A DNA stretch of 64,000 nucleotides. Origin: Roseateles hydrophilus (GTDB lineage Bacteria; Pseudomonadota; Gammaproteobacteria; Burkholderiales; Burkholderiaceae_C). The position numbers and the translations under genes were made by a program. Location of the stretch: NCBI RefSeq assembly GCF_026712245.1, contig NZ_JAPPUY010000004.1, positions 62,001 to 126,000 of the forward strand, read 5' to 3'. How positions within the stretch are numbered: position 1 is the stretch's first letter; the number at the start of each line of letters is the position of its first letter. The notes under the pieces were generated by a model. The model was not told where the DNA came from and searched no databases. It saw only the letters and a program-made list of their open reading frames with translations. Of this stretch, positions 1 to 64,000 are shown piece after piece.

Positions 1-49
1 CCGACAACTTGGCGCGTTCACCCACGGGCGTATCGATCTTGGCGTCCAT
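1..49 (-). CDS. pstB: PstB N-terminus (phosphate ABC transporter ATPase), partial
   Basis: Only the first 16 codons lie in the window; the rest runs off the left edge. The start ATG at 49..47 is preceded by a GGGAGT-like ribosome site (GGACTCCCACC). It follows pstA by 11 bases on the same strand, the usual pst operon order pstS-pstC-pstA-pstB. Identity rests on position and the soluble, charged N-terminus; the Walker motifs are outside the window. Confidence 0.75.
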   Translation of the reverse strand, partial: MDAKIDTPVGERAKLS

Positions 50-60
50 GGTGGGAGTCC

Positions 61-924
61 TTAGTGTTTGTTCTTGAAGAGCACGCGGGCCAGGATGTTC
101 AGCAGCAGCACACCCAAGGTGATCAGGAAGACGCCGGCCCAGGCCAGCTTCTGCCAGTTTTCATACGGGCTCATCGCGAACTTGAAGATGGTGACCGGCA
201 GGCTGGCCATCGGCGCACCGAGATCGCTGGTCCAGAACTGGTTGGACAGCGCAGTGAACAGCAGCGGTGCTGTCTCGCCGGACACGCGGGCCAGAGCCAG
301 CAGGATGCCGGTGATGACGCCAGCGCGGGCAGCCTTCAGCGTGATGGACAGGATGACCTTCCACTTGGGCGTGCCCAGCGCGTAGGCCGCCTCGCGCAGC
401 GCGTTGGGCACCAGGCTCAGCATGTTCTCCGTCGTGCGGATGACGACCGGGATGACCAGCAGCGCCAGCGCCAGCGAGCCCGCCATGCCGGAGAAACTCT
501 TCATCTTGGCCACCACCATGGCGTAGACGAACAGGCCCACGACGATGGACGGCGCCGACAACAGGATGTCGTTGATGAAGCGAACCGCCGCGCCCAGCCA
601 GTTCTTCTGGCCATATTCGGCGAGGTAGACGCCGGCCAGGATGCCCACCGGCGTACCCACCAGCGTGGCCAGGCCCACCATCATGAAGCTGCCGAAGATG
701 GCATTGGCCAGGCCGCCGCCTTCGCCCTGCGGAGGCGGCGTCATCTCGGTGAACGTGGCCAGGCTCAGGCCACCGATGCCGAGCACGATGGTCTCGAACA
801 GGATCCAGATCAGCCAGAACACGCCAAACGCCATGGCGCCCAGCGACAGGGTCAGCGCCACCGCGTTGACACGCTTGCGCTTCTTGTGCATCGCCAGGCG
901 GCGAGCGTCGAGTGCGGTGCTCAT
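61..924 (-). CDS. pstA: Phosphate ABC transporter permease PstA
   Basis: Inner-membrane subunit of the high-affinity PstSCAB phosphate importer. The 287 residues are the usual PstA length. The N-terminus is cytoplasmic and basic (KKRKR), followed by about six hydrophobic segments. The permease EAA-type loop is visible as [15 protein letters not shown] near residues 175-190, where PstB docks. The start codon overlaps the pstC stop by four bases (ATGA), indicating translational coupling. Expression presumably comes from the Pho promoter upstream of pstS. Confidence 0.95.
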
Positions 925-1880
925 GAACGCGCTCCTTCGTTCTTCTTCAGACGGATCAGCAGCAGCTTGGAGATGGACAGCACCACGAAGGTGATCAGGA
1001 ACAGCACCAAGCCGAGGTACATCAGCGAGGCCTGATGCAGGCCCTCGCCAGCTTCGGCGAATTCGTTGGCCAGCGTGGACGTGATGCTGTTGGCGGCCTC
1101 AAACACCGACAGCGAATTGAGCTGGCTCATGTTGCCGATAACGAAGGTGACCGCCATCGTTTCACCCAGCGCACGCCCCAAGCCCAGCATGATGCCGCCC
1201 ACCACACCGGTCTTGGTGTAGGGCAGCACAACGCGGCTGACCACCTCCCAGGTCGTCGCGCCCAGGCCGTAGGCCGATTCCTTCAGCATGGGCGGTGTCA
1301 CCTCGAACACGTCACGCATCACCGAGGCGATGAACGGAATGATCATGATCGCCAGGATGATGCCGGCCGACAGGATGCCAATGCCCACCGGCGGCCCCGA
1401 GAACAGCGCGCCGAGATAGGGCACGCTGCCGAACATCGCCTGCAGCGGTTGCTGCACGAAGGTCGCCAGGATGGGGCCGAACACCAGCAGACCCCACATG
1501 CCGTAGACGATGGACGGCACGGCCGCCAGCAACTCGATGGCAATACCCAGCGGCCGCTTGAGCCAGCTGGGCGACAGCTCGGTCAGGAAGATGGCAATGC
1601 CAAAGCTGACCGGCACGGCAATGATCAGCGCGATGAACGAGCTGGCCAGCGTGCCGTAGATCATCACCAGGCCGCCGAACTTCTCCTGCACCGGGTCCCA
1701 TTCCGCGCTGGTCAGGAAGCCCAGCCCAAAAGCCTGCAGAGCCGGCGCGGCGCCAACGATGAGCGAGCCGATGATGCCCACCATCAGGGCCAGCGTCAGC
1801 CAGGCAGCACCTTGCGACAGCGCAGCAAACAAGGTGTCGGCCCAGGGGGCGACACGGCGACGTTGGGGTTTGGGGCTCAT
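921..1880 (-). CDS. pstC: Phosphate ABC transporter permease PstC
   Basis: Partner of PstA in the phosphate channel. I place the start at the ATG at 1880 ([10 protein letters not shown]), giving 319 residues, which fits the family. A longer reading to 1991 adds a proline-rich stretch with no membrane character. It has six hydrophobic segments, a large periplasmic loop after the first ([13 protein letters not shown], typical of PstC), and an EAA loop [15 protein letters not shown]. It lies 149 bases after pstS with a GC-rich hairpin between, consistent with lower expression than the binding protein. Confidence 0.95.
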
Positions 1881-1989
1881 GGGCGACGTCTGCTGCTCAC
1901 TGCGGTCGATGCCGGCATCGCCGGCTGGGAGGATGGCTGCCAAGTTGCCTCCTGAGGGTGGGGTCAAAGAATCGCGCTGTGGACATGGC

Positions 1990-2013
1990 AAAGCCCGGCC
2001 GGGGCCGGGCCTT
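1990..2013 (-). terminator. GC-rich hairpin between pstS and pstC
   Basis: A near-palindrome (GCCCGGCC then GGCCGGGC) lies 17 bases after the pstS stop and, read on the minus strand, is followed by only a short T run (CTTTG). It looks more like a partial terminator or mRNA-stabilising hairpin than a full stop, as often seen between a binding-protein gene and its permease genes. Confidence 0.5.
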
Positions 2014-2029
2014 GCTCAGCGCATCGGGA

Positions 2030-3070
2030 TCACTTGAAAGCGACGGGCTTGCCGGCCGCATCCTTGATCTGGTCGGCCCACTGCTTGCGCACCAGTTCCT
2101 TCACGCTGGCGGGCAGCGGCACGTAGTCGAGTTCGTCGGCCATCTTGTCGCCGTTGGCGAAGGCCCAGTCGAAGAACTTCAGCGCGGCGGTGGCGTTGGC
2201 GGGCTTGTCCTGCGACTTGTACATCAGGATGTAGGTCGGGTTGGTCAGCGGCCACGAAGCCTTGCCCGGCTGGTCGGTCGTGATCTGGTAGAAGGTCTTG
2301 TTCCAATCAGCACCGGCGGCGGCGGCCTTGAAGGCGTCGTCGCTAGGATTGACCCACTGGCCTTCCTTGTTCTTCAGCTGAACAAAGGTCATCTTGTTCT
2401 GCTTCACATAGGCGTACTCGACGTAGCCGATGGAGTTGGGCAGACGCTGGACGAAGGCGGCGACGCCCTCATTGCCCTTGCCGGCGGTACCGGCCAGCCA
2501 CTTGACCGTCGTGCCTTCGCCAACCTGGCTCTTCCAGGACTCGCTGACCTTGGACAGGTAGTTCGTGAAGATGAAGGTGGTGCCGGAGCCGTCAGCGCGG
2601 GCCACCGGGGCAATGGCGGCATCAGGCAGGGTCACACCAGGGTTCAGCGCGGTGATGGCGGCGTCGTTCCACTTGGCGATCTTGCCCAGGTAGATGTCAG
2701 CCAGCACGGGGCCGGTCAGCTTCAGCTGGCCCGGAGCCACGCCCTTGATGTTCACCACCGGCACCACGCCACCGATGACGGTGGGGAACTGCACGAGACC
2801 GTCCTTGGCCAGCTCTTCGTCCTTCAGCGGCATGTCGGACGCACCGAAGTCGACCGTCTTGGCCTTGATCTGGCGGATGCCGGCGCCGGAGCCGACGGAC
2901 TGATAGTTGATCCGCGCGCCGCTGGCCTTGTTGTAGGCATCAGCCCACTTGGCGTAGATGGGCGCCGGGAAGGTCGCGCCGGCGCCGGTGACGTCCTGAG
3001 CAAACGCAACTTGAGCGCTGAACAGACCCGCGACGAGCGCGAACGACTTGCTGACCTGGACAAAATTCAT
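2030..3070 (-). CDS. pstS: Periplasmic phosphate-binding protein PstS
   Basis: Captures inorganic phosphate in the periplasm and delivers it to PstCA. The start at 3070 is chosen because it begins a clear Sec signal peptide (MNFVQVSKSFALVAGLFSA, cleavage after AFA-Q) and has an AAGGTG ribosome site. The mature protein opens with VTGAGATFPAPIYAKW, the PstS phosphate-loop signature, and carries GSGAGIRQIKAKTVDFGASD and RADGSGTTFIFTNYL, which supply other phosphate ligands. At 346 residues it is normal length. It is the first gene of the pst operon. Confidence 0.97.
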   Translation of the reverse strand: MNFVQVSKSFALVAGLFSAQVAFAQDVTGAGATFPAPIYAKWADAYNKASGARINYQSVGSGAGIRQIKAKTVDFGASDMPLKDEELAKDGLVQFPTVIGGVVPVVNIKGVAPGQLKLTGPVLADIYLGKIAKWNDAAITALNPGVTLPDAAIAPVARADGSGTTFIFTNYLSKVSESWKSQVGEGTTVKWLAGTAGKGNEGVAAFVQRLPNSIGYVEYAYVKQNKMTFVQLKNKEGQWVNPSDDAFKAAAAGADWNKTFYQITTDQPGKASWPLTNPTYILMYKSQDKPANATAALKFFDWAFANGDKMADELDYVPLPASVKELVRKQWADQIKDAAGKPVAFK

Positions 3071-3108
3071 CTGGAACACCTTCCACAGGCGGTTGAACGA
3101 TGCCACGC

Positions 3109-3154
3109 ATCCTAGGCACCAAATGTGACGGTTCAGTGACCGTCTCTTGAGCAA
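3109..3154 (-). promoter_or_regulatory. Pho box and -10 of the pstS promoter
   Basis: Read on the minus strand there are three 7-base units at exact 11-base spacing, TTGCTCA, ACGGTCA and ACCGTCA, resembling the PhoB consensus CTGTCAT. Ten bases after the last unit is TAGGAT (3114..3109), a plausible -10. PhoB replaces the -35 in such promoters. The start point would be near 3102, giving a leader of about 30 bases. Confidence 0.8.
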
Positions 3155-3213
3155 TCCGGTCATTGGATCGCTTCTTCCCCCAGATGTGAAGCGACACAAA
3201 CCGCTTTGTGACA

Positions 3214-3258
3214 GCGTCATATGGAGTTCATGCGACCGTCATATTCGACTTCTAGAGT
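3214..3258 (+). promoter_or_regulatory. Second, divergent Pho box and -10, driving the FAS1 gene
   Basis: On the plus strand three units, GCGTCAT (3214), AGTTCAT (3225) and CCGTCAT (3236), are spaced by exactly 11 bases. TAGAGT (3253-3258) follows after ten bases, the same geometry as the pstS promoter on the other strand. Transcription would start near 3265, about 28 bases before the FAS1 start codon. The orientation of the direct repeats makes this a separate promoter rather than part of the pstS one. Confidence 0.7.
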
Positions 3259-3293
3259 GACTTCACCCCGTCACCACCTCTCAGATCGACCCC

Positions 3294-3776
3294 ATGAACC
3301 GATTCGCCGCCTGCCTGCTGCTCGCCACCGCTGCCCTGCTGAGCGCCTGCGCGACCACGCCCGCGCCCGCACCGCTGGCCGACACACTGGCCCGCGACCC
3401 ACAGTTCAGCACCTTCACCCGGCTGGCCGCCCAGGCCGGGCTCGCGGAGGATCTGCGCACTGCCGGACCCATGACTGTCTTCGTGCCCAATGACGAAGCC
3501 TTCAAGGCCGTTCCGGCCAAGACCATGGAGGCACTGGCTGCTGACCGCACCCAACTCAAGGCCGTGCTGAGCCACCACATCATCGACGGGCGACTGCTCG
3601 CCACCGACGTGAAAGCCGGTGCCACCAAGAGCCGCCAGGGCACCAACCTGGCACTCGCCAAGGCCGGCGACTTCGTCACCGTGGACGAAGCCCTGGTGCT
3701 CAAGGCCGACATCCTCGCCACCAACGGCGTGGCTCACGCGGTAGACCGCGTGCTGCTGCCGCCCACCAAGAAGTAA
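3294..3776 (+). CDS. FAS1 (fasciclin/beta-Ig-H3) domain lipoprotein
   Basis: A 160-residue exported protein. The N-terminus is a lipoprotein signal with lipobox LLSAC (Cys19), so it should be membrane-anchored. Residues about 35-157 form one complete FAS1 domain. It has the H1 motif (GPMTVFVPNDEAFKAVP), the central LKAVLSHHIIDG and the H2 region ILATNGVAHAVDRVLLP. FAS1 domains mediate adhesion or surface interactions in other organisms; the bacterial role is mostly unknown. The divergent Pho-type promoter suggests induction by phosphate starvation. A strong terminator follows the stop codon. Confidence 0.9.
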   Translation: MNRFAACLLLATAALLSACATTPAPAPLADTLARDPQFSTFTRLAAQAGLAEDLRTAGPMTVFVPNDEAFKAVPAKTMEALAADRTQLKAVLSHHIIDGRLLATDVKAGATKSRQGTNLALAKAGDFVTVDEALVLKADILATNGVAHAVDRVLLPPTKK

Positions 3777-3804
3777 AGCCGCCGCTGGTCAATCGACCAG
3801 AATG

Positions 3805-3843
3805 ACAAAGCCGCCTGGCGTCAGATCCAGGCGGCTTTGTTGC
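3805..3843. terminator. Bidirectional rho-independent terminator
   Basis: A perfect 14-base stem (ACAAAGCCGCCTGG pairing with its complement at 3827-3840) encloses an 8-base loop. The stem contains AAA and TTT flanks, so it can act for the FAS1 gene on the plus strand and sodB on the minus strand, whose stops face each other here. Confidence 0.85.
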
Positions 3844-3882
3844 GTCCGTCGGCGCTCATCCGGAGCGCCGGTGCCAAGGCTT

Positions 3883-4464
3883 TCAGGCGAAGTTGGCTTC
3901 GGCGAACTGCCAGTTCACCAGGTTGCTCAGGAAGGTCTCGACGAACTTCGGGCGCAGGTTGCGATAGTCGATGTAGTAGGCATGCTCCCACACGTCGACC
4001 GTCAGCAGCGCCTTGTCGGCGGTGGTCAGCGGGGTGCCGGCGGCGCCGGTATTGACGATGTCGACCGTGCCGTCGGCCTTCTTCACGAGCCAGGTCCAGC
4101 CGGAACCGAAGTTGCCGACTGCGCTCTTCACGAAGGCTTCCTTGAAGGCGGCGTAGCTGCCCCACTTGGCGTTGATGGCGTCGGCCAGCGCGCCGCTCGG
4201 CTCACCACCGCCTTGCGGCTTCATGCAGTTCCAGAAAAAGGTGTGGTTCCAGATCTGCGCAGCGTTGTTGTAGATGCCGCCGCTGGAGGTCTTGACGATC
4301 TCTTCCAGCGTCTTGCTCTCGAACTCCGTGCCCTTTTGCAGGTTGTTCAGGTTCACCACGTAGGCGTTGTGGTGCTTGCCGTGGTGGAACTCCAGCGTTT
4401 CCTTGCTGTAGTGCGGAGCCAGCGAGTCGATGGGGTAAGGCAGCGGGGGCAGCGTGTGTTCCAT
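3883..4464 (-). CDS. sodB: Iron superoxide dismutase SodB
   Basis: Cytoplasmic dismutation of superoxide to hydrogen peroxide and oxygen. The start at 4464 ([10 protein letters not shown]) gives 193 residues, the standard length. The four metal ligands are visible: His27, His74 (IWNHTFFW), Asp157 and His161 (DVWEHAYY). Gln70 in AAQIWNHTF marks the iron rather than manganese type. It ends at the shared terminator and lies 60 bases downstream of xseA on the same strand. Confidence 0.97.
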
Positions 4465-4524
4465 GGTGTGAACCTCAGAGGGTGTTGGGGAAGGAAATCG
4501 CGGCGGATTGTAGGGAGCCGCCAA

Positions 4525-5877
4525 TCACCCTGGAGGCAAAGGCCGTACCTGCAGCACCCGCATGTCGACGCTGCCGTCGGCCAGCACGGCGCGCACGTCG
4601 TGGCCGGGCAGCAGCGCATGCGCGGAGGTGATCGCGCCGCCCTGCCCGTCGTCCAGCCAGGCATAGCCGCGGGCCAGCACATGCTGCGGGTCCAGCGCCT
4701 GCAGCCGGGCCTGCAGCGCATCCAGCCGTGCGGCCTGACGGCGCAGCGTCTCGGCCAGCGCACGCGCCGGGCGCGGCGCCAGGTGCTCCAGCCGCTGGCG
4801 CTGCAGTTCGATCCGACGCCCGGGCGCGGCTGCCGCGCGCTGGGCCAGCAGGTCCAGCAGACGGCGTTGGCGGGCCAGCACCTCGCTCGGGCGGGACAAC
4901 CGCAGCGCGATCCGGTCCAGCCGCTGTGCGACAGCCTGCAGCCGGTGATCCAGCCGCAGCACCAATGCGCGTTCCAGGCTGGCGAGCTGCTGAAGCAAGC
5001 CCTCGCGCGACGGCGCAGCCAGCTCGGCCGCCGCTGTGGGCGTGGGCGCACGCAGGTCGGCGGCGAGGTCACTCAGTGTCACGTCGGTTTCGTGGCCGAC
5101 ACCGCAGACAACGGGCAGGGCCGACATCGCCACCGCCCGCACGACGCGCTCGTCATTGAACGCCCACAGGTCCTCCAGCGAGCCGCCGCCGCGTACCAGC
5201 AGCAACAGGTCCACCTCGGCCCGCTCGTTGGCCGTGCGCAGCGCGTTCACCAGCGCCGGCGGCGCCTCGGCGCCCTGCACGGGGCTGGGGTAGACAACCA
5301 CGGCCACCTGCGGGGCGCGCCGCGCCAGCGCCGTCAGCACATCGTGCAGCGCCGCGCCAGCAGCCGAGGTGATGACCCCGATGCGCTGCGGGTGCGCGGG
5401 CAGCGCACGCTTGGCGCCGGCCTCGAACAGACCTTCGGCCGCCAGGCGCGCACGCAGCTTCAGGAACTGCTCGTACAGCGTACCGGCACCGGCCCGGCGC
5501 ATCGCCTCGACGACGAATTGCAGCTCGCCGCGCGGCTCGTAGACAGCCACCCGGCCGCGCACTTCCACCAGCGCGCCATCGGCCGGCGCGAAGTCCAGCA
5601 TCGCCGCCGCACGGCGGAACATCGCGCAGCGCAGGCTGGCCGCCAGGCCGTCGGCATCCTTCAGCGTGAAGTAGCAGTGGCCGCTGGCCGCCCTCGTGAA
5701 GCCCGAGATCTCCCCGCCCACGACGACAACCGAGAAACGCTCGGACAAGCTCTGGGCGACGGCCTCCACAAGGCCAGCCACCCCCCAGACACGCCGATTT
5801 GGCGGGGCTTCGCGCGGCTCGATCACGCGCAAACCCAATGCCGGCGGGGGCCAGGAAGTCCACAGCCGCGCCAACAC
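4525..5877 (-). CDS. xseA: Exodeoxyribonuclease VII large subunit XseA
   Basis: Catalytic subunit of the single-strand-specific exonuclease VII. An OB-fold lies at about residues 30-125 (VWGVAGLVEAVAQ, then GGEISGFTRAASGHCYFTLKD). The nuclease domain has IGVITSAAGAALHDV, GGGSLEDLWAFNDE and GVGHETDVTLSD, all typical motifs. A long Arg/Gln-rich helical region follows. The start is uncertain: the GTG at 5877 has no clear ribosome site, and a GTG at 5826 would also keep the whole OB-fold. The small subunit XseB is not in the window. Confidence 0.95.
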   Translation of the reverse strand: MLARLWTSWPPPALGLRVIEPREAPPNRRVWGVAGLVEAVAQSLSERFSVVVVGGEISGFTRAASGHCYFTLKDADGLAASLRCAMFRRAAAMLDFAPADGALVEVRGRVAVYEPRGELQFVVEAMRRAGAGTLYEQFLKLRARLAAEGLFEAGAKRALPAHPQRIGVITSAAGAALHDVLTALARRAPQVAVVVYPSPVQGAEAPPALVNALRTANERAEVDLLLLVRGGGSLEDLWAFNDERVVRAVAMSALPVVCGVGHETDVTLSDLAADLRAPTPTAAAELAAPSREGLLQQLASLERALVLRLDHRLQAVAQRLDRIALRLSRPSEVLARQRRLLDLLAQRAAAAPGRRIELQRQRLEHLAPRPARALAETLRRQAARLDALQARLQALDPQHVLARGYAWLDDGQGGAITSAHALLPGHDVRAVLADGSVDMRVLQVRPLPPG

Positions 5878-6178
5878 TGGGCTGCCGGCCGATTTCGGCC
5901 TACGACGCCCGTCACTCGGCCGTCATGAGCACATAAGGTCTTGTTTTTCAATTCGAAATCCGCTGCTCAAAATCGAGGCAAGTTGTCCAAGGCCTTGATT
6001 TGACGGCCTCTGGCGCGTGCCACCCCGAGGTTGCCCACAAAGTTATCCACAGCGGCGGTGGATTGTTGGCACGCCTGCTTTTGGGGGGCTTGGCATTCAC
6101 GGAGCAACCCTGGCCTGGGCCCATAATCCCGCGCAATTCCCGGCCGGTCAGCGGCCGCTTTTTCTGACGGGGACGCCC
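5878..6178. other. Intergenic region between xseA and exbB
   Basis: About 300 bases between divergent genes, visibly more AT-rich than the neighbours around 5935-5985. It should hold the promoters for both sides. I found no -35/-10 pair with convincing spacing; CATAAT at 6122-6127 is a possible -10. The only clear sequence signal is the DnaA-box pair described separately. Confidence 0.5.
6031..6051 (+). promoter_or_regulatory. Perfect DnaA box with a near-match 12 bases upstream
   Basis: TTATCCACA (6043-6051) matches the DnaA box consensus exactly. TTGCCCACA (6031-6039) lies 12 bases earlier in the same orientation. DnaA binds such 9-mers and can act as a transcription factor. A role here is inference only; the usual origin neighbours dnaA, dnaN and parAB are absent. 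Confidence 0.45.
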
Positions 6179-6796
6179 TTGTTTTCGATCATACAAGCCG
6201 CCGGTTGGCCGATCTGGCCCTTGCTTCTGTGCTCCGTGGTGGCCCTCGCGCTGATCATTGAACGCATCACCAGCTTGCGCGCCAGCCGCATCCTGCCGCC
6301 ACGGCTGCTCGAGGACGTGCTGAACGTCAGCACGCAGCAGTTGCCCACGCCGGAGATGGTGGACCGGCTGGCCGAGAACTCGGTGCTGGGCGAGGTGCTG
6401 GCTGCCGGCCTGCGTGCCGTCACGGCCGAGCCGCAGATGCCCGAGGGCAAGCTGCGCCAGGTGTTCGAGTTCGCCGGCCGGCGCGCCGTGCACCAGCTCG
6501 AGCGCTACATGAACACGCTGGGCACCATCGCCACCGCCGCGCCGCTGCTGGGCCTGATGGGCACGGTGGTGGGCATGATCGAGATCTTCGGCAGCCAGAC
6601 GCCGGGCGGCAACAACCCGGCGCAGCTGGCGCACGGCATCTCCATCGCGCTCTACAACACGGCCTTCGGCTTGATGATCGCCATCCCGGCGTTGATCGCG
6701 CACCGCTACTTCCGCGGCCGCATCGAGGAATACGTGCTGGAGCTCGAAGCCGCCGCCGACCGCCTGCTGGGCCAGCTGCGCCGCTACACGGCCTGA
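6179..6796 (+). CDS. exbB: MotA/TolQ/ExbB-family proton channel protein
   Basis: Inner-membrane component of a proton-driven energising complex with the following ExbD. I choose the TTG at 6179 (LFSIIQAAGWPIWPLL) because GACGGGGAC precedes it and family members begin exactly here; the upstream ATG at 6017 adds a non-family stretch. The 205 residues contain one N-terminal membrane helix (about 10-30) and two further ones (about 120-145, 160-185). The conserved region TAAPLLGLMGTVVGMIEIF is present. No tonB is adjacent, and a separate tonB-exbB-exbD set lies at 12-14.7 kb, so this pair may serve TolQR-like or general TonB functions. Confidence 0.9.
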   Translation: MFSIIQAAGWPIWPLLLCSVVALALIIERITSLRASRILPPRLLEDVLNVSTQQLPTPEMVDRLAENSVLGEVLAAGLRAVTAEPQMPEGKLRQVFEFAGRRAVHQLERYMNTLGTIATAAPLLGLMGTVVGMIEIFGSQTPGGNNPAQLAHGISIALYNTAFGLMIAIPALIAHRYFRGRIEEYVLELEAAADRLLGQLRRYTA

Positions 6797-6815
6797 CGCG
6801 CGGGAGGATCACGCC

Positions 6816-7232
6816 ATGCGCTTCCGCTCACCGCAAAGCGAGCCGCCGGAGATCAACCTGATCCCCTTCATCGACGTGCTGCTGGTGATCCTGATCTTCC
6901 TGATGCTGTCGACGACGTACTCGAAGTTCACCGAGCTGCAGATCACGCTGCCGGCGGCCAATGCCGACAAGCTCAAGGACCGGCCGCAGGAGGTCATCGT
7001 CGGCATCGCCGCCGATGGCCGCTTCGTCATCAACAAGCAGGCGGTCGAGGGCCGCTCGGTGGACATCCTCGTCAGCGCGCTGCGGCAGGCCTCGGGCGGC
7101 AACAGCGAGGCCTCGATCATCATTTCGGCCGATGCCGCCACGCCTCACCAGGCCGTCATCAACGTGATGGACGCCGCCCGGCGCGTGGGCCTGATCCGTG
7201 TCACCTTCGCCGCCCAAACCGACGCTCAGTGA
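6816..7232 (+). CDS. exbD: ExbD/TolR-family protein
   Basis: A 138-residue single-pass protein with a short cytoplasmic N-terminus, one membrane helix and a periplasmic domain. The helix contains the essential proton-carrying Asp in INLIPFIDVLLVILIFLML. It lies 19 bases after exbB with a GGGAGG ribosome site. Its end overlaps the lpxK start by 35 bases. In Burkholderiales this exbB-exbD pair is characteristically followed by lpxK. Confidence 0.93.
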   Translation: MRFRSPQSEPPEINLIPFIDVLLVILIFLMLSTTYSKFTELQITLPAANADKLKDRPQEVIVGIAADGRFVINKQAVEGRSVDILVSALRQASGGNSEASIIISADAATPHQAVINVMDAARRVGLIRVTFAAQTDAQ

Positions 7233-8253
7233 CCGTCTGCAGCGCGAGTGGCTGACCGGCGGACCGCTGGCGGCCGCGCTGCTGCCGCTGAGCGCGCTCT
7301 ACCGCACGCTGCTGGCCCTGCGCCGGCTGGCGTACCGCGTCGGGCTAAAGCGGGTCGAGACGCTGCCGGTGCCCGTCATCGTCGTCGGCAACTGGATCGT
7401 CGGCGGTGCCGGCAAGACGCCGACCACGCTGGCCCTGTTGTCCCTGCTGCAGGCCCGCGGCCTCAAGGCCGGCGTCATCTCGCGCGGCTACGGGCGCGAC
7501 GGCGACGACGTGCACCTGCTCAGCCGCGCGTCCACTGCCGCCCAGGCCGGCGACGAGCCGCTGCTCATCCACCTGCGAGCCGGGGTGCCGGTGGCCGTGG
7601 GCCGCGACCGCGTGGCTGCGGCCCGCGCACTGCTGGCCGCCGAACCCGGACTGCAGTTGCTCGTCAGCGATGACGGCCTGCAGCACTGGCGGCTGCCCCG
7701 CGACCTGAGCCTGCTGGTCTTCGACGAGCGCGGCCTGGGCAACGGCCATGTGCTGCCCGCCGGCCCGCTGCGCCAGCCGCCCACCGTGCCGACGGCCCAG
7801 GAGCTGGTGGTGTACACCGCGCCCCGGCCCAGCACGGCGCTGCCGGGCTTCGTCGGCACCCGGCAGCTGGCCGGCGCCGTGCCGCTGGCGGACTGGTGGG
7901 CCGGGCGAGCTGCCGACCTGGCGACGCTGCAGGCCTTGCGCGGCCAGCCTGGCCTGGTGGCCGCAGCCGGCATCGCGCAGCCCCAGCGCTTCTTCGACAT
8001 GCTAGCCGGGCTGGGCATCCAGGCAACGCCGCTGCCGCTGGCCGACCATGCCGACTTCAGCACCCTGCCCTGGCCCGCCGACGCCGCCGGCGTGCTGCTG
8101 ACCGAGAAGGACGCGGTCAAACTGCCGCCCGATCGCGTCGGCACCATGCCGGTCTGGGTCGTGACGCTAGACTTCGCGCCCGGCGCCGGCTTCGCGGCCG
8201 CACTGGATCTCCATCTCCAACGCCTGTTCCCGTCGCTATGGATCAACGACTGA
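7198..8253 (+). CDS. lpxK: Tetraacyldisaccharide 4'-kinase LpxK
   Basis: Phosphorylates the 4' position of the lipid A disaccharide precursor at the inner membrane. The Walker A motif is GGAGKTPT at residues 69-76, with the lid motif VISRGYGR after it and [13 protein letters not shown], the Walker B/catalytic region. The N-terminus holds the membrane-associated helix. I keep the GTG at 7198, overlapping exbD, because conserved sequence (DRLQREW) begins only ten residues in and no later start exists before it. The next gene starts inside its 3' end. Confidence 0.95.
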
Positions 8254-8450
8254 TCGAAATGCTGGTCTGCCCGCTGTGCAAGGGGCCACTGACGCTGCTG
8301 CGCGGCGCCGAGGCCGACCTGCCCGCGCTGGCCTGCCGCGCCGACCGCCTGGCCTTCCCCATCCGCGACGGCATCCCGCTGATGCTGGAAAACGAAGCCC
8401 GCCCCTGGGACCCCGAGGCGGTCTCGGCACCACTGCCGCTCGCACCGTGA
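8238..8450 (+). CDS. Trm112/YcaR-family small protein (UPF0434)
   Basis: A 70-residue protein beginning [18 protein letters not shown], with the CPLC knuckle typical of the family, followed by the conserved [18 protein letters not shown]. Family members in eukaryotes and archaea are methyltransferase partners; the bacterial function is not settled. It overlaps the lpxK stop by 16 bases and the kdsB start by four, a coupled arrangement commonly seen between these genes. Confidence 0.92.
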
Positions 8451-9184
8451 GCTTCACCGTCGTCATCCCGGCGCGGCTGGCCTCGACACGCCTGCCCAAC
8501 AAGCCGCTGGCCGACATCGGCGGCCTGCCCATGATCGTGCGCGTCGCGCAGCGCGCGGCGCTCTCCGGCGCGGAGCGCGTCGTCGTCGCCACGGATGCGC
8601 CCGAGGTGGCCACCGCCTGCGCTGCGCACGGCGTACAGGCGCTCATGACGCGCGCAGATCACCCGTCCGGCAGTGACCGGCTTGCCGAGGCCGTCGAGCA
8701 ACTCGGGCTGGCCGACGACGCCGCCGTCGTCAACGTGCAAGGCGACGAGCCGCTGATCGCGCCCGCGATGATCGATGCCTGCGCTGCCACGCTGGCCGCA
8801 CAGCCCGACTGCGTGATGGCCACCGTGGCCCACGCGCTGCAGGATCCTGCGGAGTTCGCAAACCCCAACGTCGTCAAGCTGGTCACCGACAAGGCTGGCC
8901 GGGCGCTGTATTTCTCGCGTGCCCCCATCGCCTGGTGGCGCGACGGCGCAGGCCAACCCAACCAGGCGCTGCGCCACGTGGGCCTGTACGCCTATCGCGC
9001 AGGCTTTCTACGCCGCTTCCCGACGCTGGCAGTGAGCCCGCTGGAGCAGATCGAATCGCTGGAGCAGCTGCGCGTGCTCTGGCACGGTGAACGCATCGCC
9101 GTGCACATCAGCCCCGAGCAGCCCGGGCCAGGCGTGGACACCCCCGAAGACCTGGCGCGCGTGCGCCTGCTGATCAAGGGTTGA
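8447..9184 (+). CDS. kdsB: CMP-KDO synthetase KdsB (3-deoxy-manno-octulosonate cytidylyltransferase)
   Basis: Activates KDO with CTP for lipopolysaccharide inner-core synthesis. The start is the GTG at 8447 overlapping the preceding stop (GTGA), giving 245 residues. It opens with [20 protein letters not shown], the nucleotide-binding signature, and contains [11 protein letters not shown] and the substrate-binding [15 protein letters not shown]. With lpxK it forms a lipid A/KDO unit. Confidence 0.96.
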
Positions 9185-9243
9185 CAGCCTCAAGCACGTC
9201 AGGCCCCAGCAAGGCCGCGTGCGATACTCCCTCGCTGAGTTGA

Positions 9244-9936
<693 letters not shown>

Positions 9937-9972
9937 GCCGGCACAGGGCTTCAACGCCCGGCTCGCCCCAAC

Positions 9973-10004
9973 AAGCCGCAGCGCTCTGGCCCTGCGGCTT
10001 TTTT
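9973..10004 (+). terminator. Rho-independent terminator after adk
   Basis: Stem AAGCCGCAG / CTGCGGCTT with a 10-base loop, followed by TTTT on the plus strand. Confidence 0.85.
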
Positions 10005-10053
10005 GTCGCCGACAATTGACGTTCACGTCAATCAAACCCAGGAGATCCTCATC

Positions 10054-10812
<759 letters not shown>

Positions 10813-10836
10813 TCCACGCTGCTGCGCGCCCATGAA

Positions 10837-10860
10837 AAAAGGCCCCGAGGGGCCTTTTGT
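10837..10860. terminator. Bidirectional terminator between the SDR and TPR genes
   Basis: AAAAGGCCCC-GAG-GGGGCCTTTT-type hairpin with A-rich left and T-rich right flanks, placed between two convergent genes. Confidence 0.85.
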
Positions 10861-10879
10861 TCTGTACGCGCAGCAAGGA

Positions 10880-12127
10880 TTACTTCTTGGCGCTGCGCGC
10901 GTGCACGCCCCACAGGCGCGCGAGTTCGCCGGAGCCGTCGGTGCCCTTGACGCCACGCCAGATGGACTGCGCCTTGCTGGCTTCGCCGGCATTGAAGTAC
11001 GCCAGGCCCTGGTAGAACTTGACGTCGTCGGCGCGCGTGAAGTTGCCCTTGGCCCCCCCAGCGTCCACCAGCTTCAGGCCGCCGGCCTTGTCGCCCGCAA
11101 ACACGCGCGACAGGCCCAGCTTGACCAGTTCGTCACCCGTCCTGGCATCGCTCGCCACCTTCTCGGCGTTGGCGGCATCAGCCTTGGCCTCGTTGGACTT
11201 CTTGACCATCAGGTCCAGCAGGCGCTTGTGGCGCGCACCTTCGGCGCCCTGGCCGAGGACGTTGGCGGCCAGGCCCTGTTCGACGACTTTCTTGCCTTCG
11301 TCCGGATAGCCGGCCTGGGCGGCGAGTTGGGCCATCTCCATGTAGTCGTCGGCCGTCTTCAGGTTGCCCGTGGCCAGCTGCAGACGATAGACGTCCAGCG
11401 AGAAGCGGGCCGCGAAGCCCTTCTTGCCCTGCAAGCCGCCCAGCACCTGGGCCCACAGCTCCTTGCGCGGGTAGTAGTTCAGCAGACGCTCGACAGCGTA
11501 CGACTCCGTCGCAAGGTCGCCCTTCTTCTGTGCTGCGAACAGCAGGATGTTGAGCTTGTCCTGGGTCGGCGCACGGCCGGCCTTCTCTTCCGACTGGATT
11601 TCAGCCAGCGTGTCCTTGAGCACAGCGGTCATGTCGCCAGACTTGAACTGCGCCTGCTGCTGCACCTGCTTGACCGTGGGACTGTTGCCACCGGCCGCGA
11701 AGTACTTGTTGGCCCATTCCAAGGCCTTGGGGGCGTTGTTGGCGCGCAGGTAGGTACCGGCAATGGCTTCCATGTACTGCAGCTGCTGCGGGCCGCCCAG
11801 CTTGGCCTTGAGCACGTCGAACGAGCGCGTCATGGTGTCGGCATCGCCGGCGCCCATCGCGGCCGAGAAACGCAGGCCTTCAATGGCGAAGTTCTCACCC
11901 GGCGTGCGGTTGGCCACGGCGTCGGCATCGCGCAGCTTGGCCAGCGCCTCCTTGTGCTTGCCGGCCTTGTACAGCTTGCTCGCCTCACCCAGCGGGGCGC
12001 CAACTTCCTTGCGCACCGTTTCCTGAGCGCTTGCTTGGCTGATGCCGAACTCGGCACCGGGCGCACCGTTCAAAGTCAGGGCCAGGGCGCCAACGGCGAC
12101 GGCCACCACGGTTTTCAAAGTCTTCAA
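10880..12127 (-). CDS. Periplasmic TPR-like protein of the TonB module
   Basis: An exported helical-repeat protein, last gene of the tonB-exbB-exbD-exbD unit. I choose the TTG at 12127 because GGAG lies six bases before it and it starts a clean signal peptide (KTLKTVVAVAVGALALTLN, cleavage around ASAQ-E). An upstream TTG at 12142 would place the ribosome site inside the gene. The 415 residues are almost entirely amphipathic helices resembling TPR units (ASKLYKAGKHKEALAKL, YMEMAQLAAQAGYPDEGKKVV, YQGLAYFNAGEASKAQSIW). Proteins of this kind accompany some TonB systems, such as TtpC in vibrios, though no homology to TtpC is claimed. Confidence 0.85.
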   Translation of the reverse strand: MKTLKTVVAVAVGALALTLNGAPGAEFGISQASAQETVRKEVGAPLGEASKLYKAGKHKEALAKLRDADAVANRTPGENFAIEGLRFSAAMGAGDADTMTRSFDVLKAKLGGPQQLQYMEAIAGTYLRANNAPKALEWANKYFAAGGNSPTVKQVQQQAQFKSGDMTAVLKDTLAEIQSEEKAGRAPTQDKLNILLFAAQKKGDLATESYAVERLLNYYPRKELWAQVLGGLQGKKGFAARFSLDVYRLQLATGNLKTADDYMEMAQLAAQAGYPDEGKKVVEQGLAANVLGQGAEGARHKRLLDLMVKKSNEAKADAANAEKVASDARTGDELVKLGLSRVFAGDKAGGLKLVDAGGAKGNFTRADDVKFYQGLAYFNAGEASKAQSIWRGVKGTDGSGELARLWGVHARSAKK

Positions 12128-12209
12128 TTTGCTCTCCTGCAAAGCAAAAACGCGCCGCCCTTCCGGGCAGCGCGCTCAAAGTTTCGGCGTCAGCTGGCCC
12201 GAGCCCACG

Positions 12210-12647
12210 TCACTTGACGTATTGCTCGTTACCCACCATGCCCATCTTCTTGACGTTGTTGCGCTGGGCCGAAGCCATCACCGCAGCCACCACGCCATAG
12301 TCGACGAGCTTGTTCGGCTTGATGTGAACCTCTGGCTGCTCGCTGAGGTTCTTCGCACCGATCTCCTGCATCTTGGCGTTGACCGCGTCGATGTTGGGCA
12401 GCGCATCCGCATCCCAGTAGACCGTGCCGTCAAAGTCGATCATGACGGTGTGCACCACCGGGTCCTGCTGCGGCGGCTGATTGCTCGGCGGCGGCATGTC
12501 CAGATTGATCGTGTGCAGCTGGATGGGGATGGTGATGATCAGCATCACCAGCAGCACCAGCATCACGTCGATCAGCGGCGTCGTATTGACGTCCATCAGG
12601 ACTTCAGGCTCGCTGCTCCCCGACGAACTTCCAACATTCATTCCCAT
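12210..12647 (-). CDS. exbD: ExbD-family protein, second copy of the TonB module
   Basis: 145 residues with a single N-terminal membrane helix carrying the essential Asp in VNTTPLIDVMLVLLVMLII. The periplasmic part follows (MPPPSNQPPQQDPVV). It starts MGMNVGSSSG almost identically to the gene just upstream, so the pair is a tandem duplication that has diverged in the periplasmic domain. A GGGAG ribosome site precedes the ATG. It lies 15 bases after the first exbD. Confidence 0.93.
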   Translation of the reverse strand: MGMNVGSSSGSSEPEVLMDVNTTPLIDVMLVLLVMLIITIPIQLHTINLDMPPPSNQPPQQDPVVHTVMIDFDGTVYWDADALPNIDAVNAKMQEIGAKNLSEQPEVHIKPNKLVDYGVVAAVMASAQRNNVKKMGMVGNEQYVK

Positions 12648-12662
12648 GCTTGACTCCCGGGA

Positions 12663-13091
12663 TCAACCACCGCGCGACGGCGGCTCGGTCACGAAGTTGA
12701 CCTTCATGATGCCGGCGCGTTGCGCGGCGTAGATCACGCGACCAACCGACTCGTAACGCGACTTGTCGTCGCCGCGGACGTGCACCTCGGGCTGCGGATT
12801 CTTCACCGATTCCTTACCAAGGCGCTGCACCAGCTCCTCCATGTCAGGAATCAGCTTGGTGTTCCAGTAGACGTCGCCGTCCTTGCTGACCGAGATTTCA
12901 ATGTTCTCCGGCTTGGTGACACGGATGATGTTGGTCTCCTTGGGAAGGTTGACCGCCACCGTCTGCGTCACCACCGGCACGGTGATGAGGAAGATGATCA
13001 GCATCACCAACATCACGTCCACGAGGGGCGTGGTGTTGATGGTTGCATTGACTTCGTCCTCGCCGGAAGAGGATCCGACGTTCATGCCCAT
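12663..13091 (-). CDS. exbD: ExbD-family protein, first copy of the TonB module
   Basis: 142 residues, one membrane helix with INTTPLVDVMLVMLIIFLI and its essential Asp. The periplasmic domain contains DGDVYWNTKLIPDMEELVQRL and EVHVRGDDKSRYESVGRV, closer to classic ExbD than the second copy. The start at 13091 is set by AGGAG eight bases upstream. It sits between exbB and the second exbD. Confidence 0.94.
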   Translation of the reverse strand: MGMNVGSSSGEDEVNATINTTPLVDVMLVMLIIFLITVPVVTQTVAVNLPKETNIIRVTKPENIEISVSKDGDVYWNTKLIPDMEELVQRLGKESVKNPQPEVHVRGDDKSRYESVGRVIYAAQRAGIMKVNFVTEPPSRGG

Positions 13092-13125
13092 GGCATTGGC
13101 TCCTGTACGAGCTTCAGCTCAGGGA

Positions 13126-13956
13126 TTAGCGCTTGGCGACAGCGCGGTTGCCCATCAGCACGCCATGCAGGTCGCCGGCGAACGAGCGGACCTGAGCCAT
13201 GACAGCCTTGTTGCGGTTGACCAGCCAGTTGTAGCCCAGCACGGCCGGCACAGCGACGACCAGACCGATGGCGGTCATGATCAGCGCGGCGCCCACGGGG
13301 CCAGCCACCTTGTCGATGGAAGCCTGGCCGGCAACACCGATGGCGGTCAGCGCGTTCAGAATGCCCCACACGGTACCGAACAGGCCGATGAAGGGCGAGG
13401 TCGAACCGACGGTAGCCAGGAAGCCCAGGCCCGACGAGATCTTGGTGTTGACGTCGGCGACGGCGCGGTCGACGTTCATCGTCACCCAGCTGCTGTGGTC
13501 GATGTTCTCGGTCAGGGCGCCTTCGTGGTGCTCCGAGGCCTCGATGGCGGTGGTGGCGATGTAGCGGAAGGCGCTTTCTTCCTTCAGGCCCTTGACGCCG
13601 TCAGCCAGGCTGGCCTTCTTGAAGAAAGTGGCGCGGACTTCCTTGGCTTCCGACGACAGCTTGCTGGTGTCCCACAGACGGACCACCAGGATGTACCACG
13701 AGCCCATGGACATGATGGCCAGGATGGCCAGCACGACCTGGTCGACCACGTTGCCGTGGGCAATGATGTTGCCCAGGCTGTACGGATTCTCGGCAGCGGC
13801 CGAAGCGGCAGCGGCAGGAGCGGCGACGGGCGCTGCGTCAACGGCGGCTGCCGAAGCGGCGCCGGCCGGCTGCTGGTCTTGCGCATGGGCGGGCGAAACA
13901 GCCAGGGTCGCGACCATGGCGATGGTGGCCAGGAAGCCGGTGATACGAGAAATCAT
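13126..13956 (-). CDS. exbB: ExbB of the TonB module, with exported N-terminal extension
   Basis: Proton-channel subunit of the TonB motor. The start at 13956 (MISRITGFLATIAMVATLA) begins a signal-peptide-like segment. An Ala/Pro-rich stretch of about 40 residues follows before the first core membrane helix (VVLAILAIMSMGSWYILVV). The core has two further helices and the conserved FLATVGSTSPFIGLFGTVWGI. Total length is 276. The extension is periplasmic, as in long-type ExbB proteins. It follows tonB by 77 bases. Confidence 0.93.
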   Translation of the reverse strand: MISRITGFLATIAMVATLAVSPAHAQDQQPAGAASAAAVDAAPVAAPAAAASAAAENPYSLGNIIAHGNVVDQVVLAILAIMSMGSWYILVVRLWDTSKLSSEAKEVRATFFKKASLADGVKGLKEESAFRYIATTAIEASEHHEGALTENIDHSSWVTMNVDRAVADVNTKISSGLGFLATVGSTSPFIGLFGTVWGILNALTAIGVAGQASIDKVAGPVGAALIMTAIGLVVAVPAVLGYNWLVNRNKAVMAQVRSFAGDLHGVLMGNRAVAKR

Positions 13957-14033
13957 GGAGTCAACTCCTAGGGAAAAATTCTGGTTTGGTAGGTTCTGGA
14001 AGCGCCTGACTGGCGCGTAGTTCATGCCGACGG

Positions 14034-14681
14034 TCAGTCGATCTTGAACTGGAACTCCTGCTCGAACACGTGGTCGCCCGGGCATTCGTAAGTTTCTTGC
14101 AGCGTGCGGGTGATCTCCTGGACCAGCGCGCGCTGCGCCTTGCGATCGACGCCGCCACGCAGCGGGGTGATCTCCACGGACGTCACACGACCGGCCTTCA
14201 CGGTTGCAACCGCCTTGTACAGCGCTTCACCGCTCCAGTTGACCGACGGCGCCTCCGGGCGGCCCATCTTGGTACACACCATGCCGGCCGTGATCTTGCC
14301 GGTGGGCTTGGGTGCTGCCGGCGGTGCAGCCGGAGCCGGCGGCGGGGCCGGGCGCACTTCCTGCGCAGCAGGCGGCGCAACCTGCGTCGACTGGATGGCG
14401 GGCGCCGGCGGCGCGGGTGCCGTGACCTGGAACTCAGGCGGGGGCACGAACGGCGGCGGGGGCGCCTTCATGTCCGGCGGAGGCGGCACGACCTTCTCGG
14501 GCGGCGGCGGCGGCTTGACCGGCTCCTCGATGACCTTGGTCTCGATGGGGCCGGTGACCTTCTTCACGATGTCCTTGGCCAGGCCGCTGGCCAGCGCGTA
14601 GATGGCCACGACGTGGATCAGGATCACGATGCCGAAGCCCGTGAACCGGGACGCGCCCTGCTTCTCCTGCGCAAAATTCAT
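14034..14681 (-). CDS. tonB: TonB energy transducer
   Basis: Transmits proton-motive energy to outer-membrane receptors. The start at 14681 has AAGAAGGAG upstream. One N-terminal membrane helix carries the His-containing face (GIVILIHVVAIYALASGLA). A long Pro/Lys/Glu spacer spans about residues 45-125 (PPPPPEKVVPPPPD and similar). The C-terminal domain includes VTSVEITPLRGG. Two cysteines in that domain (MVCTKMG and ETYECPG) could form a disulfide, not seen in E. coli TonB. It is the first gene of the module. Confidence 0.93.
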   Translation of the reverse strand: MNFAQEKQGASRFTGFGIVILIHVVAIYALASGLAKDIVKKVTGPIETKVIEEPVKPPPPPEKVVPPPPDMKAPPPPFVPPPEFQVTAPAPPAPAIQSTQVAPPAAQEVRPAPPPAPAAPPAAPKPTGKITAGMVCTKMGRPEAPSVNWSGEALYKAVATVKAGRVTSVEITPLRGGVDRKAQRALVQEITRTLQETYECPGDHVFEQEFQFKID

Positions 14682-14881
14682 GCGCGCTCCTTCTTGCAAC
14701 TACAAATCACAGTCGATGACTTCTTTCAGGAATGCGGCCACTGCTGAACGGGGGAAGTTGCGTCCCGCCCGCCTGCGTGCTCCCGAAGGTCGTGCATTCT
14801 AGATGCCGTGGAGCGCGCTCCCGCATCGTCGAAAACACGCAGTCTGTCCTGACGGCAAGCTTGCTATGCACCCGTACTGAC

Positions 14882-14914
14882 AAAAAAAACGCCCGGTGGC
14901 CTGAGCCGTCGGGC
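14882..14914 (-). terminator. Orphan rho-independent terminator
   Basis: On the minus strand the outer stem GCCCG/CGGGC and inner stem GGC/GCC around a 4-base loop are followed by eight T residues. It is 200 bases beyond the receptor terminator and 200 bases before tonB, so it should end an independent short transcript or act on a tonB leader. Confidence 0.65.
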
Positions 14915-15114
14915 ATGTGTTTCTTCGCCACGAACAGGGAACAGCAACGCTGCACCGCACGGCCAAACTTGGCCTGGGCGGCATCTTAGCCCTGGGGATC
15001 AGCCCTTCGCCTGGGGCTAACCCGGACAAGTAAAACAGGCTGATTACATGGGCAGGCTGCGCGGGAACCATGTGCCGCGGCACACGCACGCCAGCCGCAT
15101 GCCGACGCGGCACG

Positions 15115-15144
15115 AAAAAAAAGGGCGTGCCTGGCACGCCCTTT
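15115..15144 (-). terminator. Terminator of the TonB-dependent receptor gene
   Basis: Stem GGGCGTGC / GCACGCCC with a 3-base loop, extended by AAA/TTT, and followed on the minus strand by eight T residues; it begins 39 bases after the receptor stop codon. Confidence 0.9.
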
Positions 15145-15183
15145 CCTGAGACCACCGAGCCTGGGCCCGGCGGGTCAACGGCT

Positions 15184-17925
15184 TCACTTGAACTGGTAGG
15201 TCACCGAGCCGTAGATGAAGCGGCCGCGCGGGTCGGCGAACGAGCCGGCGAAGCCAGCGGCGTGCGAGCCGTAGCTGGACGACGCGACGAACGGCGGATC
15301 CTGGTCGAAGGCATTGCGGGCACCGACCGTCAGGCGCAGGTCCTTGAAGCCGCGATAGCTGACGGCCAGGTTCCAGCGGCTGGTGTCCTTGACTTGGTAG
15401 GGCGCGTCCACGCCGAGGTTGGTGTTGACCACCGCGGCCGACTCTTCCCAGCCCTTGGTGAACACGTTCTCCAGCGCGACGTTCCAGGAACCCATCGTCC
15501 AGTCGAACGACAGCGTGTGCTGCCATTCCGGCACCGGCGGGTTGCCGCCCAGGGACTTGCCGACGTAGTCGGTGAACGGCAGACCCTTGCCGTTCTGCAG
15601 TTCGTACTTCAGCGTGTAGGTGGACGCAAAGCCGATACCCAAGCGGCCAAGGCTGCCCAGACGCACGGCCGACTTGATGTCGATGTCGAGGCCCGAGGTG
15701 CGCAGCTCGCCCAGATTCTCAACAGGCGTCTCGATGTACGAGATGAAGCCCGCCGACGTGCGCTTCACGCGGTTCTTGTACTGCGCATACAGGCCGGGCT
15801 CAGCCATCAGCGTGTCACCGGAGATGACGCCGATCTGATCCTTCTTCAGGATGGCCCAGTAGTCGACCGCGATACTCAGATCACGCACCGGCTCGAACAC
15901 CGCACCAAACGCGAACTGACGGCTCTTCTCGGGCTTCAGGGCCTTGGAGCTGGACAGCTGCACGTTGAACTGCGTGTTGCACAGCGGGCTGTCCGACTTG
16001 CCAGCCGGGCAATCCGGGTCCACCTGCGGGTCGGCCGTGTTGGTGTTGGACACGGGGCTGTTGACGTCCCACAGCGTCGGTGCACGGAAGCCCGTGCCGG
16101 TGCTTGTGCGGAACAGCAGCTCCTTCGTCGGCTGGTAACGCAGCGCAACGCGCGGGTTGAAGCTGCCACCGAAGTCGCTGTACTTGTCATAGCGCGCGGC
16201 GACAGCGACTTCGAAGCCCTTCAAGACGGGCATCGACAGTTCGCTGTAGATCGCCGAGATGCTGCGGCTGGCCGACGTGGCGGGCACGGAGCCCTCACCA
16301 CCGATATGCGAGCCCTTCGAGTACTCGATGTTGGTCGGCTTGTCGTCAGCCTTCTCGCGGCGCAGGTCGATGCCCATGGCGATGGCCGCCATGCCGCCGT
16401 CCATCTTCATCAGCTCGCGGCTGACCTTGGCGTCCAGCACCATGGTGGTGCCCTTCGACTGGCGAACCTTGCCTTCCAGCGCGGCACCGTCCAGCAGCGC
16501 GACGCCTGCGGCGTCGTTCGGGCCGAAGGGGTTGACGTTGCCGGTCTTCATGGCGGCCAGGAACGGCTCCTGCAGCAAGTAGCCGCTGTAATTCAGCGTA
16601 CCGCGGGCTTGGGCGACGTTCAGGCCGATGTCGTAATCCCAGCCCGAGAACAGGCCCGTGGCGCCAACGACGACGCGGTACTGCTCGTTGGTGTTGTCGC
16701 TGACACGGTTGCCGCGGTCCAGCGAGCGGTAAGCGATCTCGGTGTAACCGACGCCATTGATGGTGGCCGACACATAGTCGGCCGGCGTGTAACCCAGACG
16801 GGTCAGCAGCGCCGTCGGAAAGTACTTGCTGGTGACGGGCATCAGCACGTTCGGGTAGTTGCCGTCGGCACCCACCTTCATCGCGGAACCGTCGATCGGC
16901 GTCGGGGCTGCGCGACCGGTCGTGTGATTGCGCGCAGCCGAGGCCTCAACGAACCACTGGTTGTCCGCATCGATGCGGAAGGTGCCGCGGGCGAACAGGT
17001 CGGTCTTGGTGCTGTCAGGCAGGTTGTCCAGCATGGCAGCGTAAACGGCGCGGCAACGCAGCACGGGATCGCCGCTCGGCGTCTTGCCCGCCGCGGTCTG
17101 CACAACCGTGTTGGCAGGGTCGCAAGCCGCCATGTTGGCGCCCGGGTTTGTGTAAGCACCGGGGCTGATGCCCAGATCCATCAGGCGACCGGGGTAGGCA
17201 CGGAACGAGGTCGGGGGGATGGAGCCCGGCACTTCGGTGGCATGGCGCCAGTACCAGCCCTGCTTGGCCGCTTCCAGGCGGGTCTGTTCCTTGATGTTGG
17301 CGGTGACCAGGAAGTTGTAGCCGTCCTTGTCCAGATTGCCGGTACCGAAGGCGACCGAGCCGCCATGCTCCTTGCCGCCGACGTTCTTCTCGGGGGCGCC
17401 GTAGCGGACGGTCAGCTCACCCTTGTCGTAGTCCTTGCGGGTGATGAAGTTGATGACGCCAGCAACGGCGTCCGTGCCGTAGATGGCGGAAGCACCGTCA
17501 CGCAGCACTTCGATGCGCTCGATGGCGGCGAAGGGGATGCTGTTCAGGTCCACCGCGACCGAGCCGCCGATGGAGCCGAAGGGGTGACCGGCCAGGCGGC
17601 GGCCGTTCAGCAGCACCAGCGTGGAGTTGGCGCCCAGGCCGCGCAGGTTGGCGTTGCTGGTGGCATAGCCGGCGCCCTGTGTGGAGTCGGACAGCTGCGC
17701 GGAATTCACCGACAGGCGACGCAGGATGTCTTCAACGTTGACGGCGCCGGACTTCTCGATGGCGTCACGCGAGATGACCGTCACGGGCAGCGCCGTTTCG
17801 GACTCGACACGCTTGATGCTGGAACCGGTGACCTGGATGCGCTCAAGCTTCTGGGATTCCTGCGCGACGGCGGCGCCGGCTGTCAGGGCCAGGATGGCGC
17901 TGCTGATGAGGGTGACTTTGAACAT
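15184..17925 (-). CDS. TonB-dependent outer-membrane receptor
   Basis: A 913-residue outer-membrane channel. The start at 17925 (MFKVTLISSAILALTAGAAVAQ) gives a clean signal peptide and follows CAGGAG. The mature N-terminus carries a TonB-box-like LERIQVTG. A plug domain follows (SRDAIEKSGAVNVEDILRRL, LRGLGANSTLVLLNGRRLAG, EVLRDGASAIYGTDAVAGVI), then a 22-strand-type barrel ending in the typical aromatic terminus (YGSVTYQFK). Substrate is not given by the sequence. It lies between the tonB module and a peptide ABC transporter, suggesting a peptide-like ligand. Confidence 0.93.
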   Translation of the reverse strand: MFKVTLISSAILALTAGAAVAQESQKLERIQVTGSSIKRVESETALPVTVISRDAIEKSGAVNVEDILRRLSVNSAQLSDSTQGAGYATSNANLRGLGANSTLVLLNGRRLAGHPFGSIGGSVAVDLNSIPFAAIERIEVLRDGASAIYGTDAVAGVINFITRKDYDKGELTVRYGAPEKNVGGKEHGGSVAFGTGNLDKDGYNFLVTANIKEQTRLEAAKQGWYWRHATEVPGSIPPTSFRAYPGRLMDLGISPGAYTNPGANMAACDPANTVVQTAAGKTPSGDPVLRCRAVYAAMLDNLPDSTKTDLFARGTFRIDADNQWFVEASAARNHTTGRAAPTPIDGSAMKVGADGNYPNVLMPVTSKYFPTALLTRLGYTPADYVSATINGVGYTEIAYRSLDRGNRVSDNTNEQYRVVVGATGLFSGWDYDIGLNVAQARGTLNYSGYLLQEPFLAAMKTGNVNPFGPNDAAGVALLDGAALEGKVRQSKGTTMVLDAKVSRELMKMDGGMAAIAMGIDLRREKADDKPTNIEYSKGSHIGGEGSVPATSASRSISAIYSELSMPVLKGFEVAVAARYDKYSDFGGSFNPRVALRYQPTKELLFRTSTGTGFRAPTLWDVNSPVSNTNTADPQVDPDCPAGKSDSPLCNTQFNVQLSSSKALKPEKSRQFAFGAVFEPVRDLSIAVDYWAILKKDQIGVISGDTLMAEPGLYAQYKNRVKRTSAGFISYIETPVENLGELRTSGLDIDIKSAVRLGSLGRLGIGFASTYTLKYELQNGKGLPFTDYVGKSLGGNPPVPEWQHTLSFDWTMGSWNVALENVFTKGWEESAAVVNTNLGVDAPYQVKDTSRWNLAVSYRGFKDLRLTVGARNAFDQDPPFVASSSYGSHAAGFAGSFADPRGRFIYGSVTYQFK

Positions 17926-18148
17926 GGACTCTCCTGAAGAGACAACGGGCCCGCCCGATAACGTGGCGGCACTGACCCGGGGTGCGGGTCGCTCCTTGGC
18001 CTGAGCGGTGGGCTCAGATTGGGGTGCCGCAGTTTGTGCGGGTGCAACATGCGACCCGCCCCGTGAATGCACCTAGCACCGCAGAATGTCGCCGCAACCC
18101 ATTGATTCAATTGGGTTTCCAGACGTTACATCCCCTAGAGTAAATTCC

Positions 18149-19999
18149 CTAGCCGTTGCCTTTTTGCGACGCAACCAGACCGCCCAACCGAGGCACGGCG
18201 GCCAGCAGATCACGGGTGTAGGCCTGGGTCGGCTGCTCCAGCACGGCGGCGCAGTCGCCCTGCTCCACGATGCGGCCGCGCTGCATGACGGCGATGTCGT
18301 CGGCGATGTATTCGACGACGCCGATGTTGTGCGTGATGAACAGGTAGGCCAGCCCCTGCTCGCGCTGCAAGTCGCGCAGCAAATTCAGAATTTGCGCCTG
18401 CACCGACACGTCCAGCGCGGACGTCGGCTCGTCGCAAACGATGAGGCGAGGCTCCACGGCCAGCGCACGGGCGATGGCGATACGCTGGCGCTGGCCGCCG
18501 GAGAACTCGTGCGGCCAGCGCTGCAGCGCGTCGCGGCGCAGGCCGACCTGATCGACCAACCTGTGCAGGCGCTCACGGCGGGCCGTGGCGTCCAGCTCGG
18601 GCCGCAGCGCGATGAGGCCTTCCTCCAGCACATCGGCCACACGCATGCGCGGGTTCAGCGACGCGAACGGATCCTGGAAGATGATCTGAACGCTGCGGCG
18701 CGCCTGCACCAGCGCGGGGCCCGACAGCTGGAACAGGTCCTGCCCGTCAAACAGCGCCTGGCCGCTGATCTGCGCCTGGCGGCGCAGCAGTTGCACGATG
18801 GCCTTGCCGGACGTCGTCTTGCCGCAGCCGGACTCGCCCACCAGCGCCAGCGTGCGGCCGGCATGCAGCTGGTAGCTGACGCCATCGACCGCATCGAAAT
18901 GGCGCGGGCCGCGGTGGAACAGCGGCGCTTTCAGCGGGAAGCGCACGCGCAGGTCGCGCACATCCAGCAGCGGCGCGGCCTGCTGGGGCGGCTGCGGCGG
19001 CGTGACACGCGGCTGCACCGGCGGGCGCGGCAGCGCGTCGCCGGGCTGGCTGTAGAGCAGGCAGCGCACCTGGTGCTGCGGCCCCCCCTCGGTCAGCACG
19101 GGCAGCGTGCCGGCGCAGTGCGCCATGGCCTTGTCGCAGCGCGGCGCGAAGCGGCAGCCGGCAAAGTCCAGCCACAGCGGCGGCACGGTGCCGGCAATGG
19201 CGGCCAGCGGCTCGCCGCGGCGCGCGGCATCGGGCAGCGCCTGCAGCAGCAGCCGAGCGTAGGGGTGTTTCGGGCTTGCGAAGAACTCGGCCGCCGGGGC
19301 CACCTCGATGATTTGACCGGCATACATCAGCGCGACGCGATGGGCCATGCCGCTGACGACGGCCAGGTCGTGCGTGATCAGCAGCACGCCCAGCTGGCGC
19401 TCGCGCTGCAGGTCGCGGATGAGGTCCAGGATCTGCGCCTGGATGGTGACGTCCAGCGCCGTCGTCGGCTCGTCGGCGATGAGGAAGTCGGGCTCGGCAG
19501 CCAGCGCGATGGCGATCATCACGCGCTGCTTCTGGCCGCCGGACAGCCGGAACGGGTAGTCGTCCACCCGGCGCTCGGGCTCGGGAATGCCCACGCGCTT
19601 CAGCCAGTCGATGGCCTTGGCGCGCGCCGCGGCGCCGCGCAGCTCGGTGTGGGCCTCGATGGCCTCGACGATCTGGTCGCCCACGCGCATCACCGGGTTC
19701 AGGCTGGTCGCAGGCTCCTGGAAGATCATGGACACACGGCCGCCGCGCACGTCGCGCATGTGGCGCTCGGGCAGCGCCAGCAGGTTCTGGCCGTCCAGCA
19801 TCACCGCGCCGCCGGCCACGCGGCCGTTCTCGGGCAGCAGTCGCATCAGCGCCAACGCCGTCATGCTCTTGCCGCAGCCGCTCTCACCGACCAGCGCAAA
19901 GGTCTCGCCGCGCGCCAGCGTCAGCCGCATGCCGTCGATGGCGCGCACCAGGCCCGCTTCGGCATCGAGCTGCACGCGCAGGTCGGCAATCTCAAGCAT
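18149..19999 (-). CDS. Double-ATPase subunit of a peptide ABC transporter (YejF/DppDF type)
   Basis: Cytoplasmic motor with two complete ATP-binding cassettes fused in 616 residues. Cassette one has Walker A GESGCGKS near residue 40, signature LSGGQKQRV and Walker B LIADEPT. Cassette two has [17 protein letters not shown] and LIVCDEPT. Each half ends with the oligopeptide-transporter motif; [11 protein letters not shown] is visible in the first. The fusion is characteristic of YejF. It overlaps the upstream permease by eight bases; the start at 19999 is chosen as the first residue of conserved sequence (MLEIADLRV). Confidence 0.93.
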
Positions 20000-21428
20000 G
20001 GTCCGCCCCTCGCCTGCGGAAGACGCGCGGCCGGGCCGAGCGAGCCTTGGGGTCGAACGCATCGCGCACGCCGTCGGCAAACAGGTTGGCGGCCAGCACC
20101 AGGCTCACCATGAAGCCAAAGGCCGCGGCGAAGCTCCACCAGACGACCGGGTCGCGCGACATCTCGTTGCGGGCCAGATTGATCATGCTGCCGAAGCTGC
20201 TGGTCGTCGGGTCCACGCCCACGCCCACGTAGGTCAGCACGGCTTCGTACAGGATCAGTTCAGAGAAGCTCAGCACGACGGTGATGAGCACCAGGTGCAT
20301 CACGTTGGGCAGGATGTGGCGCGCCATGATGGCCGCGTCGCCCACGCCGAAGGCCGTGGCGGCCTGCACGTAGTCCAACTCGCGCAGCTTCAAGGTCTCG
20401 GCGCGTACCAGGCGGCACAGGCCCGCCCAGCCGGTCAGACCCAGGATGACGCACAGCATCAGCATCTTCAGGTCGGCCCGCTCCAGCGCCGTCTCGAACA
20501 CGTCGGGGTTCTTGTCGAAGTACACCTGCACCATCAGCACGCAGGCGGCGATGAGCAGCACGTTGGGCACGGAGCTCAGCGTCGTGTAGACGTACTGGAT
20601 GGCTTCATCGACCCAGCCCTTGTAGTAGCCAGCCAGCACACCCAACAGCAGTGCCAACGGCAGCGTGGCCAGCGTGGACAGCGCGCCGATGACGAAGGCC
20701 GTGCGCACGCTCTTCAGCGCCTGCACCAGCACGTCGTTGCCGGTGCGGTCGGTGCCGAGCACGTGGTAGTGCGGCATCAGCGCGAGGGCCGAGCCGGCCA
20801 GCAGCAGCACGACGGTCAGCGTGATGAGCACGGCGCGCAGCGGGTAGAAGGTGCGGTCCGCGGCCAGGTCGGCCAGCGCGTGGCGCCAGCCGTGGTGCTG
20901 GCGGGCCAGCGCGGCGGCCGTCAGCCCGACGAGCAGCGCGGCGACGGCCAGGCCGCCGGCCAGCCCCAGCGCGGCGCGGCGGACCACGTCGCCCGCCCAT
21001 TGCGTGGCCGGGTCGGCCAGATGCGCGCCGCCGAACTTCAGGCGCGGATAGTCACGGCCGGCCTGCCCTTGCGCGTCGACGATGCTTTCCTTGTTGAACC
21101 CATGCGTGCCCAGCGGCACCGAGTAGCTGACCTCGCGCATCTCGAGTTGCCGCGCCAGCAGCAGGTCCAGCGCAGACAGCGTGCGCGTGTCGTAGACGGT
21201 GGCCCCGTCACCCGTCTCCAGCGCGCGGCGGATGTGGATGCTGTCGATCAGCGTGAGCAACAGGAACAGCGCCATGATGACGCCGGCACTCGCCGCGACC
21301 GGGTCGCGCAGCACGCGTTGCCAGGTGGCGCGCAGGTGGGCCTGGCCGCGCACGCGCACCGCGTAGGCGACGCCCGCAGCCACCATCAGCCACAGCGCGA
21401 GGTCGGTCCAGAGCAGCACGAACTTCAT
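19992..21428 (-). CDS. Peptide ABC transporter permease, YejE/DppC type
   Basis: Inner-membrane permease of 478 residues, longer than usual for DppC. The N-terminal half has two hydrophobic segments and a periplasmic insertion (ATVYDTRTLSALDLLL to YPRLKFGGAHLADP). The C-terminal half is the standard domain, with HVLGTDRTGNDVLVQALKSV and the EAA loop YVQAATAFGVGDAAIMARHIL. The start ATG overlaps the upstream permease stop (ATGA, 21425-21428), so translation is coupled. Confidence 0.92.
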   Translation of the reverse strand: MKFVLLWTDLALWLMVAAGVAYAVRVRGQAHLRATWQRVLRDPVAASAGVIMALFLLLTLIDSIHIRRALETGDGATVYDTRTLSALDLLLARQLEMREVSYSVPLGTHGFNKESIVDAQGQAGRDYPRLKFGGAHLADPATQWAGDVVRRAALGLAGGLAVAALLVGLTAAALARQHHGWRHALADLAADRTFYPLRAVLITLTVVLLLAGSALALMPHYHVLGTDRTGNDVLVQALKSVRTAFVIGALSTLATLPLALLLGVLAGYYKGWVDEAIQYVYTTLSSVPNVLLIAACVLMVQVYFDKNPDVFETALERADLKMLMLCVILGLTGWAGLCRLVRAETLKLRELDYVQAATAFGVGDAAIMARHILPNVMHLVLITVVLSFSELILYEAVLTYVGVGVDPTTSSFGSMINLARNEMSRDPVVWWSFAAAFGFMVSLVLAANLFADGVRDAFDPKARSARPRVFRRRGADHA

Positions 21429-22408
21429 TGCAACCTCACCCGCGGGTCCACCCACGTGTAGGCCACGTCGATCAGCGCATTGCTCGCGATGTAGAGCAGC
21501 GCACCGAGGAAGACCATGGTGCGCACGATGGCGAAGTCCTGCCCCGTGATGGCCTCGATGACGAAGGCGCCCAGGCCCGGGATGCCGAAAAAGCTCTCGA
21601 ACACCAAGCTGCCGAGGAAGACGTACGGCAGGTAGCTGCCGGCGCTGGTGATGATGGGGATGAGCGCGTTGCGCAGCACATGGCGGCCCAGCACGCGGCC
21701 TTCGGACAGGCCCTTGGCGCGCGCGGTGCGCACATAGTCCTTGCCCATCTCCTCCAGGAACATCGCGCGGTACAGCCGCGCCTCGCCGCCCAGCCGGCTC
21801 AGCAGCGACAGCAGGATAGGCAGCGCCAGGAAGCGCACCGCATCCAGCCCGCCCGCGAAGCCGTTCATGGGCACCAGCTTCAGCACGCGGGCGAACAGGA
21901 ACTGGCCGACGATGATGTAGAACAGGCTGCTGATGGACAGCATCAGCACGCACAGCACGACGCCCCAGAAGTCGATGCGCGTGTGCCGGAAGAACACCAG
22001 CAGCAGCGAGAACGCCACGCTGACGATGACCTGCAGGATGAACAGCGGCAGCGCCAGCTGCAGGCTCACGCCCATGCGCACCTTCACCTCGTGGCCGATG
22101 TTGATGGCCTGCCGCGCGTCGCTTTTGCCGAAGTCCAGCGCGAACAGGCTCACCGAGCGCTCCCACAGGATGGTGTGCGTGAACCGTTCGACGCCGGTCT
22201 TCGCGGCGTCGAAGTACAGCGGCTTGTCGTAGCCGCGCTCCTGCTTCCAAGTGTCGATCTGCGCCTGTGTGACGCGCTTGCCGCCGATGTTCAGCCGCGC
22301 CATGTCATCCGGCGTGTTGACCGAGAAGAACAGGAAGAAGGTGAACAGGTTGACGCCAACCAGAATGGCCAGGCCATAGCCCAGGCGGCGCAGCAGGAAG
22401 CCCAGCAT
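21425..22408 (-). CDS. Peptide ABC transporter permease, YejB/DppB type
   Basis: 327-residue membrane permease. It begins MLGFLLRRLGYGLAILVGVN, the characteristic DppB-family N-terminal helix. A periplasmic region with TQAQIDTWKQERGYDKPLY follows. The EAA loop is YVRTARAKGLSEGRVLGRHVLRNAL. Start and upstream stop share one base (TGATG at 22408), showing tight coupling with the binding-protein gene. Confidence 0.94.
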   Translation of the reverse strand: MLGFLLRRLGYGLAILVGVNLFTFFLFFSVNTPDDMARLNIGGKRVTQAQIDTWKQERGYDKPLYFDAAKTGVERFTHTILWERSVSLFALDFGKSDARQAINIGHEVKVRMGVSLQLALPLFILQVIVSVAFSLLLVFFRHTRIDFWGVVLCVLMLSISSLFYIIVGQFLFARVLKLVPMNGFAGGLDAVRFLALPILLSLLSRLGGEARLYRAMFLEEMGKDYVRTARAKGLSEGRVLGRHVLRNALIPIITSAGSYLPYVFLGSLVFESFFGIPGLGAFVIEAITGQDFAIVRTMVFLGALLYIASNALIDVAYTWVDPRVRLQ

Positions 22409-24633
22409 CAGGCGGCCTCCCCCGTCGCCACAGCCGTGGCCGTCTCGCGGCGGGCCCACGCGCGGCGCGTCGCCACGGCGATCGCCAGGCCCCCCGCCGC
22501 CAGCACCAGCAGCGGCCACCAGACCGGCCGGTTCCACGCGGCGATGCTGCTGGCGCGCTCCTGCACATCCACGCGCAAGTAGCGGGCGCGGTCACGCACG
22601 ACGACGCCCGGCTTGCCGTTGTGCAGCCAGCGCTGGAAGGCCAGGCCCGAGTAGCTCCAGTAGCCCCAGGCCCACGGCGCGTCCTGGCGGGCGATGTCGT
22701 TCATCGTCGCCATCACGGCGGCCTTCGCGGGGCCGTCTTCCAGCGACTGCAGCTTGCGGTAGAGCCGGTCGAACTCGGGGTTGGCGTAGTTCGCGGTGTT
22801 CTCGCCCTCGTGCAGGCTCTTGGCGTTGGGGCCGTAGAGCAGGAACAGGAAGTTCTCGGCGTCCGGGTAGTCCGCGAACCAGCCCCACCAGAAGATCTGG
22901 TGCTTGCCCTTCAGGATCTTTTCCTGAAACTGGTTGAAGTCGGTCGCGCGGATGTCCAGCTGGATGCCCAGCTTGGCGAACTGGCGGATCAGCCAGTCGT
23001 TCTCAGCCTTCAGCTCGGGCGTGACGACGCGCTGGAAGTCGTAGTTCAGCACCAGCGGCTTGCCCGTCTTCGCGTCGCGGCCGCCAGGGTAGCCGGCCTC
23101 GTTCATCAGCTGGAGAGCGTCTTCGATGGGGCGGCGCTGCACCTTGCCGTTCACCAGCCGGTGCGTCACCGGGTTGAACTCGCCCGGCGCGCCCTCCCTG
23201 GACCCGAACACGCCCGGCGGGATGGGGCCGTGTGCGGCATCGCCGCCCTTGTCGCGGAAGATGCGGCCGTAGCCCTCCTCCCAGTCGATGGCGATGGAGA
23301 TGGCCTGGCGCAGCGCGCGGTTGCGGCGCTGCTGCTCGGGCGTGTCACCGCGGCCCACCACCGGGTCCAGCCAGTTGAAGCCCAGGTACCAGTTCGTGAT
23401 GTCCACGTTCATGGGCAGCTGGAAGCCGCGCTCCTGGAAGAACCGCTTCACCTCGTCGGAGTCATCGCGGTCCACGGCCAGGTTCACGCCCCAGTCCGAG
23501 CGGTCCATCTCGGGCAGGTCCAGGTAGCCCTGCTTGAACAACTCCTTGCGCGGCACCGCCTCCTTCACATTGATCGCGACGACCTTGTCGACGAAGGGCA
23601 AGGGCTTGCCGCAGTCGGCCAGCAGGCCGGCCTCGGCGTCGCCGGGGCTGCCGTCGCAAGGGTAGGTTTCGTGCCGGTAGTGGGGGTTGCGGCTCATCAC
23701 GTGCCGGCGGTCCTGCACGTACTCGGTCATCATGAAGGCGCCCGTGCCCACCGGCCACTGGTTCCAGCTCATGGAGTTGGTCGCCATGCCGGGCTGGGCG
23801 TAGAAGGCATCCACCTCCCACGGGATGGCCGCGGTGAACGTGGTGGCCAGCCAGTACTGCCACTGCGGGTAGCGGCCTTTCAGGCGGATACGCAGCAGGT
23901 GGTCGTTGACGGCCTCGGCGCCGGCCAGCGGCCAGCGGCGCAGGTCCAGGAAGGGCTTGTCGGCCAGGTTCTCGGGCAGGCCGGCCAGCTGCTTCTCGCT
24001 CTCGCGCTTGAGCGTGGCGATGTAGTCCTTGAGCCCGATGATGTGCTCCGAGAACACCGCCGCCACCGGCGCCTCCAGCCGCGGGCTGGCGTGGCGCTTG
24101 AGCGCGTAGACGAAGTCGGCCGCCACCACTTCGCGCGTGCCCAGGTGCTCGAACGCGAACGGGCTGCGCTTGTCACCCAGCTCGCCGGGCTTCAGCTGGT
24201 GATAGCGGTAGTCACCCCGCGCGTCCTTCGCGAACGCGGGGTGCGGCGACCACTTCAGGCCCGGCTTGATGGCGATGTCGTAGACCGCCTCGGCGATCTG
24301 CTCGTCGGGCGCGTCGTCGGGCAGGCGCTTGCCTTGGGCGTCCAGGTAGTAGGGCTTGGCCAGCGCCTCGGCCGTGCGCGGGATCAGCGTGTAGGGCCGC
24401 TTGAGCGGGTGGTAGCCGTAGGGCGGCTCGCTGATCTCGTAGACATAGGTGCTCTCGGGCGCGGCGTAGGAGGACGTCGGGTCCAGGTAGCGCGGCGAGC
24501 GCTCGGCGAAGGCCATGTAGAGCGTGTTCTCGCGCTCGGCGCCGTGCGGATGCGGGCTGTTGTTGCAGCCGGCCAGCAGCACGACCGCGACTGCGCCCAC
24601 GCACGCCTTCACCCAACCGCTGACTGTTCCCAC
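22408..24633 (-). CDS. Peptide-binding lipoprotein of the ABC transporter (SBP_bac_5), with C-terminal membrane anchor
   Basis: A 741-residue family-5 binding protein. I choose the GTG at 24633, with GAGGG seven bases upstream; it gives VKACVGAVAVVLLAGCNNS, a lipoprotein signal with lipobox LLAGC. Family features include ENTLYMAFAERSPRYLDPTSS, AVYDIAIKPGLKWSPHPAF, WPVGTGAFMMTEYV and the long C-terminal lobe with DFNQFQEKILKGKHQIF. Unusually, the last 40 residues contain a hydrophobic helix (WPLLVLAAGGLAIAVA) followed by RRAWARR, a predicted second anchor. First gene of the transporter operon. Confidence 0.88.
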   Translation of the reverse strand: MGTVSGWVKACVGAVAVVLLAGCNNSPHPHGAERENTLYMAFAERSPRYLDPTSSYAAPESTYVYEISEPPYGYHPLKRPYTLIPRTAEALAKPYYLDAQGKRLPDDAPDEQIAEAVYDIAIKPGLKWSPHPAFAKDARGDYRYHQLKPGELGDKRSPFAFEHLGTREVVAADFVYALKRHASPRLEAPVAAVFSEHIIGLKDYIATLKRESEKQLAGLPENLADKPFLDLRRWPLAGAEAVNDHLLRIRLKGRYPQWQYWLATTFTAAIPWEVDAFYAQPGMATNSMSWNQWPVGTGAFMMTEYVQDRRHVMSRNPHYRHETYPCDGSPGDAEAGLLADCGKPLPFVDKVVAINVKEAVPRKELFKQGYLDLPEMDRSDWGVNLAVDRDDSDEVKRFFQERGFQLPMNVDITNWYLGFNWLDPVVGRGDTPEQQRRNRALRQAISIAIDWEEGYGRIFRDKGGDAAHGPIPPGVFGSREGAPGEFNPVTHRLVNGKVQRRPIEDALQLMNEAGYPGGRDAKTGKPLVLNYDFQRVVTPELKAENDWLIRQFAKLGIQLDIRATDFNQFQEKILKGKHQIFWWGWFADYPDAENFLFLLYGPNAKSLHEGENTANYANPEFDRLYRKLQSLEDGPAKAAVMATMNDIARQDAPWAWGYWSYSGLAFQRWLHNGKPGVVVRDRARYLRVDVQERASSIAAWNRPVWWPLLVLAAGGLAIAVATRRAWARRETATAVATGEAA

Positions 24634-24646
24634 GCCGACGCCCTCG

Positions 24647-24678
24647 AAAAACACGACGCCCCGGCACAAGCCGGGGCG
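24647..24678 (-). terminator. Terminator downstream of ldcA
   Basis: A 9-base perfect stem (CGCCCCGGC / GCCGGGGCG) with a 4-base loop is followed on the minus strand by TCGTGTTTTT. It lies between the ldcA stop and the start of the binding-protein gene, so the transporter operon probably has its own promoter or depends on read-through. Confidence 0.8.
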
Positions 24679-24758
24679 ACGGTCGAAATCATAGTCGGGC
24701 CACTCGTCTAGACAGGCTGTCGCAGCGCGCAAAGACGGCCAGGAAAACCCGTGCGACT

Positions 24759-25745
24759 TCAGTGATGGTCGTGGCCGCAGTCGGCGCCACAGTCCGGCCC
24801 GTGGTCGTGGTGGGCGGCGTGGGCCAGCCGCGGGTCCGACTGCCAGCCCAGGATGGCCTCGCGGCCCTGCACGTACAGGTCCACCGTACCGCCCACCGGC
24901 AGGCACACCTTGGTGCGCACATGGCCGAACGGCAGGCCGGTCAGCACCGGCGTCTTGGTGCGGGCGCGCAGCGCAGCGATGGCATCCTTCAGGCCGTAAC
25001 CGCGGTCGTTGGGCGTTTTGGCCGCGCCGCTGAAGTCGCCCAGCAGCACCGCCGCCTGGTGGTCGATGACGCCGGCCTGCTGCAGCTGCAGCAGCATGCG
25101 CTCGACGCGGTAGGGGTGCTCGTTGATGTCTTCCAGGAACAGGATGCCGCCCTTGACCTTGGGCCAGTGCGGCGTGCCCAGCAGCGAGCACAGCACGGTG
25201 AGGTTGCCGCCCCACAGGCGGCCACGCGCTTCCAGACCGTCGAACTCGGCGCTGGGCGCGCGAAAGCCCACGGCCTCCAGCGCGCCGCTCATGGCCTCGG
25301 TGAAGCAGTCCTGCGTCACCTCGTCGACGCCGCCATCGGCCTCGCTGCGGCCGAAGTCGTCACAGGCCAGCGGGCCGCTCCACATCGCCAGGCCCTTGTG
25401 GCGCGCGATGAAGCCGTTTTGCAGCGCCGTCAAGTCGCTGTAGCCCACCCAGCGCGTGCCGCGCTCCACGCTGCCGGCAATGCGCGCCCAGTCGATCTGG
25501 CCCAGCAGCCGCGTCAGGCCGTAGCCGCCACGCGAGGCCAGCGCCACCGACGGCGCCGCGTCGGCAATGCGGTGCAGCGCGGCCAGCCGCGCGGCGTCGT
25601 CGCCGGCAAAGCGCTGCTGGCGCGACAACGCATCGGCATCGATGCTCACATCAAAGCCCAGCGCGGTGAGCCGCTTGGCGGCGCGCTTCAGCGCATCGGC
25701 CTTCTGCACCGCGCCGGCCGGGGAAAACAGGGTGAGCGTCGTCAT
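24759..25745 (-). CDS. ldcA: Muramoyltetrapeptide (LD-)carboxypeptidase LdcA, S66 family
   Basis: Cytoplasmic enzyme of murein recycling that removes the terminal D-Ala from tetrapeptides. The serine nucleophile is Ser103 in VGYSDLTALQ. The family glutamate is in LFLEDINEHPYR and the histidine in GLPFGHVRTK. ALASRGGYGLTRLL is the conserved binding segment. After the normal C-terminus there is a short tail rich in His and Cys (HHDHGPDCGADCGHDHH) that looks metal-binding. The start overlaps tadA by four bases. Confidence 0.93.
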   Translation of the reverse strand: MTTLTLFSPAGAVQKADALKRAAKRLTALGFDVSIDADALSRQQRFAGDDAARLAALHRIADAAPSVALASRGGYGLTRLLGQIDWARIAGSVERGTRWVGYSDLTALQNGFIARHKGLAMWSGPLACDDFGRSEADGGVDEVTQDCFTEAMSGALEAVGFRAPSAEFDGLEARGRLWGGNLTVLCSLLGTPHWPKVKGGILFLEDINEHPYRVERMLLQLQQAGVIDHQAAVLLGDFSGAAKTPNDRGYGLKDAIAALRARTKTPVLTGLPFGHVRTKVCLPVGGTVDLYVQGREAILGWQSDPRLAHAAHHDHGPDCGADCGHDHH

Positions 25746-26287
25746 GGGGTGTCATCCAGGTGGGTGGCCTCGCCGGTGGGGATCAGCCCCTGGCGTTCGG
25801 CGCGCCGCGCACGCGCGGCCTCGCGGCGTTCGGCAAAAAACTCGCGCAACAGCTTGGCGGAGGCATCGGCCATCAGCCCTCGCTCGATGCGCGTGTGGTG
25901 ATTGAGCTGCGGCAGCGCGAACAGGTCGGTGACGGAGCCCGCCACGCCCGTCTTGGGGTCGGTGGCCGCGAACACGATGCGCTTGAAGCGCGCGTGCATC
26001 AGCGCCATCGCGCACATCGCGCAGGGTTCCAGCGTGATGAAGATCTCGCACTCCGGCAGCCGGTAGTTCTCCAACAGCGTGGCCGCGTGGCGCAGCGCGA
26101 CGATCTCGGCATGGGCCGTGGGGTCGTGCGTCGTGATGGGGCGGTTGTAGCCGGTCGCAATGACCTGGCCGCCGCGCGTGATGACGGCGCCCACGGGCAC
26201 CTCGCCCACCAGCCAGGCGTTGTGGGCCTGGTCCAGCGCGAGCCGCATCGCGTACTCGTCGGCGGGCGTGAAAAGAGGGTCGGTCAT
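25742..26287 (-). CDS. tadA: tRNA-specific adenosine deaminase TadA
   Basis: Converts wobble adenosine 34 of tRNA-Arg to inosine. The zinc site is complete: His59-Ala-Glu61 (catalytic Glu) and Pro88-Cys89-x-x-Cys92. Other family segments are GEVPVGAVI, TGYNRPITTHDPTAH and FAATDPKTGVAGS. The 181 residues are slightly longer than usual because of an Arg-rich C-terminal extension. The gene is coupled to ldcA (ATGA) and divergent from pxpB. Confidence 0.96.
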   Translation of the reverse strand: MTDPLFTPADEYAMRLALDQAHNAWLVGEVPVGAVITRGGQVIATGYNRPITTHDPTAHAEIVALRHAATLLENYRLPECEIFITLEPCAMCAMALMHARFKRIVFAATDPKTGVAGSVTDLFALPQLNHHTRIERGLMADASAKLLREFFAERREAARARRAERQGLIPTGEATHLDDTP

Positions 26288-26329
26288 CGGGGCGGCAGTT
26301 TAGGCGACGGCTCTGGCATGCTTTCGGCC

Positions 26330-26962
26330 ATGCGCGCGTTGTCCGTCCATCCTCTCGGCGAATCGGCCCTGTGCTGCACGCTGCCCGCGCCCCTGTCGCT
26401 CGACCAGCAACAGCGCATCTGGCAGCTTGCGGCCGCGCTGGGCGAGGTGGACGGCGTGCAGGAACTCATCCCCGGCATGAACAACCTGACGCTGCTGTTC
26501 GACCCGCTGCGCACCGAGCCCGCCGCGCTGGAGGCCGCCGTGCAACAGCTGTGGGCGCAGCCGCCACGCCGCCGCGCACCGGGCCGACGGATCGAGATCC
26601 CGGTGAGCTACGACGGCCCCGACCTCGGCGACGTCGCCGCGCACTGCGGCTTGAGCGCCGACGAGGTCGTACGCCGCCACACCGCGGCCGAGTACGTCGT
26701 CTACTTCCTCGGCTTCCAGCCCGGCTTCGCCTACCTGGGCGGGCTGGACGCGTCGCTGCACACACCGCGCCGGAGCGAGCCGCGCGTGGCCGTGCCCGCC
26801 GGCAGTGTGGGCATCGGTGGAGCGCAGACGGGCATCTACCCGCTGGCCACGCCCGGCGGCTGGCAGCTCATCGGCCACACCGCCATCCCGCTGTTCGACC
26901 CGCAAGCCGAGCCGCCCACGCTGCTGGCGCCCGGCGACCGCGTGCGCTTCGTCGCCGCATGA
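26330..26962 (+). CDS. pxpB: 5-oxoprolinase subunit PxpB (KipI family)
   Basis: Subunit of the ATP-dependent 5-oxoprolinase that opens 5-oxoproline to glutamate. The 210 residues start MRALSVHPLGESALCCTL, typical of the family; an ATG at 26318 is an alternative. Conserved segments are VQELIPGMNNLTLLFDP, YVVYFLGFQPGFAYLGGL and VPAGSVGIGGAQTGIYPLATPGGW. It is translationally coupled to pxpC (ATGA overlap). Confidence 0.95.
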   Translation: MRALSVHPLGESALCCTLPAPLSLDQQQRIWQLAAALGEVDGVQELIPGMNNLTLLFDPLRTEPAALEAAVQQLWAQPPRRRAPGRRIEIPVSYDGPDLGDVAAHCGLSADEVVRRHTAAEYVVYFLGFQPGFAYLGGLDASLHTPRRSEPRVAVPAGSVGIGGAQTGIYPLATPGGWQLIGHTAIPLFDPQAEPPTLLAPGDRVRFVAA

Positions 26963-27870
26963 TCGAGATCGTTCGCGCCGGGCCGCTGGCCACCGTGCAG
27001 GACCTCGGCCGCCCCGGCTGGCGCGATCGCGGCCTCAGCCTGTGCGGCGCGCTGGACGACCTTGCGCTGCAGGCCGGCAATCTGCTGGTCGGCAACGCGC
27101 CCGGCGCGGCGGGGCTGGAGTTCACGCTGGGCGGCGCCACGCTGCGCTTTCATGCCGACAGCTGCATCGCCATCACCGGCACCGATGCCGACGCCCAGCT
27201 CGACGGCCGCCCCGTGCGCCCCTGGTGGCGCCAGCGCGTGCGTGCCGGCCAGACGCTCAAGCTCGCCGCGCCGCGCGAGCGCATGCGCAGCTACGTGGCC
27301 GTGGCCGGCGGCGTCGACGTGCCTGTGGCGCTGGGCTCGCGCAGCACCGACCTCAAGGCCCACTTCGGCGGGCTGGCCGGCCGCGCGCTGCGCGACGGCG
27401 ACCGCCTGCCGCTGCACACCGGCGCCGCCCTGCCCTCACGCACCGTCGGCATGCGCCCGCCCGCCTGGGACGCCAGCGTGCGCGCGCTGCCCGGCCCCGA
27501 GCACGACGACTTCCCGGCCGACGCCTTCTGGGGCGCCGACTGGGCCGTCACGCCACAGAGCAACCGCATGGGCTACCGCCTCGCCGGCCCGGTACTGGCG
27601 CGTGAGCGCGGCGCGGAGCTGCCGTCGCACGGCGTGCTGCCGGGCGTCGTGCAGGTGCCGCCGTCGGGCCAGCCCATTGCGCTGCTGGCCGACGCGCAGA
27701 CCACCGGCGGCTACCCCAAGATCGCCGTCGTCATCCGCGCCGATCTGTGGAAACTCGCCCAGCTGCCGCTGGGCGCGCGGCTGCGCTTCGTGCGCTGCAC
27801 GCCCGACGAAGCGCGGGCCGCGCTGCGCGCACAACAACTGCTGTTGAACCAGATGAGGAACGGGCTGTGA
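26959..27870 (+). CDS. pxpC: 5-oxoprolinase subunit PxpC (KipA/biotin-dependent carboxyltransferase family)
   Basis: 303 residues, beginning [23 protein letters not shown], the family hallmark. It also has [22 protein letters not shown], a central [20 protein letters not shown] and the C-terminal [19 protein letters not shown]. It works with PxpB and PxpA as one complex. Overlaps of four bases on both sides show a compact operon pxpB-pxpC-pxpA. Confidence 0.96.
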
Positions 27871-28616
27871 ACGACGCCGCCTTGCATGTCGACCTGAACG
27901 CCGACCTCGGCGAAGGCGCCCCCGACGACGCCGAGCTGCTGGCCCTCGTCAGCTCCGCCAACATCGCCTGCGGCTGGCATGCCGGTGACGCACGGCTGAT
28001 GCAGCGCACCGTGGCCGCCGCGCTCGACCGCGGCGTGGCCATCGGCGCGCACCCCAGCTACCCCGACCGCGAGCACTTCGGCCGCCGCGAGATGGCACTC
28101 CGCCCCGACGACGTGCGCGCGGACGTGACCTACCAGATCGGCGCGCTCGCCGCGCTGGTGCGCGCGCAAGGCGGCGAACTGCACCACGTGAAGCCGCACG
28201 GGGCGCTGTACAACCAGGCCGCGCGCGACCCGGCGTTGGCCGATGCCATCGCCGCCGCCGTGCTGGATGTCGACCCGTCGCTGGCCCTCTACGGCCTGGC
28301 CGGCAGCGAGCTGCTGCGCGCCGCCGAGCGCGCCGGCCTGCGCGCCGTGGCCGAGGTGTTTGCCGACCGCGGCTACCGCGCCGATGGCAGCCTCGTGCCG
28401 CGCAGCCAGCCCGGCGCGCTGGTGGACGACGTGGACGAGGCCGTGGCCCGCACGCTGCGCATGGTGCGCGACGGCAGCGTGCAGGCCGTGACCGGTGAGA
28501 CCGTGCGGCTGCGCGCCGGCACCCTCTGCCTGCACGGCGACGGCCCGCATGCACTCGCCTTCGCGCGCGCCATCCATGCCGCGCTGACGGCGGCCGGCGT
28601 GCAGCTGCGGCCATGA
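27867..28616 (+). CDS. pxpA: 5-oxoprolinase subunit PxpA (LamB/YcsF family)
   Basis: 249 residues from a GTG start overlapping the pxpC stop. It opens [20 protein letters not shown] and continues with [47 protein letters not shown] and [11 protein letters not shown], the set of conserved His/Asp motifs of the family. It contributes the ring-opening activity with PxpBC. Confidence 0.97.
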
Positions 28617-29617
28617 GCGATCAGGACGACCTCTTCGGCACCGCACCCGACGCGCCAGAGACTGCCAGGCCGCGCACGCGCGGCGTGCAGCCCGCGCCGG
28701 TGCTGGCCGACGATGCCGCGCTCGCCGAGCGGCTGTCGCCGCAGGTCCACCTCGGCACATCGACCTGGAGCTACCCCGGCTGGCAGGGCCTGGTGTGGGC
28801 GGGCCGGCACAGCGAGTCGACGCTGTCGCGAAGCGGCCTGCCAGCCTATGCCGCGCACCCGCTGCTGCGCGCCGTGGGCATTGACCGGGGCTTCTACCGG
28901 CCGCTGGCGGCGTCGGAGTTCCAGCGCTACGCCGAGCAGGTGCCGGCGGGCTTTCGCTTCACCGTCAAGGCACCCAGCCTCGTCACCGATGCGCTGCTGC
29001 GCGACGAGGACGGCCGCGGCCAGCAACCCAACCCGCTGTTCCTGGACCCCGCCACCGCGCTGCAGACCTTCATCCAACCCGCCTACGAAGGCCTGGGCGC
29101 CACGCTGGGCGCGCTGGTCTTCCAGCTCAGCCCGCTGCCCGGCGCGCGGCTGGCGCACATGCACGAGCAGTTCGACCGGCTGCACGCCCTGCTGCGGGCC
29201 TGCCCGCGCCCGCCCACCGGCGTGCTGGCGGTGGAAGTGCGCGACGCCGCCTGGCTGACGCCGGACTTCGCCGCGCTGCTGCGCGACACCGGCGCGCGCT
29301 ACTGCGTGGGCCTGCATCCCAAGCTGCCTCCGCTGGCCGAGCAGCTGCCGCTGCTGCGCGCGCTGTGGCCCGGGCCGCTGGTGGTGCGCTGGAACCTGAA
29401 CCGCCTGCACGGCGCCTATGGCTACGAAGAGGCCGAGAAGAAGTACGGTGAATTCGCCGACATGCTGGACCCCGACCCCGAGACCCGCGCCGAACTCGCC
29501 CGCATCATCCGCGGCACGGCCGGCGCCGGGCAGGACTGCTTCGTCACCATCTCCAACAAGGCCGAAGGCTCGGCGCCACTCAGCGTGCGGGCGCTGGCGC
29601 AGGCGGTGGTGGCCTGA
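28613..29617 (+). CDS. DUF72-family (YecE-like) protein
   Basis: 334 residues with the DUF72 TIM-barrel features [59 protein letters not shown] and VVRWNLN. The C-terminal [17 protein letters not shown] is the usual conserved end (Asn-Lys-Ala-Glu). The family function is not known; Asp and Glu residues suggest metal or nucleic acid handling. It overlaps pxpA by four bases, so it is co-translated with the 5-oxoprolinase, for no obvious reason. Confidence 0.9.
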
Positions 29618-29708
29618 GTGACAGCCATGCGGTGCCGCCCGCCGGCTGACGCCGTGCAGCCGAACGCGAGCCCTGCAGGCAACGATCCAGCAGCCGCTGC
29701 GCGAGCGA

Positions 29709-31064
29709 CTACCCGGTGCGGCGCGCCAGCAGTCGCTTGCGCACGGCGTTGATGTTGTTGCGCAGCGCGTAGAGCTCATCCGCGTACGACAGCGGCACCG
29801 CGATGCGGTGCGTGACGCGGTCCAGCTCGTCGAGCTCGTCGAGCAAGGCCTCGCGATCACCTTCACCCGCCTCAAGCCGAGCCTCGACCTCGCGCAGCCG
29901 CGCGTACCAGCGGAACACGCGCGACCGCACGCGGAAGGTGTAGAGCGGCGGCACCACGCGCGACAGCGGCAGCATCAGCACCAGCAGGCCGCCCACCACC
30001 AGCCACATGCGCTCCAGCAGGTTGCCCGCCCAGAACGGCAGATAGCGCGCCCAGCCGGGCGGCGTGCCGTTGATGGCGCGGTCGCCCTCGGCGCTGACCG
30101 GCAGCTCGCTGGTGCGGGTGTTGGGGAAGTCGCGCGCGCCGTTGAACCAGCCAGCCTCGCCGTGCTGGCCCAGCGCCGCCTGCGCGAACAGCTGGCGCAG
30201 CGCAGGGTGCGTCTGCTCGCGCGCGAGCAGCGCCGTGGTGGTGGCCAGCAGCGGCACATCCCGCGGCGGCAGATCGGCGGCCAGGTCCACCACGCCGCGC
30301 GGCAGGCTCACGGTCGACAGGAAGGGCAAGTGGCGCGAGTAGGCCTCGCTCTGCTCAAAGGGCATCAGCGCGATGGCGGGGTCGCGCAGCAGCGCCCGGA
30401 TCACACCGGCCTGGGGCGCGGAGATGAGCACGGCCGCATCGACCCGGCCCTCGCGCAGGGCCGCGCCGGCGGCGTCGGGCGCGAGGTTGGACAGCCGCAG
30501 GTCGGTGGATTGCAGCTGGTTCAGCGCGAGCAGCTTCTCGACGATCTGCGGCACGCCGCTGCCGTCCTGGTCGACATTCACCCGAAGACCGCGCAGCTGG
30601 GTCAGGCGCTGCAATTCGCCGCCGGGCTGGCGGCGCGCGATGGCGAGGTCACGGCGGTAGAAGACCCAGAGCGGCTCGTAGAACAGGCTGCCCAACGAGA
30701 CGATGCCGGCCTCGGTGTCGGCCACGGGGTCTGCCATGCCGCCGCGCACGAAGCCCACATCGGCCGTGCCGGCGCGCAGATGGGCCAGGTCGTCGAGCGC
30801 GCCTTCGCTGGCCAGCAGCGCCACCTGGATGCCCTCACGTGCCAGCAGCCGGGCATACCCCTCGCCGAACGTCGCGTAGGCGCTGCCGGCCGGGCCGGTG
30901 GCCAGGCGCACCTGGCGCGGGGGCTGCGGGTCCAGCCACACGTAGGCCGCCACCAGCAGGCCGCCGCCGAGCAGCAGCACGGGGCCCATCGAGACCACCA
31001 TGTCGCGCACGGTCTGCAGCAGCAGGCGCAGGCTGCGGGCGGCGGGGCGTGGCGACATGGGCAT
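29709..31064 (-). CDS. Membrane-anchored TAXI-type (TRAP-like) solute-binding protein
   Basis: About 450 residues. A basic N-terminus and one membrane helix (VSMGPVLLLGGGLLVAAYVWL) are followed by a TAXI/NMT1-like binding domain at about residues 50-320, with RLATGPAGSAYATFGEGYA and LRGLRVNVDQDGSGVPQIVEKLL. A second membrane helix (MWLVVGGLLVLMLPLSRVV) precedes a charged cytoplasmic coiled coil of about 90 residues (LREVEARLEAGEGDREALLDEL). The two-anchor architecture fits a sensor or transport accessory rather than a free binding protein. The start is uncertain (31064, 31058 or 31097). Confidence 0.8.
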   Translation of the reverse strand: MPMSPRPAARSLRLLLQTVRDMVVSMGPVLLLGGGLLVAAYVWLDPQPPRQVRLATGPAGSAYATFGEGYARLLAREGIQVALLASEGALDDLAHLRAGTADVGFVRGGMADPVADTEAGIVSLGSLFYEPLWVFYRRDLAIARRQPGGELQRLTQLRGLRVNVDQDGSGVPQIVEKLLALNQLQSTDLRLSNLAPDAAGAALREGRVDAAVLISAPQAGVIRALLRDPAIALMPFEQSEAYSRHLPFLSTVSLPRGVVDLAADLPPRDVPLLATTTALLAREQTHPALRQLFAQAALGQHGEAGWFNGARDFPNTRTSELPVSAEGDRAINGTPPGWARYLPFWAGNLLERMWLVVGGLLVLMLPLSRVVPPLYTFRVRSRVFRWYARLREVEARLEAGEGDREALLDELDELDRVTHRIAVPLSYADELYALRNNINAVRKRLLARRTG

Positions 31065-31199
31065 CACGGCGCCCGGTTCAACGCGCGCGGGGCGCACGCG
31101 TCAGCGGCGATCGAACGGATGACCATGACCGTGCGCCCGGGGCGTCGCCTCGGCAGCGTCATTGCCGGCTCGCACGGCACGCGCCGGCAGCACGGCGAA

Positions 31200-32807
31200 T
31201 CACTCCCACTCGATGGTGGCGGGCGGCTTGCTGCTGACGTCGTAGGTCACGCGGTTGATGCCACGCACCTCGTTGATGATGCGGCCCGACGTGCGCTTGA
31301 GCATCGCGTAGGGCAGCTCGGCCCAGTCGGCCGTCATGAAGTCGCTGGTCTGCACCGCGCGCAGCGCGACGACGTAGTCGTAGGTGCGGCCGTCGCCCAT
31401 GACGCCCACGCTCTTGACCGGCAGGAACACGGCGAAGGCCTGGGAGGTCAGGTCGTACCAGCTCTTGCCGGTGGCGGGGTCGATGGTGTTGCGCAGCTCT
31501 TCGATGAAGATCGCGTCGGCCCGGCGCAGCAGGTCGGCGTATTGCTGCTTGACCTCGCCGAGGATGCGCACGCCCAGGCCCGGGCCCGGGAACGGGTGGC
31601 GGTAGACCATCTCGGCCGGCAGGCCCAGCGCCACGCCCAGCGCGCGCACTTCGTCCTTGAACAGCTCGCGCAGCGGCTCCAGCAGCTTCAGGCCCAGTTG
31701 CTCCGGCAGGCCGCCCACGTTGTGGTGGCTCTTGATGGTGGTGGCCTTCTTGGTCTTGGTACCACCGCTCTCCACCACGTCAGGGTAGATGGTGCCCTGG
31801 GCCAGGAAGGTCGCGCCCTTGTGGCCGCCATCGCCCGCCTTGAGCTTGGCAGCTTCGGCCTTGAAGACGTCGACGAACAGGCGGCCGATGATCTTGCGCT
31901 TCTGCTCGGGATCGGTCACACCGGCCAGCTCGCCCAGGAAGAGCTCGCTCGCGTCCACGCGGATGACCTTGGCGTGCAGCTTGCCGGCGAACATGTCCAT
32001 GACCATGTCGCCCTCGTTCAGGCGCAGCAGGCCGTGGTCCACGAACACGCAGGTCAGCTGGTCGCCGATGGCGCGGTGGATCAGCGCCGCCGCCACCGAC
32101 GAATCCACGCCGCCCGACAGGCCCAGGATGACTTCCTCGTCGCCCACCTGGGCGCGGATCTTCTCGACCGCCTCGGCGATGTAGTCGCCCATGATCCAGT
32201 CGCCCTTGCAGCCGGCGATGTCACGCACGAAGCGGGTCAGCATCGCCTGCCCCTGCACGGTGTGGGTCACCTCGGGGTGGAACTGCACGGCGTAGAAGCC
32301 GCGGGCTTCGTCGGCCATGCCGGCGATGGGGCAGCTGGGCGTGGAGGCCATCAGCTTGAAGCCTGGCGGCAGCGCCGTGACCTTGTCGCCATGGCTCATC
32401 CAGACCTTGAGCATGCCGTGGCCCTCGGCGGTGGTGAAGTCGGCGATGTCCTTCAGCAGCGCGGTGTGGCCGTGGGCGCGCACCTCGGCGTAACCGAACT
32501 CGCGCGTGTCGCTCCAGCTCACCTCGCCGCCCAGCTGCACGGCCATGGTCTGCATGCCGTAGCAGATGCCCAGCACGGGCACGCCGGCATCCCACACGGC
32601 CTGCGGCGCGCGCAGTTCGTGGTCTTCGTAGGTGGACGCGTGGCTGCCGCTGAGGATGATGGCCTTGGGCGCGAACGACTTGATGAAGTCGTCGGACACG
32701 TCGTTGGGGTGGATCTCGCAGTACACGGCTGCTTCGCGCACGCGACGCGCGATGAGCTGGGTGACCTGGGAACCGAAGTCGAGGATGAGGACCTTGTCGT
32801 GTTGCAT
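31200..32807 (-). CDS. guaA: GMP synthase (glutamine-hydrolysing) GuaA
   Basis: Converts XMP to GMP with glutamine. The glutaminase domain has the nucleophile Cys82 (GICYGMQ) and the His/Glu pair in QFHPEVTHT. The synthetase domain has the PP-loop [11 protein letters not shown] and the C-terminal dimerisation domain ending [18 protein letters not shown]. The start at 32807 ([14 protein letters not shown]) gives 535 residues, as expected. The MFS gene stops ten bases upstream, so both are probably on one transcript. Confidence 0.98.
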
Positions 32808-32817
32808 GGCGCGTCTT

Positions 32818-34047
32818 TCAGGCGGGCTGCGGTGCCGGTTGGCTGCGGAAGAAACGGAGGGTGACGAGCAGCGCCGCCGCTTGCAGCGCGGCGCAGGCAT
32901 AGAAGGGCAGGCCCATCAGCAGGTCGTCCTGGCCCCGGTGCGAGACCAGGCCCAGCAGACTGAGGCCCAGCAGCGGCGCGACGACGGCCATCAGGCTGTT
33001 CAGCGAGGACACGGCGCCCATGGCCTGGCCCTGCCGGTCGGCCGGCGCGGCGTTGGAGATGATGCTCTGCAGCGCCGAGTTCGCCACGCCGCCCAGCAGG
33101 TTCATGCCGATGATGGCGTAAATCCACGCGGCCTCGGTGGCCAGGCCGAAGCCCAGGTAGGCGAGTGAGGCCGAGCTCATGCCGATCATCGCGACGCGCT
33201 GCGCGCCGAAGCGCGCCAACAGCGGCCGCAGCAGCACACCCTGGCTGAGCACCGACACGATGCCCACCAGCAGCAGCGAGCGGCCGACGTCCGCCGGCCC
33301 CCAGCCGAAGCGGAACTTCGTGTACAGCACCCAGACCATGTGCAGCATGAACTGCGCCAGCGACGACAGCGCGATCACCGACACCAGCGGCCCCACGCCC
33401 CGCAGCGCAGCCAGCCCGCGCAAGGCCGTCACGGGATTGGCCTTCTTCCAGTTGAAGGGGCTGCGGCGGTCCAGCGGCAAGGACTCCGGCAGCACGAAGA
33501 AGCCGTAGCACCAGTTCACCAGCGCCAGGCTGCCCGCCAGCAGGAAGGGCCAGCGCACGTCATGGTCGCCCAGCCAGCCGCCCAGCGCCGGGCCGAGGAT
33601 GAAGCCGATGCCGAACATCGCGCCCAGCTGGCCGAAGCGGCGGGCGCGGTCCTCGGGCGCGGTGATGTCGGCCACGTAGGCATTGGCGACGGCGATGTTG
33701 GCCTGCATGGCGCCGGAGAACAGGCGCACCGCCACCAGCATCCACAGCGCCGTGGCCATGGCGGTGACGAAGAAACTCAGCGCCAGCCCGGCAAAGCCGA
33801 TCAGCAACACCGGTCGGCGGCCGAAACGGTCGGACAGCGCCCCCAGCACCGGCGAGCCCAGGAAGTTGGCCACGCCAAACGCCATCGTCACCAGCAGATA
33901 GGCCGAGGTCTGGGCGTCGTTGCCGTCCGTGAACGTCCCGACGATGTGCGGCAGCACCGGCACCATCAGGCCGATGGAGATCATGTCGATCAGCACGGCC
34001 ACCATGATGAAACCCATGGCCGGGGTGCGTTGCGGGGAGGAACTCAT
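32818..34047 (-). CDS. MFS transporter, TetA-like drug:proton antiporter family
   Basis: 409 residues with about 12 membrane helices. Motif A between helices 2 and 3 is [14 protein letters not shown]. The second half shows the degenerate counterpart [18 protein letters not shown]. The motif-C-like [17 protein letters not shown] in helix 5 is typical of drug efflux members, and the overall sequence resembles TetA. Substrate cannot be read from sequence; synteny alone does not imply tetracycline resistance. It is placed between guaB and guaA, which makes a nucleobase or analogue substrate conceivable. Confidence 0.85.
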
Positions 34048-34054
34048 CGCTTGG

Positions 34055-34091
34055 CGGAAAAGAGAAACGGGGCGAACTGGCGTCGCCCCGT
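34055..34091 (-). terminator. Rho-independent terminator after guaB
   Basis: Stem ACGGGGCGA / TCGCCCCGT with a 7-base loop; on the minus strand it is followed by TTTCTCTTTT. It separates guaB from the MFS-guaA unit. Confidence 0.85.
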
Positions 34092-34107
34092 TGTCATCGC
34101 ACGCAGC

Positions 34108-35577
34108 TCACTCGCTGCGGTAGTTGGGTGCTTCCTTCGTGATCTGCACGTCGTGCACATGGCTTTCGCGCATGCCGGCGGTCGTGATCTCGACAAACTC
34201 GGCCTTGCTCTGCATCTCGGCGATGGTGGCGCAGCCGCAGTAGTGCATGGAGGCCTTCAGGCCGCCGGCCATCTGGAAGATGACCTGCACGACCGAGCCC
34301 TTGTACGGCACCTGGCCTTCAATGCCCTCGGGCACCAGCTTGGACGTGTTCGGGTTGTTGGCCGACGTGTCCTGGAAGTAGCGGTCCGCACTGCCCTTGG
34401 CCATGGCGCCCATGGAGCCCATGCCGCGGTAGCTCTTGAACGTGCGGCCCTGGTACAGGATGGTCTCGCCCGGGGCTTCCTCGGTGCCGGCGAAGGCGCC
34501 GCCCATCATGATGCAGTCGGCACCCGCGGCGATGGCCTTGGCCACGTCGCCGGAGTAGCGGATGCCGCCGTCGGCGATGACCGGCACGCCGGTGCCGCGC
34601 AGCGCGGTGGCGACGTTGTCGACCGCGGTGATCTGCGGCACGCCCACGCCCGCGACGATGCGCGTCGTGCAGATGGAGCCGGGGCCGATGCCGACCTTGA
34701 CGCCGTCAGCGCCGGCTTCCACCAGCGCCAGGGCCGCCGCACCGGTGGCGATGTTGCCGCCGATGACGTCCACCCCCGGGTAGTTGCGCTTCACCCAGCG
34801 CACGCGCTCCAGCACGCCGGCGCTGTGGCCGTGGGCGGTGTCCACGATGATGGCGTCCACGCCGGCCTTGACCAGCAACTCCACGCGCTGCTCGGTGTCG
34901 TCACCGAAGCCCACGGCCGCACCCACGCGCAGGCCACCATGGGCATCGCGGGCAGCGTTGGGGAAGCTGGTCTGCTTGGTGATGTCCTTCACCGTCATCA
35001 GGCCGCGAAGCTCGAAATCGTCGTTGATGACGACGACGCGCTCCAGCTTGTGCGTGTGCATCAGCGCCTTGGCCTCGTCCAGCGACGCGCCTTCCTTGAC
35101 GGTGATGAGCTTCTCGGCCGGCGTCATGATCTCGCGGACCTTGGCGTCCATGCGCGTCTCGAAGCGCAGGTCACGGCCGGTGACGATGCCGACGACCTTC
35201 TTGCCCTGCACCACCGGGAAGCCCGAGAAGCCGTGCAGGCGGGTCAGCTCCACCACCTCGCGCACGGAGGCGTCCGGGCCGATGGTCAGCGGCTCGCGGA
35301 CAACGCCGCTTTCGTAGCGCTTCACGCGGGCCACCTCACGCGCCTGCGCCTCGGCCGACAGGTTCTTGTGCACGATGCCGATGCCACCCTCCTGCGCGAT
35401 GGCAATCGCCAGGCGCGCCTCGGTCACGGTGTCCATCGCGGCGGACACGAGCGGCAGGTTCAGGGGGATGTTGCGCGACAGACGGGTCGCAAGGCTGGTG
35501 TCGCGGGGCAACACCTGAGAGAACGCCGGCACCAACAACACATCGTCGAAGGTGAGCGCTTTGCCGAGAAGGCGCAT
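34108..35577 (-). CDS. guaB: IMP dehydrogenase GuaB
   Basis: Rate-limiting NAD-dependent oxidation of IMP to XMP. The start at 35577 ([20 protein letters not shown]) follows AGGAG and gives 489 residues. The Bateman (CBS pair) module lies at about residues 95-200 ([38 protein letters not shown]). The catalytic Cys is in [17 protein letters not shown], and the flap region near [19 protein letters not shown] is present. A long structured leader precedes it. Confidence 0.98.
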
Positions 35578-35709
35578 GTGCAAAGCTCCTGAGGAGGGTG
35601 GGAACGGGCCGCTGCCGGGCCGTTCCTCCCAAAGAACCGGGCTTGCGACTTTCGTCGCGCCCGGCTCAAGCACAGCCAGGTGTGCGGGTTCGGGGAGCAC
35701 TGGATTGTA
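35578..35709 (-). promoter_or_regulatory. guaB promoter -10 and structured 5' leader
   Basis: On the minus strand TACAAT (35709..35704) is a good -10 with no clear -35. The leader of about 115 bases contains two hairpins. The first has an inner stem GCGAC/GTCGC closed by a GAAA tetraloop (35645-35658) and an outer stem of about 7 pairs (35636-35642 with 35659-35665). The second is GGAACGG/CCGTTCC (35601-35607 with 35620-35626). The ribosome site AGGAG follows. It does not match the purine riboswitch fold. Confidence 0.5.
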
Positions 35710-35745
35710 TCAGCGCCCTCGCCGCGGCGCCGGGGCGTGGGCCAC

Positions 35746-36639
35746 TCAGGTCGGCTCGGCCGCCGCCACCATGCGCCGCACCAGCGGATGCACCACGCGC
35801 CGCTCGGTACTGATGCCGTAGAAGTGCTCCACCACGCCCTCCAGCGCATCGATGCGCTGCACACCGTACTGCGCCAGCAGTTGCTGGTGCACGAGCTCGG
35901 CAGCCGGGAACACGCCCATGCCGCCTGCGCCGAAGATCTTCAGCAGCGCCGAGTCCTCGAACTCGCCGCACACCTGGGGCGTGAGCGCGTGCTGCGAAAA
36001 CCAGCGGTCGATGTGCGGGCGCACCGAGGCGTGGGCTGAGGGCAGCAGCACCGGCACATCGGCCAGGCCCTGCGGGAAGCGCTTCTTCGCCCGCGCAGCC
36101 AGCTCCGGCGTGCCGTACCAGGCCAGCTGGGACGAGCCCATCGCATGGCTGAACACCTTGAGCCCCGCATGCGGCGGCGCCGGCCGGTCGGCCAGCAGCA
36201 GGTCCAGCCGGTGCACGGCCAGGTTGCCGAGCAGGTCGTCGAAACCCTGCTCGTGGCACACGAGGCGCAGGCCCGGCGTGTCCAGCACTGGCTGCACGAG
36301 ATGGCGCACCACCAGCTTGGGCAGTGTGTCGCTGATGCCCAGCGCCAGCCGCACCGTGGGCGCTGCGGCCACGCCGGCGCGCAGCAGCCCGGGCAGGGCC
36401 TCGCCGGCCTCGAAGATCACCTCGGCCTGCTGCAGCGCGCGCTGGCCCGCCTCCGTCAGCGCCACGCCACGGCCCGCCGGGCGCAGCAGCTGCACGCCCA
36501 GCGAGCGCTCCAGCTCGCGCACCTGCGCGCTGACCGTCTGCACCGCCATGTCCAGCCGCGCAGCGGCCCGCGACATGCCGCCCTCTTTGGCCACGACCCA
36601 GAAGTAGTACAGGTGCCGGTAATTGAAGTGCTGGGACAT
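35746..36639 (-). CDS. LysR-type regulator, NhaR-like
   Basis: 297 residues. The N-terminal winged helix-turn-helix contains NYRHLYYFWVVAKEGGMSRAAARL and VSAQVRELERSLGVQLL, the NhaR subgroup signature (FNYRHLYYFWVVA). The effector domain follows (VRLALGISDTLPKLVVRHL, GVVEHFYGISTERRVVHPLV). E. coli NhaR responds to sodium. Here it is divergent from a TerC-family gene across a 120-base gap, so it probably regulates that gene. Confidence 0.9.
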   Translation of the reverse strand: MSQHFNYRHLYYFWVVAKEGGMSRAAARLDMAVQTVSAQVRELERSLGVQLLRPAGRGVALTEAGQRALQQAEVIFEAGEALPGLLRAGVAAAPTVRLALGISDTLPKLVVRHLVQPVLDTPGLRLVCHEQGFDDLLGNLAVHRLDLLLADRPAPPHAGLKVFSHAMGSSQLAWYGTPELAARAKKRFPQGLADVPVLLPSAHASVRPHIDRWFSQHALTPQVCGEFEDSALLKIFGAGGMGVFPAAELVHQQLLAQYGVQRIDALEGVVEHFYGISTERRVVHPLVRRMVAAAEPT

Positions 36640-36759
36640 ATTCCTGTTTTACGGGAAATTCATTGCGAGAGTGTCTGCTTTTTTAGATGAATTTGCCGCC
36701 CTATCGTGCAGTCCTCCGTTGCCAAGTGGCGACCCCAACACCTTCACTTCGAGAACACC

Positions 36760-37749
36760 GTGGACACCTTGCTCGCGCTGCTGCACACCCCCTGGCTGGA
36801 CAAGCCCCTCTGGGCGTGGCTGGCCTTCATGACCGTTGTGGTCGTTCTGCTGGCGCTGGACCTCGGCGTGCTGCACAAGGACGAGCGCGAGATCGGCGTG
36901 CGCGAGAGCCTGCTGCTGTCGGCCGGCTACATCAGCATCGCGCTGCTGTTCGGCGCGTGGGTGTGGTGGTACATGGGCTCGCAGTCGGGCATCGAGTACT
37001 ACACCGGCTTCCTGATCGAGAAGTCGCTGTCGATGGACAACGTGTTCGTCATCGCGATGATCTTCGGCTTCCTGGGCATCCCGCGGGCCTACCAGCATCG
37101 CGTGCTGTTCTGGGGCATCCTGGGCGTCATCGTCATGCGCGCCGGCCTGATCGGCGTGGGCGCGGCGCTGGTGCAGAACTTCAGCTGGGTGCTGTACGTG
37201 TTCGGCGCCTTCCTCGTAATCACCGGCATCAAGATGTGGCGCGCCGCAGAGGAAACGCCCGACATGGCCAGCAACCCGGTGCTGCGCTTCCTGCGCCGCC
37301 ACCTGCGCGTGACGGACGAGCTGCACGGCAAGGCCTTCTTCGTGAGCAAGCCCGACGCCAGCGGCCGCATGGTGCGCTACGCCACACCGCTGTTCCTGGC
37401 GCTGGCCATGGTGGAGATCGTGGACCTCGTGTTCGCTGTGGACTCCGTGCCTGCCATCTTCGCGATCACGAGCGACCCGTTCATCGTCTACACGAGCAAC
37501 ATCTTCGCCATCCTGGGCCTGCGCGCGCTGTACTTCGCGCTGGCCGCGATGATCCACCGCTTCCACTACCTGAAGTACGCACTGGCCCTGGTGCTGGTGT
37601 TCATCGGCACCAAGATCTTCCTGGTCAACTTCATCGGCAAGTTCCCGCCGGCCCTGTCGCTGGGCGTCACCTTCGGCCTGATCGCCGGCGGTGTGCTGGT
37701 GTCCCTGTGGAAGACGCGTGACACATCGATGACCGAACGCACCGCCTGA
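36760..37749 (+). CDS. TerC/Alx-family integral membrane protein
   Basis: A 329-residue protein with about nine membrane helices. Family signatures are SLSMDNVFVIAMIFGF and VDLVFAVDSVPAIFAITSDPFIVYTSN, with acidic residues inside membrane helices; these are thought to bind Mn2+ or other cations. Alx-type members export manganese. The start is probably the GTG at 36760 (VDTLLALLHTP); an ATG at 36706 adds a hydrophilic stretch not typical of the family. No yybP-ykoY riboswitch was recognisable upstream. A terminator follows. Confidence 0.9.
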   Translation: MDTLLALLHTPWLDKPLWAWLAFMTVVVVLLALDLGVLHKDEREIGVRESLLLSAGYISIALLFGAWVWWYMGSQSGIEYYTGFLIEKSLSMDNVFVIAMIFGFLGIPRAYQHRVLFWGILGVIVMRAGLIGVGAALVQNFSWVLYVFGAFLVITGIKMWRAAEETPDMASNPVLRFLRRHLRVTDELHGKAFFVSKPDASGRMVRYATPLFLALAMVEIVDLVFAVDSVPAIFAITSDPFIVYTSNIFAILGLRALYFALAAMIHRFHYLKYALALVLVFIGTKIFLVNFIGKFPPALSLGVTFGLIAGGVLVSLWKTRDTSMTERTA

Positions 37750-37756
37750 TCGGTGC

Positions 37757-37792
37757 GCGGGCCGCCCAGGCGCTGCCGGGCGGCCCGCTTTC
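37757..37792 (+). terminator. Terminator after the TerC gene
   Basis: Perfect 11-base stem GCGGGCCGCCC / GGGCGGCCCGC with a 10-base loop, followed by TTTCTT. Confidence 0.85.
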
Positions 37793-37866
37793 TTGACCCA
37801 GCGCAAGGCCGGCGGCCGAGCCCCTGCCTACGCTGGCTGCTCCGAGCCTGACCGCAGGAGCCGCCC

Positions 37867-38889
37867 ATGCGCACGATGAAAGCCGCCGTTGTCCACGCCT
37901 ACCGGGAGCCCCTCGCCATCGAGGAGATGCCGGTGCCCGAGGTGCCACCGGGCCAGGTGCTGGTGAAGGTTGCGGCCTGCGGCGTCTGCCACACCGATCT
38001 GCATGCCGCCGATGGCGACTGGCCCGTGCAGCCGCCCCTGCCCTTCATCCCCGGCCACGAGGGCGTGGGCCATGTGGCCGCCGTGGGTGCCGGCGTCAAG
38101 GGCATCCGCGAGGGCGACCGCGTCGGCGTGCCCTGGCTGCACACCGCCTGCGGCGGCTGCGAGCACTGCCTGACGGGCTGGGAGACGCTGTGCGACCACC
38201 AGCAGATGACCGGCTACACCGTCAACGGCAGCTTTGCCGAGTACGTGCTGGCCGACCCGGGGTATGTGGGCCACCTGCCTGCCGGGCTGTCGTTCGAAAC
38301 ACTGGCGCCCATCCTGTGCGCCGGTGTGACCGTCTACAAGGGCCTGAAGGTGCTGGATGTGCGCCCCGGTCAGTGGGTGGCCATCGTCGGCGTGGGCGGC
38401 CTGGGCCACCTGGCCGTGCAGTACGCCCGCGCCATGGGCCTGCACGTGGCGGCCGTGGACATCGACGCCGCCAAGCTGCGCATGGCACGACAGCTTGGCG
38501 CCGAACTGTGCATCAACGCCGCCGAGGACGACCCGGTGGCCGTGTTGCAGCGCGAACTGCGCGGCGTGCATGGCGCACTCGTCACCGCGGTCTCGCGCGA
38601 GTCCTTCAGCCAGGGCCTGGGCATGCTGCACAAGCGAGGCACCATGTCCATGGTGGGCCTGCCGCCGGGCGACTTCGCGCTGCCCATCTTCGACGTGGTG
38701 CTGAACGCCAAGACGGTGCGCGGCTCCATCGTCGGCACGCGGCAGGACCTGCACGAGGCCCTGCAGTTCGCCGCCGACGGCAAGGTGCACGCCGCCACCA
38801 CGCCACGCCGGCTGGAGGACATCAACCGCATCTTCGACGAGCTGCGCACCGGCCGCATCGACGGCCGCGCGGTGTTGAGCTTCACCTGA
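37867..38889 (+). CDS. Zinc-dependent alcohol dehydrogenase (AdhP-like)
   Basis: 340-residue cytoplasmic medium-chain dehydrogenase. Catalytic zinc ligands are Cys41 (CGVCHTD), His64 (PGHEGVGHV) and a Cys in PILCAGVTVY. The structural zinc site has four cysteines, 95, 98, 101 and 109 (ACGGCEHCLTGWETLC). The NAD fold has VGVGGLGHLAVQYA. It probably oxidises ethanol or other primary alcohols, or reduces aldehydes. The next gene starts five bases after its stop, so it is co-transcribed with a Pat-type acetyltransferase. Confidence 0.94.
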   Translation: MRTMKAAVVHAYREPLAIEEMPVPEVPPGQVLVKVAACGVCHTDLHAADGDWPVQPPLPFIPGHEGVGHVAAVGAGVKGIREGDRVGVPWLHTACGGCEHCLTGWETLCDHQQMTGYTVNGSFAEYVLADPGYVGHLPAGLSFETLAPILCAGVTVYKGLKVLDVRPGQWVAIVGVGGLGHLAVQYARAMGLHVAAVDIDAAKLRMARQLGAELCINAAEDDPVAVLQRELRGVHGALVTAVSRESFSQGLGMLHKRGTMSMVGLPPGDFALPIFDVVLNAKTVRGSIVGTRQDLHEALQFAADGKVHAATTPRRLEDINRIFDELRTGRIDGRAVLSFT

Positions 38890-38893
38890 GCCC

Positions 38894-41584
38894 ATGCCAC
38901 AACGCCACCTCGACCGGCTGCTCGCGCCGCGCTCCGTCGCCGTCTTCGGCGCCTCTGACAAGCCCGCCCGCGTGGGCACCACCGTCTGGCGCAACCTGCT
39001 CGCCGCCGGCTTCGAGGGCGAACTCGCGCCCGTGAACCCCCGCCTGCGCCAGCTGGGCGAGCACCCTTGCTACGCCAGCGCAGCGGCCCTGCCCTTCGTG
39101 CCCGACCTGGCCGTGCTGTGCACGCCACCGGACACCATCGCGCCGCTGGTGGCGCAACTGGCCGCACGCGGCACCCGGGCCGCGGTCATCGTGACCGCGG
39201 GCCTCACGCCTCAGCAGAAGAAGGCCGCGCTGGACGCCGCCCGGCCCCATGCCCTGCGCCTGCTTGGCCCCAACTGCATCGGGCTGCTCAGCCCGCACAG
39301 CCGGCTCAACGCCAGCTTCACGCAGGCGTGCGCGCTGCCGGGCGAGCTGGCGCTGGTGTCGCAATCCGGCGCGCTGCTGACGGCGCTGCTGGATTGGGCC
39401 AACGCCGAATCCATCGGCTTCTCGCACCTGGTGTCGCTGGGCGAGCATGCCGATGTCGACGTCGCCGACCTGCTGGACCACCTCGCCGCTGACCGCCACA
39501 CGCGCGCCATCCTGCTCTACCTCGAGAGCATCACGGCGCCGCGCAAGTTCATGTCGGCCGCGCGCGCGGCGGCGCGGGCCAAGCCGGTCATCGTCGTGAA
39601 GGCCGGCCGGGCGCCGGCGGGCATGCGCGCGGCCGCGTCGCACACCGGCGCGCTGGCCGGCGAGGACCTGGTGTTCGACGCCGCGCTGCGCCGCGCCGGC
39701 CTGCTGCGCGTGGACACGATCAAGGAGCTCTTCATCGCCGCCGAGACGCTGGCGCGCTTTCGCGACAACGCCAGCCGCGAACTGATGGTGATGACCAACG
39801 GCGGCGGCGCCGGCGTCATGGTGGCCGACGCCGCCAGCGCCATGGGCGTGCCGCTGGCCCGCCCCGGTGCTGCGCTGATGGTGCAGCTCAACGCGCTGCT
39901 GCCGCCGAACTGGTCGCACGGCAACCCCGTCGACATCATCGGCGACGCCCCCGCAGGCCGCTACGTGGACACGCTGCAGACCCTGCTGCAGGCGCCCGAG
40001 GCCGGCGCGCTGCTGTTTGTGCAGGCGCCCACCGCCATCGTGTCCAGCGAGGCCGTGGCGCGCGCCTGCGCGCCGCTGCTCGCGGCTCACCCCGGCCGCG
40101 TGCTGAGCTGCTGGCTGGGCGGCGCCACCGCAGCCGCGGCAAGGCGCGTGTTCGACGAGGCCGGCATCGCCGGCTACGAGACACCCGAGGAAGCCGTGCG
40201 CGCCTTCGCGCTGATGCAGGCCTACCGCGACAACCAGGCCCTGCTGCGCGAGACGCCCACCAGCGCCGCGCCCCAGCCGCCCGACCTCGCTGCGGCCCGG
40301 CGCCTCGTGGCCGACGCGCTGGCGACCGGCCGGGAGTGGCTGGACGAGGTCGACGCCAAGGCCTTGCTGGCGGCCTTCCGCATCCCCGTGGCGCCCACCG
40401 TGCGCTGTGCTGCCACGCCGCAGGCGGCTGCCGAGGCCGCGCGCGCCATCTCCGGGCCGGTGGTGCTGAAGGTGGTGTCGCCAGACCTGCTGCACAAGTC
40501 CGATGCCGGTGGCGTGCGCCTGAACCTGCAGGGCGAGGCCGCCGTGGCAGCCGCTGCGGCCGACATGCTGACGCAGCTGCAGGCCCAGCGCCCCGAGGCA
40601 CGCATCGAGGGCTTCGCGGTGCAGCCCATGCTGCGCCGGCCGCATGCGCAGGAGCTCATCGTCGGCGCCCATATTGACCCGCTGTTCGGGCCGGTGCTGA
40701 TGTTCGGCCAGGGTGGCGTGGCGGTCGAAGTCGTGGGCGACCGTGCCGTCGCGCTGCCGCCGCTGAACCGCACGCTCGCCCGCGAGCTGGTGGGGCGCAC
40801 GCGCGTGGCGCGGCTGCTGGCCGGCTACCGCGGCCGGCCACCGGTGCGCATGAACGCGTTGTGCGACACGCTGGTGGCCGTGGGCCAGATGCTGGCCGAC
40901 ATCCCCGAACTGGCTGAGCTGGACATCAACCCGCTGCTGGCCGACGCCGAGGGCGTGGTGGCGCTGGACGCACGCGTCCGGCTGTCTGCGGCCGCGCCGG
41001 CCGGTGGCGCTCGCTTTGCCATCCGCCCTTACCCGGCGGAGCTGGTGCGCACCCTCACCTGGCAGGGCCAACTGCTGCAGCTGCGTCCCATCCGGCCCGA
41101 GGACGAGGCCCTGCACCGGGAGTTCCTGCAGGCCTGCAGCCCGCAAGACCTGCGCCTGCGCTTCTTCAACGCGCCGCATGCGCTGACGCATGACGAACTC
41201 GCACGCCTGACGCAGATCGACTACGAGCGCGAGATGGCCTTCATCGCCGTCGACGAACAGGCGCCAGGCCGCCCGCAGACGCTGGGCGTTGCGCGCCTGG
41301 TGCGCGATGCCGACAACGAGGACGCCGAGTTCGCGCTGCTCGTGCGCAGCGACCAGCAGCGCCGCGGCCTGGGGCGGCTGCTGATGCAGGCACTGATGGC
41401 GCATGCCGCCACGCGCGGCACGCAGTGCCTGGTGGGCCATGTACGGCGCGACAACGCGCCCATGCTGCACTTGCTGACGGCACTGGGCTTCCACCGCGCG
41501 GCGGCTGACGACAACCAGGCCGACGACACGGCCGACGTGGTGCGCATGGTGCGGGCCGTCACCGCCGCGGCCACCGGGCGCTGA
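38894..41584 (+). CDS. Protein lysine acetyltransferase, Pat/PatZ type (NDP-forming acyl-CoA synthetase-GNAT fusion)
   Basis: 896 residues in the order CoA-binding domain (1-130, SVAVFGASDKPARVG), succinyl-CoA-ligase-like domains (to about 440, LVSQSGALLTALLDW, ASHTGALAGED), ATP-grasp domain (about 460-690, GPVVLKVVSPDLLHKSDAGG, PVLMFGQGGVAVEV) and a C-terminal GNAT domain (about 720-885, VRSDQQRRGLGRLLMQALM). This is the architecture of Pat, which acetylates and inactivates acyl-CoA synthetases. The regulatory synthetase half is usually catalytically dead. Placement beside an alcohol dehydrogenase suggests control of acetaldehyde/acetate metabolism. Confidence 0.92.
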   Translation: MPQRHLDRLLAPRSVAVFGASDKPARVGTTVWRNLLAAGFEGELAPVNPRLRQLGEHPCYASAAALPFVPDLAVLCTPPDTIAPLVAQLAARGTRAAVIVTAGLTPQQKKAALDAARPHALRLLGPNCIGLLSPHSRLNASFTQACALPGELALVSQSGALLTALLDWANAESIGFSHLVSLGEHADVDVADLLDHLAADRHTRAILLYLESITAPRKFMSAARAAARAKPVIVVKAGRAPAGMRAAASHTGALAGEDLVFDAALRRAGLLRVDTIKELFIAAETLARFRDNASRELMVMTNGGGAGVMVADAASAMGVPLARPGAALMVQLNALLPPNWSHGNPVDIIGDAPAGRYVDTLQTLLQAPEAGALLFVQAPTAIVSSEAVARACAPLLAAHPGRVLSCWLGGATAAAARRVFDEAGIAGYETPEEAVRAFALMQAYRDNQALLRETPTSAAPQPPDLAAARRLVADALATGREWLDEVDAKALLAAFRIPVAPTVRCAATPQAAAEAARAISGPVVLKVVSPDLLHKSDAGGVRLNLQGEAAVAAAAADMLTQLQAQRPEARIEGFAVQPMLRRPHAQELIVGAHIDPLFGPVLMFGQGGVAVEVVGDRAVALPPLNRTLARELVGRTRVARLLAGYRGRPPVRMNALCDTLVAVGQMLADIPELAELDINPLLADAEGVVALDARVRLSAAAPAGGARFAIRPYPAELVRTLTWQGQLLQLRPIRPEDEALHREFLQACSPQDLRLRFFNAPHALTHDELARLTQIDYEREMAFIAVDEQAPGRPQTLGVARLVRDADNEDAEFALLVRSDQQRRGLGRLLMQALMAHAATRGTQCLVGHVRRDNAPMLHLLTALGFHRAAADDNQADDTADVVRMVRAVTAAATGR

Positions 41585-41605
41585 CCGGCAGCCCTGCGGG
41601 CCGCG

Positions 41606-42100
41606 CTACACCAGCGCAGCCAGCAGCATGGCCTGCACCAGCCAGCAGCGCCGCTGCGGCAGCGGCGCGGGGTCGGCCCAGTCGCTGGCCAGGTCGGCCA
41701 GCCAGTGCGAGGCATCCGCCAGGCCATCGAACACCGGGACATTGCCGGCTGCCGCCAGTTGCTCCACCACCGCCGCGCCCAGGCCCTGACACTCCACCGC
41801 CTCGTACAAGCGGCCCAGCAGGCGGCCGATGTCGTCCAGCTGCTGCGGCCCCACGCGCGCTTCGGGCGGCGCGATCAGCGCCACATAGGCCCCCAGGCCG
41901 CGCGCGGCGCGCTCAAACAGCCGGGCATCCTCCCCGTCGGGCGTGGCGCTCATCAGCCCCAGCCGCCGCCCCTGCAGCACCTGCTCGTACCGGGCCGGCA
42001 GGCGCTGCAGCTCGCGCGCACGCTGCAGCAGCGACTGCGCAGCAGCCTGGCCGGGTGGGTCGGCAGCCGCCGGGCGGGCCTGCCTGGGAGCGGGAAACAT
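41606..42100 (-). CDS. Truncated ornithine carbamoyltransferase-like protein
   Basis: 164 residues aligning by eye with the N-terminal, carbamoyl-phosphate-binding half of ornithine carbamoyltransferase: RELQRLPARYEQVLQGRRLGLM, FERAARGLGAYVALIAP, then IGRLLGRLYEAVECQG and GNVPVFDGLADASHWLADLAS. The carbamoyl-phosphate loop Ser-Thr-Arg-Thr-Arg is replaced by SATPDGEDA, the HPxQ motif by SHWLAD, and the ornithine-binding half is absent. It is unlikely to be an active carbamoyltransferase. The start at 42100 is favoured over 42157 because the FNR-type promoter places the transcript start between them. Function unknown. Confidence 0.7.
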   Translation of the reverse strand: MFPAPRQARPAAADPPGQAAAQSLLQRARELQRLPARYEQVLQGRRLGLMSATPDGEDARLFERAARGLGAYVALIAPPEARVGPQQLDDIGRLLGRLYEAVECQGLGAAVVEQLAAAGNVPVFDGLADASHWLADLASDWADPAPLPQRRCWLVQAMLLAALV

Positions 42101-42135
42101 CGTGCAGCCTTGCGTCTCGTCGTTGTAATGCGTGC

Positions 42136-42176
42136 AGCCTAGTGACGCACGCGTCATCAGGCTTGACGTTGATCAA
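42136..42176 (-). promoter_or_regulatory. FNR-type box and -10 upstream of the carbamoyltransferase-like gene
   Basis: TTGAT-CAAC-GTCAA on the minus strand (42176..42163) matches nine of ten positions of the FNR consensus TTGAT-N4-ATCAA. TAGGCT (42141..42136) lies with its centre 31 bases downstream, the spacing of a class II FNR-activated promoter (box at -41.5). The start point would be near 42129, 29 bases before the ATG. No equivalent -10 is seen in the opposite direction. Confidence 0.65.
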
Positions 42177-42331
42177 GGGCGCGAGACGCCGCCGTGACCA
42201 GTTGCAACGCCGCACGACCCGTTTACCGTCTGTTTGCAATTCGTTGACGCAGCGTCACCAACCGACGCCCGGCATTGCCACGGCATTTGCAGCGCCTTCC
42301 TAAGCTGACGGCATTCCTTCAGGAGATGGTG

Positions 42332-43111
42332 ATGCACAGCAGCGACGTCTACGCTTCTTCCCCGGCAATGCATGGCAACGCCCTGACGGCACTGGCCTGC
42401 GGGCGCGCGCAGACGGGCCCAAGCGGTCAGCGCATCGCCGAAGCGCTGCGGCTGCTGAGCAGCACGGTAGACGTGCAGCGCCGCCTTGTGCGTGCCGGCG
42501 ACACGGTCTACCAGACCGGCCAGCGCTTCAGCCACCTCTACATCCTGAACTCGGGCATCTTCAAGCTGCTGAGCCTCTCGTCCGACGGCCGGGAACAGGT
42601 GGCGGGGCTGAAGTTCCGCGGCGACTGGATGGGCTTTGCCGGCATCGCCAAGGGCCACTACGTCTGCGATGCGGTGGCCATGGACACCGGCGAGGTCTGG
42701 GCCGTCCGCTACGACACGCTGCTCGCCGCCTGCGCCCGCCAGCCCGAGCTGATGATGCTGCTGCACGAGGCGATGAGCGCCGAGATCGTGCGCGAGCGCG
42801 AAACCATGCTGTCGGTCTGCACCTTGCCGGCCGACGCCCGCGTGGCCGACTTCATCAGCTACTGGGCTGACAGCCTGGCCAGCCGCGGCCTGCGTACCGA
42901 CCAGATCACGCTGTGCATGACGCGCGCCGAGATCGGCAACTACCTGGGCCTGACGCTGGAGACGGTGAGCCGGGCGCTGTCCAAGCTGGTGCGCGAGCGG
43001 CTCATCAGCTTTGAGCAGAAGGGCCGGCGCGACATCAGCATCCCGGACATGGGCCTGTTGAGGTCGTATGCCCAGCGCGGCCAGACCGCTGCCGGCCACA
43101 CGCTGCAGTAA
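42332..43111 (+). CDS. CRP/FNR-family transcriptional regulator without the N-terminal cysteine cluster
   Basis: 259 residues: N-terminal cyclic-nucleotide-binding-like domain (about 45-165, VRAGDTVYQTGQRFSHLYIL), dimerisation helix, and winged helix with recognition helix LTLETVSRALSKLV. Glu210, Ser213 and Arg214 form the FNR-type E-x-x-S-R code for TTGAT. E. coli FNR needs several N-terminal cysteines for its iron-sulfur cluster; here only Cys23 is present in that region, so oxygen sensing by that route is unlikely. The ATG at 42332 is chosen because AGGAG lies six bases upstream. It may read the FNR-type box 160 bases upstream. Confidence 0.9.
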   Translation: MHSSDVYASSPAMHGNALTALACGRAQTGPSGQRIAEALRLLSSTVDVQRRLVRAGDTVYQTGQRFSHLYILNSGIFKLLSLSSDGREQVAGLKFRGDWMGFAGIAKGHYVCDAVAMDTGEVWAVRYDTLLAACARQPELMMLLHEAMSAEIVRERETMLSVCTLPADARVADFISYWADSLASRGLRTDQITLCMTRAEIGNYLGLTLETVSRALSKLVRERLISFEQKGRRDISIPDMGLLRSYAQRGQTAAGHTLQ

Positions 43112-43149
43112 GCCCGCACACGCCCACGACACGGCACCGGCAGGCTCGC

Positions 43150-44958
43150 ATGACGGAATCACTGCAGCCCCCCGGCTTGCGGCGCCACGGCTCGCCCTAC
43201 GCGCCAGCGATGCACGGCGCGGACGCAGGCGTCCGCCGCAACGACCTCTCCCACTGGCAGCAGTGGGCGATGGCGTTTGAGCACATCCGCGACGGGGTCA
43301 TGATCACTGACGCCGCCTGCCGCATCCAGACCGTCAACGCGGCCTTCAGCGCCATCACCGGCTACAGCGCCGCCGAAGTGGCCGGCCAGACGCCGCGCCT
43401 GCTGCAATCCGGCAAGCACGCGCCCGACTTCTACCGGCAGATGTGGGGCGCGCTGACGCTGCACGACCACTGGCAGGGCGAGATCTGGAACCGCCGCAAG
43501 AACGGCGAGGTCTACCCCGAACTGCTGACGCTGAATGCGGTGCGCGATGCCGACGGCACCGTGACGCATTACGTGGGCGTGTTCACCGACATCTCGCACA
43601 GCAAGAGCACCGAGGCCCAGTTGGAGCGGCTGGCCCACTACGACCCGTTGACCGAGCTGCCCAACCGCGCGCTGCTGCAGGCACGGCTGGAGCAGATGCT
43701 GCTGCGCGCGCGGCGCCAATGCGCAACGACGGCGGTGCTCATCATCGACCTGGACGGCTTCAAGACCGTCAACGACAGCCTGGGCCACCCGGCTGGCGAC
43801 GAATTGCTGGTGCGCGTGGCAGGGCGGCTGCTGGCCTGCATGCGCACCGACGACCTGCTGGGCCGACTCGGCGGTGATGAATTCATGGTGGTGCTGGAGG
43901 ACTGCGGCTCACCCGAGGCCGTGGCCCGCCTCGCGCGCGAACTGCTCGACACCCTCACCGAGGCGGTGCCGCTGAGCTGCGGCCAGCCGGTTTTCGTGAC
44001 CGCCAGCATCGGCATCAGCCTGCACCCGGTGGACGGCAGCCTGGGCCTGGTGGAGCTGCTGCGCGACGCTGACACGGCGCTCTACCGCGCCAAGGAGGAA
44101 GGCCGCAACCGCTTCTGCTTCTACACCAGCAACATGAACGCCCAGGCCGTCGCCAAGCTGGATGTGGAGGCCGCGCTGAGCCGGGCACTGGAGCGCGGCG
44201 AACTGCTGCTGCACTATCAGCCCAAGGTCGACGGGGCCAGTGGCCGCATCGTCGGCGCGGAGGCGCTGCTGCGCTGGAACCGCAACGGCAACGGCCTGGT
44301 GCCCCCCGGGCACTTCATCCCGATTGCCGAACAGAGCTGCCTCATCCAGCACATCGGCGCCTGGGTCATCAACGAAGCCTGCCGCCAGATCCGCGCCTGG
44401 CTCGACGCCGGCCTGCCCGTCGTGCGCGTGGCCGTCAACGTGGCCGCACGGCAGTTCGCGGCCGGCGACCTGGACCAGGTGGTGGCTGGCGCGCTGCAGC
44501 GCCACGGCGTCGACCCGCAGTGGCTGGAGATCGAGATCACCGAAGGCATGCTGATCACCGACCCGCAGGGCGCCACGCTGATGCTCATGCGCATCAAGGC
44601 CCTGGGCGTGAAGCTGTCGCTGGACGACTTCGGCACCGGCTTCTCCAGCCTGGCCTACCTGCAGCACTTTCCGCTGGACGCGGTGAAGATCGACCAGTCC
44701 TTCACCCGCCGCATCGGCGAGGAGCCCGACGGCGCTGCACTCGTGGACGCCATCATTGCGCTGGCCCATCGCCTGCATCTGCGGGTCGTCGCGGAGGGCG
44801 TGGAGACCGAACTGCAACGAGACTACCTGTTGCAGCAGGGCTGCGACGAGTTGCAGGGCTACCACTTCGGCCGCCCGGCGCCCGCCGCCACCCTGGAGCA
44901 GCACCTGTTGGAACAGACCCGGGCGCCCCTGACGCCGCCCCCGCTCACCTTGACCTGA
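43150..44958 (+). CDS. PAS-GGDEF-EAL cyclic-di-GMP signalling protein
   Basis: 602 residues, cytoplasmic (no membrane helix). PAS domain at about 40-150 (FEHIRDGVMITDAACRIQTVN), GGDEF domain with intact GGDEF at 241-245 and an RxxD inhibitory site (Arg232-Asp235) five residues before it. The EAL domain has EAL at 371-373 and LEIEITEG, DDFGTGFSSL and VVAEGVET, so both synthesis and hydrolysis residues are present. It lies 38 bases after the FNR-family regulator on the same strand and is probably co-transcribed. Confidence 0.94.
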   Translation: MTESLQPPGLRRHGSPYAPAMHGADAGVRRNDLSHWQQWAMAFEHIRDGVMITDAACRIQTVNAAFSAITGYSAAEVAGQTPRLLQSGKHAPDFYRQMWGALTLHDHWQGEIWNRRKNGEVYPELLTLNAVRDADGTVTHYVGVFTDISHSKSTEAQLERLAHYDPLTELPNRALLQARLEQMLLRARRQCATTAVLIIDLDGFKTVNDSLGHPAGDELLVRVAGRLLACMRTDDLLGRLGGDEFMVVLEDCGSPEAVARLARELLDTLTEAVPLSCGQPVFVTASIGISLHPVDGSLGLVELLRDADTALYRAKEEGRNRFCFYTSNMNAQAVAKLDVEAALSRALERGELLLHYQPKVDGASGRIVGAEALLRWNRNGNGLVPPGHFIPIAEQSCLIQHIGAWVINEACRQIRAWLDAGLPVVRVAVNVAARQFAAGDLDQVVAGALQRHGVDPQWLEIEITEGMLITDPQGATLMLMRIKALGVKLSLDDFGTGFSSLAYLQHFPLDAVKIDQSFTRRIGEEPDGAALVDAIIALAHRLHLRVVAEGVETELQRDYLLQQGCDELQGYHFGRPAPAATLEQHLLEQTRAPLTPPPLTLT

Positions 44959-44996
44959 CCTGACCCGACCCGCCGTCCGCGCCACAAGGAGAAAAC

Positions 44997-46601
44997 ATGC
45001 GCAGCAACCTGCCCGTGACCCAGAGCGAATACCTGCTGCCCACGGGCCGCAATCTGGTCTCCACCACCGACCTCAAGGGCCGCATCCTGCATTGCAATGC
45101 CGCCTTCGTGGAGGCCAGCGGCTTCACGCGCGACGAACTGCTGGGCCAGCCGCACAACCTCATCCGCCACCCGGACATGCCGGAGGAGGCCTTCCGCGAC
45201 ATGTGGGCCACCATCGCGGCCGGCCAGCCGTGGTCGGGCCTGGTCAAGAACCGCCGCAAGGACGGCGACCACTACTGGGTCAAGGCCAACGTCACGCCGC
45301 TGCTGGAAGGCGGCCGGCCGGTGGCCTACCTGTCGGTGCGCTCGCGGCCGGAGCGCGCCGACGTGCAGGCCGCCGAGGCGCTGTACGCCACCATGCGGGC
45401 CGAGAAGCAAGCCGGGCGGCTGATCCACACGCTGGAAGGCGGCCGCCTGCGCCGCAGCGGCTGGGCCGCACAGGCCGCGCAGCTCTTTCGTGCCCGGCCG
45501 TGGCTGAGCCACTTGCCCGGCTATGCCGTCATCGGCGGCGCGGGCGTGCTGCTGGCCAGCCTGCCCTGGTGGGCGGCCGTGGCCGGCGTGCTGGGCGCAG
45601 CAGCCGGCGCCGCCTGGCTGACGCAGTGGCGCTTGCGACAGGGCATGAGCCAGATCGAGGACTACGCCAACCGTCTTGCGGCCGGCGACCTCAGCCAGGA
45701 CCTGCAACCGTCCGGCGCGCCGCACGGCAGACGCCTGGAGCGCGCGCTGGCGCAACTGGCGGTCAACATGCGGGCGCTGGTGTCCGACACCGCCGCCGAG
45801 CTGGAACACATGAACCAGGTCAGCCGCGAGATCGCCCAGGGCAACCAGGACCTGGCACAGCGCACCGAGTCCCAGGCCGCCAGCCTGGAAGAGGCCGCCG
45901 CCAGCATGGAGCAGATCACCGCCACCGTGCGCCAGAGCACCGACACCACCCACATCGCCAGCGGCGTGGCCGGCCAGCTCAGCGATGTGTCCAAGCGCAG
46001 CGCGACGGTGGTGCATGCCGTGACCGAGACCATGGGCGGCATCACGCGCTCGTCGCAGAAGATCGGCGACATCGTGCAGGTCATCGAGAGCATCGCCTTC
46101 CAGACCAACATCCTGGCGCTGAATGCGGCGGTCGAATCCGCACGCGCTGGCGAGCACGGCCGGGGCTTTGCCGTCGTGGCCGGCGAGGTGCGCGCACTGG
46201 CCCAGCGCAGCTCGGTCGCCGCGCGCGAGATCAAGCAGCTCATCGACGCTTCCACCTCGCAGGTGCAGGCGGCGGAGCAGCAGTCGGCCGATGCCCGCAG
46301 CAGCATCGACACCACGCTGCAGTCCGTCGAGGCCTTCACGACGCTGATCGGCGACATCGACCGCGGCGCCCAGGAGCAGCTGCTGGGCATCTCGCAGATG
46401 CAGGAGGTCATCCAGCAGATGGACGGCTTCACGCAGCAGAACGCCGGCCTGGTGCAGCAGCTGGCCGGTGCGGCTCAGCAGGTGCTGACGCAGTCGGAAG
46501 AAGTGGGCGCCGCGCTGCGCGTGTTCCGGCTGCAGGCTGGCCAGTCGCGCGCCGCGCAGCCCGACGCCGTGGAACTGCGCCGCGCAGCCCGCCGGGCCTA
46601 G
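44997..46601 (+). CDS. Aer-like methyl-accepting chemotaxis protein with PAS sensor
   Basis: 534 residues. The N-terminal PAS domain resembles Aer ([41 protein letters not shown]), which binds FAD and senses redox or oxygen. Two hydrophobic segments lie at about 170-205. Then come a HAMP-like segment ([11 protein letters not shown]) and the signalling domain with the hairpin tip [43 protein letters not shown]. No C-terminal NWETF-type pentapeptide. Strong AAGGAG ribosome site. Its stop shares CTAG with the convergent kinase stop. Confidence 0.94.
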
Positions 46602-48670
46602 ATGCCCCGCCGCGCCAGCGTGCTGGCGATCGCCCGCGCCAGCTGGCTGCGGCTGTAGGGCTTGGGCAGCAGCTCCCAGTCAGCGGGCGACTCGCGGTCG
46701 GCGTCGAGCAACTCGGCCGAGAAGCCCGACATCAGCAGCACCGCCAGCCCCGGCAGGCGCTGCTGCGCGACGCGCGCCAGCTCGGTGCCGCGCATGCCGG
46801 GCCCCAGCGCAATGTCACTGATGAGCAGCTCGACATCGGCCTCGGGCGTCAACAGCGGCAGCGCCTCCTCGGCATTCGCGCAGATGCGGAAGCTGCAGCC
46901 CAGGTGCGTCAGGAAATGCTGCGCCACCTCGCGCACCTCGGCGTCGTCTTCCACCAGCAGCACGCGCAGGCCGACGGGCACGCCATGGCTCTGCACCTCC
47001 TCGTCCGGCGCGGCCACCTGCGCCCCCCCAGGCACCGGCAGGTACAGGCGGATGGTGGTGCCCTGCCCCGGCGCGCTGTCCAGCGCCACCGCGCCGCGCG
47101 ACTGCTTGACGAAGCCATACACCGCGCTCAGGCCCAGCCCCGTGCCGCGACCGACCTGCTTGGTCGTGAAGAAGGGCTCGAAGGCCCGCTCCTTGACGCT
47201 CTCGGGCATGCCGGTGCCGGTGTCGGCCACCGAAATGCAGATGAAGCGCCCCTCGCCCAGCTCCTCGCGCAGACGCGCGCCCAGCACGGGCAGGTCGGCC
47301 GCCGCCGCGCGGAAGCCGAGGTGGCCGCCGTCCAGCATGGCGTCCCGCGCATTGATGGCGATGTTCAGCAGCGCCGCCTCCAGCTGGCCGGGGTCGGCCA
47401 GCACCGGCGGGCAGCCGGGCTCGACCTCCACGGAGATGCGGATGCGCTGATCCAGCGTGCGCCGCAACAACTCGGCCAGCGGGTTCAGCAGGGCCGGCAC
47501 ATCGACGACGCTGGGCTGCAGCACCTGCCGGCGCGAGAAGGCCAGCAGCTTGCCGGTCAGCTCCGCGCCACGCCGCGAGGCACGCATGGCCGCGTTCACG
47601 AGCTGCTGGCCCACGCCGTCCTGCGCCAGCGCCGGCAGCTCCTCCAGCACCTGCAGATTGCCCTGGATGACGGTCAGCAGGTTGTTGAAATCGTGCGCGA
47701 TGCCGCCGGTCAGCTGGCCCACGCTTTCCAGGCGCTGCGCGTGGTTGAGGGCCTCCTCGGTCTGGGCCCGCTGCAGGCTGGTGCCCAGCAGACTGGCCAG
47801 CGACTCCAGGAAACGCTGCTCCTCATCGCCAAAGCGCCGCGGCTGGCGCGAGCGCACCAACAGCGCCCCGATGACGCGGCCCCGGTCCAGCAGCGGCACG
47901 GCCATGCTGCTGGCCAGGCCCGCTGCCAGGCACTCGGGCGACGCGGCGAAGCGCGGGTCGGTGCGGCAGTCCTCCACGATGACCGGCTGCCCCTGCGCCA
48001 TCACCAGGCCCAGCGGCGTGTCGCTGCGCGGCACCAGCGTGGCGCCCAGCGCCTCGGCGGCCAGCAGCCCGACGCCAGCGGCCACACGCAGCGCCAGCCC
48101 ACTGTGCTCCAGCAGCAGCACCAGCGCGGTGTCCACCTCCAGCGCCTCGGCCGCGATGGACGGCACGCGCTCCAGCAACTGCTGCGGGTCACGCGCGTCC
48201 ACCGCCAGCCGGCCCAGCTGCGCCACATGCTCGCTGTAGCGCGCCCGCTGCAGCGCCTGCTTCACACGCGGGTACTCGGCGATGTCGCGGATGGCCGCCA
48301 CCACGTAGGGCAGGCCATGGTCCTGCAGCGGGCTCAGCGCGATCTCCACCATCGCCTCCGAGCCATCGCGGCGGCGCGCCACCAGTTCCATCTGCGTGCC
48401 CATGGGGCGCGTGCGCGGCGCCTTGGCATAGGCCTCGCGGTAAGCGGCATGGCGCTGGCGGATGCCGTCAGGCACCAGTGCGTCCACGCTGCTGCCGACG
48501 AGTTCGTCCACCGCATAGCCCAGCAGACTCGCCGCCATCGGATTGGCCATCACGATGCAGCCCGCCGCATCCACCAGCAGCAGGCCGTCCGGGTAGGCCG
48601 AGAACAGCGAACGGAAGACGGTGCCGCCGTCCAGGCCCGCAGGCAGGGGCGCAGGCGTGGGCGCGCTCAT
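46598..48670 (-). CDS. Hybrid histidine kinase (PAS-GAF-HisKA-HATPase-REC)
   Basis: 690 residues with no membrane helix. PAS at about 20-135 ([24 protein letters not shown]), GAF at about 160-310, and a phospho-acceptor His in [21 protein letters not shown], the subclass found in stand-alone regulators. The ATPase has [18 protein letters not shown] and [14 protein letters not shown]. The C-terminal receiver has [12 protein letters not shown] and [14 protein letters not shown] (phospho-Asp in ISD). It is coupled to the upstream response regulator by a four-base overlap and converges on the chemoreceptor gene. Confidence 0.93.
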
Positions 48671-49455
48671 GACGACGCCCGCAGATCGCGCGCCGTGGCC
48701 GACACCGCCGGCGTGAACAGGTAGCCGGCGCTGCGCACCGACTTGATGATCTGCGCCGTGGGCGCCTGCGGCTCCAGCTTCTTGCGCAGGCGGCCGACCT
48801 GCACGTCGATGGTGCGATCAAAGGGCCCAGCCTCGCGGCCGCGCGTCTGCGACAGCAGGAAGTCGCGCGACAGCACGCGCCCCGGATGCTGGGCAAAGGT
48901 CTGCAGCAGGTCGAACTCGCCGGCCGTCAGCACGACCTCCTGGCCCTGCGCATCGGTCAGCCGACGCGCCGACAGATCCAGGCGCCAGCCCTCAAAGCAC
49001 AGGCACTCGCGCGCGGCCTCGGGCACGGCCGGGGCCGGCGGCGCGGGCGCCACCGGCCGCTCCGCCACGGGCTCTGGCAGCTGGGGCGGCGCCAGCCGGC
49101 GCAGCACGGCGCGGATGCGGGCCAGCAGCTCGCGCAGGTCGAAGGGCTTGGTCACGTAGTCGTCGGCGCCCACTTCCAGGCCGACCACCTTGTCAACCGC
49201 ATCGCCCCGCCCCGTGATGATGACCAACCCGCAGCGCCAGTGCTCGCGCAGTTGGCGGGCGATGGCCAGGCCGTCCTCCCCGGGCAGGCCCAGGTCGAGC
49301 AGCACAAGCTCGGGCGGGTCGGTGGCCAGCGTGTCCATCAGCGCGCGGCCCGAGGGCAGCGGCGTGACACGGAAACCATGGCTCGACAGGTAATGCGCCA
49401 GCAGCTCGGTGATGGCGGCTTCGTCGTCGACAACGGCGATGTGCTGGAGGGTCAA
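48667..49455 (-). CDS. OmpR-family response regulator
   Basis: 262 residues. Receiver with phospho-Asp54 (LVLLDLGLPGEDG) and the normal Lys-Pro motif (ADDYVTKPFDLREL). A Pro/Ala linker of about 25 residues follows, then a winged-helix DNA-binding domain (LTAGEFDLLQTFAQHPGRVLSRDFLL, RTIDVQVGRLRKKLE, IKSVRSAGYLF). Overlaps the hybrid kinase (ATGA). It follows the sensor kinase gene at 49563 by 107 bases on the same strand, so either kinase could be its partner. Confidence 0.94.
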   Translation of the reverse strand: MTLQHIAVVDDEAAITELLAHYLSSHGFRVTPLPSGRALMDTLATDPPELVLLDLGLPGEDGLAIARQLREHWRCGLVIITGRGDAVDKVVGLEVGADDYVTKPFDLRELLARIRAVLRRLAPPQLPEPVAERPVAPAPPAPAVPEAARECLCFEGWRLDLSARRLTDAQGQEVVLTAGEFDLLQTFAQHPGRVLSRDFLLSQTRGREAGPFDRTIDVQVGRLRKKLEPQAPTAQIIKSVRSAGYLFTPAVSATARDLRASS

Positions 49456-49562
49456 GGGTGAGGCGCGTCGGTCGCGTGATGGAACTCGGCGACATTGTGT
49501 CGCCTAACGGCGCGCCGCCGGCCATCACCCGCCGCCGCGCCCGCCTACTGGGCGCCGTCGGC

Positions 49563-52097
49563 TCAGAAGCTGGAATCCAGCTGCGAGTCGCCCGACGGCC
49601 GCTGCGGCAGCTGGATGCGGAACACCGCCCCGCCGCCAGGCCGGTTCTCGGCGCTGATGCGGCCGCCATGCACGTCGATGATCTTGCGGCAGATGGCCAG
49701 CCCGAGGCCCGTGCCGCCAGAGCCGTCCTTGGTTTTGCTTGACTGCACGAAGGCATCGAAGATGGTCTCGATCTCGGCCGGGGGGATGCCGGGGCCGCGA
49801 TCGGCCACGGTGAGCCAGACCTCGCCGTCGCTCGTTTCGGCCGCCTGCACGTCCAGCTGCCCACCCTCGGGCGAGAACTTGATGGCATTGGCCACGACGT
49901 TGCGGATGGCCTGCTGCATGCGCAGCGGGTCGACCTTGACGCGCAGCGGCTGCTCGGGCAACACGACCGACAGCCGCAGGCGGCGCTTGCCGACCAGCGG
50001 CGCCAGCTCGCGCAGCACCGCGTTCACGAGTGTGCGCAGGTCGCAGCGCTCCAGATCGAAAGTGCCGACGGCGCTCTCGATCTTGGAGACATCCAGCAGG
50101 TCGTTCACCAACGCCAGCATGCGCTGGCCGGAGTTGTGGATGTCGTTGAACATGCCGGCCAGGCGCGGGTTGTCCAGCCCACGCGTGTAGCCCAGCTCCG
50201 AGAAGCCGAGGATGGCCTGCAGCGGCGTGCGCAACTCGTGGCTGATGTTGGCGACGAACTCGGACTTGGCGCGCGAGGCCTCCTCGGCGGCGTCACGCGC
50301 CTCACGCGTGGCGCGCTCGGCATCGCGGAACTCGCTGACGTCCATCAGCGTGCACAGGATGCCCGCGGGCCTGCCGTCCTCGCCGGGCACCAGCACCTTG
50401 GTGACCACCATGTCGCGCAGCGAACCATCGCGGTGCTGCACACGCGTCTCGTAGCGCAGGCGGCCGCCACGCGCCATCAGCTCGGCATCTTGATCGGCGT
50501 GCAGCGCGGCGGCCTCAGGTGACAGAAAGTGCCCGACCGATGTGCCCACCACCTGCGCACGCGTGCGGCCGACGAACTCCTCCCAGGCATGGTTCACCAT
50601 CACGTAGCGGCCCTGCACGTCGAACATGGACACCGGCAGCGGGCTCATCTGCAGCAACAGCTCGGTGAACGCCAGCTGGTGCTGCAGCTGCTGCTCGGCC
50701 GCCACCCGCTCACTGACGTTGACCGCACTGCCGGCGAAACCCACGATCTGCCCGCCCTTGAACAAGGGCACCACGGCCAGCACGAAGTGACGCGGCCGTG
50801 CATCGGCTGCGGGGATGCAGACCTGGGCTTCACGCACGCCGGACAGGTCGCCCACGCTGAACAGCGCGGCCGTGCGCGCCCGGTCGGCGGCAACGACGAG
50901 ATCGCTCAGGCAGCGCCCGCGGGCCTGCTCCAGCGGCTGGTCGCTGATGGCGGCCCAGCGCGCGTTGACGAAGGTGATGGCACCCCGCGCATCGGTGCGG
51001 AAGATGACCTCCTGCACGCTCTTGAGCAGCACGCTCAGCTCGCGCTCGCGCAGCGCCACCTGCTCGTGGGCGCCGTCCAGCGCGCTGCGGGCGCGCTCGC
51101 GGGCGTTCATCGCGCGCAGCAGCGTCATCGCGCCGCTGGCAATCGCCAACAGCACCACGCCGCCGGCTGCGGCCAACCACCACACACGCTCGTACCAGGT
51201 GTGCAGCGCAGCCCCGACCGGCAGCTCCACCGTGACCACCAGCGGCCGGGTGCGCGACGCGCGGAAGGCAACCACCTGCGGCCCCTCGCGCAGGCCGGCA
51301 CCGATGTACTGGCCATGCTCGCGCGCGGGCAGCCAGCTGTCGAAGATGGGGTGGCCCTCAATGCGGCGTCCGGGCGCGACCGGCAGCCGGTCACTGGCCA
51401 CGATCAACTGGCCGTCGAAGCCGGCCAGGGCCGCCACGCCGTCCTCCCCCGACAACGCCACATGCTGGAAGTTGGCCAGCACGCCCGGGTTGATCAGCGC
51501 CACCAGCAGCAGCTTCTGGCCACCCGGGCCGCGCAGTGTGCGCAGCAGCGGCAGCATGTCCACGCCCGGGGCCGGGCGCGCCACCACGCCGACAGCCAGG
51601 TCAGCCAGGCTGCGCCCGTGGCGCAGGGGCAGCAGCACGTCGCGCTGCTCACCCGGTGCGTTGCCCAGACGGGCCAGATCAATGCGCAGCCCGTGCTCGT
51701 CGGCCACCGAGCTGGCGAGCACAACACCCCGCTCGTCCAGCACCGCGGCGCCGCGCAGATAAGGCAGGCTGGCCAGCAGCGTCTGGCTCAGCAGCGACTG
51801 CAGACGGGCCGGGTCGGCCGAGGGCTGGCGGGCCACCGCCTCGCCCAGCGTCTGCATCACCAGCGAGGCCGAGCCGATGGTGCGGGTGACATGCTCCTCC
51901 AGCGTGCGGCTGATGAGCTCGGCGCGGGCCTGCGCGTTCTCCAGCGTCTCGCGGCGCTCGTACTCCGCCAGGCCGGCCAACGCGGCCAGCACACACACGG
52001 CGACCAGCGTCGCCAGGGCCTTGGCCAGGAACTGTGCACGGCCCAAAGTCGGCCGCTCGGCAGCGCCCGTGCTCGCTTGTCCGCGGCGTCTCCACAT
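49563..52097 (-). CDS. Membrane sensor histidine kinase (dCACHE-like, two PAS, HisKA, HATPase)
   Basis: 844 residues. Two membrane helices (about 25-45 and 305-330) enclose a large periplasmic sensor domain (YERRETLENAQARAELISRTLE). Then come two PAS domains (LKSVQEVIFRTDARGAITFVN; MSPLPVSMFDVQGRYVMVNHAWEEF), the phospho-acceptor His in FVANISHELRTPLQAILGF, and the ATPase motifs NVVANAIKFSPEGG, VADRGPGIP and GGTGLGLAICRKI. It lies three bases after a periplasmic binding-protein gene, so it likely detects a small ligand bound in the periplasm. Confidence 0.93.
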   Translation of the reverse strand: MWRRRGQASTGAAERPTLGRAQFLAKALATLVAVCVLAALAGLAEYERRETLENAQARAELISRTLEEHVTRTIGSASLVMQTLGEAVARQPSADPARLQSLLSQTLLASLPYLRGAAVLDERGVVLASSVADEHGLRIDLARLGNAPGEQRDVLLPLRHGRSLADLAVGVVARPAPGVDMLPLLRTLRGPGGQKLLLVALINPGVLANFQHVALSGEDGVAALAGFDGQLIVASDRLPVAPGRRIEGHPIFDSWLPAREHGQYIGAGLREGPQVVAFRASRTRPLVVTVELPVGAALHTWYERVWWLAAAGGVVLLAIASGAMTLLRAMNARERARSALDGAHEQVALRERELSVLLKSVQEVIFRTDARGAITFVNARWAAISDQPLEQARGRCLSDLVVAADRARTAALFSVGDLSGVREAQVCIPAADARPRHFVLAVVPLFKGGQIVGFAGSAVNVSERVAAEQQLQHQLAFTELLLQMSPLPVSMFDVQGRYVMVNHAWEEFVGRTRAQVVGTSVGHFLSPEAAALHADQDAELMARGGRLRYETRVQHRDGSLRDMVVTKVLVPGEDGRPAGILCTLMDVSEFRDAERATREARDAAEEASRAKSEFVANISHELRTPLQAILGFSELGYTRGLDNPRLAGMFNDIHNSGQRMLALVNDLLDVSKIESAVGTFDLERCDLRTLVNAVLRELAPLVGKRRLRLSVVLPEQPLRVKVDPLRMQQAIRNVVANAIKFSPEGGQLDVQAAETSDGEVWLTVADRGPGIPPAEIETIFDAFVQSSKTKDGSGGTGLGLAICRKIIDVHGGRISAENRPGGGAVFRIQLPQRPSGDSQLDSSF

Positions 52098-52100
52098 GCC

Positions 52101-52904
52101 TCAGCGGGACACGACGATGTCGCCCAGCCCGTGGCGGCGCGCGGCGGCCATCAGGCGACCATCGCGCTTGATGCCCGCCACGAACTCATCGAGCCGCGCC
52201 AGCCAGCGCGCATCACCGCGCTTGACGGCATAGCCATAGGGCAGCACGTGGAAGGGCTTGGGCGGGGCCACCAGGCGGGCCCAGTCGGCGTTGTCCAGCA
52301 GGCGCCGGCTGTAGGGGTAGTCGGTCATGAACACGTCCACGCGGCCGGCCTCCAGCTCCTGCTCGCGCGTGGCGGGCGGGCGCACCACCACCATGCGGGC
52401 CTGCTTCAGCGCATCGCGCATGACGGGCTCCATGAAGGTGCCGGCCTGCACGGCGACGACAACGCCAGGCTGGTCGATGTCGCTCCACTGCCGCACGCTA
52501 AGGCTGGCGCGCGTCGTGACGCCGTAGATGTCGCTCTGCAGGTAGGGCTGCGTGAAGTCCAGCACCTCCTTGCGGCTGGGCAGGATGCCCACGGCGAACA
52601 TCGCGACGTCGCAGCGGCCGCCGTTCACGTCAGCCACGAGCTGCGGGAAGGACGAATCCACGTACTCCACGCCGACGCCGAGCTCGCGCGCCAACTCGGC
52701 AGAGAGGTCGATGTCGATACCGGCCAGCTGCTGCGTGCGCGGGCTGCGGAAGGTGATGCCGTAGTAGTCCGGCCAGATGCAGACCTGCAGCTTGCCGCGC
52801 GCGCGCACGCGCTCCAGCGTCTGCGCCTCAGCGCCAGCGGCGGCCACGCCAAGCCAGACCGCAAGGGTCGCGGCCACCAGCCGGCCGAACACGTTCATTG
52901 CCAT
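52101..52904 (-). CDS. Periplasmic solute-binding protein, family 3 (amino-acid type)
   Basis: 267 residues. The start at 52904 follows GGAAGGGG and opens a signal peptide (MNVFGRLVAATLAVWLGVAAAG, cleavage near AEA-Q). Family features are RGKLQVCIWPDYYGITFR, GIDIDLSAELARELGVGVEYV, GRCDVAMFAVGILPSRKEVLDFTQPYLQ and the C-terminal lobe VLPYGYAVKRGDARWLARL. No ABC permease or ATPase accompanies it; the next gene is a sensor kinase. It probably acts as the ligand receptor for that kinase. Confidence 0.9.
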   Translation of the reverse strand: MAMNVFGRLVAATLAVWLGVAAAGAEAQTLERVRARGKLQVCIWPDYYGITFRSPRTQQLAGIDIDLSAELARELGVGVEYVDSSFPQLVADVNGGRCDVAMFAVGILPSRKEVLDFTQPYLQSDIYGVTTRASLSVRQWSDIDQPGVVVAVQAGTFMEPVMRDALKQARMVVVRPPATREQELEAGRVDVFMTDYPYSRRLLDNADWARLVAPPKPFHVLPYGYAVKRGDARWLARLDEFVAGIKRDGRLMAAARRHGLGDIVVSR

Positions 52905-52923
52905 GAGTGATCCCCTTCCAAGT

Positions 52924-53697
52924 TCAGTCCACGGCCGCCAGCTGCTCGAAGCTGGGCGTCTGCCGATTGATGCGTTCACGCAATTCAACAAGGCCCGCCG
53001 CGTGGGCCACGAAAGTGTCGACCACCCAGGGGTCAAACGCCACGCCGCACTGCTCGGTCAGCATGCGCAGCGCCACATCGTCGGCAAAGGCCTTGCGGTA
53101 GCAACGGTCCATGGTCAGCGCGTCGAAATAGTCCACCACCGCCACGATGCGGCCCGACAGCGGAATCGCGTCGCCGCACAAGCCGCCGGGATAGCCCGAG
53201 CCATCCCAGCGCTCATGATGCGTCAGCGCCACCTCGGCGGCGAGCTGGAACAGCGGCACGCGCGAGCGGCCCAGGATGTCGGCGCCCATCTGCGGGTGCT
53301 GGTTCATCACCTGGCGCTCCTCGGGCGTGTAGCCGCCGGGCTTCTTCAGGATGGCGTCGGGAATGCCGATCTTGCCCACGTCATGCATGGGCGCAGCGCA
53401 GCGCAGCATGCGCGCCCACGCGGCCGGCTGGCCCAGCGCCAACGCCAGCGCCTCGGCCAGATAGCCGATGCGCACCATGTGCACGCCGGTGTCGTCATCA
53501 CGGAAATCGGCCGCGCGGGCCAGCTTCAGCAGCACCTCCTGGTGCGCGCGTGTGACCTCGCGCAGCGCCTCGTTGCGCTCGTGGTACATCTGGCGCAGGT
53601 CCATGACGATGCGCTCCATCTGCGCCGCCGCCGCGGCGTCGAAGCTGTGCGCCGGCTCGGCAGCGAGGCCTGCGAGCGGCTGCTCGTCGGCCGTCAC
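52924..53697 (-). CDS. HD-GYP cyclic-di-GMP phosphodiesterase
   Basis: 257 residues. A short coiled N-terminus (MERIVMDLRQMYHERNEALREV) precedes a complete HD-GYP domain: His105-Asp106 in APMHDVGKIGIPD, the second histidine set in NQHPQMGADIL, and HHERWDGSGYPGGL with GYP at 168-170, then VAVVDYFDALTMDR. Expected to hydrolyse cyclic di-GMP. It is coupled by a four-base overlap to a stand-alone receiver upstream, a split version of the common REC-HD-GYP fusion. Confidence 0.94.
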   Translation of the reverse strand: MTADEQPLAGLAAEPAHSFDAAAAAQMERIVMDLRQMYHERNEALREVTRAHQEVLLKLARAADFRDDDTGVHMVRIGYLAEALALALGQPAAWARMLRCAAPMHDVGKIGIPDAILKKPGGYTPEERQVMNQHPQMGADILGRSRVPLFQLAAEVALTHHERWDGSGYPGGLCGDAIPLSGRIVAVVDYFDALTMDRCYRKAFADDVALRMLTEQCGVAFDPWVVDTFVAHAAGLVELRERINRQTPSFEQLAAVD

Positions 53698-54065
53698 GCC
53701 GGAGCCCAGAGTTGGGCAATGCAGTTGATGAGTTGCAGCGGGCTGAAGGGCTTGACGAGGTAGGTGTCCGCCCCCGCCTGCAGCCCGGCCTCGCGGTCAC
53801 TCGCCTGCCCGCGCGCACTCAGCATGATCACGCGCGGCGCGGTGGCCGTGACGTCGGCCCGCAAGCGCCGGCAGACCTCCAGGCCGTTCACCGTGCCGGG
53901 CATCATGACGTCCAGCAGCACGAGGTCCGGCTTCAGGGTCTGCGCCATGCGCAGCGCGCTCTCACCGTCCCCGGCTTCCTCGATGGCGTAGTCCTCGAAC
54001 TCCAGCGTCATGCGGATCAGACGGCGGATGTCCGCATGGTCATCGACGATCAGGATCTTTTTCAT
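53694..54065 (-). CDS. Stand-alone receiver (CheY-like) protein
   Basis: 123 residues, receiver domain only. MKKILIVDDHADIRRLIRMTL, phospho-Asp52 in LVLLDVMMPG, Thr/Ser switch in IMLSARG and Lys in YLVKPFSP. The start at 54065 follows GAGGGG. It is coupled (ATGA) to the HD-GYP gene and probably controls its activity by protein contact, as the receiver does in fused RpfG-type proteins. Confidence 0.92.
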   Translation of the reverse strand: MKKILIVDDHADIRRLIRMTLEFEDYAIEEAGDGESALRMAQTLKPDLVLLDVMMPGTVNGLEVCRRLRADVTATAPRVIMLSARGQASDREAGLQAGADTYLVKPFSPLQLINCIAQLWAPA

Positions 54066-54371
54066 TGCCGCCCCTCGCTGCAGTGGTCGCGTTGGTGAAA
54101 TTATCATTTATAGCGATTGCCACCTGCAAGCCGCAGGCCAAGAAAGCGCCGGCAAAACCGGGAAAGTTCCCGAAAACCCACAGCCACGCGGCGGCGCACT
54201 GCATTGACACGGTCGCCAGGCGGTGCCGACGCGGTGGCCCCGCGATCGCCAAAACTTCGCCAACATCCCGAAAAAACTCCGCCGCCACCGCGCGCGGCCG
54301 AGGCGATCGCGCGGAGCTGAGCGCGCAGGACGTCACGCGCGCCACCCCGGCGGCTGCGCGCCGCACGCGGA
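54066..54371. other. Intergenic region between the receiver and cheW genes
   Basis: About 300 bases between divergent genes. It holds the minus-strand promoter described separately and an AT-rich patch just before cheW. I recognise no gene in it. Confidence 0.5.
54100..54129 (-). promoter_or_regulatory. Candidate sigma-70 promoter of the receiver/HD-GYP operon
   Basis: On the minus strand TTGCAG (54129..54124) and GATAAT (54105..54100) are separated by 18 bases, in a local AT-rich patch. It is 35 bases upstream of the receiver start codon. Confidence 0.5.
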
Positions 54372-54893
54372 ATGGATATCAAATATATCAATCAGCACAA
54401 ATCACCCGGCCTGCACGTGACCGCCCTCACCACCACCGAACTCAGCGCCGTCCGCGCGGCCATGCCCCGCGAGATGCTCACCACCCGCCTGGGCGATGTG
54501 GAGTACGCCCTCGATATCCTGGCCGTGCAGGAAATCCGGCGCCTCGAGCCCCCCACGCGCATCGCCAACGCGCCGGACCATCTGCTGGGCATCAAGAACC
54601 TGCGCGGCGTCGTCATGCCCATCATCGACCTGCGCTGGCGCCAGGGCTTGCCCGCCGTCAACGACGTCCACACGGTGACGGTGGTGGTGACGCTGGGCGA
54701 ACGCACGGTGGGCCTGGTGGTGGACGCGGTGTCGGACGTCGTCACCATCGAACCCGAACGGCTGCAGCCCTGCCCCCGCTTCGGACCGCGTGGCCACGCG
54801 GACTTCGTTGCCGGCATCTACCAACTGCAGCACGAGGGCACGACGCGGCTGCTGATGGTCACCGACCTGACCGCGCTGCTGCGCGAGATCTGA
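54372..54893 (+). CDS. cheW: CheW-family chemotaxis coupling protein
   Basis: 173 residues. After about 30 N-terminal residues comes a full CheW domain: GDVEYALDILAVQEIRRLE, HLLGIKNLRGVVMPIIDLRWR and VGLVVDAVSDVVTIEPERLQP. CheW links chemoreceptors to the kinase CheA. No cheA is nearby; the nearest receptor is the Aer-like protein 8 kb to the left. The first codons (MDIKYINQHK) are AT-rich, with weak ribosome-site similarity. Confidence 0.92.
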   Translation: MDIKYINQHKSPGLHVTALTTTELSAVRAAMPREMLTTRLGDVEYALDILAVQEIRRLEPPTRIANAPDHLLGIKNLRGVVMPIIDLRWRQGLPAVNDVHTVTVVVTLGERTVGLVVDAVSDVVTIEPERLQPCPRFGPRGHADFVAGIYQLQHEGTTRLLMVTDLTALLREI

Positions 54894-54906
54894 CGCGCCG
54901 CCGTCC

Positions 54907-55626
54907 TCAGGCGTCGAAGCGGTAGCCCACGCCGTAGATGGCGCGGATGCGGTCGGCCCCGGCGCCGGCCTGCTCCAGTTTTCGGCGCAGGTTCTTCACA
55001 TGGCTGTCCACGGCCCGCTCGGTGACGGCGCGGCCGTCGTCATGCAACAGCTCCAGCAGCTGCGCGCGTGCGTAGACGCGCCCCGGCTGCGCGGCCAGCG
55101 TGCGCAGCAGGCGGAACTCGATGGGCGTGAGGTCCAGCGCCTGGCCCTGCCAGCTGGCGCGCCAGCCGGCGTCGTCCACCTGCAGCGGCGACACCGCCTC
55201 GGGCGCAGCCACGGCCGGCGCGGCGGCGGCACGGCTGCGCCGCAGCACGGCCTTCACGCGCGCCATCACCTCACGCGGGCTGAAGGGGTTCTTGGCGATG
55301 TAGTCGTCGGCGCCCAGCTCCAGGCCCAGCAGCCGGTCGGCCTCGTCGGCGCGTGCGGTCAGCATCACGATGGGCACGCTGCTGCGCGCCCGGATCTCGC
55401 GGCACACGCTGAGCCCGTCCAGCCCCGGCAGCATCAGGTCCAGCAGGATGAGGTCGTGCCGGCGCGCCGTCCAGGCCGGCAACACCTCGCGGCCGTCGGC
55501 CACGCACTCGGGCTCATGGCCGGCGGCGCGCAGGTAGTCGGCGAGCAGCGTGGCCAGGCGCGGTTCGTCCTCCACCACCAGCACGCGCGCCGGGCCGGTG
55601 TCCAGCGGCAGCGTTGGCTCACCCAT
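54907..55626 (-). CDS. OmpR-family response regulator (BaeR-like) with atypical Lys-Asn-Pro motif
   Basis: 239 residues from the ATG at 55626, which overlaps the kinase stop by eight bases. Receiver with phospho-Asp63 (LILLDLMLPGLDG), then a winged helix (LTPIEFRLLRTLAAQPGRVYARAQLLELL, DSHVKNLRRKLEQ, IRAIYGVGYRF). The conserved Lys-Pro pair after beta-5 is interrupted by Asn113: DYIAKNPFSPREV, where relatives have KPFSPREV or KPYSPREV. Paired with the next gene and divergent from an RND efflux operon, which it probably controls, as BaeR controls mdtABC. Confidence 0.93.
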   Translation of the reverse strand: MGEPTLPLDTGPARVLVVEDEPRLATLLADYLRAAGHEPECVADGREVLPAWTARRHDLILLDLMLPGLDGLSVCREIRARSSVPIVMLTARADEADRLLGLELGADDYIAKNPFSPREVMARVKAVLRRSRAAAAPAVAAPEAVSPLQVDDAGWRASWQGQALDLTPIEFRLLRTLAAQPGRVYARAQLLELLHDDGRAVTERAVDSHVKNLRRKLEQAGAGADRIRAIYGVGYRFDA

Positions 55627-57028
55627 GGCTGGGCAACTCCACACGCAGCCACAGCCCGCCCAGCGGTGAGGTGCGCGCTTCGATGCGCCCCTCGTGCGCC
55701 TCGACGATGCGCTGGCAGATCGACAGCCCCAGCCCCGCCCCGCCGCTGCGGCGGTTGCGCGAGGCCTCGGTGCGGAAGAAGCGCTCGAACAGCCGCGGCA
55801 GCTGCTCGGGCAGCACGCCGGGCGCGCTGTCCTGCACGTCGATCACGGCATGCCGGCCCTCGCGCCGCGCGCTGATGCGCAGCGCGCCGCCGGCGTCGGT
55901 GTAGCGGCAGCTGTTCTCCAGCAGGTTGTTGAACAGCTGGCGCAGCCGGCGCTCGTCGCCGAAGGCCGGCAACGGCGCCTCGGGCAGCGCCAGCTGCAGG
56001 GTCAGGCCGCTGCCCTGGATGCGCTCGCCGAAGGCACCGGCCGTGCCGGCGATGAGCTCGCGCAGATCCAGGTCGGCCTTGCGGTAGGCGAGCGCGCCGA
56101 CGTCGGCCAGCGACAGCTCGTACAGGTCGTCCACCAGCTTGTGCAGCGTGGACACCTCGCCCTTGAGCGCGCGCAGCGCGGCGCCGTCCAGCCGGCGCAC
56201 GCCGTCCTCCAGCGCCTCCAGTTCGCCGTGCAGCACGCCCAGCGGCGTGCGCAGCTCGTGCGACACATCGGCCATGAACTCGCGCCGCATGGCCTCGTTG
56301 CGCTGCAGCGTGTGGGCCAGCTGGTTGAAGTCGCGGCCGAGCTGGCCGATCTCGTCCTTGCCGCGGCCCTCGGCCACGCGGGTGGTGTAGTCCCCCGCCG
56401 CCAGGCGGTGCGTGGCGGCGGCCACGCGGCGCACCGGCCGCAGCAGCCGCCGCGAGGCCCAGAAGGCCACGGCCGCCGCCAGCAGCACCGCGCCGCCGCC
56501 CACGCCCCAGGCCACCCGCGCCTGCGCGTCGGCGAAGCGCTTCTCGGCGCCGGAGCTGACCGACTCGAACGGCGTCAGCACCAGCCAGCCGACGGTCAGG
56601 CCATCCACGACGATGGCGCGCTCGATGGCATTGCTGGACGGCAGCGGGAAGCCGGCGATGCGCTGGCGGTCGGCGTCGAACAGCGTGAAGCGGCGCGTGG
56701 CGCCGGTCAGGTCGGCGGGGCTGGTCTTGACGGCTGGCGCCTCGGCCTCGGGCACGCGCGGCTTGAGCAGCCAGCCCCACTGCGAGGGCTGCTCGCGCAG
56801 GAAATCCCAGCTGTTGCCGTTCTCGACATAGCCCGCCGTCACCGACACCCGCGCGAGCTCCAGCCGGCTGACGGCCTGCTCGTTGAGGTAGCCGAGGAAG
56901 TCGCGGTTCAGGTTGATCTGGGCCGAGACGCCCATGGCCAGGGCCACCGCCATGGCGGTGGCGAACACGGCAGCGAACAGTTTGGCGGCGAGACTGAGGC
57001 GGGGCAGATGGAACATGACGAACGGCAT
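55619..57028 (-). CDS. Sensor histidine kinase (BaeS-like)
   Basis: About 469 residues. A first membrane helix (LAAKLFAAVFATAMAVALAM) and a second (VAWGVGGGAVLLAAAVAFWA) flank a periplasmic sensor of about 140 residues. HAMP follows (RLLRPVRRVAAATHRLAAGDY). The phospho-acceptor His is in FMADVSHELRTPLGVLHGE, with ATPase motifs LLENSCRYTDAGG, VQDSAPGV and SGGAGLGLSICQRI. The start is not fixed: ATGs at 57055, 57028 and 57016 are possible, none with a strong ribosome site. Confidence 0.92.
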   Translation of the reverse strand: MPFVMFHLPRLSLAAKLFAAVFATAMAVALAMGVSAQINLNRDFLGYLNEQAVSRLELARVSVTAGYVENGNSWDFLREQPSQWGWLLKPRVPEAEAPAVKTSPADLTGATRRFTLFDADRQRIAGFPLPSSNAIERAIVVDGLTVGWLVLTPFESVSSGAEKRFADAQARVAWGVGGGAVLLAAAVAFWASRRLLRPVRRVAAATHRLAAGDYTTRVAEGRGKDEIGQLGRDFNQLAHTLQRNEAMRREFMADVSHELRTPLGVLHGELEALEDGVRRLDGAALRALKGEVSTLHKLVDDLYELSLADVGALAYRKADLDLRELIAGTAGAFGERIQGSGLTLQLALPEAPLPAFGDERRLRQLFNNLLENSCRYTDAGGALRISARREGRHAVIDVQDSAPGVLPEQLPRLFERFFRTEASRNRRSGGAGLGLSICQRIVEAHEGRIEARTSPLGGLWLRVELPSHG

Positions 57029-57120
57029 GGTGCGCGAGAGCTGCGACGCGGGCAATGCATGGCGCAGCCCGGCGCAGGCCCTTCAAGCTCTCTCCACATT
57101 CTGCGGGCAGCATCCGCCCC

Positions 57121-58326
57121 ATGCGCAAGAACCTGCCCTTCCCCTCCTTCGCCCTGGGCGCCGTTGCAGCCTCGCTGCTGCTGCTCGCGGGCTGCCAGAA
57201 GTCCGACACCGATGCCGCCGCCAAGCCCAAGGGCGGCGCGCCCGAGGTGGGCGTGGTCAGCGTCGGCACGGCCGACGCGCCGCTGGAGCTGTCCCTGCCT
57301 GGCCGGCTTAGCGCCAGCCAGGTGGCCGAGATCCGGCCACAGGTCACCGGGGTCGTGACCAAGCGCCTGTTCACCGAAGGCGCCACGGTGCGCGTCGGCC
57401 AGCCGCTGTACCAGCTGGACGACGCCAGCTTCGAGGCCGAGCGCGCCCGCACCGCTGCCGCGCTGCAGAAGGCCGAGGCCCAACTGGCCGTGGCGCGCAG
57501 CCGCGCAGCCCGCGACGCCGAACTGCTGAAGGCCGACGCCATCAGCCGCCAGAGCGCTGACGACAGCGCCGCCACGCTCAAGCAGGCCGAGGCCGACGTG
57601 GCCGTGGCGCGGGCCGCGCTGGACGCGGCCAAGGTGCAGCTCAGCCGCGCGCGCATCACCGCCCCCATCAACGGCCGGGCCGACATCTCGGCCGTCACGC
57701 CCGGCGCGCTGGTCACCGCCAATCAGACCACCGCGCTGACCACCGTGCAGCAGCTCGACCCCATGCAGGTGGACATCGTGCAGAGCAGCAGCGAACTGCT
57801 GGCCCTGCGCCGCCAGCTGGAAGGCAAGAGCGGCAGCAGCCAGATCCGCCTGGTGCTGGAGGACGGCAGCACCTACCCGCTGCCGGGCCAGCTCACGGTC
57901 AGCGGCGTCAGCGTGGACCGCAACACCGGCGCCGTCACGCTGCGTGCCAGCGTGCCCAACCCCAAGGGCCAGCTGCTGCCGGGCATGGTGGTCACGGCCA
58001 AGCTGATGGCCGGCGTGGACCGCGACGCCATCCTCGTGCCCCAGCAAGGCGTGAGCCGCTCGCCCACCGGTGACGCCACGGCGCTGGTGGTCGGCGAAGG
58101 CAACAAGGTGGAGCGCCGCCGGCTGAAGCTGGAACGCGCCGTGGGCAACCGCTGGCTGGTGACAGAAGGCCTGAAGGTGGGCGACAAGCTCATCGTCGAA
58201 GGCCTGCAGCGCGCCCGGCCCAACCAGCCGGTCACGCCGGTGCCGGCCGGCTCCGCGCCCAAGAAGAAGGGCGACAAGCCCGCCGGCGCCGCCTCGGCCC
58301 CGGCATCCCAGGCCAAGGGCAGCTGA
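57121..58326 (+). CDS. RND efflux periplasmic adaptor (membrane fusion) lipoprotein
   Basis: 401 residues. The start at 57121 opens a lipoprotein signal (ALGAVAASLLLLAGC). The order is typical of AcrA/MexA: beta strand and lipoyl half (ELSLPGRLSASQVAEIRPQVTGVVTKRLF), a coiled hairpin with many Ala/Arg/Glu, second lipoyl half (LSRARITAPINGRADISAVTPGALV), then beta-barrel and membrane-proximal domains (LLPGMVVTAKLMAGVDRDAILVPQQGV). A Lys/Ala/Pro tail ends the protein. First gene of the tripartite operon, three bases before the pump gene. Confidence 0.95.
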   Translation: MRKNLPFPSFALGAVAASLLLLAGCQKSDTDAAAKPKGGAPEVGVVSVGTADAPLELSLPGRLSASQVAEIRPQVTGVVTKRLFTEGATVRVGQPLYQLDDASFEAERARTAAALQKAEAQLAVARSRAARDAELLKADAISRQSADDSAATLKQAEADVAVARAALDAAKVQLSRARITAPINGRADISAVTPGALVTANQTTALTTVQQLDPMQVDIVQSSSELLALRRQLEGKSGSSQIRLVLEDGSTYPLPGQLTVSGVSVDRNTGAVTLRASVPNPKGQLLPGMVVTAKLMAGVDRDAILVPQQGVSRSPTGDATALVVGEGNKVERRRLKLERAVGNRWLVTEGLKVGDKLIVEGLQRARPNQPVTPVPAGSAPKKKGDKPAGAASAPASQAKGS

Positions 58327-58329
58327 ACC

Positions 58330-61300
58330 ATGGCCTCGTTCTTCATCGACCGGCCCATCTTCGCGTGGGTCATCGCCATCGTCATCATGCTGGCCGGCGC
58401 CGGCGCCATCCACAAGCTGGCGCTGGAGCGCTACCCCGACATCGCGCCCACGCGCGTGTCCATCAACACCAGCTATCCCGGCGCCTCGGCCAAGGCCATC
58501 GAGGACTCGGTGACGCAGATCGTCGAGCAAAGCCTCAAGGGCATCGACGGGCTGCTGTCCATCGAGTCCACCAGCAGCGCCACCGGCAGCGCCAGCACCA
58601 CGCTGACGTTTGTGGCCGGCACCAACCCCGACACCGCCCAGGTGCAGGTGCAGAACAAGGTGCAGTCCATCATCAGCCGGCTGCCACAGGCGGTGCAGGC
58701 GCAGGGCGTGCGCGTCACGAAGTCGGGCACCGACTTCCTCATGATCGCCATGCTCACCAGCGACGACCCGAGCACCAGCTCGGGCGACCTGGGCGACTAC
58801 CTTAACGCCACGCTGGTGGACGTGATCAGCCGCGTGGAGGGCGTGGGCGACGTCAACGTGTTCGGCTCCGGCTACGCGATGCGCATCTGGCTGGACCCGC
58901 TCAAACTGCAGCGCTACAACCTCGTGCCCGGTGACATCCGCACCGCGCTGCAGCAGCAGAACACCGAGGTCTCCGCCGGCCAGGTGGGCGCGCTGCCGGC
59001 GCCCGAGGGCCAGCGGCTCACCGCCATCATCACGGCCCGCTCCAAGCTCACCACGGCCGAGGAGTTCAAGGCCATCGTGCTGCGCGTGCAGGCCGACGGC
59101 TCGGCGCTGCGCCTGGGCGACGTGGCCCGCGTGGAGCTCGGCCGCGACAGCTACACCACCAACGTGCGCTCCAGCGGCAGGCCGGCCGCCGGCCTGGCCA
59201 TCTTCCCGGCCAGCGGCGCCAACGCGCTGGCCACGGGCGACGCGGTGAAGGCCAAGCTCAAGGAGCTGGAGCCCTTCTTCCCGCCCGGCTACAAGGCCAC
59301 GGTCACCTACGACACCACGCCCTTCATCCGCGTGTCCATCGAAGGCGTGGTGCAGACGCTGATCGAGGCCATCATCCTCGTCGTGGTGATCATGTATCTG
59401 TTCATGCAGAACCTGCGCGCCACGCTGATCCCCGCGATCGCCGTGCCCGTGGTGCTGCTGGGCACCTTCGGCGTGCTGGCGGTGGCCGGCTTCTCGATCA
59501 ACTCGCTGACCATGTTCGGCCTGGTGCTGGCCATCGGCCTGCTGGTGGACGACGCCATCGTCGTGGTCGAGAACGTCGAGCGCCTGATGCGCGAGGAAGG
59601 CCTGTCGCCCAAGGAGGCCACGCGCCAGAGCATGAAGGAGATCACCGGCGCGCTGGTGGGCATCGCGGTCGTGCTGTCGGCGGTGTTCATCCCCATGGCC
59701 TTCTTCGGCGGGTCCACCGGCATCATCTACCGCCAGTTCTCCATCACCGTGGTGAGCGCCATGGTGCTGTCGGTGCTGGTGGCCATGACGCTATCGCCCG
59801 CGCTGTGCGCCACCGTGCTCAAGCCCGTGGCCAAGGGCGAGCATGCCGCGCACGGTGGCCCGCTGGGCAAGCCGCTGGACTGGTTCTTCGGCGGCTTCAA
59901 CCGCCGCTTCGATGCGTTCACCGAACGCTATGTGCGCGGCGTCTCCTGGCTGACGCGCCGCGGCGTGCGCAGCTTCGTGGTGTACCTGGCCGTCATCGGC
60001 GGCATGGCCTGGATGTACAAGAGCCTGCCCACCTCCTTCCTGCCTGATGAAGACCAGGGCGGCCTGCAGATCCAGGTGCGCATGGCGCCCGGCGCCACCA
60101 ACGAGCGCCTGGAAGCCGTGATGCAGCAGCTGGAGGCCTATCTGGCCGAGCAGGACGACGTGCTGTTCTACAACGTCGTGCGCGGCGCCGGTGGTGACCA
60201 GGGTTCGGGCCAGGGCTTCATCCGCCTCAAGGACTGGAAGGACCGCCCGCGTGCCGAGCAGGGTGCCGCGGCGCTGGCCGAGCGCTTCACGCGCGAGTTG
60301 GGCCGGCGCGTGCGCGATGCCAACATCTTCATCGTCATGCCGCCCACCGTGCGCGGCCTGGGCGGCAGCGCTGGCATCCAGCTCTTCCTGCAAGACCTGG
60401 GCGGCCTGGGGCAGGACAAGCTCATCGAGGCGCGCGAGCAGCTCATCGAGCTGGCCAACCAGCACCCCGAGCTCAGCCGCACCCGCACCAACAGCCTGAC
60501 CGAGACGCCGCAGCTGCAGATCAGCATCGACGACCACAAGGCCGGCGTGCTGGGCGTGCAGCCCAGCGTCATCAACGACACCATGTCCATCGCGCTGGGC
60601 GGGGCCTACGTGAACGACTTCATCGACCGCGGCCGCGTCAAACGCGTGCTGGTGCAGGGCGACGCAGCCTTCCGCGCCGACCCCGACGCCATCAAGCACT
60701 GGTACGTGCGCAACACCGCCGGGCAGATGGTGTCCTTCGCCGCCTTCGCCACCACCAAGTGGACCAACGGCCCGCGCCAGCTGGTGCGCTACAACGGCAG
60801 CTCGGCCTACGAGATGCAGGCCGACGTGCCGCCGGGCGTGAGCTCGGGCGCCGCCATGAAGGCCATGGAAGAGGTGCTGCGCGAACTGCCACCGGGCATC
60901 GGCTACGAGTGGTCCGGCCGCTCCTACCAGGAGCGCCTGTCGGGCGACCAGGCGCCGCTGCTGTACGCGGTGTCGGTGCTGTTCATCTTCCTGTGCCTGG
61001 CCGCGCTGTACGAGAGCTGGTCGGTGCCCTTCAGCGTGATGCTGGTGGTGCCGCTAGGCATCTTTGGCGCGCTGGCCGCCAGCCACCTGGGCGGGCAGAA
61101 CAACGACGTGTTCTTCCAGGTCGGCCTGCTGACGACGGTGGGGCTGAGCGCCAAGAACGCCATCCTCATCGTCGAGTTCGCGCAGACGCTGATGCAGCAG
61201 GGCATGAGCCTGATCGACGCGACGCTCAAGGCCAGCCGCCAGCGCCTGCGCCCCATCCTGATGACCTCGCTGGCCTTCATGATGGGCGTGCTGCCGCTGG

Positions 61301-61476
61301 CCTACAGCAGCGGCGCCGGCTCCGGCTCGCAGCGCGCCATCGGCATCGGTGTGCTGGGCGGCATGGCCAGCGCCACGGTGCTGGGCATCTTCTTTGTGCC
61401 GCTGTTCTACCTGTGGGTGCGGCAGCGCTTCGCGCGGCTGCCAGCCGCCGCCACCCAGGCCGAGGGCCAGGCATGA
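58330..61476 (+). CDS. RND efflux pump inner-membrane transporter (AcrB/MexB, HAE1 type)
   Basis: 1048 residues, the usual length, with 12 membrane helices and two large periplasmic loops. It begins MASFFIDRPIFAWVIAIVIM, the family hallmark. The proton relay Asp pair is in helix 4 (LAIGLLVDDAIVVVENVERLM). The second repeat has TTVGLSAKNAILIVEFA. It exports amphiphilic drugs or toxic compounds using proton-motive force. It overlaps the outer-membrane factor gene by four bases. Confidence 0.97.
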   Translation: MASFFIDRPIFAWVIAIVIMLAGAGAIHKLALERYPDIAPTRVSINTSYPGASAKAIEDSVTQIVEQSLKGIDGLLSIESTSSATGSASTTLTFVAGTNPDTAQVQVQNKVQSIISRLPQAVQAQGVRVTKSGTDFLMIAMLTSDDPSTSSGDLGDYLNATLVDVISRVEGVGDVNVFGSGYAMRIWLDPLKLQRYNLVPGDIRTALQQQNTEVSAGQVGALPAPEGQRLTAIITARSKLTTAEEFKAIVLRVQADGSALRLGDVARVELGRDSYTTNVRSSGRPAAGLAIFPASGANALATGDAVKAKLKELEPFFPPGYKATVTYDTTPFIRVSIEGVVQTLIEAIILVVVIMYLFMQNLRATLIPAIAVPVVLLGTFGVLAVAGFSINSLTMFGLVLAIGLLVDDAIVVVENVERLMREEGLSPKEATRQSMKEITGALVGIAVVLSAVFIPMAFFGGSTGIIYRQFSITVVSAMVLSVLVAMTLSPALCATVLKPVAKGEHAAHGGPLGKPLDWFFGGFNRRFDAFTERYVRGVSWLTRRGVRSFVVYLAVIGGMAWMYKSLPTSFLPDEDQGGLQIQVRMAPGATNERLEAVMQQLEAYLAEQDDVLFYNVVRGAGGDQGSGQGFIRLKDWKDRPRAEQGAAALAERFTRELGRRVRDANIFIVMPPTVRGLGGSAGIQLFLQDLGGLGQDKLIEAREQLIELANQHPELSRTRTNSLTETPQLQISIDDHKAGVLGVQPSVINDTMSIALGGAYVNDFIDRGRVKRVLVQGDAAFRADPDAIKHWYVRNTAGQMVSFAAFATTKWTNGPRQLVRYNGSSAYEMQADVPPGVSSGAAMKAMEEVLRELPPGIGYEWSGRSYQERLSGDQAPLLYAVSVLFIFLCLAALYESWSVPFSVMLVVPLGIFGALAASHLGGQNNDVFFQVGLLTTVGLSAKNAILIVEFAQTLMQQGMSLIDATLKASRQRLRPILMTSLAFMMGVLPLAYSSGAGSGSQRAIGIGVLGGMASATVLGIFFVPLFYLWVRQRFARLPAAATQAEGQA

Positions 61477-62861
61477 CACCGCAACACCTGACCCTGACCG
61501 CGCTCGCCGCCCTGCTGCTGAGCGGCTGCGCCAGCCTTGTGCCGGCCACCGACAAGCCCACGCCGCCGCTGCGCGAGGACTTCCGCGCCACCGCCGCGCC
61601 CTCACCCGCCGTGGCCACGGCCGCCGCCGAGGCCGCCCATGACTGGGACGCTTTCTTCACCGACGCGCGGCTGCGCCAGGTGGTGGGCATCGCGCTGGCC
61701 CAGAACCGCTCGCTGCGCGCCAGTGCCGCCGCCGTGGAGCGGGTGCGGGCGCAATACCGCATCACGCAGGCCGACCGCATCCCCGACCTCAACGCCAGCG
61801 CCTCGGCCACGCGCCAGCAGGCGGCCGGCGGCAGCGCCACCAGCAGCTACGCCGTCAACCTGGGCCTGGCGAGCTACGAGATCGACCTGTTCAACCGCCT
61901 GGGCAGCCTGGAGGGCGCCGCCCTCGCCCGCTACCTGGCGCAGCAGGAAACGCAGCGCAGCGCCCGCCTCAGCCTCGTGGCCGAGGCCAGCAACGCCTGG
62001 CTCACGCTGGCCGCCGAACAGCAGCGCCTGACGCTGGCGCGGCAGCTGCGCGACAGCCAGCAGCGCACGCTGGCGCTGACCACGCAGCGCCACCAGCTCG
62101 GCGCCGCCTCGGGGCTGGAGCTCGCACGCGCACAGACCGCCTTCGAGGCCGCCCGCGGCGAGGCCACCCGGGCCCAGGCCGCCGTCACCCAGGCGCGGCT
62201 GCAACTGGAACTGCTGGCCGGCCAGCCGCTGCCCGACAGCCTGCTGCCGGCAACGCAGGACCTCGCCCCCGTGACCGCCCTGCCCGCCTTGCCACCCGGC
62301 CTGCCGGCCGAGGTGCTGCTGCAGCGCCCCGACCTGCGCGCCGCCGAGCAGGCGCTGCAGGCCGCCGCCTTTGACGTGGGCGCCGCGCGCGCCGCGCGCT
62401 TCCCGCGGCTGACACTGACGGCCAGCGCCGGCACGCGCTCGCCCGAGCTGGACGGCCTGTTCAAGAGCGGCACCGGCTTCTGGAGCCTGCTGCCGCAGCT
62501 GGACCTGCCGCTGTTCGACGGCGGCGCGCGGGCCGCGCAGGTGGAGGCCAGCGAGGCCAGCCGCCGCCAGGCCCTGGCCAGCTACGAGGCGGCGCTGCAA
62601 TCGGCCTTCCGCGAAGTGGCCGATGCGCTGACCGTGCGCGACAGCCTGGCCGAACGGCTGCAAGCCCAACAGGCCCAGGTGGCCGCCGCCGAGCAGGCGC
62701 TGCGGCTGGCTGAGGCCAGCTACCGCCTGGGCGGCAGCAGCCAGCTGGACCTGCTGGACGCCCAGCGCCAGCTCGCCACGGCCCAGCAGGCCCTGGTGAC
62801 GCTACGCCAGACGGAGCAGGCCAACCGCATCACGCTGCTGCGCGTGCTGGGCGGGCGCTAG
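61473..62861 (+). CDS. Outer-membrane efflux lipoprotein, TolC-like (NodT family)
   Basis: 462 residues. The start ATG overlaps the pump stop (ATGA). A lipoprotein signal has lipobox LLSGC (LALLLSGCASLVP region). Two OEP repeats follow, each with long Ala/Gln-rich helices (NRSLRASAAAVERVRAQYRI and AAEQALQAAAFDVGAARAARFPRLTLTAS) and the second-half YRLGGSSQLDLLDAQRQL. It forms the outer-membrane duct with the preceding adaptor and pump. Confidence 0.95.
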   Translation: MTPQHLTLTALAALLLSGCASLVPATDKPTPPLREDFRATAAPSPAVATAAAEAAHDWDAFFTDARLRQVVGIALAQNRSLRASAAAVERVRAQYRITQADRIPDLNASASATRQQAAGGSATSSYAVNLGLASYEIDLFNRLGSLEGAALARYLAQQETQRSARLSLVAEASNAWLTLAAEQQRLTLARQLRDSQQRTLALTTQRHQLGAASGLELARAQTAFEAARGEATRAQAAVTQARLQLELLAGQPLPDSLLPATQDLAPVTALPALPPGLPAEVLLQRPDLRAAEQALQAAAFDVGAARAARFPRLTLTASAGTRSPELDGLFKSGTGFWSLLPQLDLPLFDGGARAAQVEASEASRRQALASYEAALQSAFREVADALTVRDSLAERLQAQQAQVAAAEQALRLAEASYRLGGSSQLDLLDAQRQLATAQQALVTLRQTEQANRITLLRVLGGR

Positions 62862-63272
62862 TGCGCCGAAGTCCTCGCGCTGGCCGGGTGGGCGGCGCGG
62901 GGACTGTGCAGTCGACGCCCTGTTGAAGCGTTGGGCCGCGCGCGATGCGTTGCGATGCGGGGCTGCGGCCGGGCCGGGTGTTTGGCGTCCAGCTTTCGCC
63001 CCCTGCCATGGCACTGCTTGCCGGCTTGCTGAACCGGTATGCAGCGGCTGCTGCCAGTCAACACTGCCGCGTAGGAGGGCAGGTCTCGGCCAGGAACTGC
63101 CCACCGCGAGGGCTGCTTTGGTCAGGATCAGCAGGCGCGTTACGCGGACAGCGACGCACGGTATTCGCCAGCAGTCGGCAGCGGAAATCGCCAGTCGATC
63201 AAGCACTTGCTCATGCCAGAAGGGCGCTCATGACGCGGCACGGGTCTACATTACGCAGACTGTCGACAACAC
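62862..63272. other. Non-coding or decayed region between the efflux operon and the cassette
   Basis: About 410 bases. Six-frame reading gives only short Arg/Ser-rich peptides with no family character. A possible hairpin GGGCAG/CTGCCC lies near 63078-63103, without a T run. No integrase fragment was recognised. Base composition falls towards the right edge. It could contain an attI-like site or a remnant; nothing specific can be supported. Confidence 0.4.
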
Positions 63273-63279
63273 GTTAGGG
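63273..63279 (+). other. Left boundary core site of an integron-type cassette
   Basis: GTTAGGG resembles the integron core site GTTRRRY, with G instead of the final pyrimidine. The coding sequence starts on its last base, as in compact gene cassettes. Its complement CCCTAAC recurs at the other end of the gene (63615-63621). Confidence 0.6.
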
Positions 63280-63620
63280 TGCTTAGATTGCAGCCTCAAT
63301 CTCAATGGTGCTTAATTGGCAATGTACTCGCAGCCAATAAGCATTTTTCAGTTGGCACAAGGGTTTTCTGTCTCCCGGCCCAATGGGGTGATGGTTACAA
63401 GAAAGTCGTCGCCATTGGTGTGCGCCGCGGTTCAAGAAAACTAGCACGCGTCATTGTTCCAAGCTCAAGCATTTCAAATTGGCGGGCCAAGGTTGTGTAC
63501 TCACCGTCCATTCTTCAACTAATAAGCGAATGGTGTACTCAGCCAGGTCATTCAAACTGGAACAGCCAAGACCACGTTGTCGAATACTTAGAATCTTTAA
63601 ACAATGACGCCGCACCCTAA
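63279..63620 (+). CDS. Cassette-borne hypothetical protein
   Basis: 113 residues from a GTG inside the left core site; no in-frame ATG exists. Composition and codon use are strikingly unlike the neighbours (AAT, TCA, ATT, TTA and CAA are common). The protein is rich in Trp and aromatic residues: WCLIGNVLAANKHFSVGT, VFCLPAQWGDGYKKVVAIG, SNWRAKVVYSPSILQLI. From memory it resembles a family of uncharacterised cassette proteins with a CFPAQWGDGYE-like core; this is recollection, not a search. The stop codon TAA lies within the attC-like site. Function unknown. Confidence 0.7.
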   Translation: MLRLQPQSQWCLIGNVLAANKHFSVGTRVFCLPAQWGDGYKKVVAIGVRRGSRKLARVIVPSSSISNWRAKVVYSPSILQLISEWCTQPGHSNWNSQDHVVEYLESLNNDAAP

Positions 63621-63710
63621 CCTTTCGGTCAACGTTACGACCCAAAGCTGCGCTTTGGGTTCCCTTCATGCCTGCGGCATTCCGGCCGCACGTTACCTCC
63701 AACGTTAAAG
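63615..63710 (+). repeat. attC-like recombination site
   Basis: A 96-base imperfect inverted repeat. R'' CCCTAAC (63615-63621) faces R' GTTAAAG (63704-63710), five of seven paired with two G-T pairs on the bottom strand. After unpaired spacers of 5-6 bases, L'' GGTCAACGT (63627-63635) pairs with L' ACGTTACC (63690-63697), leaving one extrahelical C in L'', as in genuine attC sites. The interior has two hairpins, CCCAAAG/CTTTGGG and TGCGGC/GCCGCA. Confidence 0.72.
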
Positions 63711-63804
63711 CGCATGCGACTGCGACGCCGCTGAACTTTGCGACAGCCTCCACAGCCGCGCCCGCGCGGCCACGCCGTCGGCCCCGGGCGCCCTCCACCG
63801 CGCC

Positions 63805-64000
63805 TCAGCCGCCAGGCGCACGCAGCCGGCGCTGCGCCCAGCGGGCCAGCGCGCCCAGCACGGGGAGCTTGGCGTACAACTCCTCGGCGGCGTCCCAGTA
63901 GTCGCGGTGCACGGCCACGTGGCCGTCGGCGTCGAACACCAGGTGGCTGGCGCCGCGGATCACCAGCGCTTCGACCGTGGGCCGGCTGCGGCAGTGGAAG
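63805..64000 (-). CDS. NTF2/SnoaL-like protein, C-terminal part
   Basis: The last 64 codons of a minus-strand gene whose 5' part is beyond the right edge. It reads VEALVIRGASHLVFDADGHV, then VHRDYWDAAEELYAKLPVLG, then LARWAQRRLRAPGG and a TGA at 63807..63805. The pattern of a beta strand with a phospho- or sugar-like HRDYWDxxEE motif and a hydrophobic tail is typical of nuclear transport factor 2-like (SnoaL) proteins in betaproteobacteria. GC-rich codon use returns to that of the host chromosome. Confidence 0.75.
   Translation of the reverse strand, partial: FHCRSRPTVEALVIRGASHLVFDADGHVAVHRDYWDAAEELYAKLPVLGALARWAQRRLRAPGG

Follow-up and report, generated by a model that had tools for sequence, protein, structure and literature searches.

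How does a single gene with the borders of an integron cassette come to lie in a chromosome with no integrase gene beside it? Integrons are natural gene-collecting devices, and cassettes without an integrase are common; without a recognisable attI, a cassette left by a decayed integron is not easily distinguished from one inserted at a random site. The question arises near the end of the window, by which we mean the whole stretch of 64,000 nucleotides that was analysed (bases 62001 to 126000 of contig C8, in a genome of 4.77 Mb and 13 contigs). An earlier note on this DNA had described a low-GC gene bracketed by cassette-type cores and followed by an inverted repeat. These observations hold, and the following features are found:

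63274..63704, + strand, gene cassette, with crossovers at G63273^T63274 and G63704^T63705, attI on the left and attC on the right
63279..63620, + strand, cassette gene with an open reading frame, 113 amino acids from GTG 63279 or 110 from TTG 63288
63615..63710, + strand, attC site, found by covariance model R1 with 40.1 bits and E 6.8e-7 over all 76 model positions
63615-63621 (R''), 63627-63635 (L''), 63690-63697 (L') and 63704-63710 (R'), boxes of the attC site, with 8 pairs in the L arms

The sequence GTTAGGG at 63273-63279, which reaches the GTG codon, is the reverse complement of the R'' box CCCTAAC, and the TAA stop (63618-63620) lies inside the latter. The GC content is 0.47-0.51 (200-base steps within 63200-63699), compared with 0.735-0.79 in the steps within 62000-62999. 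The cassette had been given as 63273..63710; because the left crossover falls at G63273^T63274, it runs instead from 63274 to 63704. One open reading frame fills it, and a simple consensus scan of 62860-63810 gave no sigma-70-like match. The segment 63274-63704 is an integron gene cassette.

R1 was built from 44 attC sites of related integrons, the focal site being excluded. These were chosen by hand and aligned from 107 heuristic candidates found at 58 integrase loci; a 45th site (L098) was too long and was left out, and two of the 44 come from the C7 array of the same genome. In this alignment the R and L arms have 89.3% paired cells (74.9% when shuffled) and a covariation score of 0.397 (0.129 when shuffled). 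All three attC sites in the C7 array are matched by R1 too, two of them being training sites. At the focal locus, the covariance-model check suggested by the earlier note gave a score well off background, this being the only match in the window up to E 5. The single extrahelical base that had been reported is C63630 (top strand), at a column that is unpaired in the model. Folding of the bottom strand, another check named there, agreed in part: folded without constraints, the DNA is stable (bottom strand z -2.65, top strand z -3.95), but the minimum-energy fold pairs AACGTT palindromes, not the canonical R and L arms. A strict rule-based attC scan was discarded, as it missed the focal site and the C7 array sites, and an Rfam search of the window gave no attC match.

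Could the inverted repeat have arisen by chance beside an ordinary horizontally acquired gene? A relaxed rule-based scan, which is weak when taken alone, finds one match in the window; simulated sequences of 64 kb average 0.3 matches each, and 11 of 40 had at least one. However, the E value of the covariance model, the matching cassette start and the attI-like sequence alongside (see below) argue against coincidence, as does a near-identical attC (95.6% identity, 91 nt) that lies at C6 in the same genome behind an unrelated acetyltransferase gene. We give chance a negligible probability.

No integron integrase gene had been seen in the window, and this is confirmed: the best tblastn match, with the genome's own IntI as query, has E 0.098. 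A single gene of the genome exceeds the integron-integrase cut-off, an intact intI that lies on contig C7 and whose LexA box is intact; its closest named relatives are in Ideonella, Pelomonas/Roseateles and Paucibacter. Of the features of a complete integron, intI adjoining attI is absent from the focal locus and attI is present. The earlier note missed the latter, which lies directly upstream of the cassette:

63159..63174, decayed LexA-box-like sequence of a putative lost integrase promoter, CGGTATTCGCCAGCAG, with 7 of 9 fixed positions
63183..63275, + strand, relict attI site, matched by an attI profile with 15.8 bits, E 9.5e-4 over 167 kb
63200..63275, + strand, attI signature, CAAGCACTT, 59 bases, AACACGTT

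The segment 63159-63275 is a decayed attI whose integrase promoter holds a LexA-box-like sequence, and it stops exactly at the cassette boundary. Compared by Blast with L016, the integrase locus of this genome, the upstream region has two short collinear matches, ATCAAGCACTTGC followed by AACACGTTA-GG-GCTTAGAT, the second spanning the junction. Several other integrases also have this motif and core next to them; as a rule the LexA box precedes the motif by 42-43 bases, and the motif-to-core spacing is 76-77. At the focal site, CGGTATTCGCCAGCAG stands 41 bases before the motif, where intact boxes stand at 42-43 in other loci, and it aligns onto the intact LexA box of L092, an attI beside a full intI. 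The pattern CAAGCACTT-N55..72-AACACGTT has a single match in the window and none in 100 shuffles; a search of 299 genomes finds it at 16 places, spread over 12 of them, and a reversed-pattern control at 2 places. The profile match ends exactly on the cassette core, and the next match away from an integrase has E 0.24.

The profile was built from 17 of 58 intI loci, among which at least one place occurs twice. Nineteen of them held the core AACA[CA]GTT, and two of these were dropped, namely L063 (a distant integrase, whose match was thought to be chance) and L086 (the same place as L067). Because the training loci were selected for this core, its part of the profile score is partly built in, and shuffle tests with the core held fixed correct for this. 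In such a test with the 8-base core fixed, the alignment of the focal attI to that of L092 scores 21, and none of 200 shuffles exceeds 9.5. Eighteen loci were compared in this way and L092 scored best; the focal site outscores every shuffle with 6 of them but not with the other 12. The motif-to-core spacing is 68 in both the focal site and L092 and is shared by no other locus examined. A DNA search with the attI region gave no copy at E <= 0.001 in 398 other genomes of the family.

These observations bear on a second scenario, in which the cassette was inserted by an integrase working in trans, at an ordinary GTT site of the chromosome that has no attI (attG, or secondary-site, insertion). The genome does possess an intact IntI, as well as two attC loci at which no attI was found (C10:140.6k and C1:1.09M), and insertions of this kind, lone cassettes in the chromosome like the present one, are reported (Loot et al. 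2024, as summarised in passages of PMC12901181 and PMC12444791). In those passages the target is a non-attI site, whereas the left junction of the focal cassette is an attI: about 117 bases upstream are attI-like, with motif, spacing and decayed promoter box, and end at the crossover. We therefore consider attG insertion quite improbable.

By its sequence the locus shows an attC, an attI that abuts exactly on the cassette, and no detectable intI alongside. It is very probably a degraded integron, consisting of attI and one cassette, from which intI was lost. A chromosomal integron would once have stood here, with intI leftward on the minus strand; by recombining attC with attI at G63273^TT, the integrase would have taken in a circular cassette; intI would then have been lost and its LexA-controlled promoter would have decayed, so that what remains is attI plus a single cassette whose attC is well formed. 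Protein and DNA profile searches of 62600-63300, left of attI, gave no intI remnant (best E 0.22), so it is from the attI and the promoter that we infer the former intI. The earlier note had proposed either a single cassette caught away from any array or the margin of an array interrupted here. This is not the best reading, because a relict attI of its own holds the cassette, which would thus be the first cassette of an integron without intI, rather than one stranded at a random place.

A related scenario, compatible with a degraded integron, is that a longer array once stood here and lost its further cassettes by deletion, the present one being its left end. The right core, GTTAAAG, is also a cassette junction at L087 and L097, which would fit such a history, but R1 found no other attC elsewhere in the window or in L018 (16 kb). 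Deletion of further cassettes is a possibility to which we give less than an even chance.

The locus is flanked by two genes of other kinds:

61473..62861, + strand, outer-membrane efflux protein gene, the end of an RND efflux operon (open reading frame; family named by eye)
63805..64000, - strand, NTF2/SnoaL-like gene, which continues past the window end (open reading frame 1806-2270 of L018; named by eye)

The efflux gene has an 84% identical copy in genome G008, where the flank diverges a few bases past the stop, and the NTF2/SnoaL-like gene has matches in 32 of 59 relatives. A comparison with sister strains, in search of an empty site, had also been suggested. The cassette gene proved absent from the 59 other relatives searched. 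Thirty relative loci were compared over at most about 1.5 kb of flank each (29 with the right-hand neighbour gene and one with the close left-hand gene): the two neighbours adjoin in none of them, and none has an empty site. One of these loci, L039, gave a single weak flank match of 61 bases (E 0.003).

The gene itself had been described as having 113 codons from GTG. The frame is indeed open from there, and TTG 63288 is the likelier start codon, because the resulting MQPQSQWC... resembles MQPQIQWC... of a Variovorax homologue (L113) and an AGGG ends 8 bases upstream. Forty homologues of the protein were found, most of them on short contigs, and in a 40-row alignment that includes the focal protein nine residues are invariant, among them C31, P33 and W36-Y40 (WGDGY). 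Searches of Pfam, NCBIfam, PADLOC, PHROGs and PDB gave weak matches only, none of them usable; there was no match among plasmid and phage records, and one to a viral contig (L228), where R1 finds no attC. Because the gene is open and the family-invariant residues are kept, we consider its product to be probably a functional, soluble accessory protein.

A class-wide search of 369 genomes yielded one other genome with a weak match (L112). R1 detects attC in 5 of 37 homologue loci (36 named genome loci and L112). In the other 32 it gives none at E <= 1, R1 being built from sites of the Burkholderiales; therefore either the family is not only cassette-borne or R1 misses distant attC types. The neighbouring open reading frames of 22 homologue loci, inspected by eye (three had none called), include no consistent partner. 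In Undibacterium (L115) the homologue lies in a true array with attC on both sides, also with GTTAGGG/CCCTAAC ends. The Variovorax locus is a parallel to the focal one:

L113:4777-5450, MAG contig SEGS01000008.1, single decayed cassette with a homologue of the focal gene, adjoining an attI-like region

No intI is present in the Variovorax stretch examined. Its attI-like region is of another type, that of L080, with which it scores 69 against a shuffle maximum of 43, the best of 58 loci compared.

Fourteen of the 16 pattern places score as attI; the other two, L183 and L194, do not, and no attC was found at either. Among the 14, the focal site is the weakest (15.8 bits against 44-124), and its spacing of 68 departs from the 76-77 of the other 13. 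Full intI is present at five of the 14 (L185, L191, L192, L195 and L197); at L193 it is split between two frames, at L190 and L196 there is an N-terminal stub only, and within the roughly 1.5 kb examined there is none at L184, L186, L187, L188 and L198, the last being the focal locus. The remaining one, L189, starts at a contig end, where the LexA value is meaningless and was not used. The LexA box is intact in the five loci with full intI and in L196, and altered or missing in the other seven assessable loci. An attC was found at 12 of the 14, the two exceptions (L185 and L191) both being cut short. Related genomes thus show, by this profile, intI at graded stages of decay.

Within the focal genome, R1 matches attC at 12 places with E values of 1 or less. 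The attI profile, applied to selected stretches, reveals at least three other attI sites without intI, at C6:384.5k (E 1.2e-15), C10:164k (1e-11) and C8:393k (5.6e-11). In five stretches searched for integrase, the only match up to E 1 has E 0.57 and lies at L179, which is not one of the attI-bearing C6, C10 and C8:393k stretches. The C6 locus (L181:5502-6252; C6:384.5-385.3k) is a second attI without intI, with a single GNAT acetyltransferase cassette whose gene is unrelated to the focal one. On contig C7, decayed recombinase C-terminal pieces occur at L017:10689-10856 and 11070-11195 (C7:50.7-51.2k), 82% and 40% identical to the C7 IntI, respectively. The first cassette of the C7 integron (L016:188-559, minus strand) encodes an Imm1-family immunity protein (PF14430, E 9.4e-10).

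An attI block of about 300 bases, without intI and LexA box, recurs at three places in two species:

L178:5795-6380, attI block
L180:8758-8170, - strand, attI block
L186:1501-1800, - strand, attI block, in a sister species (G012)

C10 and C8:393k are 95.8% identical over 589 bases, comprising attI without LexA box and the first cassette; the identity ends exactly at the first attC crossover, and the later cassettes differ. The sister-species locus shares about 300 bases and the same altered LexA region, at another place and with a different first cassette. Among all loci compared, this altered region occurs only at these three places. The left edges of the block agree within about 30 bases at all three, and the left flanks differ. 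Differing first cassettes and divergence at the attC crossover are the pattern that cassette exchange after intI loss would leave. This suggests, short of proof, that such attI blocks may be copied and may receive cassettes although no intI adjoins them. Near-identical transposase copies of the IS110 family are present among the integrase-less cassette arrays (L178:7397-10475 and L180:6284-7345); the name rests on one copy scanned against Pfam, the others being alike by DNA.

The C7 IntI could still excise or replace the focal cassette in trans. One may go further and imagine a distributed integron, in which the C7 integrase serves in trans at least four further attI sites without intI, some of them spreading as short blocks, the focal locus being one such site with one resident cassette; this is a speculation that we expect to fail rather than to hold. 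Should such sites still be in use in trans, an integron would not be a single locus but a system with several docking sites across the genome. We found no paper describing several attI sites without intI per genome at the level of titles and beginnings of abstracts, most subscription papers being out of reach. The dispersed blocks are a better lead than the focal locus.

Degraded integrons are already known, and the focal locus is ordinary in kind, but it is well resolved and it points to a less ordinary pattern in the genus. CALINs have been proposed to be degraded integrons, of which those with a single attC can be true positives, the default of IntegronFinder 2 being at least two attC sites (sections of PMC9024848). 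The focal cassette resembles CALINs as described there, with an attC and no integrase nearby; unlike the default CALIN, the locus has one attC in the window and L018, and its attI is still recognisable. In Xanthomonas, parts of PMC12444791 describe integrons with lost or truncated intI at a locus beside ilvD, and CALINs at other loci. As there, attC outlives the integrase at the focal locus; in contrast to the one ilvD-linked integron locus of that account, several loci of the Roseateles genome are anchored by attI. An integron remnant of Treponema phagedenis kept attC sites after the loss of intI, and its authors worked with attC because attI sites are less conserved (excerpts of PMC3607928). 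Unlike that remnant as there presented, the focal locus shows an attI, and it is the attI profile that makes the case for a degraded integron here.

Elsewhere in the window, a 5 kb search gave an element resembling group II intron domains V/VI (RF00029; 52.3 bits, E 1.7e-8) at 35593-35669 on the minus strand, immediately upstream of a gene identified by eye as one for IMP dehydrogenase.
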